Shown here in pieces: positions 1-36,184 of a DNA stretch of 36,184 nt. Source of the DNA: Patescibacteria group bacterium (GTDB lineage Bacteria > Patescibacteriota > Minisyncoccia > Phycocordibacterales > Phycocordibacteraceae); NCBI GenBank assembly GCA_029260935.1, contig JAJDCJ010000009.1:1-36184 (forward strand), in the 5' to 3' direction. The translations under genes and the position numbers were made by a program. The notes beneath the pieces are model-generated. The model was not told the DNA's origin. It saw nothing but the letters and a program-made list of their open reading frames with translations, and searched no databases. The stretch's first letter is position 1. Each line of letters starts with the position of its first letter.

Positions 1-1468
1 CAAGTTCCTGCAGTCTGGTGATGAGTGTGTCGTTGCTGACACCAGTTACCGTGACCTGTTCGGTGACGTTGCGGATGACGGTGGTGGGGGTTCTTTCAAC
101 CACCCTCTCAACGACAATTTCTTTAGAGAGATCTTCTGGTGTTTTAGGTTCTTCTTCGGTAACGGGTCTCTGGCCTCTCGCAAAAAAGGCACGAACTCCT
201 CCCTGTAGACGATCAAGCCACTGTGGTTTTTCAAAAACCGGAATCGTGGTTGTTTTTATATCAACTGACAGGAGAGTATCAACCGACAGGGTTGCCGCAC
301 CAAGAAGAGTGTTGCCGACACTATGAGCAATAGTGGCAATGTTGTTCTGTAGTGAAATTATTTTTGATATAACCCGTGGTGTTACGCTTCGCACTTCCTG
401 AACACTATTTGTAAGTTGTGCTACTCCGTATTCTGAAAAAACAGTTGCGAGGTGTCTTGTGTCTTCAAGCACCACGTGATCATAGGTAGTAAGCAGTGCA
501 TGCACGGAACGGTTAAACGCAGTACCAAAAACAACATAGCCGTCACGCGCACTATGTAGTGCTTCAGAGGCGTCGGAAGAGATTTCTATAACAACAAGGT
601 CACGGTCAATCCACAGCGTTGCTATTTTTTCTACAAGTGCATCGTGCCACGCAAAGAGGTTTGCACTGTGGTATGCAATAAATCCTGCACTGTTTTTTAT
701 ATGTGTTGGACTTTCCAAAATAGCCACACTGTATGAAGCAACAAGTTCACGTGAAAAAAAATACATAAGTATCGGTGCGTCCAAGAAAGAGTTATGGATA
801 TCTTTTAATGAAAGTTTTGAGTCGAAAACAATTGAGCGATCAACTTTTTGTATAGATAATCCGTTGTATGAAAAAGGCACTACTTCTTTTATAAAAGAAG
901 TAGTGAGTGTCGGAAGTTGTGTCACTACTATTTCAGTTTGTGATGCTAGACGCCCAGCAACTTTTTCAACAGACGCAAAAGAGTCACCGGTAAGGAGATT
1001 TGTATTGTGTGTTTTTGTGTGTCCGTCGTTTACAAAAGAGACGCTACTGATCGCTTGGGTAATTTTCTGGATTGGCTTCACTTCAACATAGAGAACCCCT
1101 AAGCCAGATGACAGCACAAGAGTGAGCACTCCAATACCAGCGGTCAGTATAGGGTGTCCCCAGTGACCTACAGTATTTAAATTAGGTTGTCGTTTATTTT
1201 TCTTACCTAAAGACGAACCGTTGGTGATTGATTGATACTCTTTGCATCGTGTTTTGCTTAATTCAGTAAGACGACGCTGTTGGTCTGATTCTGCTCTTCT
1301 TATAAATACGCGCAAAGAAGATTCATCCACAAACCAGCCACCTGCAATTTTCTTTCCAACTATTTTTCCTTCGCGAGCAAGCTTTCCAACGTAGTCAGAT
1401 GTGTATCCAAACTGAAGAGCAGCCTCTTTTGAGGACAATAATTCTTTACCGTTTATAAACTCACCCAT
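1..1468 (-). CDS. Partial CDS (C-terminus beyond window start): N-terminal excisionase-like HTH domain, TM segment, long extracytoplasmic region
   Basis: Hand translation of the minus strand from ATG at 1468-1466 is open to base 1 (489 codons): MGEFINGKELLSSKEAALQFGYTSDYVGKLAREGKIVGKKIAGGWFVDESSLRVF...HPILTAGIGVLTLVLSSGLGVLYVEV...VVERVVERTPTTVIRNVTEQVTVTGVSNDTLITRLQEL. Absent from the ORF track, presumably because no stop lies inside the window. Confidence 0.85.
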   Translation of the reverse strand, partial: MGEFINGKELLSSKEAALQFGYTSDYVGKLAREGKIVGKKIAGGWFVDESSLRVFIRRAESDQQRRLTELSKTRCKEYQSITNGSSLGKKNKRQPNLNTVGHWGHPILTAGIGVLTLVLSSGLGVLYVEVKPIQKITQAISSVSFVNDGHTKTHNTNLLTGDSFASVEKVAGRLASQTEIVVTQLPTLTTSFIKEVVPFSYNGLSIQKVDRSIVFDSKLSLKDIHNSFLDAPILMYFFSRELVASYSVAILESPTHIKNSAGFIAYHSANLFAWHDALVEKIATLWIDRDLVVIEISSDASEALHSARDGYVVFGTAFNRSVHALLTTYDHVVLEDTRHLATVFSEYGVAQLTNSVQEVRSVTPRVISKIISLQNNIATIAHSVGNTLLGAATLSVDTLLSVDIKTTTIPVFEKPQWLDRLQGGVRAFFARGQRPVTEEEPKTPEDLSKEIVVERVVERTPTTVIRNVTEQVTVTGVSNDTLITRLQEL

Positions 1469-1818
1469 GCGACGATTTACCTATAAGTATATTAGGTATT
1501 TCGTGAATACGAACTCATAAAATAAAAAAGGTTGTGTATAACAACGATCTAATTTTTATTTAAAAAATATATTTTAAATTTCGTTAAAAAACACATTTTT
1601 CACTAAAAATAGTGTTTAGTTGCACGGAGTGTTTTTACTAGCATTATATGACCCTCTCTAACACCGTAGAGTAGCTCTACAAACGTTTTTATCTAACAAA
1701 TTATCTGCACTTAATGCTTTAAAATTAATACTACAGAGAGTTTTATTACTGGATAAATGCAGATAGTTCACTAAACATAGCAAACTAGACGTTATAGACG
1801 TGGTGTTACTAATCTCGT

Positions 1819-2709
1819 TTAACCGAGATAGAATAAATCAAGTATAAAATTGATTCCTATATCAAGAAACTCACCTAATGAACCAAAAAGTGTTATTAAA
1901 AATCCTCCTAAGAGAGTTGCACCACTTTCAAAGATAAAAAAGAATACTTCAAGCACTGATTGAATATCAGAGCCAAGATACTCACTTGAAGCCACCTGAC
2001 TGCTCAGTACCCAGTTACTAGGAACAACGATACCGGCAACAGAGCTCACACCTAGCAGTAGTACTGCAAAGGACGCCGTGAGAAGCATAAATTGGGGCTT
2101 GAGAAGTAGTGTTTTGTGACGAACACCTGAGTCGTCTAATGGTTTTTGTACGTCTTCTTGGTTTGGAATAGTAATACCATCAACGCTTCCATGCACTAAG
2201 TCATGATGCCGGCTTCTTTGCATCACTATGCTATGTTTTTCTTCACGAGGCGCAGTGTATTTCTTTTTAAGAGTTACTGTTCCTACGGGTTGTTTTTTGG
2301 CGATACTTGGAAGGAGTTCGGAGTTATCTTTTAAATACTGGACAGAGCTCCAAGTCTTAAAAGGATTAGAGTGACCACTGCTTGCATGCGATGTTTGTAG
2401 TGAGTGTAGTGAGTGCTTAGGGCTTGGTGTATGTACCTCTTGCACCTCTTTGTGCAACTGAGGAGGTTCTGTTTCTCTAACCTCATCTACAGTGCTGTTC
2501 TCTAGAACAACTTTTGAAAGTGTTGGCTCACCTACTCCTGCAAGCTTCATTATTGCCTCGCGTTCTACATACCACGCACGTCCAACTCTTGTTGCAGGCA
2601 CTTTACCTCCCCTGGCTAGTTGGCCAATATAGTCCTTAGCATACCCCGTAATTTCTGCGGCTCGTTTAGACGAGATATATTTCTGCCCTTTAAATTCAAG
2701 CTCATCCAT
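1819..2709 (-). CDS. HTH (excisionase-like) DNA-binding domain protein with C-terminal TM segments
   Basis: ORF 296 aa; N-term KGQKYISSKRAAEITGYAKDYIGQLARGGKVPATRVGRAWYVEREAI is paralogous to the 1..1468 product; hydrophobic segments LLLKPQFMLLTASFAVLLLGVSSVAGIVV and VFFFIFESGATLLGGFLITLFG. Confidence 0.8.
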   Translation of the reverse strand: MDELEFKGQKYISSKRAAEITGYAKDYIGQLARGGKVPATRVGRAWYVEREAIMKLAGVGEPTLSKVVLENSTVDEVRETEPPQLHKEVQEVHTPSPKHSLHSLQTSHASSGHSNPFKTWSSVQYLKDNSELLPSIAKKQPVGTVTLKKKYTAPREEKHSIVMQRSRHHDLVHGSVDGITIPNQEDVQKPLDDSGVRHKTLLLKPQFMLLTASFAVLLLGVSSVAGIVVPSNWVLSSQVASSEYLGSDIQSVLEVFFFIFESGATLLGGFLITLFGSLGEFLDIGINFILDLFYLG

Positions 2710-2742
2710 ATACTACTTTCATTGTAGTACATAAAAACAAAA

Positions 2743-2759
2743 ACCCGCTATGTACGGGT
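2743..2759 (-). terminator. Intrinsic terminator downstream of gatB
   Basis: Minus strand reads ACCCG-TACATAG-CGGGT followed by TTTTGTTTT, 3' of the gatB stop. Confidence 0.6.
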
Positions 2760-2784
2760 AATAATAGGTGTGGAGTATATTTTC

Positions 2785-4188
2785 CTACGATAATTCCCTC
2801 TTTATAAGATCGGCAAGCTGTTTTGGATTTGCAGAGCCCTTTGATTTCTTCATTCCCTGCCCGACTAGAAACTGTAGCGCGGCTTCTTTGCCTGATGTAT
2901 ATTCCTTAACAACGGTAGGATTTTCCTTAAGGACCTCTGTTATATACTCCATAAGTGCGTTATCGTCGTTCACCTGTAGCAGACCTTCTTTTGCTGCAAC
3001 ATCCTCTACGCTTCCTCCCTTCTCTAGGATGGTAATAAGCACCTGTTTTGCGGCGGAGGATGATAATTCTCCACCTACATACATTTGTGCGGCAACGGAA
3101 AGTGCCCCTTTAAGGTTTGCAAGTTGTTGTTCAGTTGGAGTGACTCCTCTGAGGTCACTTAACAATAACTGAATACCTGCCATGAGGGTTTCTTTACTCT
3201 CAAGAGACTCTAGTTCACTGGTATAGATATCTTGATATATCTTGTCTCTCACCAATACTTCAGCGTCTTCTGGTTTAATACCGAGTAATAAATACCTTTC
3301 TCGTCTCTTCCACGGTAACTCGGGGAGTGAATCGGTCAATGCCTCTAGTTTAAACTCGGGAATATCCGATAGGTGTAGCTTAGGTAGATCGGGGTCTGGG
3401 AAGTAGCGGTACTCTTCTGAGTCTTCTTTTATTCTCTGCGAGAAGGTACTTTGTTTGTTTTCGTCCCATCCTCTCGTCTCCTGCACGATGCTCCCACCAC
3501 TTTCAATGTGTGTAATGTGCCTTTTGATTTCAAATTCAATTGCTTTTTCTACTGATTTGAATGAATTAAGGTTTTTTACCTCTACTTTTGTACCTAACGT
3601 ATCATCTCGGCTAACCGAGATGTTAGCTTCAACGCGCATTTCCCCTCTTTCCATGTTTGCATCACTTACTCCGAGAGTTCGGAGCAATAATTGCAGTTCT
3701 TGGGCAAACAATGAAGCTGTTTTTGCATCATGAACCACCGGTTCGGTTACTAACTCCATTAAAGGTACTCCAGCACGATTGAAGTCAATAAGACTCTTAT
3801 TTTCGTCTGAGTGCTGGCTTCGTGCAGTATCCTCTTCCAAATGAATGCGGGTAATCTCAATATCTCGTAAAACACCACCTGACACGAGCGGATATTTGTA
3901 CTGGCTGATTTGATACCCTTTTGGCAAGTCAGGGTAAAAGTAGTTTTTCCTATCAAATTCACTGTAGTCAGCGAGTGTTCCGTTAATTGCAGTACCGACT
4001 CTTAGCACACTCTGCACGGCCTGTTTGTTAATAGTGGGAAGTGTGCCTGGAAAAGACATACACACAGGACAAATATGTGTGTTTGCTTTAGGTGAGTGCG
4101 GGTCGTTTTTTGACCGGCAAAACATCTTTGTTTTCGTCTTAAGTTCTGCGTGAATTTCAAGACCAATGGTTGGTTTGTAATCGCTCAT
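2785..4188 (-). CDS. gatB: Aspartyl/glutamyl-tRNA(Asn/Gln) amidotransferase subunit B
   Basis: 467 aa; N-term YKPTIGLEIHAELKTKTKMFCRS..., DFNRAGVPLMELVTEPV, ...FPDPDLPKLHLS typical of GatB. Confidence 0.95.
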   Translation of the reverse strand: MSDYKPTIGLEIHAELKTKTKMFCRSKNDPHSPKANTHICPVCMSFPGTLPTINKQAVQSVLRVGTAINGTLADYSEFDRKNYFYPDLPKGYQISQYKYPLVSGGVLRDIEITRIHLEEDTARSQHSDENKSLIDFNRAGVPLMELVTEPVVHDAKTASLFAQELQLLLRTLGVSDANMERGEMRVEANISVSRDDTLGTKVEVKNLNSFKSVEKAIEFEIKRHITHIESGGSIVQETRGWDENKQSTFSQRIKEDSEEYRYFPDPDLPKLHLSDIPEFKLEALTDSLPELPWKRRERYLLLGIKPEDAEVLVRDKIYQDIYTSELESLESKETLMAGIQLLLSDLRGVTPTEQQLANLKGALSVAAQMYVGGELSSSAAKQVLITILEKGGSVEDVAAKEGLLQVNDDNALMEYITEVLKENPTVVKEYTSGKEAALQFLVGQGMKKSKGSANPKQLADLIKRELS

Positions 4189-4208
4189 GTTCTGCTGGCA
4201 TCATACCA

Positions 4209-5183
4209 TTATGCTAGATTTTCTAAAAACGTTATGAGAGCATCTTGTGCGCCTTTCACTAGAGTATCGTCAAGTATTGAAACTACAATGACGGTGAGTC
4301 CGAGTGCTTTGAGTTCTTTTTCTTTTTCCTTATACTCGCTTTCTGACACTTCATCTATTTTCGTAAGAAAGACTATCTCTGGCTTCTGAGTAAGTACTTC
4401 ATCATACTGTAAAAGTTCATCTCTGATTGTTTTGTACGCCGAGACTACGTCTTCATGTTCAGTTGAAACACAGTGGAGTAACACACGTGTGCGACGAACG
4501 TGTCTTAAAAAGGCGTGCCCTAGACCCTTCCCTGATGACGCCCCTTCTATAAGGCCGGGGATGTCGGCAAGAACATAGTTGTACAAAACACCGAGGTTCG
4601 GTTCAAGTGTGGTGAATTCGTACGCTGCAACTTTTGTTTTCTTTTTTGTAAACGCATTAAGGAGGCTTGATTTACCTGCATTGGGAAATCCGATAAACCC
4701 CACGTCGGCGATAAGCCGGACCTCAATAAAGAGAGTCCCTTCTTCAGCTGGTTTTCCTTCTGAAAATTGCTCAGGGCGTTGGTTGGTTGATGATTTAAAG
4801 TGAGAGTTCCCAAAACCACCTCTACCCCCTTCAAATACAATATACTCTTCCCCTTCCGTAAGGAGGTCCCACTCTCTCCCTGACTCTTTATGCACTACCC
4901 TTGAGCCAACGGGTACATCAATATAGGTATGCGTTCCATTCCTGCCCTCCATGTCGTTTCTAAAACCGTCAGCGCCATTTTCAGCACTAAACTCAGAAAC
5001 TCCTTTATAACGAACGAGTCTGTTCAGATCACGCACGCCGCGGATGATGATGTCACCGCCCCGCCCTCCGTTTCCTCCTGACGGCCCTCCAAACTCTTTG
5101 CCTTTGAGGTGTAGCCACCTGACAACACCATCGCCACCTTTGCCGGCGTTTGCCTTAACTGTCATTTCATCCACAAATGCCAT
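4209..5183 (-). CDS. obg: GTPase Obg/CgtA
   Basis: MAFVDEMTVKANAGKGGDGVVRW (Obg fold), DVGFIGFPNAGKSSLLNAFT G1 motif, ADIPGLIEGASSGKGLGHAFLRHVRR. Track start at 5270 lies inside a palindromic repeat; the ATG at 5183 matches the family N-terminus. Confidence 0.93.
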   Translation of the reverse strand: MAFVDEMTVKANAGKGGDGVVRWLHLKGKEFGGPSGGNGGRGGDIIIRGVRDLNRLVRYKGVSEFSAENGADGFRNDMEGRNGTHTYIDVPVGSRVVHKESGREWDLLTEGEEYIVFEGGRGGFGNSHFKSSTNQRPEQFSEGKPAEEGTLFIEVRLIADVGFIGFPNAGKSSLLNAFTKKKTKVAAYEFTTLEPNLGVLYNYVLADIPGLIEGASSGKGLGHAFLRHVRRTRVLLHCVSTEHEDVVSAYKTIRDELLQYDEVLTQKPEIVFLTKIDEVSESEYKEKEKELKALGLTVIVVSILDDTLVKGAQDALITFLENLA

Positions 5184-5246
5184 ATGTGGGTAGTATACGA
5201 CCGTACCAATGTAAAAGAAAGTACCTAGGTTATACCTGTTATTTTT

Positions 5247-5275
5247 AAAATATGGACACGGCGTGTCCATATTTT
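5247..5275 (+). repeat. REP-like palindrome copy 1
   Basis: aaaatatggacacg-g-cgtgtccatatttt; 14-bp perfect arms, single central G. Confidence 0.95.
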
Positions 5276-5292
5276 CTGCTACACTGTACTTT

Positions 5293-5937
5293 ATGGAATT
5301 TTTTCACCTACTGAATCGTGGAGTGGACAAACGCAAAGTCTTTCTTAATGAAGCAGATTATGTACGCTTCATGCATGACTGTTATGTATTCAACGACAAA
5401 GAAAACGTAGGCCCAAACCACCGTTTTAAGGAGTTTGAATCAACGTATAAGCGTAAGCCATTGGTTATACTCCATGCGTTTTGTCTTATGCCTAACCACT
5501 ACCACTTGCTCGTTTCTGAGGTACAAGAAGGAGGTATGTCTCTGTTTATGCGGAAGCTTAACATGGGGTACGCAAAGTATTTTAATGAGAAATATAATCG
5601 CTCCGGTGTTCTTTGGCAAAGCACATTCAAAAAAATACATATTAAGCGTGATGCTCACTTTATGTATATTCCCTATTATATTCATCTCAATCCGCTTGAT
5701 ATGAATTTTCCTTTGTGGCGTACGGGTAAGGTAAAAAACGCAAAGCAGGCACTTGCGTATCTACACACATACCGATGGAGTAGTTTTATGGACTACAATG
5801 GTATGAAAAATATGCCCTCACTTATTACGACGAAATATGTTGGCGACATGCTTGGATCAGCAAAGAAACAAGAGAATGAAATAAAACAAATCATTTCATC
5901 CCCCGATCTTGTAGGTGACGCGGGGAGTATTGAATAG
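5293..5937 (+). mobile_element. REP-associated tyrosine transposase (RAYT, Y1_Tnp/HUH), IS200/IS605-like
   Basis: HUH motif in LMPNHYHLLVSE, YNRSGVLWQSTFKKI, YIPYYIHLNPLD; coding region directly flanked by palindromic repeats. Start moved from GTG 5263 (inside the repeat) to ATG 5293, giving MEFFHLLNRGVDKRKVF. Confidence 0.9.
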
Positions 5938-5966
5938 AAAATATGGACACGGCGTGTCCATATTTT
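5938..5966 (+). repeat. REP-like palindrome copy 2
   Basis: Same 29-nt sequence as copy 1, same orientation, directly after the RAYT TAG stop (5935-5937). Confidence 0.95.
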
Positions 5967-6002
5967 CTGGGGTGGTTTTCTTTCTGTGCTACTGGTTAAC
6001 AG

Positions 6003-6336
6003 TTAGAAGAAAATGTCCAGTACCCAGAGGACTGCGGTAATGAGGAGGGCGCCGAGAAGTGCAGGGACAAAACCGGCAACGGCGAACCCTTCAACGAAAC
6101 TGGCGACAAAAAGAAGGAAGAGAGCGTTTACAATAAAGGTAAACAGGCCGAGTGTGAGTATTTGAAGTGGAAGTGCTATAAGGAGTACAAGCGGTTTGAG
6201 GGTGATATTGATCACTGCCAAAAGAAGCGCCACGATGGTTGCTGCGTACACGCCACTCACAAAAAACCCTGCTATAACCTGTGTCGCAAGGAGGAGGGCA
6301 AAGACTGTTCCTAAAAAACGAGCAATGATGTTCATT
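6003..6336 (-). CDS. Small membrane protein, phage holin family 4-like (PF04020-type)
   Basis: MNIIARFLGTVFALLLATQVIAGFFVSGVYAATIVALLLAVINITLKPLVLLIALPLQILTLGLFTFIVNALFLLFVASFVEGF; the ITLKPLVLL...LPLQILTLGLFTFIVNA pattern fits this family. Track start 6449 would read through two palindromes. Confidence 0.75.
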
Positions 6337-6379
6337 GCTCGTATGGTATCACTAATTCTCCGAAAGAGTGCCTTGTAGA

Positions 6380-6408
6380 AAAATATGGACACGGCGTGTC
6401 CATATTTT
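6380..6408 (+). repeat. REP-like palindrome copy 3
   Basis: Identical 29-nt palindrome, preceded by GTAG (6375-6378). Confidence 0.95.
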
Positions 6409-6427
6409 CTGAGGAGGTGGTGGTATG

Positions 6428-6452
6428 AATATGGACACGCCGTGTCCATATT
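6428..6452 (-). repeat. REP-like palindrome copy 4 (inverted relative to copy 3)
   Basis: aatatggacacg-c-cgtgtccatatt; central base is C on plus, so orientation is opposite to the other copies; 12-bp arms. Confidence 0.92.
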
Positions 6453-6473
6453 TCTAAAAGTGTCTTTTCTCCA

Positions 6474-8945
6474 CTACTGCACTATTCTCCATCCCTGTTT
6501 GAGTAGGTTTTCTGCTTTTTTATATTTGATTTCCTTTGTTTCGGCGCCATTGGTGATTTTCACCATATCGTTTCTTCCCACCTTTTTATGAGTGCCGTCT
6601 GCAGTAAGAACAATAGGATTAACCGCAATGGGCTGTTCATTAAGGCGGATGACGGCGTCGGTGATAAATCGTGAAAGGTTTTGCTCAAGTGCACGGAAAA
6701 GCTGAAGTCCTTCTTTCTTGTATTCAATAAATGGGTCACGGCCACCGTATGAGCGTAGGTTTACTGATGAGCGTAGGAAGTCCATTGTTTCCAAGTGTTC
6801 TATCCAGAACATGTCGTATGCCTGAAGCAGGATGCGACGTAGCGACTCTGCAAAAACGTCCTTTCCTAATTCTTTCTCCTGTTTTTCAAGAATGTCAGTG
6901 GGTTCGTTTATTTCCTGTATGTGTTCTTTTGCAAAACCAATAACGGCGTCGGCGGTGCCTGACAGGATGGCGCGACGACGTGCATATAAGGTATGCCGTT
7001 GCTGGTTGAGCACATCGTCAAACCCAAGTACATGTTTACGTGAGTCAAAGTTTACTCCCTCAATTTTTTCTTGGGCACTTTCAAGTGAGCGTGTAATCAT
7101 TTTGTTTTGAATGGGCTCGTCTTCGGGAATACCCAAACGCCCCATCAAGCCCTGTACAGCACTTGATGCAAAAATACGCATCAGTTTATCTTCAAGCGAC
7201 ACTAAAAATTGTGTCTCGCCTTCATCTCCTTGACGACCCGAACGACCACGAAGCTGGTTATCAATACGTCTGGCGTCGTGTCTTTCAGTTCCAATGACAT
7301 AGAGGCCACCGAGTTCTTTTACCGCCTGCGCTTTCTCTTTATCCGAAGGGCTCCCACCGAGTTTGATATCAACTCCACGGCCCGCCATGTTGGTAGCGAT
7401 AGTCACGGCACCGAGCCTTCCGGCCTGGGCAATAATTTCACCTTCGCTTTCATGATTTTTAGCATTGAGCATCTGATGCGGAATACCCTCATGGCGAAAC
7501 AGTTCGGCCAAACGTTCGTTGACATCAATTGATGTGGTGCCGATGAGTACTGGCTGGCCCTTTTTGTTACGCTCCTTTACTTCTTTAGTGAGCGCCTGAA
7601 ACTTTCCATCTTCTGTTTGATATATAAGATCGTCGTGATCGTCGCGTTGTATTTGCCGGTGTGTGGGGATAGACACAACGTCTAAGTTATACACTGAGCG
7701 AAACTCTTCTTGGCTGGTAAGGCCGGTTCCGGTCATTCCTGCTGTTTTTCCATACATGCGGAAATAGTTTTGAAAGGTAATTGAGGCGTAGGTCTGGCTT
7801 TCTTTTTGAACAGACAATCCCTCTTTTGCTTCAATTGCCTGATGGAGCCCTTCTGACCAGCGGCGCCCCGGTTGCATTCTTCCAGTAAACTCATCCACTA
7901 TTACGATGGCGCCGTCTTTGACCACATACTCTTTGTCTTTAGCAAAGAGTGCGTGCGCCTTTACGGCTGCATCAAGGTGGTGTGCATACTTAACACCGCC
8001 TTCTGCATACATGTTTTCAATACCAAGCTGTTTTTCTGCTTTTTCAATACCAGTGTCGGTTACTTGAATTGCTCGTTGTTTTTCGTCAATGGTAAAGTCG
8101 GTTTCTTTGGTGAAAGTTTCTGCAATTCCGGCGAACACCCGATAAAGGTCTTCTGAGTCTCGTGAAGGCCCGGAAATGATAAGCGGGGTGCGTGCCTCAT
8201 CAATTAAAATAGAGTCTACCTCGTCAATGATTGCAAAGTGGTGTCCCCCTTCATCTTCTGCGCGCTGGCGTAGTTCCTCCTTTTTATACACAAGGTTGTC
8301 GCGCAAGTAGTCAAACCCAAACTCGTTGTTGGTGCCATAGGTAATGTCGGCACGGTATGCCTCAGGGCGTGTTGCGGGACGGAGAAACTCATGCACTACT
8401 TTGAAACTTCCTTCGGTGTCTCTTTCTTCATCGTCTTCTTTTGTGGTGTGTGAAGGGTCGTAGAGTAAGGAGAGGTCGCCATTGATAGCACCGACACTCA
8501 ACCCAAGTGCATCATAGATTTGTCCCATCCATACTGCATCGCGTCGGGCGAGGTAGTCGTTTACAGTAATTACATGCACACCTTTTCCAGTGAGCGCGTT
8601 AAGGTATACCGGTAATGTTCCCACGAGTGTTTTTCCTTCTCCGGTTCGCATTTCGGCAATACCGCGGTTATGAAGGACATACCCACCAATAAGCTGTACA
8701 TCATAGTGGCGCTCACCGAGTACCCGACGCGACACTTCACGCACCACGGCAAATGCTTCAGGTAACATATCGTCAAGGGTTTTGCCGTTCTTGAGCTGTT
8801 CTTTAAAAAAGGTAGTTTTTCCTTTTAATTCCTCGTCTGAGAGGTCTTGAAGTGACGGCTCAAGCGCATTGATACTCGGCACGAGTTTTTGCCCCTGCTT
8901 CAAAAGCGGGCTTTGGGAATTGATTAAATTAGAGAATAACTTCAT
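6474..8945 (-). CDS. secA: Preprotein translocase subunit SecA
   Basis: 823 aa; MRTGEGKTLVGTLPVYLNALTGKGVHVITVNDYLARRDA, IDEVDSILIDEARTPLIISGP, TNMAGRGVDIKLGG, GRSGRQGDEGETQFLVSLEDKLMRIF. Confidence 0.97.
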   Translation of the reverse strand: MKLFSNLINSQSPLLKQGQKLVPSINALEPSLQDLSDEELKGKTTFFKEQLKNGKTLDDMLPEAFAVVREVSRRVLGERHYDVQLIGGYVLHNRGIAEMRTGEGKTLVGTLPVYLNALTGKGVHVITVNDYLARRDAVWMGQIYDALGLSVGAINGDLSLLYDPSHTTKEDDEERDTEGSFKVVHEFLRPATRPEAYRADITYGTNNEFGFDYLRDNLVYKKEELRQRAEDEGGHHFAIIDEVDSILIDEARTPLIISGPSRDSEDLYRVFAGIAETFTKETDFTIDEKQRAIQVTDTGIEKAEKQLGIENMYAEGGVKYAHHLDAAVKAHALFAKDKEYVVKDGAIVIVDEFTGRMQPGRRWSEGLHQAIEAKEGLSVQKESQTYASITFQNYFRMYGKTAGMTGTGLTSQEEFRSVYNLDVVSIPTHRQIQRDDHDDLIYQTEDGKFQALTKEVKERNKKGQPVLIGTTSIDVNERLAELFRHEGIPHQMLNAKNHESEGEIIAQAGRLGAVTIATNMAGRGVDIKLGGSPSDKEKAQAVKELGGLYVIGTERHDARRIDNQLRGRSGRQGDEGETQFLVSLEDKLMRIFASSAVQGLMGRLGIPEDEPIQNKMITRSLESAQEKIEGVNFDSRKHVLGFDDVLNQQRHTLYARRRAILSGTADAVIGFAKEHIQEINEPTDILEKQEKELGKDVFAESLRRILLQAYDMFWIEHLETMDFLRSSVNLRSYGGRDPFIEYKKEGLQLFRALEQNLSRFITDAVIRLNEQPIAVNPIVLTADGTHKKVGRNDMVKITNGAETKEIKYKKAENLLKQGWRIVQ

Positions 8946-8998
8946 CGTTGCCCTATAATATCATTATTCCTTGTTTATTTTAAGCGTCTTTTTAATAC

Positions 8999-9030
8999 AA
9001 AAAACACCCTGAGCAGTCAGGGTGTTTTTA
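8999..9030 (-). terminator. Intrinsic terminator downstream of the H1-like gene
   Basis: Minus strand AAACACCCTGA-CTGC-TCAGGGTGTTTTTTGT: strong stem plus T-run. Confidence 0.75.
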
Positions 9031-9054
9031 TCTGATAAGACAAGATCAATTGTC

Positions 9055-9312
9055 TTATCGTCGGCGCTTTGTGCGACGAGCGGTTTTCTTTGCGGCTTTT
9101 CGCGTCGTCCTCTTTGCCGTTTTTCTTTTTGCTGGCTTTCGCTTTGCAGCTTTACGCTTTGGTGCTTTTTTTGCCACCTTGCGCTTTGCAGCTTTTCGTT
9201 TTGGTGCTTTTCGTTTTGCCACCTTGCGCTTTACCACCTTACGCTTTGGTGCTTTTCGTTTTGCCACCTTACGTCTTGGAGCAGCTTTCTTTGCAGCTTT
9301 TCTTCTTTTCAT
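9055..9312 (-). CDS. Lys/Arg/Ala-rich low-complexity basic protein (histone H1-like, putative nucleoid-associated)
   Basis: 85 aa with repeated KRKxxKRK/AKRKAPKRK units, almost no acidic residues; intrinsic terminator downstream. Confidence 0.75.
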   Translation of the reverse strand: MKRRKAAKKAAPRRKVAKRKAPKRKVVKRKVAKRKAPKRKAAKRKVAKKAPKRKAAKRKPAKRKTAKRTTRKAAKKTARRTKRRR

Positions 9313-9550
9313 AGAATGAATGTTTAGAAATGTTACGTTAAAGATTTACGACTTGTATGTGCCGAACCGCTCGACCTCAACTTACGTTGTGCGTTGCAAT
9401 ACAAGCTAAACTAATTATGCGCTTTTAATTTACAACGACACACATATAAAAAAGTTTTTGTGGATAAACTTTTACAAAAAAAAATAAACACTAAGAAAAA
9501 AAATTAACCCGGGGGGAAGTAAAAGAAACTTTGCGCATGTTTTGTAAATA

Positions 9551-9584
9551 AAAAAACCAACGGTACAAAAACCGTTGGTTTTTT
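9551..9584 (-). terminator. Bidirectional-looking intrinsic terminator
   Basis: aaaaaaccaacggt-acaaa-accgttggtttttt; T-runs on both strands. Confidence 0.6.
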
Positions 9585-9604
9585 AAGAGAATGTATTTAC
9601 TTTT

Positions 9605-9688
9605 GTTGTCTTGAGTGTGCGACTGACGGGCGCGGGCTCCAAAAAGATCTTATGTGAGTGCTGCCATCAGCCGCACACTCAAGGCAAC
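9605..9688. ncRNA. Candidate structured RNA (unclassified)
   Basis: 17-bp closing stem gttgtcttgagtgtgcg / cgcacactcaaggcaac (one wobble/mismatch), inner ctgacgg/ccatcag stem, terminator nearby at 9551-9584. Strand unresolved; minus preferred because of terminator position. Confidence 0.4.
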
Positions 9689-9749
9689 TTATTAAAGAAT
9701 ATCATATGGAGGATATCTCTTCTGTCGTTGAGATTTATGAGGGCTATGT

Positions 9750-9778
9750 AAAATATGGACACGGCGTGTCCATATTTT
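9750..9778 (+). repeat. REP-like palindrome copy 5
   Basis: Identical 29-nt palindrome; arms extend one more base pair (9749/9779). Confidence 0.95.
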
Positions 9779-9869
9779 AAATGGAGAGAGAGTTGAATCG
9801 GAGTTGGGTGGTGGGTGGTGGTGGGGTTATTAGATAGATTCGTGAGGGTTGGGGGGGTGAGGAACATAT

Positions 9870-9900
9870 TCTAACTAGGACATCGGATGTCCTAGTTAGA
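9870..9900. repeat. Diverged REP-like palindrome
   Basis: tctaactaggacatc-g-gatgtcctagttaga: 15-bp perfect arms, single central G; shares GGACA...TGTCC core with the REP copies. Confidence 0.8.
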
Positions 9901-9926
9901 GGGGGTGGGGTGAAGTAGAGTGGAAA

Positions 9927-9958
9927 ACGAAAATTCCCGCGTGAGCGGGAATTTTCGT
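9927..9958 (-). terminator. Hairpin, probable terminator of the 10039..12234 gene
   Basis: acgaaaattcccgc-gtga-gcgggaattttcgt, 14-bp perfect stem, T-rich 3' side on the minus strand. Confidence 0.5.
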
Positions 9959-10038
9959 AGATCTTTGGAAAGCTGATGCGCATTTGCATTAGCACTCACT
10001 GAGCTTAGAGTACCACAGTAAAGCTTATTTTGCAACAC

Positions 10039-12234
10039 CTAAGGGTTTCTGCCTGCGCGGATTTCGCTGATAAAGAATTCTCCTTGCTCTGTAAAATCTG
10101 GATTGAGTTGTATTGCCGTTTGGAGTGCCTGCACTGCCTCGGCGCGATTATTGTCGTTTAAGTGAGCGCCTGCCAGCTGTAGGTAAAAATCAAAATTAGT
10201 TGGTTCTTTTTCAACACGACTTTGTGCTATTTGAACCACGCGATCAGTCTGCCCTGAGTCAATATATGCCTGCAGTATTGTATTGTCGTTCGGTGCCACT
10301 GTGTTGTAGCGCTCAATAAGAAGTTGGTCTGCAAGTTTATTTTGCCCGGCACCAATTGCTACTGTTGCATAGAGTATGCGCGCTTGGTCGTAGCTCGTGT
10401 CTAGTTCGTAGGCATCCTTAAGTAGCGCGAGTGCGCCTTGTTGGTTGCCAACACCGAGGGCAAGTAGTGCTTGCTCAAAACGAACAGCTTGCTTTTGAGG
10501 TGCGGTTTCGCGAGCGTGGTTGAGTACTGACTCGGCACCCACAGAATCACCTATCTGTCGCAAGAATGACCCGTAGAAAAGAAGAAGACGAGTGTCATCA
10601 GGAGCGCGCGCTACTTCTTCGGCAAATGCATCGCGGACAAAGAGGGTTACTTCGTTACGCAACTCATCTGTGCCGAGATGTGCAAGGTTAGGAGAGCGAA
10701 CTTGGGTCGCAAATTGAAGTAATTGTTCGTGTGCTTCCTGCCTTCCCAGACCTCCGCCGACTATTACCTTTTGGAATGCAGTGAAGTTTTCAGAAAGACC
10801 CCCTTGGTGCGGGCGAAGCGCCTCAATCATTCCGGTTGCACGTGTCATACCTGGCACGTTTGCAAAGTAGAGAACGAGTGCCAAAACAATAACTACTCCA
10901 GCGGTGCCTGCAGTAACGGTGTTTTTAGAAAGTGTTTTTTCTTGAACTGGACCCTCCTCTATAGTGTGCTGATCAATTCCCCTTTCTTGGGCGCGATACA
11001 ACAGAAGCGCCAAGACCGAAAAGAACATGATATAGCTCATAAGGTTATCAAACACAAAAAGGTTATGAAAACCGTAGCCCGCAAACAATCCGGTAAACAG
11101 TGCACGGTCGGTTACTGAAAAATTATTGTGTGGCTTCCAAAGATACCAGAGGACAATAACAAAAAACGAGAGATAGAGCCCGAGCGCTAACATACCGCCG
11201 GCGATAAGCCAATCAAGGAAAATGTTATGTACGCGGTCAAACCATGGTTCCTGTCCGAAAAGAGACGGTTGGTATTGTTCGTTAAATACATAGTTGAAGT
11301 TTTCTTGCCCCCATCCAAACACAGGACGCTCCAAGAATCCTTGCCATGCCATGCCCCAAATAGTGAAGCGGGTTTGACCTGCAGATAGTGAAATAGACGC
11401 AACACGAGTAAGTACCGGATTGTTCTGTACAAATGAGGTGTCTTTAATAAAGAAGAAACTACCGACCACTAAGATAACAGCCGCGAGCACTCCTACTCCA
11501 ATTTTTCTAATGTTCCCGTGTCCTTTATTAAAGAAGACAAGCACGAGGCCTGAGAGGAACAAACCACCGATTAACCCTAAAATGGTGCCACGTGTTGCGG
11601 TATAGAAAATAATAACTATCTGTAGTAAAACAGCAATGCTGTAGACAAGACGAATCCATTTAGGAGAGTTCCATTTTGAAAGTGCGTAGAGGGTGAGGAA
11701 GACATGAAAGAGCATGTATACCGCCAAGTACGTGGCGTTACCGAATGTAGCATCAACACGAAGACCGCCCTGGTTGATAACAAAAAAACCGAGAAGTTGT
11801 GCAACGCCAAAAAGTGCAAGAAGTACGGAGACACCAATTGAGGTGTTAAGAAATCGCTTCCAAAGTTTCTCAGCGTTGAGCATAGTTGAGATGACGAGGA
11901 AGTATGCGCCAAGGTGCAGTATGGTGATATACCCCTCCATCCTTTCAAAGTTAGACCAGAATGACTTTGATGGATTTTCAGAGAAAATAGTGGAGATGCC
12001 AAGGGAAAGCACGAATGCGCCAATTGCAAAAAGGAGTGCTGATTTTTTCGGACGCACACTCGGAACGCGAAGTGCCAGGATAAGCCAGAGGGCGAAAATA
12101 ATTTCAACGATAATGCGGAATGTGAAATTTTTACCCGTTATAAACGGAAAGAAAAAGTCACCGGAAACAATAAATGGTATAAAAAGGACCCCAAAAAGCC
12201 CTGTATAAATCGCATAGCGGAGTGTTTTATCCAT
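10039..12234 (-). CDS. O-antigen ligase (Wzy_C/WaaL-like) family membrane protein with C-terminal TPR repeats
   Basis: 731 aa, multiple TM segments, FGWGQENFNYVFNEQYQP...DRVHNIFLDWLIAGGMLALGLYLSFF; C-terminal helical repeats (NPDFTEQGEF, YLQLAGAHLNDNNRAEAVQALQTAIQLNP). Confidence 0.85.
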   Translation of the reverse strand: MDKTLRYAIYTGLFGVLFIPFIVSGDFFFPFITGKNFTFRIIVEIIFALWLILALRVPSVRPKKSALLFAIGAFVLSLGISTIFSENPSKSFWSNFERMEGYITILHLGAYFLVISTMLNAEKLWKRFLNTSIGVSVLLALFGVAQLLGFFVINQGGLRVDATFGNATYLAVYMLFHVFLTLYALSKWNSPKWIRLVYSIAVLLQIVIIFYTATRGTILGLIGGLFLSGLVLVFFNKGHGNIRKIGVGVLAAVILVVGSFFFIKDTSFVQNNPVLTRVASISLSAGQTRFTIWGMAWQGFLERPVFGWGQENFNYVFNEQYQPSLFGQEPWFDRVHNIFLDWLIAGGMLALGLYLSFFVIVLWYLWKPHNNFSVTDRALFTGLFAGYGFHNLFVFDNLMSYIMFFSVLALLLYRAQERGIDQHTIEEGPVQEKTLSKNTVTAGTAGVVIVLALVLYFANVPGMTRATGMIEALRPHQGGLSENFTAFQKVIVGGGLGRQEAHEQLLQFATQVRSPNLAHLGTDELRNEVTLFVRDAFAEEVARAPDDTRLLLFYGSFLRQIGDSVGAESVLNHARETAPQKQAVRFEQALLALGVGNQQGALALLKDAYELDTSYDQARILYATVAIGAGQNKLADQLLIERYNTVAPNDNTILQAYIDSGQTDRVVQIAQSRVEKEPTNFDFYLQLAGAHLNDNNRAEAVQALQTAIQLNPDFTEQGEFFISEIRAGRNP

Positions 12235-12259
12235 GTCAAAAATTGTATCACAAAATGCT

Positions 12260-13945
12260 TTATATCTTCATAACTGAACGAATAAGCCGTTTTTTGACTT
12301 GCTCTTTGAGTCTGACAAAATGGTATACCACAAGCCGGGGGCTATGAACGATCTGTAAATATAGCGACTCAAGAAAAGAGGGTTTAAGTTTAGTCAAAAA
12401 ATCTTTTATTTCTAAGTTTATTTCTTTAAGCTCATCGGGAAAACAAACATCGAGATACTCTAAAGACTCGTGTGTCGTATCAGTAGCATGAACAATACTA
12501 CCCCCTGGAACATCAAACATCTTTCTTAGCATCTTTTTGAGTGCCTTAATCCCCTTTTTGTGAGTATGAGGTATTTTACCAACCTGTGATAAGTGGGCTA
12601 GGTTTGTATCAAGCACTACAACAACTACCGCTGGTAAATAACCTAGCGTATTAGTTTTTCCTCCCCAAACACCGCCACGCAAATTATTTGTCACATGCTC
12701 AATTTCATCTTTTTTTAGTTTTTTAATATGTAAAATACTAAACCCTTCATAATTTGAGATAACATTCAAAACCTGGTCAAGAACGCCAAGTTCAATGGTT
12801 TTTTGTTTTAGAACAAAAACCCCTAAACCAAATTCTTTCGTTTCTGTATTTGAAAAAAAATGTTTCCATACCCACTTATTTTTGGGAGCAATTTTTGCAA
12901 GAGTATCAAGTTTTGGTCTCCATCCATGGACATGGAGATACTCGTCCAATCCTTCCATTGTTATTTCAATTTTTATATTTAAATCATCAGCCATAGTACG
13001 TAGGACTCCCGCATAATCATTCTCTGGATTTTCATTTACATCCAATCCTGTTATTTTTGTCGGAACTCCTGCAAACAAGCCCTTGTGATAAACAACATGA
13101 TAGGCCAAAGCTAAAAATGCATGTTTAGGATTTGGTATACGGGAAGAGGCCGGTCCGTCAATTGCATTTTGTATTATTTTCCTTGCCAATGGCGGCGGAT
13201 AATAAGTAATATCGTTATATGTGGTACGAGAGACTGTCCACACATCAACTCCAAGTGGTCCAGGATTTTTTTGCAGGAACCCTTTTATAGTTTTCTCGTC
13301 TTCGTCAGAGACTAAAATATCTAGATCCCCTCCTTCTCTATATAGATTCGGTAACTTCTCAAAAAATCTTAAAACAACATATGCAACCCTGCTCTCCTTC
13401 AAAAAACTTAAAAAACCACCCACCCCCATGTCGTAAGATAAAGAAAGTCTTGTATGAAGGGATTCCGTTAAGATATGTTCAATAACCAACCAGTGCTGAT
13501 CTGAACCAGCGACTTTTATCTTTTTGATACCTCTGATCTTTACCAAACCAATAATTAGCCGCCTTACAAGACCGGGGATAGCTACAAACCAACCCCAACG
13601 TGGGATAAAACGGACAAGAACATACTGAGCGGTTGCTGGGAAATCAACAAATAAAACTTTCGTAGCTTCGTGATCTAAAAAATAAACATCGCTACGCTCT
13701 TCTCGTATTTCCAATAAACTACTGTAGGAGAGTTCAGAAAAATCGCAATCTCTTTTCTTCTTTGAAAAGACCCTCACTCTTCCTGTCTTTTTTTTGTGAA
13801 CAAATTCAGGAAGAGTTTTCCCATGAAAACCAAAAAAAGCAATATTACCTTCTGTAAGATAACTACTTAATCCCGCACCTTTTGATTGTTTTTGTTTATT
13901 TTTCATTGGAACCAATAAATCGTTACCCTTGACATTTTGAACCAA
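12260..13945 (-). CDS. Hypothetical 561-aa protein with nucleotidyltransferase-like motif and NDK-like C-terminal region
   Basis: YVVLRFFEKLPNLYREGGDLDILVSDED resembles the GD[IL]D[IL]LV nucleotidyltransferase motif; C-term PAVVVVVLDTN...LRKMFDVPGGSIVHATDTTHESLEYLDVCFPDE resembles the NDK region PVVAMVLEG...IRG...NLIHGSDSPESAEREI.LFF. Confidence 0.45.
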   Translation of the reverse strand: MVQNVKGNDLLVPMKNKQKQSKGAGLSSYLTEGNIAFFGFHGKTLPEFVHKKKTGRVRVFSKKKRDCDFSELSYSSLLEIREERSDVYFLDHEATKVLFVDFPATAQYVLVRFIPRWGWFVAIPGLVRRLIIGLVKIRGIKKIKVAGSDQHWLVIEHILTESLHTRLSLSYDMGVGGFLSFLKESRVAYVVLRFFEKLPNLYREGGDLDILVSDEDEKTIKGFLQKNPGPLGVDVWTVSRTTYNDITYYPPPLARKIIQNAIDGPASSRIPNPKHAFLALAYHVVYHKGLFAGVPTKITGLDVNENPENDYAGVLRTMADDLNIKIEITMEGLDEYLHVHGWRPKLDTLAKIAPKNKWVWKHFFSNTETKEFGLGVFVLKQKTIELGVLDQVLNVISNYEGFSILHIKKLKKDEIEHVTNNLRGGVWGGKTNTLGYLPAVVVVVLDTNLAHLSQVGKIPHTHKKGIKALKKMLRKMFDVPGGSIVHATDTTHESLEYLDVCFPDELKEINLEIKDFLTKLKPSFLESLYLQIVHSPRLVVYHFVRLKEQVKKRLIRSVMKI

Positions 13946-13955
13946 AAAATAGCAT

Positions 13956-14669
13956 TTATTTTTTTAAAAGGTAAATATACGACAACCCTACCTTTGCATG
14001 CAATATGTATGATTTTCTGGTGAGGAAGTTATATATTTTGCTACTTGTGCCCCCATCTTTAGAAAACTCAAAATCATCATCCTCTACAGACACAACTTTA
14101 GGCACGTAAACATTCCAATCTAAAGACTCTAATACTTCTAGGTTCTGTCCCTCAACATCTATATTAAGAAAATCTACTAACTTCCTTTTTGTAGAGCCCT
14201 CAAGCACTTCTTGCAATGTGGTGCATTTAACTTGCTTTGTATCAATCAACTTAATGAATGATTTTTTCAACATCACGTCTTTCTGTTTACTTGAAAATGT
14301 ATTACAGCTTTGGTGATTAAAAATATAATAAGGTTTTAATGTAACCTTTTTGTCTATTCCACAGTTGATATTAATGTCCCTCTTACGGTATTTGTTAAAC
14401 AAATCAATACTGAACGGATTTGGATCTATGTTTATACCGCTCCATCCTTTCTTATAAAGACGGTAAGTGTTGGAGTAATGCATTGGGTGATACGCCCCGA
14501 CATCAATATAAAAGCCATCCTTTTGGTTTGAAAAAATATGACCTAAAATAATATCCTCCCCCCACTGAGAATATGACTTTTTTGAAAAAGAATTGAGAAG
14601 CACCCCTTTCAGGTGAACCAGAAAAAAGAGGTGTTTTTGGATGAATTTATTTTTTGAAATACCCACCAT
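13956..14669 (-). CDS. FkbM-family SAM-dependent methyltransferase
   Basis: SQWGEDIILGHIF...GFYIDVGAYHPMHYSNTYRLYKKGWSGINIDPNP...VDFLNIDVEGQNLEVLESLDW. Confidence 0.85.
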   Translation of the reverse strand: MVGISKNKFIQKHLFFLVHLKGVLLNSFSKKSYSQWGEDIILGHIFSNQKDGFYIDVGAYHPMHYSNTYRLYKKGWSGINIDPNPFSIDLFNKYRKRDININCGIDKKVTLKPYYIFNHQSCNTFSSKQKDVMLKKSFIKLIDTKQVKCTTLQEVLEGSTKRKLVDFLNIDVEGQNLEVLESLDWNVYVPKVVSVEDDDFEFSKDGGTSSKIYNFLTRKSYILHAKVGLSYIYLLKK

Positions 14670-14767
14670 ATGACCCTATATTACAGTGTGGCAGAGTACA
14701 TGTCACGATATACGTTAATATAGCCAAAGTGGCTCGTGAGAGATATGATGCTTGAAGTGTGTGAAAT

Positions 14768-16042
14768 ATGATAGCAGATCTAGAAAAATCCATGACGAAT
14801 TTAAAAAAAAGAGCCTACACGCTTCTAAGGTGGAGTGAGAAATACACAAAAACTGACATGGTCTATTTAGCCGAGGGTGGTTTTTGGCTTTTCCTTAAAA
14901 CGCTATTCTCCGCCGCTATTTCATTTGGACTCTCCGTCGCATTTGCAAATCTTTTGCCAAAAACCACATATGGTGAATACCGATATATCTTTTCAATGTT
15001 TGGTTTGCTTGCCATTCCAACACTCGCCGGAATGGGCCCTGCAACGACAAAATCTGTTACGCAAGGGTACGAAGGCACTCCACTTATGGCCCTTAGAACA
15101 AAAATCAAATGGGGTGTCCTTGGAAGTATCGCAAGCGCGGGAGTTGCTATTTACTATGCTGTCCAGGGAAATTTTGTCCTCGCTGGAGCGTTCGCATTGG
15201 TCGCGCTTTTCATCCCCTTTGTAGACTCCCTGAGTATTTATAATTCTGTACTTACAGGAAAAAAACTCTTTAGAACATCAACATTCTACGAAATATTTAT
15301 CCAAGGCACCTCAACTTTAGTCATTGTCGCAACGTTATTTGTTACCAACAATTTAGTGTTTATTCTTACTAGTTATTTTCTCACGTATACAATAGTTCGT
15401 TTCGTTGTGTTTCAGGCAGTGGTAAAAAAATATACAGATAATACGAACATAGACCCTAAAACTACATCATACGGAAAACACTTAAGTCTTATGGGGATAT
15501 TGGGAACTGTTTCTGCGGCATTAGACAGTATTCTCTTGTGGCAATTTATAGGCCCAGCGCAAGTGGCGGTCTACGCTATCGCGAAAGGTATGCCTTTACA
15601 AATAAGTGCAGCTTTTCAGAGACTTACAACGCTCGCATTTCCAAAGTTTGCCAAACAAGATTTTAAAACAATAAAAAAAGCCCTTGTTCATAAAATGATG
15701 TTGATGTTTATCATAATGGCGGTAATAGTTATCGTATATGTACTCGCCGCGCCGTATATATTTAATTTATTTTTTCCAGCATACTCTGAGGCGGTAACAT
15801 ATTCACAATTTTTTGCTCTTACTCTCTTATTCTTCCCTCAAAAATTTATCGGGACGGTGTTCCAGGCGCACGCACGAACAAAGGCACTTTATATTTCAAC
15901 AACAATCACTCCAATAATTAGAACGTTTCTTGCGATTGCGTTAATTCCTTTTTTTGGAATTGCTGGTGCAGTCGCAACAGAGTTGACCGGCAAAGTTATA
16001 AATTTTGCTGTCGTTTTATATCTGTTTACAAGAAATGATTGA
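14768..16042 (+). CDS. Polysaccharide biosynthesis flippase (Wzx/MATE-like)
   Basis: 424 aa polytopic membrane protein; FANLLPKTTYGEYRYIFSMFGLLAIPTLAGMGPA... near N-term, ...GIAGAVATELTGKVINFAVVLYLF C-term. Confidence 0.85.
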   Translation: MIADLEKSMTNLKKRAYTLLRWSEKYTKTDMVYLAEGGFWLFLKTLFSAAISFGLSVAFANLLPKTTYGEYRYIFSMFGLLAIPTLAGMGPATTKSVTQGYEGTPLMALRTKIKWGVLGSIASAGVAIYYAVQGNFVLAGAFALVALFIPFVDSLSIYNSVLTGKKLFRTSTFYEIFIQGTSTLVIVATLFVTNNLVFILTSYFLTYTIVRFVVFQAVVKKYTDNTNIDPKTTSYGKHLSLMGILGTVSAALDSILLWQFIGPAQVAVYAIAKGMPLQISAAFQRLTTLAFPKFAKQDFKTIKKALVHKMMLMFIIMAVIVIVYVLAAPYIFNLFFPAYSEAVTYSQFFALTLLFFPQKFIGTVFQAHARTKALYISTTITPIIRTFLAIALIPFFGIAGAVATELTGKVINFAVVLYLFTRND

Positions 16043-16083
16043 GGGGGTAATGTGACAATGAAAACAAACGGGATCAAAACATA

Positions 16084-16731
16084 ATGCGAAGTATGAATAA
16101 AATACGATATTTCATAATCAAACTCTTAGAGAAAATCGGATACTATTATCCGGAACGTCTTCGTTCTGAAAATTTAATAAAGTATTTTTTTTATAAAGAA
16201 CTCTTTGACAAAGCTAAACACTTAGACGGCGCAATTGTTGAGTGCGGAGTTGCCTACGGTCAAAGTCTTGTCGTATGGTCAACACTTGCAAAAGCAGAAG
16301 GTAGAAATAGACAGGTATATGGTTTTGATTCGTTTGAAGGGTTTCCCAGCCCAACAATAGAAGACGTAAGTGAGCGTAATCCTAAAAAAGGTGAGTTCAA
16401 TGACGCCACCCAAAAACGCGTTGAAGTGATGTTAAAAAAGGCATACGTACCAATGCCAATACTTATAAAGGGTTTCTTTAAAGAAACCCTACCTCCTTTT
16501 AAAGAGAAAATCGCAATTCTATATATTGATGTAGATTTACACGATTCCTATAAAACTGTTTTAGAGAATTTATATGAACAGGTCGTGCCTGGTGGCGTTA
16601 TTGGTTTTGATGAATATAAAACCCCTGCATGGCCTGGAGCAACAAAGGCAGTGGATGAGTTCTTTGTTGAAGAAAAAAAGAATATTCAAAAAGGTGAGTA
16701 TTCAGGTAAGCATTTTTTTATAAAAAAATAA
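16084..16731 (+). CDS. TylF/MycF-family O-methyltransferase
   Basis: GAIVECGVAYGQSLVVWSTLA...VYGFDSFEGFPSP...ILYIDVDLHDSYKTVLENLYEQVVPGGVIGFDEY. Confidence 0.85.
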   Translation: MRSMNKIRYFIIKLLEKIGYYYPERLRSENLIKYFFYKELFDKAKHLDGAIVECGVAYGQSLVVWSTLAKAEGRNRQVYGFDSFEGFPSPTIEDVSERNPKKGEFNDATQKRVEVMLKKAYVPMPILIKGFFKETLPPFKEKIAILYIDVDLHDSYKTVLENLYEQVVPGGVIGFDEYKTPAWPGATKAVDEFFVEEKKNIQKGEYSGKHFFIKK

Positions 16732-16732
16732 A

Positions 16733-17497
16733 CTAATCCCAAACCTCTTTTCCTTCCTCTTTCAACTTTTCTATAATCTTTTCTGCAAGGTCTAATTCAA
16801 TTTGAGAGTCTATATCAATATCACGCCAACGCTCAAAATAAAGCGGTAATATTTTATTTCCACTCATGGAGTTCCCCTTCAAAATTGTGTTAGGGCGAAT
16901 GACGTCAACATACCCCGAATGCCTCCATACAGTAGGAAGCAGCTGACGGGGCATGTTGTACGGCTCAGAATATTGTTCAAAAACCTCAGGAAATTCTTTG
17001 GTTAGCAGTGGTTTTAAGAAGCCCGACTGTTCATCAAGCGAATACATTTTAAACGGTGTGTGGAGCGGTTCACACACTGAACGTACTGACGTTGCTTCAT
17101 GATTTCCAATAAGTAGTTGGATTCCTGCGTCTATATCTGATGCCTTTTTTAAAGGCGTGGTTGGCCGCAAGTGCACCACAACATCAGGTATATACCCTTC
17201 TTTTTCTTTTAAAACCTTTAATGCGTGTTGAAATACCGGTAAATCGGGAGTCATGTCTTGCGCGAGTTCGCTGGGTCGAATGAACGGTACTTCAGCTCCA
17301 TAGGAACGCGCAACGTCGGCCATTTCTTCGTCATCGGTTGAAATGATGAGGCGTGTGATGTTCTTTGCTTGTTTTCCTGCCTCTACCGTATAAAACAATA
17401 GCGGTTTACCAGCACATAATGCGATACTTTTTTGGAGAATTGATTTTGAACCACCGCGGGCAGTAATTACACCAAGTACTTCATTTTTATTCTTCAT
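16733..17497 (-). CDS. neuA: Acylneuraminate cytidylyltransferase (CMP-nonulosonate synthetase)
   Basis: VITARGGSKSILQKSIALCAGKPLLFYTVEAGKQA..IISTDDEEMADVARSYGAEVPFIRPSELAQDMTPDLPVFQHAL...VHLRPTTPLK. Confidence 0.88.
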   Translation of the reverse strand: MKNKNEVLGVITARGGSKSILQKSIALCAGKPLLFYTVEAGKQAKNITRLIISTDDEEMADVARSYGAEVPFIRPSELAQDMTPDLPVFQHALKVLKEKEGYIPDVVVHLRPTTPLKKASDIDAGIQLLIGNHEATSVRSVCEPLHTPFKMYSLDEQSGFLKPLLTKEFPEVFEQYSEPYNMPRQLLPTVWRHSGYVDVIRPNTILKGNSMSGNKILPLYFERWRDIDIDSQIELDLAEKIIEKLKEEGKEVWD

Positions 17498-17502
17498 ACA
17501 TT

Positions 17503-18075
17503 TTATGCAGTAGGAAGTGATGTTTCATCAATACCCCGAGCATCAAGTGTCATTTCTGCAAATTCACGTATTGCACCATTTCCTCCCTCAGAAGAGAGAA
17601 TTACATCGGCAATGTTTTTCACGATACGCCGGGCATTATTTGGAACGACTTTAAGTCCGGCAAGACTCATTGCTTCAAAGTCGGTCCTGTCATCCCCAAT
17701 GTAAGCACAGTCACTCCATGTAAGATTATATTTTTTCTGCCATAATTCTAATGCTGCAACCTTGCCACCGGCTTCAAGTTGGTCAGTAAAAAATTCAACT
17801 TCTTTCCAGTTTCCAGATTTAACCGATGATAAGTTATTTATTTTCTCAACAATACTTTTAATGACCGCATTTTCTCCTGTTGCAAAAACCACACTAATAT
17901 CTAAGGCGCGTAAAAAAGAAAGTCCCTGTCCATCGTGTAAATGACGAGTTTTGGTCACAACCACTTCCCCACTCGGCAAAACAGATCTGCTTTCCTGCCC
18001 AGTAAATAAAACCCCGTCTCCATCTAAAATAAGCCCCTTAAAATTCTTGAGCTTTTTTTGTATTTCTTCTGTCAT
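17503..18075 (-). CDS. KdsC-like HAD phosphatase (probable nonulosonate-9-phosphate/KDO-8-P-type phosphatase)
   Basis: KGLILDGDGVLFTG (HAD motif I), FATGENAVI, YIGDDRTDFEAMSLAGLKVVPNNA (motifs III/IV), adjacent to NeuB and NeuA. Confidence 0.8.
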   Translation of the reverse strand: MTEEIQKKLKNFKGLILDGDGVLFTGQESRSVLPSGEVVVTKTRHLHDGQGLSFLRALDISVVFATGENAVIKSIVEKINNLSSVKSGNWKEVEFFTDQLEAGGKVAALELWQKKYNLTWSDCAYIGDDRTDFEAMSLAGLKVVPNNARRIVKNIADVILSSEGGNGAIREFAEMTLDARGIDETSLPTA

Positions 18076-18078
18076 ATG

Positions 18079-18951
18079 CTAGAGTCGCTTCAATTTCTTT
18101 CTCTGAACAAGCTCAACCGGTAACACTTCATCTTTTTTATACGTTAAGGACTTTTGTACGGATTCCAAATCGCGAACCAACCTGCGCAATCCGTCAGGTT
18201 CAAGTGATGCGGCATGATCTGTTCCTTTCCATGTACGATCAAGTGTAAAATGACGTTCAATATAACCAGCCCCAAGCACGTATGCTGCTATGTCAACAGC
18301 AATACCTTTGTGGTGACCTGAAAAACCAATATTTTTTACAAAAGACTCGTGACCATCTTTTAAACGACTAATTTCAAGTAAACTTACATCATCAAAGGCA
18401 ACAGGGTATCCAGATGTGCATGCATAGAGAATTAAATCTGTTGCTCTATTTTTTTCTTTAAAAAAGTCAACAATTTTCTGCTCCTCATCTCTGGTGGTCA
18501 TTCCTAATGAAATATGAATCTCACCAGAATAATTATCTGCAAGAAATTCTAATATATCAAACTTTAAATTGCATGCCGAAGGAATTTTAATCATTTTCGG
18601 ATTTAATGTGGTGATCTCTTTTGCTGATGTCAGATCCCACACAGACGTTGAATATTCAACACCAATCTCTTCGGTATATTTTTTGAGTTCAGAGTGCTGT
18701 TCAAGGGTAAACTCAAGGAATTCGCGATGAGCGCCATAGGTGTTACCGTAGCTGTTATTGGGATTGGGGTGTGGTGCGTCATATTCTTCTGTGGTGAGTA
18801 GTTCTCTATTGTTCCGTTTCTGAAACTTGACGACATCAACATCGCAAAAATTCTTCGCCACGCTAATCATTTGCTTGGCAACATCAAAATCCCCCTTATG
18901 GTTGCAGCCAATTTCAGCTATAACACGTGGTTTATGTTTATATTCAATCAC
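18079..18951 (-). CDS. neuB: NeuB-family nonulosonate synthase lacking an evident SAF domain
   Basis: RVIAEIGCNHKGDFDVAKQMI...DVVKFQKRN...EYSTSVWDLTSAKEI..NPKMIKIPSACNLKFDILEFL...HISLGMTT; ends at 290 aa. Confidence 0.85.
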   Translation of the reverse strand: MIEYKHKPRVIAEIGCNHKGDFDVAKQMISVAKNFCDVDVVKFQKRNNRELLTTEEYDAPHPNPNNSYGNTYGAHREFLEFTLEQHSELKKYTEEIGVEYSTSVWDLTSAKEITTLNPKMIKIPSACNLKFDILEFLADNYSGEIHISLGMTTRDEEQKIVDFFKEKNRATDLILYACTSGYPVAFDDVSLLEISRLKDGHESFVKNIGFSGHHKGIAVDIAAYVLGAGYIERHFTLDRTWKGTDHAASLEPDGLRRLVRDLESVQKSLTYKKDEVLPVELVQRKKLKRL

Positions 18952-18975
18952 AGTAGGTATTCTATCACGCCCACC

Positions 18976-20301
18976 TTACAAATAGGAAAGGAGTATCTCA
19001 GTAACACGGCGTGCTGAATTGCCATCAAGCACGTGTGCATATTGCGCTATAAGAGCATCGCGCTGTGGTTTATTTTTTTCAGGATTGTCAAGGTACTCGT
19101 TCATGTGTGCCACAAACTCCTCACTACTCCTGCTTACGGTAACCAGTTGAGAATTAAGGAGTTTTTTAAAATGAGTAACGTGAATAAATTTATGTATAGA
19201 ATCAACAAGTTCTTCTTTTGGTTCAAAACTGAGAACAACGACTGGTTTTTGAAACACCGTCCCATCAATAACCATAGTTGAAACAAGTGTCACAACAACA
19301 TCGCTGTACATAATTGAATCATTGAGTCTATCGTTTTCGTCAACAGTCATTTCACTATCTTTCTTCCGACCACTGACATTAATTCCAGGGTGGTCTATTA
19401 CGAAATTCACGTCACCATTAACGCTTTGAGTGTCGCCAGTGTCGCCAGGTGGAAAGCGGACAAGAAATTGGACGGGGTGGTTGAAAGCACCACTATCAAC
19501 ACACTTTTTTAAGTATGCAAGAATTTCTCCGTCGTGTTTATATAAAATTTTCCCTCCGGGAGCAAAAAGTATTGTTTTCTTTTTTGGATCAAGACCCATA
19601 TGTTCAAAAAACTCCTCACGGGTTGTCCTGTCTGTTTTTATGAGGTCGTAGTGAGGAACTCCCGTAATGGTTATCTTCTGCGCCGGTACTTTGTGGATAG
19701 AAACCATCTCTTCTTTGAGAACATTATTTGGCGTAATAAGGTAGTTTGGCACTGATAACAATACACCTTTAGTAGTTGCATTGTCCCACGAACGAACCAT
19801 TCCTATGGCGGAGATGTTTCTGCGTTTTGCCTCTATAACCAATGCTCTGTCCTCTCTATAGAAAATATCAGTAGCGAACACAAGATTTGGTTGGTATTGG
19901 GTAAACAGCAAATCGAATGTGTCAACACGGAGGTACACTTTTGTAATAAAGCGCAAAAACTTATGTAAAAAGAAAAACCGAGACAGAAGATTAACTGAGT
20001 GAGCTAAGTAGTATTTTAAATATCGCCGTTCCGTTTTCAAATCGTCAACGATGTGGTTGTTTACACCGACGAGACTTAATGAAATAAAGTAGAGTATATT
20101 TTCAAAACGTTTTTTAGGAATTGACACACCCTTTATTATGATACTCTTGTTTCCGAAGTGTTTTTTATAAAAACTTATCTTTTGTTCAGGGACTATAAGA
20201 ACAACCCTCACATTACTTTTTATAAGTATCGGTAAAATCTCGGTCTGTAAAATGTTCCGTGAAATAAGCGAATGAAAGCTAGTAATAAAAATTGTTTTCA
20301 T
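18976..20301 (-). CDS. Predicted GT-B-fold capsule/CDP-glycerol glycerophosphotransferase-like transferase
   Basis: MKTIFITSFHSLISRNIL...; DRALVIEAKRRNISAIGMVRSWDNATTKG...VPAQKITITGVPHYDLI...KKKTILFAPGG; start chosen at ATG 20301. Confidence 0.5.
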   Translation of the reverse strand: MKTIFITSFHSLISRNILQTEILPILIKSNVRVVLIVPEQKISFYKKHFGNKSIIIKGVSIPKKRFENILYFISLSLVGVNNHIVDDLKTERRYLKYYLAHSVNLLSRFFFLHKFLRFITKVYLRVDTFDLLFTQYQPNLVFATDIFYREDRALVIEAKRRNISAIGMVRSWDNATTKGVLLSVPNYLITPNNVLKEEMVSIHKVPAQKITITGVPHYDLIKTDRTTREEFFEHMGLDPKKKTILFAPGGKILYKHDGEILAYLKKCVDSGAFNHPVQFLVRFPPGDTGDTQSVNGDVNFVIDHPGINVSGRKKDSEMTVDENDRLNDSIMYSDVVVTLVSTMVIDGTVFQKPVVVLSFEPKEELVDSIHKFIHVTHFKKLLNSQLVTVSRSSEEFVAHMNEYLDNPEKNKPQRDALIAQYAHVLDGNSARRVTEILLSYL

Positions 20302-20306
20302 AAAAA

Positions 20307-21032
20307 CTACTTTTTGGGAAGATATATAAAAAGTCCAGCGCCGAAAAGCGAAGGCCAAAGATGATTTAAAAATGGTATCCCTTTATATGCTTTCAGAGAA
20401 TATTCATCGTATCCGAGAGCTTTAAGCCACCATTTGGCGTCTGTGTACGTCCAAAAACGTATATGTTCACCGGGATGCAGGCGCCATTGTAGCGGAAATT
20501 TACCAAAAAATAATCTGAATCTGTGCACAAAATATCCAGTATTTGGAAAGGATATGAAAACTCCCTTTCTCGTTTTACTTAGAATAAATTCCAAAAACGC
20601 TTCGGAGTTATGTATGTGTTCTAAAATCTCAAACAACAAAATATAATCTGCTTTAGGAAGGGTTTTAAGTTTTTCCAAATCTTCAATATTAGAATGTATC
20701 GTTGTAATTCCAAGCTCTTTTGCCTTTATAAGCGCAGCTTTGGAAACATCAACACCAACAGTAGACGAAAGAGATGTTCTTTCTTTTATATATTTCAACA
20801 CTGACCCATCGCCACACCCGACATCAATCACAGATATAGGACCCTCACTAGTCATGTACATTAGAGCAAGATCCGAACGTTTTTTTTGCCACAAAGAAAG
20901 AGATCCCAAGTCTCTCCCTCGTTTATCCTTCCAGTAGTCGTCGTAGTCAACCCTCTCTGTTGAGAGGTGCTTTATTGGATAGAGAAAGATTCGTGTATAT
21001 GTTTCTTTCAGTCTAAAAAGTATATTTTTCAT
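20307..21032 (-). CDS. Class I SAM-dependent methyltransferase
   Basis: ISVIDVGCGDGSVLKYIKERT...DYILLFEILEHIHNSEAFLEFILSKTRKGVFISFPN. Confidence 0.85.
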   Translation of the reverse strand: MKNILFRLKETYTRIFLYPIKHLSTERVDYDDYWKDKRGRDLGSLSLWQKKRSDLALMYMTSEGPISVIDVGCGDGSVLKYIKERTSLSSTVGVDVSKAALIKAKELGITTIHSNIEDLEKLKTLPKADYILLFEILEHIHNSEAFLEFILSKTRKGVFISFPNTGYFVHRFRLFFGKFPLQWRLHPGEHIRFWTYTDAKWWLKALGYDEYSLKAYKGIPFLNHLWPSLFGAGLFIYLPKK

Positions 21033-22129
21033 CTAAGTTCGTAGATTTTAACATATTCTTCTCTCACGGTGTTCCAGTCATGTTCTTTAGCCCAAACCAC
21101 AGCTTCTTTGCTCATAGACTTCCATATCTCAACATTTTCTAAGATTTTCTCCATTGCCCCCGCTGTGGCTTCTACATTATTTTGTGGAACAAGAAGCCCC
21201 GTTTCCCCTTCTTTAATGGCATCCTCAGCCCCAGAGGACTTACTTCCAACAACAGGAAGACCAGAAGCATTGGCTTCTAAGTACACCAACCCGAACCCCT
21301 CAAAATGAACACCCTTGTTAATTGAAGTAAGAACAAGAAGTTTTGCTTTTCTGTATAACGCCAGTAACTCATCATCAGGTATGAAAGAAAGGAACTTGAC
21401 CCGGCTCTCTATATTTAAATCAGTAACTATGTTTTTTAGAGAACTAACATAATCAGTATCGGCTTGATCTCCAATAATAAAATACTCTAAATTCGGAAAC
21501 TTATCTGCTATCTTAGCAAAAGCTTTGATTGATACACTCTGTCCTTTTCGATATTTCAAAGCGCCGACGCTTAGTATTACCTCTCTCCTATCCTCAAAAG
21601 GAACCGCTGGTAAGTGGTTAAATTTTCCAAACATAATACCGTTATTTATGACCAACAAATTTATGAGGTGGTATTTTGCTAGTACGTTTTTTGTATAATT
21701 ACTTACACAAATAATCTTTTGTGCAAACTTAAACGATTGATGGTGTAAATATCTCACTGGAAACGACAAGTGGTATGGGAGAACACCATAGGTACCATGA
21801 GTTGTAATAATATATTTTTTCCTGGTTAACTTTGAAAGGTAATAAGCAATAAAGGAATATTGTTCAACAAAACAATGAATGACATCACACTCCTTAGCGT
21901 ACTTTCTTAGTTTTAATGCGTACCATAAAGCAGTTACGATATTTTTTATATAATTAGAACTGTTCGGTAAAATTCTTAGAACGTCAGCTGACGATTCGTT
22001 ATGTCCATTCTTGTTGACTGCGACGATAACGTCAATGTGACTCTGTAAAAGAGAATTAGTCATATCTAGAGAATATCTCCCCCATCCATTTTTGCTATTC
22101 AACTCTGTTGTTAAAATTAATACTTTCAT
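21029..22129 (-). CDS. GT4-family glycosyltransferase
   Basis: MKVLILTTELNSKNGWGRYSLDMTNSL...VILSVGALKYRKGQSVSIKAFAKIADKFPNLEYFIIGD...EGFGLVYLEANASGLPVVGSKSSGAEDAI. Confidence 0.92.
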   Translation of the reverse strand: MKVLILTTELNSKNGWGRYSLDMTNSLLQSHIDVIVAVNKNGHNESSADVLRILPNSSNYIKNIVTALWYALKLRKYAKECDVIHCFVEQYSFIAYYLSKLTRKKYIITTHGTYGVLPYHLSFPVRYLHHQSFKFAQKIICVSNYTKNVLAKYHLINLLVINNGIMFGKFNHLPAVPFEDRREVILSVGALKYRKGQSVSIKAFAKIADKFPNLEYFIIGDQADTDYVSSLKNIVTDLNIESRVKFLSFIPDDELLALYRKAKLLVLTSINKGVHFEGFGLVYLEANASGLPVVGSKSSGAEDAIKEGETGLLVPQNNVEATAGAMEKILENVEIWKSMSKEAVVWAKEHDWNTVREEYVKIYELR

Positions 22130-22132
22130 ATA

Positions 22133-22966
22133 TTAAGAAAATTGAGAGACGAGCTTTTTATAATGTTCAGGATATTTTTTGTATAAAATCTCAAAAATGA
22201 TAAGCAAAGAGTAAAGCACGCCGGCACTTTCTAAAGTAATTGAAGTGTAATACGACAATAAAGGAGCTGCTCGTTTTTTCCAATCTTCAAAATCCTTTAT
22301 CTTACGCAACCGAACCATGAGGTACACTGCATCAAGAAGCCAAAATGGTCTGTCCCCTGCCCGCTCCCAGTCAATCACGTATATCCTACCGGAACAATGG
22401 ATGAGGTTGGGGCGTGCAAAATCGCTATGTGTAAAGCCCTTTTTAAGTATCGCGGGTGACTCGTGCAGTTGCTCTAAATGAAACTTAAGAAACTGATTAC
22501 TATCAGTGGGAAGATGTTCTGAAATGATAGAAGCTAAGTTAGAAGCAGTGATTTCTCCATATGTTGGAAACGAACTTGAAAAATGTACGAGTTCTTTTTC
22601 TTTCTTTAATGCTACTTTTCTAGAAATGGGAAGTCCTTGGATTACTTCTTCCGCATAGAAATATAAACCATTACTATACCCATCAAAATATACCTGAGGA
22701 ATATATACTATTCCAGAAGGTTTTATTGTTTGTTGGGATTTTTTTTCCCGTTCAAGTTTTTTATTGAAGCGTACAGCTCTCATAATTTTTATAAGACACA
22801 CCGGCTTATTTTGAAATGTCACCAAAAAAAGAACCTTAGTATGTGGTTGGACAATTCGTTGACAAAACTTTGTTATAGAAAGTTGATCAGCGGTAGGAAC
22901 ATCCTCACCCACGTGAGGTAGTGTATTCCAATTATTCAATATAATGTTCCGTAGTTCATTAATCAT
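22133..22966 (-). CDS. APH/choline kinase-like phosphotransferase
   Basis: KKGFTHSDFARPNLIHCSGRIYVIDWERAGDRPFWLLDAVYLMV matches the HxDxxxxN...(I/V)DWE kinase signature. Confidence 0.75.
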   Translation of the reverse strand: MINELRNIILNNWNTLPHVGEDVPTADQLSITKFCQRIVQPHTKVLFLVTFQNKPVCLIKIMRAVRFNKKLEREKKSQQTIKPSGIVYIPQVYFDGYSNGLYFYAEEVIQGLPISRKVALKKEKELVHFSSSFPTYGEITASNLASIISEHLPTDSNQFLKFHLEQLHESPAILKKGFTHSDFARPNLIHCSGRIYVIDWERAGDRPFWLLDAVYLMVRLRKIKDFEDWKKRAAPLLSYYTSITLESAGVLYSLLIIFEILYKKYPEHYKKLVSQFS

Positions 22967-23289
22967 GGTTCAACAACAATACATTCACTAAACACTAATA
23001 GACGAACGAGAGTGGCACCTCCTGGAATGTGAAAGAGTGCACGAAGAAGTGTTCCCTTTATACCGTGATCAGTGCTTATTACAGAGGTTATGAACTTAAG
23101 TGCGTACCGGTCATGCGATGGCACTAAAAATCGTGGGAGTGAAGCGCTTGGGTGTGCAAGGTACACTGCCCCCTTGATGTTGCGAGATTTTGAGATATCC
23201 CCGCGAAATACCACTCTACTGCCAACAGAAGTAACATACTGCGTGTCTTCTGAGAGTAGTGCGTCACCAGTTTTTATTTTTTCTTGCAT
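22963..23289 (-). CDS. Hypothetical protein, 108 aa
   Basis: ORF with 4-bp overlap to the downstream kinase gene (22963-22966) and overlap with the upstream methyltransferase; no recognised motif. Confidence 0.6.
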   Translation of the reverse strand: MQEKIKTGDALLSEDTQYVTSVGSRVVFRGDISKSRNIKGAVYLAHPSASLPRFLVPSHDRYALKFITSVISTDHGIKGTLLRALFHIPGGATLVRLLVFSECIVVEP

Positions 23290-23909
23290 ACAAGGTAATA
23301 ACCGCTGGTTAAAATGTTTTCTTCAATAACTTCTTTCTTAATATCACCATACTCACTCTTAATAAGCCAATTTAAATGATTTAAAACAAAGGCAAAGAAA
23401 AAAAGTTTAAGTTTTACAACTATATTAAAATGTAATTTTGTTTGATATGCAACCCTCTGAAACAAAACAGCAAGAGCTGAGAAGTTTTTTGTCTCTGGAA
23501 TAATCTCTAATATTTCCCAGTCTTTAAAGAGTTCTTTGAGTCCGTATTTGGTAAAACGCCAGTAGTCATGAGGAGCATCGTGAATTGGATATATAAAACG
23601 GGTAGTGAGTACAAGCTTCCCTCTTGGTTTGAGCACACGCTTCATTTCGGCAATTACAGTTTTTGGATCTTTTACATGTTCAAGAACCTCCGTTGAGAGA
23701 ACAAAGTTAAACTCATTTTCTTTAAACGGCAGGTTGTGAGCGTCGGCAATAACGTCGGGTTTCCGTTTGGGATCAATGTCTACAGAAACACGGTTTGGGA
23801 AATATCTATCATAAGAAGATCCTCCTGAGCCGATATCCAAAATCTTATCGGATGTGGCATGCTCCTTTAGGAACAGGTCTAGTTTTGCTCTTGTTATTTT
23901 TTTAAACAT
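23274..23909 (-). CDS. Class I SAM-dependent methyltransferase
   Basis: KILDIGSGGSSYDRYFPNRVSVDIDPKRKPDVIADAHNLPFKENEFNFVLSTEVLEHVKDPKTVIAEMKRVLKPRGKLVLTTRF; start set at MFKKITRAKL. Confidence 0.88.
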   Translation of the reverse strand: MFKKITRAKLDLFLKEHATSDKILDIGSGGSSYDRYFPNRVSVDIDPKRKPDVIADAHNLPFKENEFNFVLSTEVLEHVKDPKTVIAEMKRVLKPRGKLVLTTRFIYPIHDAPHDYWRFTKYGLKELFKDWEILEIIPETKNFSALAVLFQRVAYQTKLHFNIVVKLKLFFFAFVLNHLNWLIKSEYGDIKKEVIEENILTSGYYLVCKKK

Positions 23910-24982
23910 TTTAATATATGTGACGCTCTGTTTTTCCAAGTATACTGCTGAACATCTTCCAGTGCATCAGGCCCTCCATTATTCAAAGCTCTACTAATTC
24001 CACTCATAAGCTCTGTTGGGTTATCGGACTCAACGAGCGTGCTGTTTTTTTCATTTAAGATTTCCCTTGTGCTCGGCACATCAGACGCGACGATAGGAGT
24101 ACCGCTTGCCATATACTCAAAGAGTTTCATTGGGGATGTGTACTTTGCCGAGGTTTCGGTTTGTGCACTATTAGGCAGTACTACTACATCTGCCGAGCGC
24201 ATCCACAACGGTATTTCTTTGTGGGGACGATGTCCAACAATAACAATATTTTTAACTGATGCGTATTTGCTTTTAAAGCTCTTGATGTCTTTTTCAGTGC
24301 CCCCAACAAAATACACCCACACTGACTCAAGCTGTTTGGCTGCTTCGGCGAGAGTGTCTACCCCCTTGCTTGCATAAAGGTGCCCTGCGTAAAGAGCAAT
24401 ACTTTTATCCTTTGGTAGGTTAAGTTTTTTTCGTGCATCTTCTTTTGATATATTAGTTGAGAACTCTTTGAGGTCAACGGCATCATGGGCAACGGTAATT
24501 TTTTTAGGATCAATGCCGGCTTGTATATACGCATCACGTAACCCTTCTGAAATAACAATCAGTTTATATGCTCTTTTGGCAACAAATTTTGAAACGGGGG
24601 TTGGTTTTGTATGCGCTTCATACACCAACTTTCTCCCCAATAAGAGATACTGTGCTAACACAGCGGCGTCTCGTGAATAAACTACATCGGCTTTCCAAAA
24701 ACTTTTTTGCCACTTTACTGCTTCTGAAAACCAGAGCGTTGAAAATAGAAAACCGAAAAACCCCCATGGAACTATATCTGGTGTATTCAGCGCGGTGAGT
24801 GTAAAGTTTTTTTGAACACCATAGTATGTAAACGGGTCTTCTGTAATGTGTGTTTTTCTTCCCGGTATAACCAGCTCTACCTCCACACCTTCGTGTGCAA
24901 ATGCCTCACATGTTTTCATAATCTGAACACCGTGAGCTTTTTCGGTTGGAAGGCGGATATGTGCGATATAGAGAAGTTTCAT
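23894..24982 (-). CDS. GT4-family glycosyltransferase
   Basis: MKLLYIAHIRLPTEKAHGVQIMKTCEAFAHEGVEVELVIPGR...ALYAGHLYASKGVDTLAEAAKQL...SPMKLFEYMASGTPIVASDVPSTREIL. Confidence 0.92.
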   Translation of the reverse strand: MKLLYIAHIRLPTEKAHGVQIMKTCEAFAHEGVEVELVIPGRKTHITEDPFTYYGVQKNFTLTALNTPDIVPWGFFGFLFSTLWFSEAVKWQKSFWKADVVYSRDAAVLAQYLLLGRKLVYEAHTKPTPVSKFVAKRAYKLIVISEGLRDAYIQAGIDPKKITVAHDAVDLKEFSTNISKEDARKKLNLPKDKSIALYAGHLYASKGVDTLAEAAKQLESVWVYFVGGTEKDIKSFKSKYASVKNIVIVGHRPHKEIPLWMRSADVVVLPNSAQTETSAKYTSPMKLFEYMASGTPIVASDVPSTREILNEKNSTLVESDNPTELMSGISRALNNGGPDALEDVQQYTWKNRASHILKCLKK

Positions 24983-26433
24983 GATGAAGGGACAGCAATA
25001 TGAACTAATTGAGGAATATCTAAAAGTGTACCGTATTTACTAGCAGGAACAACGGTTACATTAAATACCTCCCTATTTTCTGTTGAGACACGTTCAACTT
25101 TTTTTATTTCCCCATACCGAGTGCTGTAGCGAGGTAAAAGCATTACGAAAAGCTCTTTGAGGAAATGAGCGCTACGCAGGAGTGCCTCAAGAAAATGCCC
25201 GCCACGGAGGGCATACCATATATGATTGATTGTTTCCCTGGCGCTAAATATAAGACGCGGAGGGAGCTTTGGAAGTTGCCACACCCATACAACACTATCG
25301 GGTAGTCCGTTATCAAACATACCCACGGACGGGTTTCTTACACCGAGGGTGCTGTTGAGCAACACTCTACCTGCAGGAGTGGTTGCAGTAACAACATCAT
25401 GCCCGACAAATCTAAAGGAAAACGGTTTAATTAAGTGTGCTGAATTAAATACATTTTGTGCATCAGGTATGCGGAGAAGCCACGCAAGGTGTGCCGTCCA
25501 AAATATGGGGCATTGGAAATTAATATCTGGCCCGAAAGCAGAATGCAGGTATCCATCAAAAAAATGCTGACGAGCTTGAAAAAGAAGGTTGTTGAGCGCG
25601 ACCTGTGCCTCCGGTAAGGAAGAGTGTGCGAGTGCATACGCATCAAAACCACTGGAGGCGACTTCATAGGAAGACTGCCAATACCAGCGTTTACTCTCCA
25701 TGCGCATATCTTTTATCCCATCTGTTTTATACATTGACAGTAGTGCGCGCTCTGATTGTATGAGTCGCTCCTCGTACGGCGCCGTATCAATGTGAGCCAA
25801 AGAAAGCGCGTACCGAGTAAATGCAATGTGGCGCGACTGATAAAACGGGGTCATACCGTCATACCCTTCAAAGTCACCCCGACGTTTTGGATCGGGATAG
25901 TATCGAAAAAAACCGTCTTCTGTCATATTAGAAAAAGCCTGCTCTATACTTTTTTTTATGACCTCGTTGTATGTGTCTGTTTTTATGTAGTGTGCAAATG
26001 ACGCAACACCGGTGAGACCCCAGAGACGCTGATTGGTTATTATCTTTTCACCTGCTGCTTTTACAAGATACCCATCAACAACCTCACCCAACACAGACGC
26101 ATAGTGTGTATGCTCATCTTGAGTAAATGCATCGTGATGTAGTGTAAGAAATCGTGAGATAGCATCAACACTTGCTCCAGTGTCAATCACATTTTGTGAC
26201 ATGTTCATAGGGTCAAGGTGCCCTGGATAAAAAACGTGATTTCCGTTATCCACTACTATCCGACCAAGTAAGTCGTCCATGTGGTGTCTCCCTTTTTCTA
26301 TATCGCCAAGCTCCGTATAGAAATCAAGTAAATAGGCGTGGCTTCCTGTGTGGGCAACGTGGTGTTTTGCGCAACGCTTTTTATGCTCCAAAAAACGTGC
26401 CGCATCGTGTATCATGGAGTTAAATGTCATCAT
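24979..26433 (-). CDS. Predicted alpha/alpha-toroid (heparinase/glycosidase-like) protein, function uncertain
   Basis: Helical-repeat composition with aromatic-rich segments (TEDGFFRYYPDPKRRGDFEGYDGMTPFYQSRHIAFTRYAL; RWYWQSSYEVASSGFDAYALAHS). ATG 26433 preferred over GTG 26457. Confidence 0.4.
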   Translation of the reverse strand: MMTFNSMIHDAARFLEHKKRCAKHHVAHTGSHAYLLDFYTELGDIEKGRHHMDDLLGRIVVDNGNHVFYPGHLDPMNMSQNVIDTGASVDAISRFLTLHHDAFTQDEHTHYASVLGEVVDGYLVKAAGEKIITNQRLWGLTGVASFAHYIKTDTYNEVIKKSIEQAFSNMTEDGFFRYYPDPKRRGDFEGYDGMTPFYQSRHIAFTRYALSLAHIDTAPYEERLIQSERALLSMYKTDGIKDMRMESKRWYWQSSYEVASSGFDAYALAHSSLPEAQVALNNLLFQARQHFFDGYLHSAFGPDINFQCPIFWTAHLAWLLRIPDAQNVFNSAHLIKPFSFRFVGHDVVTATTPAGRVLLNSTLGVRNPSVGMFDNGLPDSVVWVWQLPKLPPRLIFSARETINHIWYALRGGHFLEALLRSAHFLKELFVMLLPRYSTRYGEIKKVERVSTENREVFNVTVVPASKYGTLLDIPQLVHIAVPSS

Positions 26434-26481
26434 AGTTACTGTACAGTATGATGACACCCGATTGTTTAATCAGCAAGTGTT

Positions 26482-27285
26482 ATGCAAATACCTGTTTCCG
26501 TTGGAATTCTTACATTTAATTCAGGGGGGGTGCTGCGTAGAGCCCTCAAATCAGTAGAGAATTTTTCTGAAATCATTGTTTGTGATGGTGGGTCAAAAGA
26601 CAATACCTTATCTATCGCGCGTGAGTTTGGTGCTACTATAATCAACCAAGACCCACGCTATAAAAACCCGAATGGTTCAATTGCTAATTTTTCAGGGGTT
26701 CGTAACCAGATGCTTGATAGTTCAAAGCACAACTGGTTTCTTTTTATTGATTCGGATGAATATCTTTCAAAAGAATCTGAGGAAGAGATCCAATTAATCA
26801 CCTCAAAAGAAATAAATGATAAAAGCATTCTTGCCTACTGGATTCCGAGAAAACGTGTTTATAGAAAGCAAATTGTAATGTGTGCAAGCACATATCCAAG
26901 CTATCAAATGCGCTTCTTTCACAAACGTGGCGTCACCAAATTTATTAAAGAAGTACACGAGCGTATAGAACTTAAAAACAAAACAAAGACAGGTTATTTA
27001 AAAGAGTGCGAATACGTCCCCTTTGAGTTCACCAAAGATGCTTGGAAAAAGAAACTCATTTATTATCTTGATATAGAAACCGCTCGACATCAAAACCAAC
27101 CGTTTTCTGATTGGTTAAGATATATTGTTTTTAATTCTATAAAAAGCTCTACTCTATACACTTTTCGATATCTACGGAATGTATTGTTCTGTCGAGGTGT
27201 ACGTATGCCCTTTTGGTACGAGGTGATGCAACACTGGTATTATGCACAGTTGATTATGAGAACCGGTAAAAAATATTTCCTATAA
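26482..27285 (+). CDS. GT2-family glycosyltransferase (WaaE/KdtX-like)
   Basis: IPVSVGILTFNSGGVLRRALKSVENFSEIIVCDGGSKDNTLSIAREFGATIINQDP...NWFLFIDSDEYLS. Confidence 0.88.
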   Translation: MQIPVSVGILTFNSGGVLRRALKSVENFSEIIVCDGGSKDNTLSIAREFGATIINQDPRYKNPNGSIANFSGVRNQMLDSSKHNWFLFIDSDEYLSKESEEEIQLITSKEINDKSILAYWIPRKRVYRKQIVMCASTYPSYQMRFFHKRGVTKFIKEVHERIELKNKTKTGYLKECEYVPFEFTKDAWKKKLIYYLDIETARHQNQPFSDWLRYIVFNSIKSSTLYTFRYLRNVLFCRGVRMPFWYEVMQHWYYAQLIMRTGKKYFL

Positions 27286-28257
27286 AGACCGTTGGTATAC
27301 TGTAAGAATTCGCGGGACAAGAACACTGAGGTCATGATGTTTTTTTACATATTCAACCATCTCTTGGGGACTATTCTTTTTAGTTTTAGATTCTATTGTA
27401 AGAGATAGATCTTTTGGTGTTGGCTCTACCACTATAAGAGGCATGTCGTGGTATGACATATTTGTCGTAACTACGGGACAACCACAGGCGAGCGCTTCCA
27501 ACACTACTTTATCCAAAGAGCCAGTTTCGCTGGTATGTATAAATATACCAGCGCGACGATATAAAGGTATGAGCTCTTGTTGAGTCAGTGCACCCATAAA
27601 ATGGGCTCGTACACCGAGTGTGTGAGCGAGGGTCTTTAGTTTAGTTTCCTCCTCTCCAGTGCCTACGATATATATATCTTGACCGCTCTCTTTTGCTGCT
27701 TGTATTGCGAGGTCGTGACGTTTGCTGTTCATCAGGCGACCAACTGAAAGCACCCACTCTTCGCGTGTGATGTTTGTGTTGGGTGTGAACACATCAGTAT
27801 CAATACCATGCCCTGTGATATGAATTTTTTTTGACGGCAAACGAAAACTTTCCGGTGTTGCGGTAAATATATGTTGTACAAATTTTTCTGCGACGTGTAG
27901 TTTAAAATCAACGCTTTTATGCATATACCAGAGTCCGAGGGTTTTCCCCGTAAGGCGCCACCACCACCCACTCAACACGATATACTCGGGGTTCATATGA
28001 ACGAAAACGGCATCATACTGTTTTCGTAGAGTATAGAGTGTTGAGTAGAGAGTACGGAGGCGCTGTAGACGACCGGCGCCCTTTTCTTTGCCGAGTGAGT
28101 GCACAGTGACGTTTTTTGGTAGGTCGTACTCTCCTGTTTGTAGTGCAATGACATGGATATGTTCAAAGTGTTTCGCAAACTCTTCTATCCAGCGGTGGAA
28201 GAAGCCAAGGATGGGATGGTTTTTATCTACTACTTGAGTTGCGATGAGGAGTTTCAT
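27280..28257 (-). CDS. GT4-family glycosyltransferase
   Basis: MKLLIATQVVDKNHPILGFFHRWIEEFAKHFE...EEWVLSVGRLMNSKRHDLAIQAAKESGQDIYIVGTGEEE...KVVLEALACGCPVVTTN; ATG at 28257 overlaps the upstream stop (ATGA). Confidence 0.9.
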   Translation of the reverse strand: MKLLIATQVVDKNHPILGFFHRWIEEFAKHFEHIHVIALQTGEYDLPKNVTVHSLGKEKGAGRLQRLRTLYSTLYTLRKQYDAVFVHMNPEYIVLSGWWWRLTGKTLGLWYMHKSVDFKLHVAEKFVQHIFTATPESFRLPSKKIHITGHGIDTDVFTPNTNITREEWVLSVGRLMNSKRHDLAIQAAKESGQDIYIVGTGEEETKLKTLAHTLGVRAHFMGALTQQELIPLYRRAGIFIHTSETGSLDKVVLEALACGCPVVTTNMSYHDMPLIVVEPTPKDLSLTIESKTKKNSPQEMVEYVKKHHDLSVLVPRILTVYQRSL

Positions 28258-29153
28258 ATGAGGGATTGTTTCCAGGTGTGGAGCCATTCGTCTTTGGCGA
28301 GTACGGCGAGTGTGAGTGTGGCGGTGGGTTTTTCGGTGAGGGTTTTTATAAGCGCGACTGAAAGTTCACGCTTGGGTGCTATGATCGCACCTGCCTCGCG
28401 GGCACTGCCCACGTCAGGCGCCACTACTGGGACACCTGAGGCGAGCGCTTCAATGATGCTTGCTCCCCAACTTTCAGCGCGCGAGGTTGAGAGGACAACG
28501 TGCGCGCGAGGTATATAGCCAACTGGACTCTGCCAGCCGGGAAACTCAACAGGTAAAGCGTACGCTTTCGCTTTAGTGCGAAGTTTCCCCTCAAGAGAAC
28601 CACTCCCGAGCATAATAAGTTTCGCATCTATCCCCTTTTGGTGCACTTGTTTGAGCACGTTAAGCGCAAAGAGTGGGTCTTTTTCATCTTCAAAGCGCCC
28701 TATCCAGAGTACTGTGGGCTGTGTGTCCGGCGCTCTTGTGAGGGCTTTAAATGGCTCTAAATCAAGGTATATGGGAAGTACGGTAATAGGTGCGTGAATT
28801 TTTATTTTTTCAAGTTGGTTTTTTACCCGCTCTGAAACTACGCGAATGGAATCTGCATGGAGTAGTACGATTCGTGCTAAAAAATATTTGAGTGCGTTTT
28901 GTTTTTCTATGTCCGCGTGCACCTGTACGTTCAAACGAGTCTTGAGTATACGCGCAATAATCCATGCGACTACTCCGCGGAAGAACGGGTCTTGTGTGGT
29001 GACGACGTCAAAGTGACTTTTTGGTATATGCGGAAACGGTGCATCAAGACCCCAATAAAGCACTTCAAGTGTATCAACTGCGGACGCCTGCAAGTCAAAA
29101 CGGGGGTGGCCCTTTTTAAAACTCTTGTCTCCTGTGATCATTAATACGCGCAT
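28254..29153 (-). CDS. GT4-family glycosyltransferase
   Basis: PTVLWIGRFEDEKDPLFALNVLKQVHQKGIDAKLIMLGSGSLEGKL...SRAESWGASIIEALASGVPVVAPDVGSAREAG. Confidence 0.9.
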   Translation of the reverse strand: MRVLMITGDKSFKKGHPRFDLQASAVDTLEVLYWGLDAPFPHIPKSHFDVVTTQDPFFRGVVAWIIARILKTRLNVQVHADIEKQNALKYFLARIVLLHADSIRVVSERVKNQLEKIKIHAPITVLPIYLDLEPFKALTRAPDTQPTVLWIGRFEDEKDPLFALNVLKQVHQKGIDAKLIMLGSGSLEGKLRTKAKAYALPVEFPGWQSPVGYIPRAHVVLSTSRAESWGASIIEALASGVPVVAPDVGSAREAGAIIAPKRELSVALIKTLTEKPTATLTLAVLAKDEWLHTWKQSLI

Positions 29154-29156
29154 ACG

Positions 29157-29552
29157 TTATGTTTGTTTTTGAGTATGAGTAGCAAACCATTCTGCAATGT
29201 CTGCAACGTCGGGTTTTTTGGTTACGATGTGTAGCGCGAGGTCAAATAATTCATCGTCGGTAGCGACTATGTCATAGCCATTCACCTCGAGAAAAGTAAG
29301 TGCGGACATCACTCCTGTTCTTTTGTTCCCGTCAGCGAAAGGATGCTGGGTAATGATGAGGTACGCATACGTGGCGGCCTTTTGGAATATCGTCGGATAG
29401 AGCGTTTTTCCAAACACCGCTTGGAGCGGTTTTGTTTCAAGAGACTTGAGTGTACTGGGGTCACGCGTACCGAACAGTCCTCCACTCTTTGCCAATACTG
29501 CAGCGTGAATAAGTTCAAGCTGTTCAACAGTGAGGAGAATAAGTTTTGCCAT
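29157..29552 (-). CDS. doc: Fic/Doc-family toxin (death-on-curing type)
   Basis: LTVEQLELIHAAVL...GGLFGTRDPSTLKSLETKP...AYLIITQHPFADGNKRTGVMSALTFLEVNGYDI: Fic/Doc HxFxxGNKRT signature. Confidence 0.88.
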   Translation of the reverse strand: MAKLILLTVEQLELIHAAVLAKSGGLFGTRDPSTLKSLETKPLQAVFGKTLYPTIFQKAATYAYLIITQHPFADGNKRTGVMSALTFLEVNGYDIVATDDELFDLALHIVTKKPDVADIAEWFATHTQKQT

Positions 29553-29557
29553 ACACT

Positions 29558-29815
29558 CTAAGCATCGGCAAGACGTTCCAAGGCTCCTTGGTATCGTTTA
29601 ATCAACGCTAGAGCAGTGTCAGCAACGCGTTCGTCTTCTGGTGAAACATCGTCTTTGCCACTTTTTTGAGGAGTACGCTTAATAAGCACACCGTCTTTGA
29701 CTGCTTCGACAAAAATTGGTGTTCCTGCCGTGATGCCAACGTCCTCAATAATAGCCTTGGGTATAACTGCAGCCACTGATGAGCCGACTTTGATTGCTTT
29801 TTGTTTAAATGCCAT
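29558..29815 (-). CDS. AbrB/MazE-type (swapped-hairpin) antitoxin
   Basis: QKAIKVGSSVAAVIPKAIIEDVGITAGTPIFVEAVKDGVLIKR; immediately upstream of doc. Confidence 0.8.
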   Translation of the reverse strand: MAFKQKAIKVGSSVAAVIPKAIIEDVGITAGTPIFVEAVKDGVLIKRTPQKSGKDDVSPEDERVADTALALIKRYQGALERLADA

Positions 29816-29823
29816 ATACCGTG

Positions 29824-29852
29824 ATTATAATCTGATTATAATGAAAATACAA
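29824..29852 (-). promoter_or_regulatory. Sigma70-like promoter for the antitoxin-toxin pair
   Basis: Minus strand TTGTAT (29852-29847), 17-nt spacer, TATAAT (29829-29824), 9 nt upstream of the antitoxin start; overlaps tandem 11-nt repeats ATTATAATCA[G/C] (29821-29842). Confidence 0.6.
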
Positions 29853-29858
29853 CCCCTC

Positions 29859-29907
29859 CCCACCATCAGAATTAGCGATGTTGGGCATCGCTAATTCTGA
29901 TGGTGGG
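29859..29907. repeat. Perfect 22-bp inverted repeat with 5-nt loop
   Basis: cccaccatcagaattagcgatg-ttggg-catcgctaattctgatggtggg, abutting the stop of the 29908..31035 gene. Confidence 0.9.
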
Positions 29908-31035
29908 TTATTTTTGTAATGATTTTATAGATAGTGATTTCAAAACGGATGCGGTTTCATCTACCATACGCGCCACAGAAAATTTTTCAACGCGCTTCTT
30001 TGCGCTTGTGGCAAGGCGCCGGCGTGTCTCAGGCGAGGTCAGTAGTTTTTCAATGCGATGCTCTAGTGCTTTTTTATCATCCGGCTTTATTAAATATCCG
30101 TTCACGTTGTCTTCAATTAACTCAGGATTACCACCAATCTTCGTGGTGACAATCGGTACTCCCACAGCAGAAGCTTCCAAGAGAGTGTGCGAAAAACCTT
30201 CGTAGTGTGTGTTGAGGGCAAACACGTCGGCTGCACGCATATAGCGGAGTGCCACGGGACGGTCTACGTTGCCGGTGAATATAACGCTGTCTGTGCTTTT
30301 AAGTTTTTCTGCCACGGCCTCAAGTTTTTCTTGATCGGGACCTTCGCCGACAATGAGGAGTGAGAGGTCGGGAAATTTTTTTTTGAGGTTCGCGTGTACC
30401 TGTATGAGTGTTTCAAAACCTTTCCACGGCACCAGGCGCCCAACTGAAACGATGAGTTTTCCTTTATAGCGCAAAAGTCCGCGAATGACTTGTTTTAATC
30501 CTACTGCTTCTGCCACGATGCCGTTGTACACTACCGTGATGTTTTTCTTTGGTACGCCCCACGTAGCCACAATGCGCCCAAGATATTTTGACGGCACTAT
30601 AACTGCAACGGCACGGCGTGCTACCCAACGCTCAACTGCACGCATGAATTTTGGCATAAGTGATAGCTCTTCGGATTTTTGAAAAGACTCAATGGTGTCG
30701 GTGTAGTTGAATCGCTGTTGCGATTGCTCCCACGCAAAGTCCCCCACTATTTTCAGGAGAAACTTTTTTCGCATCAAAAAAGCAACGAGTGCGGATGGCA
30801 GTCCGACAGAAAAAGGATCTTGTGCAAAAATAACGTCTACCTCAAAGGATTTTTTTAATACTATGAAAAAATACACAAGGTGTCGTATGCCTTTTGGCCA
30901 CTTGCGGACGTCCCGAAACGGCACTACCGAGACCTCAAAACCATCCTTAGGAAGCTCATCCTGGAGTATCTTTGAATAGGTTGCGGGCCCCCCACCCTCA
31001 GGCGGAAACAGCCCTGTTGCTATCAGTACGCGCAT
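29908..31035 (-). CDS. GT4-family glycosyltransferase
   Basis: MRVLIATGLFPPEGGGPATYSKILQDELPKDGFEVSVVPF...LIVSVGRLVPWKGFETLIQVHANLKKKFPDLSLLIVGEGPDQEKL...HTLLEASAVGVPIVTTKIGGNPELI. Confidence 0.93.
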   Translation of the reverse strand: MRVLIATGLFPPEGGGPATYSKILQDELPKDGFEVSVVPFRDVRKWPKGIRHLVYFFIVLKKSFEVDVIFAQDPFSVGLPSALVAFLMRKKFLLKIVGDFAWEQSQQRFNYTDTIESFQKSEELSLMPKFMRAVERWVARRAVAVIVPSKYLGRIVATWGVPKKNITVVYNGIVAEAVGLKQVIRGLLRYKGKLIVSVGRLVPWKGFETLIQVHANLKKKFPDLSLLIVGEGPDQEKLEAVAEKLKSTDSVIFTGNVDRPVALRYMRAADVFALNTHYEGFSHTLLEASAVGVPIVTTKIGGNPELIEDNVNGYLIKPDDKKALEHRIEKLLTSPETRRRLATSAKKRVEKFSVARMVDETASVLKSLSIKSLQK

Positions 31036-31042
31036 ACGAGCA

Positions 31043-32251
31043 CTATAGCAAAATAGATGAGAAAACGCGTTCTTTCATGATTTTAGTAATAGTGTTCCAG
31101 TCATATTTGGAAAAAGCCAGCTCTTTGGCGTTTTTCACAATTTCTTGGGTTTTTTCTTTGTCTTCTATAAATAGTTTTACTGCTCGGGCTATACCCTCTG
31201 GATCACGGGTATCTACTGCCCTACCAGTTGATGGTTTGTCTGGGTTTCTCTCAGGATCAAAAAGAAAATCTGCAATACCCCCCTCTTGGGTTGCAATAAC
31301 TGGGATTTCTGCAGCAAACGCTTCAACAAATGAACTACCGAATCCCTCAGACAATGATGGGCGAATAAATATGTCAGATACTTTTAGATACTTCGGCATT
31401 TCGCTGTGATCAACAAACCCGACAAACTGCGCACGTGACTCAACACCAAGTTTTTCTGCGAGTTTTTTGAGTATGTCTTCGTCAGGACCAGTTCCCAAAA
31501 TTATGAACTTCACGTTTTTAGGAAGATGCGGAAGTGCTTTTATCACATCGTCAACTGCGTTTTTCTTTACCAAACGTGATGTGGTAATCACGAACACATC
31601 ACCCTCCTTCTTATTAAGTTTTTCACGAATAGGTTTCAGTTCTCCTTCAGAATACGTTTGTGAAAAGTGCCCTGTGTTTACTGCGTTTGGCACCAATTCA
31701 ATATCTCCGACATACCCCATACGCTTCGCCCACTTACCAAGGAATGTTGAAATTACTTGTATGGTATCTGCACGCGTAAATGCTTCTTTGAACAGTTTTC
31801 CGAACGGTTTCATTTTTTGTTCAATGTATTCAGGTGGATCTCCTTCTTGCAAGGTCAATATGTATTTGACATCTGGATGTTTCTTTTTAAATAAACCACC
31901 AGGAACACCAGTTGAGTGTGCCATCATACTCCATACCGCGTCGTATTTGTATTTCTTGTGCAATTCACTCGCCTTTCTTGCGGCTGCAAACTGGAACAAC
32001 ACCTTGTTTAAATGGAGTGGAAATTTTTTCAAATCCTTTATCTCAGGATTTTCTATTGCAATACCAATGCGGTGTACTAACACATTCCCTATTTTTTCAA
32101 CCTTTGGCAAGGTTGAGTCAAAGCGGTTAGTAACCATATGAAACTCAATGTCATACGGTGAAATACGATCGGTAATTTCTTTTATTGCCACCTCTGCGCC
32201 ACCGATATGCTTCGGATAGTATACGAGTGAGAAAATGAGTACTTTTTTCAT
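31043..32251 (-). CDS. GT4-family glycosyltransferase
   Basis: MKKVLIFSLVYYPKHIGGAEVAIKEITDRI...VITTSRLVKKNAVDDVIKALPHLPKNVKFIILGTGPDEDIL...EGFGSSFVEAFAAEIPVIATQEGGIADFL. Confidence 0.93.
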   Translation of the reverse strand: MKKVLIFSLVYYPKHIGGAEVAIKEITDRISPYDIEFHMVTNRFDSTLPKVEKIGNVLVHRIGIAIENPEIKDLKKFPLHLNKVLFQFAAARKASELHKKYKYDAVWSMMAHSTGVPGGLFKKKHPDVKYILTLQEGDPPEYIEQKMKPFGKLFKEAFTRADTIQVISTFLGKWAKRMGYVGDIELVPNAVNTGHFSQTYSEGELKPIREKLNKKEGDVFVITTSRLVKKNAVDDVIKALPHLPKNVKFIILGTGPDEDILKKLAEKLGVESRAQFVGFVDHSEMPKYLKVSDIFIRPSLSEGFGSSFVEAFAAEIPVIATQEGGIADFLFDPERNPDKPSTGRAVDTRDPEGIARAVKLFIEDKEKTQEIVKNAKELAFSKYDWNTITKIMKERVFSSILL

Positions 32252-33150
32252 TGCGAAATCATTTTTTTAATATCATCCGGTAAGGTATGTTTCGTATTCC
32301 ACCCAAGTTTTTGTATTTTCTCTAGGTTTTGTTTTGAATGTTTTCGGTCTCCTTTTTTACTTGGTAACATTTCAATTTCCCCACCAAACATTTCTGCAAC
32401 CTTCAAAAGAGAGTAGGATTCAGAAGATCCTATACAGTAACCATCACCTTTTCCTTTTTCGCCTACTAACATAATCCCATCAACCGTATCCTGAACATGA
32501 GTAAAGTTGCGAAGCTGTGTTCCTGGCGAGACCACCGTCAACGGCAACTCCTGTTTATGTTTTTCGTTAAAAATCGCAATTAAAGTACCGTATTTGTCAT
32601 TACGTTCCCGCTGTCCATACACATTATAAAAATAGGTAATCGCATAATCTAAACCGAACCATACTCCGTAGTTGTTTACTAGTTGTGTATTTGACGCCTT
32701 GAAGTAAGCGTATGGGGATTGGTTCTCGCCATCCTCTAAATCGTCAAACTCTCCAAACTTTGTACTAGAGCCGGCATATATAAGACGAATTTCTTTTTGC
32801 GTACAGTACTCGAGCACCTTAAATGTTCCGTGGACATTTAAATCCCACACTTTCTCTACATCATCAAAAGAGGTTAAAACACGAGAATATTCACCGAGGT
32901 GGTAGATGATGTCCGGCGTTTCGGGGATGTGCGTTTCAATGTCTTTAGTGTGCCCTTCGCGGTAGTCAACGCCATCTACGTGGTTTTCTTTTGTTCCAGT
33001 GAAGTAGTTGTCCAAAGAAATAACCTGATATCCTTCTTTTACCAAACGTTCGCACAGGTGCGAGCCGATAAAGCCCGCGCCGCCAGTTACTACTGCGAGT
33101 TTTTTACCCGCTCCTTTATGTGTCGCACTGTTCGGTGTGTCGGTGTTCAT
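32248..33150 (-). CDS. NAD-dependent epimerase/dehydratase (extended SDR, UDP-sugar type)
   Basis: KLAVVTGGAGFIGSHLCERLVKEGYQVISLDNYFTGTKENH...YAGSSTKFGE...SPYAYFKASNTQLV (YxxxK)...NVYGQRERN. Confidence 0.92.
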   Translation of the reverse strand: MNTDTPNSATHKGAGKKLAVVTGGAGFIGSHLCERLVKEGYQVISLDNYFTGTKENHVDGVDYREGHTKDIETHIPETPDIIYHLGEYSRVLTSFDDVEKVWDLNVHGTFKVLEYCTQKEIRLIYAGSSTKFGEFDDLEDGENQSPYAYFKASNTQLVNNYGVWFGLDYAITYFYNVYGQRERNDKYGTLIAIFNEKHKQELPLTVVSPGTQLRNFTHVQDTVDGIMLVGEKGKGDGYCIGSSESYSLLKVAEMFGGEIEMLPSKKGDRKHSKQNLEKIQKLGWNTKHTLPDDIKKMISQ

Positions 33151-36068
33151 TCTATTTCTTTGATTGAATACTCTTTATACCCATTCCCGCGCAAAAAGAC
33201 AACACTGGCAACGGCAATGCCGACAACGGCAAAGAGCGCGACAAACCAACCAAGCAATGGTGGAATGCGCGAGGATGATTCTGCGAGTGCAACTGAAGGC
33301 GCGGTAATGAGTGCACCTTCTTGTCCAAATATTTTTGAGGACAGTGGAGCGTCGCCTGCCGAGCTGTTAGGGATTTGTGGAACTGTGCCGAGAGGACCTT
33401 GAGAAATAGTAGCTGTTGTTGCGCCAACTCCTACGGATGCCGTGGCGCCACGTGCCGGGCGTGGCGGGCGTGCTACAAAAAGCGGTGACTCATAGGCGAC
33501 AGCTACTAACCCGTTAGGATACTGAAGGGCAACGGTGTGAGGAGCGAGTCCTGAAAGCCCTGTTCTTTTATTTGAAACAAGCACTTCCTGCCCAGCTGAC
33601 ACTATGGTATATGAAGGAAATTGGAATTGTGTTCCTGAGGAAAAAAGCATCCACCCACCAAGATCAACTTCAACATCGCTTTTGTTTTCAATGGCGATAT
33701 ATTCACTCGTGACTTCACTTATGACCAAAGACGCTGGAATGGCCTGTACCACGATACGATCAGTGGCGCTGTGTGCACCACTTGATGTATTAACAACTAC
33801 TGTATACGTGCCGGGAAATGAAAAATTGTATAAAACTTTCTGACCTTCTTTTCTGTCGCCGTTGCCAAATGTCCACACGTGCCGAGCACCCTGAAGTGGT
33901 GCTCCCGTAAGCCCTATGGTCTGCGCACTAAATACGCTGTCAGCTCCGACGAATACGGTGCGGTCTTTCCCTGCGTCAGTAAAAATGTCTGGGTTTATAA
34001 AGGAGCTTGGTTGGGAATTTCCTGTAGTGTTTTCTGTGTGCTGGTTTTGTTGTTCGGTTTGTGATGAAACAGGAGGTGTTTGAGATGTAGGTTGTGCACC
34101 CGAAGGACTGCCGGGAGTGGGTGATGCGGGAGCCCACGCACCACTGCTGATTTTCTGTAGACTCATACCATTACCATCGGCGCCAAGCTCGGGTTGGTAG
34201 AGTGTAGTGTCCACGTCTGTAAGTGACTGGTCGCGTATAGTGAGTGCTTCCCCACTGTTGCTGAGTGAAAACGCGCTGTCATACAACACGCCATTGAAAT
34301 TCGGCCAGTCTACAAGAAACTTTGTGCTGTTATCGGCGATAACGGCGTACCCGCTCGGCGGTAGAGCGCCGCCTGAAACAAGGGTGAGCGCGTGGTTGGT
34401 GTTCGCTTCAAACAACTTCCAGGTAGAGAGATCTAGTGTTTCATTTCCCGCGTTGTATACTTCTACCCATTCGCGCCCAGCGTCGGCCCCTTCAAGGTCG
34501 TACATCACTTCGGTGAACGACACTGAAGCAAAAGAGATGAGTGGAAATGAAAGTGTAAGGAGAAGCGCAATGGGAGCTACATACAACAGCTCACGTAAAC
34601 TCCTTTCAGGGATTTCTTTTTTTTGAGGTGGTGTTTCTTTGTGTTGTGGTTGTTCTGAAGTACTCTGTGCGTCACCATTATTTTTTGATGGTCGTTTCGG
34701 CGTACTGTCATCATCTTTATTTTTGTTTTTATCGGCATCTTTGTTTTTCGCTTCCGGGTCCTCTTCTGCTTGTTTTGCGCGCTCAGCTTGTTTTGCAAAA
34801 ATTGAACGGAAGGCGTCTTGGAAATTACCCGACTGTTTTTTCTGATCACTCACTTCGCTTTTTTTGTCTTTAAACGACTCGTCTACTTTTGAGCGCACCG
34901 TGGTGTAGTTCCGACATGCATGCACCACCATATCCTGGTATGAAACATTTTTTTTCTCAGGAAGTGTACGTGTGCGTGCAAAGAACGGTTTGCCTCGCGT
35001 GCCATCTATAGTGAGCAATACAATAAACTCGCCGGGCTCTAACTGCACCAAGTCATTGAGTTCGGCAAATGGATAAAATGCTTTTTCAATAATTTCTTTA
35101 TCAGCAGAGTGAGCGGCAAACGACGCAACCGAGCCACACCGCGAAAGCGCAGAGAGACGTTTGTCAGTATCTGCCTCTTGAATGAGCGTGTCGGCAACGG
35201 TAACTGAGAGTGCTGTTGGTGCTGAAAAAGTACGATCAATTTCCCCTTCTGTAAGATAGCGGAGCGTGTCGTGTAAATAGAGCCCAACAGGTGTATTGTT
35301 TTTTCTATTTGCAATGCGCGCACCGAGAGTAAACAGTTTCATCAGAGGTGTCACACGTGTGGGGTATATACGAATATGTGAAAAATCAACCACGACTATT
35401 TGCCCGTCCGGAAGATGGTCTAGAGTGAATTTTGAGTTGGCCTGCCCCACAACATTGCGTACCATAGTGTCCTGTACGATAAACTTTCCCGACTCTTTGA
35501 GAGTCTCTATCATATCTGCGTTTGCAGTGAGTTTGTCAGTAAACTTCTTTTGTGTCACTTCGTCTTCTGCAAAAAACTTCTCCCGAAACTTTTGGTCGGT
35601 AATGAGTGAGTAGAAGGTAATTAATGTTGTTCCTTCGCGCGAAAGCAGAACGAGTGCTACTTCTTTAAGAAATGGTGACGGAGTGAGTTGATAGACTTCT
35701 GATAACACCTCAACCAACATGTCGGTGCGTTCGCTTGCAGGAAGTGTTTTGATATCGTCAAAGATATTCCACGAGTAGGGGTACTCGGCGTTAGCCGGGT
35801 CAACAAACACCACCTTATCTAGAAGTTCAGGCTCAATGTGCTCCATCAGTGACGTTGCACTTTTGCCGGTGGCGTCAAGAAGTATGACTCCCAAACCCCG
35901 TTTGATGTCTTGGAGTGCCATAGACACGAGCATGTCGCCCCGCCCCGAATGAGGACGCCCTAAAATACAGAAGTGTTTTTCTCGGTCGCGGTCTTTAATA
36001 CCAAAATTGACCGTCTTTTCTTTGAGGGTCGTGGAGCCGATATAGGTTACGTGTGTGCCCCAATCCAT
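33147..36068 (-). CDS. 973-aa fusion: degenerate VirD4/TraG/HerA-like ATPase domain, charged linker, TM, lamin-tail (LTD)-PKD-LTD ectodomain, C-terminal TM
   Basis: N-half CILGRPHSGRGDMLVSMAL...GVILLDATGKS...VVVDFSHIRI...LEPGEFIVLLTIDGTRGKPFFARTRTLP; C-half SFTEVMYDLEGADAGREWVEVYNAGNETLDLSTWKLFE (LTD), GADSVFSAQTIGLTGAPLQGARHVWTFGNGDRKEGQKVLYNFSFPGTYTVVV (PKD), LVISEVTSEYIAIENKSDVEVDLGGWMLFSSG (LTD). Confidence 0.75.
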   Translation of the reverse strand: MDWGTHVTYIGSTTLKEKTVNFGIKDRDREKHFCILGRPHSGRGDMLVSMALQDIKRGLGVILLDATGKSATSLMEHIEPELLDKVVFVDPANAEYPYSWNIFDDIKTLPASERTDMLVEVLSEVYQLTPSPFLKEVALVLLSREGTTLITFYSLITDQKFREKFFAEDEVTQKKFTDKLTANADMIETLKESGKFIVQDTMVRNVVGQANSKFTLDHLPDGQIVVVDFSHIRIYPTRVTPLMKLFTLGARIANRKNNTPVGLYLHDTLRYLTEGEIDRTFSAPTALSVTVADTLIQEADTDKRLSALSRCGSVASFAAHSADKEIIEKAFYPFAELNDLVQLEPGEFIVLLTIDGTRGKPFFARTRTLPEKKNVSYQDMVVHACRNYTTVRSKVDESFKDKKSEVSDQKKQSGNFQDAFRSIFAKQAERAKQAEEDPEAKNKDADKNKNKDDDSTPKRPSKNNGDAQSTSEQPQHKETPPQKKEIPERSLRELLYVAPIALLLTLSFPLISFASVSFTEVMYDLEGADAGREWVEVYNAGNETLDLSTWKLFEANTNHALTLVSGGALPPSGYAVIADNSTKFLVDWPNFNGVLYDSAFSLSNSGEALTIRDQSLTDVDTTLYQPELGADGNGMSLQKISSGAWAPASPTPGSPSGAQPTSQTPPVSSQTEQQNQHTENTTGNSQPSSFINPDIFTDAGKDRTVFVGADSVFSAQTIGLTGAPLQGARHVWTFGNGDRKEGQKVLYNFSFPGTYTVVVNTSSGAHSATDRIVVQAIPASLVISEVTSEYIAIENKSDVEVDLGGWMLFSSGTQFQFPSYTIVSAGQEVLVSNKRTGLSGLAPHTVALQYPNGLVAVAYESPLFVARPPRPARGATASVGVGATTATISQGPLGTVPQIPNSSAGDAPLSSKIFGQEGALITAPSVALAESSSRIPPLLGWFVALFAVVGIAVASVVFLRGNGYKEYSIKEIE

Positions 36069-36122
36069 ACAGTAGTGGCAGTATAAATCAAAAATGACCG
36101 TGAGGGGAGGATTGAAGTATTA

Positions 36123-36184
36123 ATGCGATATAGAGAAGTTATAAAATTAGTTGAATTTCTCATAAAAAAAAAGTGCGCATACCC
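36123..36184 (+). CDS. Partial ORF at right edge, possibly a small toxin-like protein
   Basis: ATGCGATATAGAGAAGTTATAAAATTAGTTGAA... = MRYREVIKLVEFLIKKKCAY, loosely like HicA N-termini; only 20 codons visible. Confidence 0.2.
   Translation, partial: MRYREVIKLVEFLIKKKCAY

Follow-up and report, generated by a model that had tools for sequence, protein, structure and literature searches.

A gene for a RAYT-like HUH transposase in a patescibacterial genome was found between two identical perfect palindromes, and solitary copies of the same palindrome were found throughout the genome. In related genomes, other RAYT genes are bracketed in the same way. We consider it likely that this is a REPtron-like unit that was gained whole, that its palindrome was spread by the RAYT and that the arms of the copies were rewritten by template switching.

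The RAYT-like gene and its flanking palindromes

The window, the whole stretch of 36,184 nucleotides that was analysed, is contig C20 of a genome of 694,962 bases in 21 contigs. The features are given in positions of the window.

4209 to 5183, minus strand: obg, one flank of the insertion site
5247 to 5275, plus strand: REP copy 1, palindrome on the 5' side of the RAYT unit, with arms of 14 bp around a central G, 18 nt before the ATG
5293 to 5937, plus strand: RAYT-like Y1/HUH transposase gene, 214 aa, ATG at 5293 and TAG at 5935-5937 (best reading)
5936 to 5968, plus strand: REP copy 2, the 3' palindrome of the RAYT unit, 16-bp arms, 2-nt overlap with the stop codon
6003 to 6338, minus strand: gene of a holin-like small membrane protein, the other flank of the insertion site
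6380 to 6408, plus strand: solo REP copy 3 in the spacer that separates the holin-like gene from secA, arranged with copy 4 as an inverted pair
6428 to 6452, minus strand: solo REP copy 4, with the opposite centre
9749 to 9779, plus strand: solo REP copy 5, intergenic
9870 to 9900, no strand assigned: palindrome of the sister family GGACATCsGATGTCC, 7 copies in the window genome

The 29-nt palindrome AAAATATGGACACGGCGTGTCCATATTTT occupies 5247-5275 and 5938-5966, with a G at the centre of both. Exact copies of the 29-mer are also present at 6380-6408 and 9750-9778 and, on the opposite strand, at 6426-6454, which makes five palindrome copies in the window. A chance origin was rejected, since 0 matches are expected even when up to 3 mismatches are allowed. 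The bracketing of the Y1/HUH gene by two identical palindromes with 14-bp arms and a central G, described in an earlier note on this DNA, is therefore real. Copy 1 lies in the divergent spacer between obg, which starts at 5183, and the RAYT, as that note had it. Its placing of copy 2 directly after the stop codon is correct for the 29-mer, which begins at 5938, but not for the full arms with their 2-nt overlap. Similarly, CTG does follow both copies, but the first T of the reported continuation TCTG is the palindrome's own last base. Of the 14 copies in the genome, only 3 have CTG on their 3' side, and the trinucleotide therefore does not belong to the element. The same orientation of the two copies holds at this unit but does not define such units: in flanks of RAYT genes the centre base was the same at 24 loci and opposite at 23, and a mechanism based on direct orientation was rejected.

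Two further elements were observed in the window. At 29859-29907, a hairpin whose perfect arms of 22 bp enclose a loop of 5 nt lies outside any repeated family of the window genome. At 9600-9690, between an ORF for a lysine-rich histone-like protein and a membrane protein gene, about 75 nt are conserved in congeners (81-82% DNA identity), and the ends of this stretch are able to pair (GTTGTCTTGAGTGTGCG / CGCACACTCAAGGCAAC). It is possibly a structured RNA; the search for tRNAs and for Rfam families above the cut-off gave no match there.

The encoded protein carries the HUH motif N68-H69-Y70-H71 and a candidate catalytic tyrosine, Y129, within YIHLNP, and the residues of both the NHYH and the YIHLNP motif are invariant across 29 relatives. 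It thus has the HUH motif and the single Y1-family catalytic tyrosine with a Y..NP signature that are expected of a REPtron. Pfam Y1_Tnp matched with 36 bits, and NCBIfam REP_Tyr_transpos with 43.8 bits, under its curated cut-off of 80. A PDB sequence search found nothing, but the fold of an AF2 model built from the 29 relatives (mean pLDDT 87.9, with a low-confidence loop at residues 42-47) matched 4er8 best, the structure of a RAYT in complex with a REP hairpin, and next the IS608 and ISDra2 transposases. The identification as a RAYT-like HUH transposase is borne out by the Y1_Tnp match, the REP_Tyr_transpos match below cut-off and the fold match to 4er8.

The window genome has 8 Y1 genes that are mutually diverged, most of them adjoined by a different palindrome, and the window RAYT is single-copy. 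Relatives in named genomes were mostly from Patescibacteria/Parcubacteria, and these relatives and the genome size point to a patescibacterial origin of the window genome. One order-level relative (G146) has twelve RAYT matches in a 500-kb genome. A literature search found no paper linking RAYTs or REPs to Patescibacteria or Parcubacteria, although such absence is not proof.

Dispersal of the palindrome

The 19-nt core of the palindrome has 14 exact occurrences in the genome, and one degenerate copy was also found. All 14 have the arm ATATGGACACG in common around a centre of G or C, giving a 23-nt unit with the core ATATGGACACGGCGTGTCCATAT. The palindrome is thus dispersed through the genome, as had been proposed from the window, and is not confined to the window. 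Outside the palindrome no sequence is conserved among the 14 copies, and neither a guide nor a target motif was found. GT[AG]G, which is a REPtron criterion, was present at the 5' foot of the hairpin in 1-2 of the 14 copies, as by chance. The proposed 5' guide tetranucleotide had to be given up, with GTRG absent and no flank conserved, and neither the CTG tail nor any other external tetranucleotide was accepted as a guide.

No copy of the window core was found in 9 other sampled genomes of the genus. A close variant with A/T at the centre occurs ten times in G026, which belongs to another genus of the same family; a distance of 1.5 kb around the examined copies contained no RAYT. The inner core was present in 6 of 7 genomes that have RAYTs with a GACACGsCGTGTC core and in 0 of 9 others. 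In G013 (L030) and G047 (L032 and L033), window-type cores were observed closely spaced in inverted pairs; the two members of a pair together make up a single long palindrome, as in REP dimers.

Other palindrome families were also seen. Cognate RAYTs of the GGACATCsGATGTCC family are present in other genomes, with none in the window genome. On contigs C4, C8, C9, C16 and C17 of the window genome the families TATGATTAATCATA (10 copies), TATCATATATGATA (7) and GAATCCCGGGATTC (6) occur; four of the ten TATGATTAATCATA copies lie within genes, where they encode TMINHS. No RAYT adjoins these three families in the window genome, and they may be orphan families or reflect another mechanism. A separate family of 38-46 nt palindromes, GTATAGTATAATyTAACG.., was observed in L268 (local 16475-16520) and in the G005 loci L279-L302. 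In G005 it is present at some 20 places or more, and one orthologous site in G010 has retained it.

Pairing of RAYTs and palindromes across relatives

Among 54 evaluable RAYT loci from congeners and the same order, 30 had one shared palindrome on both sides. When the left and right sides were re-paired among the loci, the mean was 0.9 and the maximum 5 in 1000 trials, and control windows taken from these loci shared a palindrome in 1 of 100 cases. The other 24 loci had no shared pair at the arm length used, which counts against the explanation that we prefer. In a second set of 74 loci from named genomes, 38 shared a palindrome, with a re-paired mean of 5.9 and a maximum of 12; the background is higher here because the loci were chosen as closest relatives. 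The 5' copy is mostly centred 27-40 nt before the ATG and the 3' copy lies at the stop codon.

The similarity of RAYTs correlated with that of their palindromes (r 0.33, reached in 0 of 2000 shuffles). On the RAYT tree, three palindrome types required 4 changes, against a shuffled mean of 10.1. Cognate palindromes that both flank the gene and are dispersed, as in a REPtron, were thus found, with 2-14 copies per genome. The earlier note could fairly say that the family was not recognised: pairing of this kind is widespread among Patescibacteria, and we found no paper that describes it.

Probable gain of the unit

The closest named RAYT, with 64% identity, is that of Candidatus Yonathbacteria RIFCSPLOWO2_01_FULL_43_27 (L303), which is the sister of the window RAYT on the tree (98/92 support). 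It is bracketed by an identical 23-mer and located between an ftsQ-like gene and atpB, and these are the only two palindrome copies of that genome. In the window genome the ftsQ-like gene and atpB lie on different contigs. In three congeners (G018, G002 and G020) the genes secA-holin-obg-gatB are closely packed, the holin-obg gap being 25-57 bp, and in G016 the gap is 88 bp, whereas the window has the unit inside a gap of 820 bp. The holin-secA gap, which contains the solo pair at 6380-6452, is 136 bp in the window and 5-32 bp in five congeners.

The unit of about 720 bp therefore behaves as an insertion, as had been suspected, with empty sites in congeners and the same unit elsewhere in Ca. 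Yonathbacteria. A megablast search for a phage origin, insensitive at such divergence, found no near match. From the empty sites, the Ca. Yonathbacteria locus and the pairing we infer a REPtron-like unit that was gained as a unit and a palindrome that spread separately. The gene orders are evidence for a probable gain of the whole unit between obg and the holin-like gene, and stand against PMC8266576, according to which evidence for mobility of tnpAREP is lacking. All that the gaps show is a gain by rare transfer, not frequent transposition.

Palindromes within coding genes

Palindromes of sister families were found in frame in tgt, uvrA, leuS, alaS, mutY, a tatD-like gene, prmC, tsaD, a comEC-like gene and tsaC/yrdC (genes called by a simple script, names from NCBIfam). 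Stop codons in the remaining frames restrict the reading frame in which a copy can lie. In prmC (C19:78916-79672, L057), two palindromes of two families are in frame in one gene of 251 aa. This gene has the longest in-frame arms, 19 bp, and at 38% identity is too diverged to tell the original arm. When aligned with G008, the copies in uvrA, mutY and leuS were free of gaps and others added 2 to 13 aa. The uvrA loop is about 4 aa longer than across the genus, although the palindrome has 27 nt. We conclude from the gap-free alignments and the uvrA loop that local sequence was replaced by at least some of the copies and not simply added to. Several in-frame copies look like replacements and not like clean insertions, which would not be expected from simple transposition, and this counts against our preferred explanation.

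The RAYT genes themselves can carry a copy. In one set 21 of 55 RAYTs, and in the other 16 of 74, had a palindrome of their own flank type in frame; with a single exception, its centre lies 18-28 aa ahead of the HUH motif. This position corresponds to the low-confidence loop of the window RAYT model. The window RAYT itself has no self copy.

Outer arms and their changes between species

Beyond the conserved core, the outer arms differ from copy to copy and yet are paired. In 75 intact copies of 13 families the arms extended by a mean of 4.16 bp, with 16% of the copies at 8 bp or more. The extension was measured outward from the inner core; the families had been selected for perfect arms of 9 bp, a criterion that is biased towards perfect copies. 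When the left flank of one copy was combined with the right flank of another, the mean was 1.06 bp with 0.2% at 8 bp or more, a control value that is raised by A/T or C runs common to some families. In G008 the extension was 7.3 against 1.97 in the control (20 copies).

Changes between close species were followed in G005 and G010, which are 85.7% identical across one locus of 5.7 kb. At two orthologous sites of one family, G005 has ATGTTGGG..CCCAACAT and G010 has ATGTAGGG..CCCTACAT, both arms being altered alike according to the family of each species. One of these sites is intergenic near secA, the other is within a gene that looks like a tRNA-dihydrouridine synthase gene. The pairing at the intergenic site extends over another 12 bases in G005 and over none in G010, with the right flank constant in length. 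A third site has the same outer stem and a different tip; at a fourth, the palindrome of G010 is perfect and that of G005 has decayed. In one RAYT flank, CTC..GAG corresponds to CCC..GGG. These changes are concerted evolution, on few sites: about six orthologous sites were compared, a small number that counts against our preferred explanation. Between G000 and G008 (about 70% DNA identity), the intergenic DNA is too diverged for a comparison of palindrome sites.

Our preferred explanation runs as follows. The unit of RAYT-like HUH transposase and cognate perfect palindrome would have been gained between obg and the holin-like gene. The RAYT, to judge from its fold and from the pairing, would recognise its hairpin as single-stranded DNA. 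The palindrome alone would then have spread within the genome, most likely by the RAYT acting on, and presumably cleaving, the single-stranded hairpin. After arrival, one flank may have been copied onto the other through the hairpin by template switching during replication, as the species comparisons suggest. This rewriting would explain why the outer arms are specific for a copy but perfectly paired, and why both orthologous arms change together. HUH enzymes form covalent protein-DNA complexes. In E. coli such complexes stimulate template switching (PMC6357072), and template switching creates and maintains stems (PMC8794818). We hypothesise that the covalent complexes of HUH enzymes may be linked to template switching at hairpins. 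However, known RAYTs need a conserved foot or guide (PMC8266576), and the lack of both in our palindromes counts against this explanation.

It is possible, but rather unlikely, that the palindromes were instead inserted into the tips of pre-existing hairpins, mainly intrinsic terminators, so that the outer arms are the old terminator stems. Some outer arms are indeed terminator-like, e.g. AGAAACCCCTCCC..GGGAGGGGTTTCT, plain terminators such as CCACCCCTCACGGGGTGG exist in the clade, and REPs nested in palindromes are on record (PMC3733652). However, the pairing is perfect straight from the old to the new stem without loop remnants, the arms are extended within genes as well (prmC), and at the single site for which there is an ortholog the flank had been rewritten without a change in length.

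Doubtful, too, is a mode of action in which RAYTs do not cut and paste at all: the covalent cut of the hairpin would provoke template switching, which would write the palindrome over local sequence, extend the arms by flank copying and homogenise the copies to the specificity of the current RAYT. If true, this would yield both the replaced in-frame coding palindromes and the concerted evolution of a whole family.

Selection offers an improbable account, in which the hairpins are bidirectional terminators or operator sites, the association with the RAYT is incidental and the arms are compensated by selection. Many copies are intergenic with A/T-rich arms, and selection for hairpin function would likewise give compensated arms, which counts against our preferred explanation. 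But palindrome identity tracks the RAYT lineage and the RAYT flanks, copies lie in frame in essential genes, and the core is absent from the 9 sampled congeners.

Very improbable, finally, is the reading of the unit as a common insertion sequence of the IS200/IS605 type that ends in hairpins: it would fit the hairpins at both ends, the empty sites and the HUH/Y1 fold common with IS608 and ISDra2, but the unit has no second copy among the diverged Y1 genes, YIHLNP with NP belongs to class 2 and not to IS200 class 1.1 (Y- - -Q; PMC6006769), there are many more solo palindromes than units, and no guide or target motif lies beside the 14 hairpins. Neither several near-identical units nor a Y- - -Q signature nor a conserved target or guide motif was found. 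The suggestion of a multi-copy, self-mobilising IS200-like element did not hold, as the RAYT is single-copy, the 8 RAYTs are diverged and their flanking palindromes are all different.

Comparison with known systems

With the canonical REPtron of E. coli, Stenotrophomonas and Pseudomonas, the preferred REPtron-like unit shares a class-2 HUH/Y transposase that is single-copy per lineage, flanking palindromes with many more dispersed solo copies, and a palindrome of its own for each RAYT. In contrast to the canonical system, there is no GTRG foot or conserved flank here, the palindromes are perfect with copy-specific outer arms, in-frame copies occur in housekeeping genes and within the RAYT before the HUH motif, and the copies number 2-14 and not hundreds. 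Since GTRG is absent and the NCBIfam cut-off was missed, we do not file the unit as a canonical REPtron, though it works like one.

The TnpAY1 subclass 2.1, or TIRYT (PMC6006769, PMC3733652), is similar in its NHYH/NHFH and Y[IV]HLNP motifs, its length near 214-238 aa and the lack of GTRG; its motif set NH[YF]H plus Y[IV]HLNP agrees with the RAYTs here in a comparison by motifs alone. However, subclass 2.1 was reported without REP-like sequences nearby (PMC6006769), whereas perfect palindromes flank many members here. Likewise, the TIRs of some TIRtrons are self-complementary and occur repeatedly in the genome (PMC3733652). TnpAREP subclass 2.4 of Cyanobacteria and Bacteroidetes (PMC6006769) also carries a REP in frame within the tnpAREP gene itself. 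There the insertion is generally between HUH and Y, but here it is 18-28 aa before HUH almost always, and GTRG is absent.

Quasipalindrome template switching (PMC8794818, PMC6357072) resembles our system in that it both makes and repairs perfect stems and gives multi-base compensated changes. In the literature searched, it had not previously been linked to HUH transposases and their palindromes. Our system is a test case for the question whether an HUH nuclease is able to drive hairpin template switching.

Rickettsia palindromic elements (RPEs) are longer, about 100-150 bp, and we know of no transposase assigned to them, unlike here, where a cognate transposase was identified for several families. 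The palindromic elements of Rickettsia and Wolbachia (work of Ogata and Claverie, as referenced in PMC3733652) are also inserted in frame into protein-coding genes. In the Patescibacteria the in-frame palindromes are a coding cost, borne in very small genomes by genes for aminoacyl-tRNA synthetases, DNA repair and tRNA modification. At the same time, rules of recognition can be read from dozens of RAYT-palindrome pairs in these bacteria, which are independent of each other and in which it is known which palindrome goes with which RAYT. The empty site, the unit moved between loci and the paired changes in close species complete this natural matching set.
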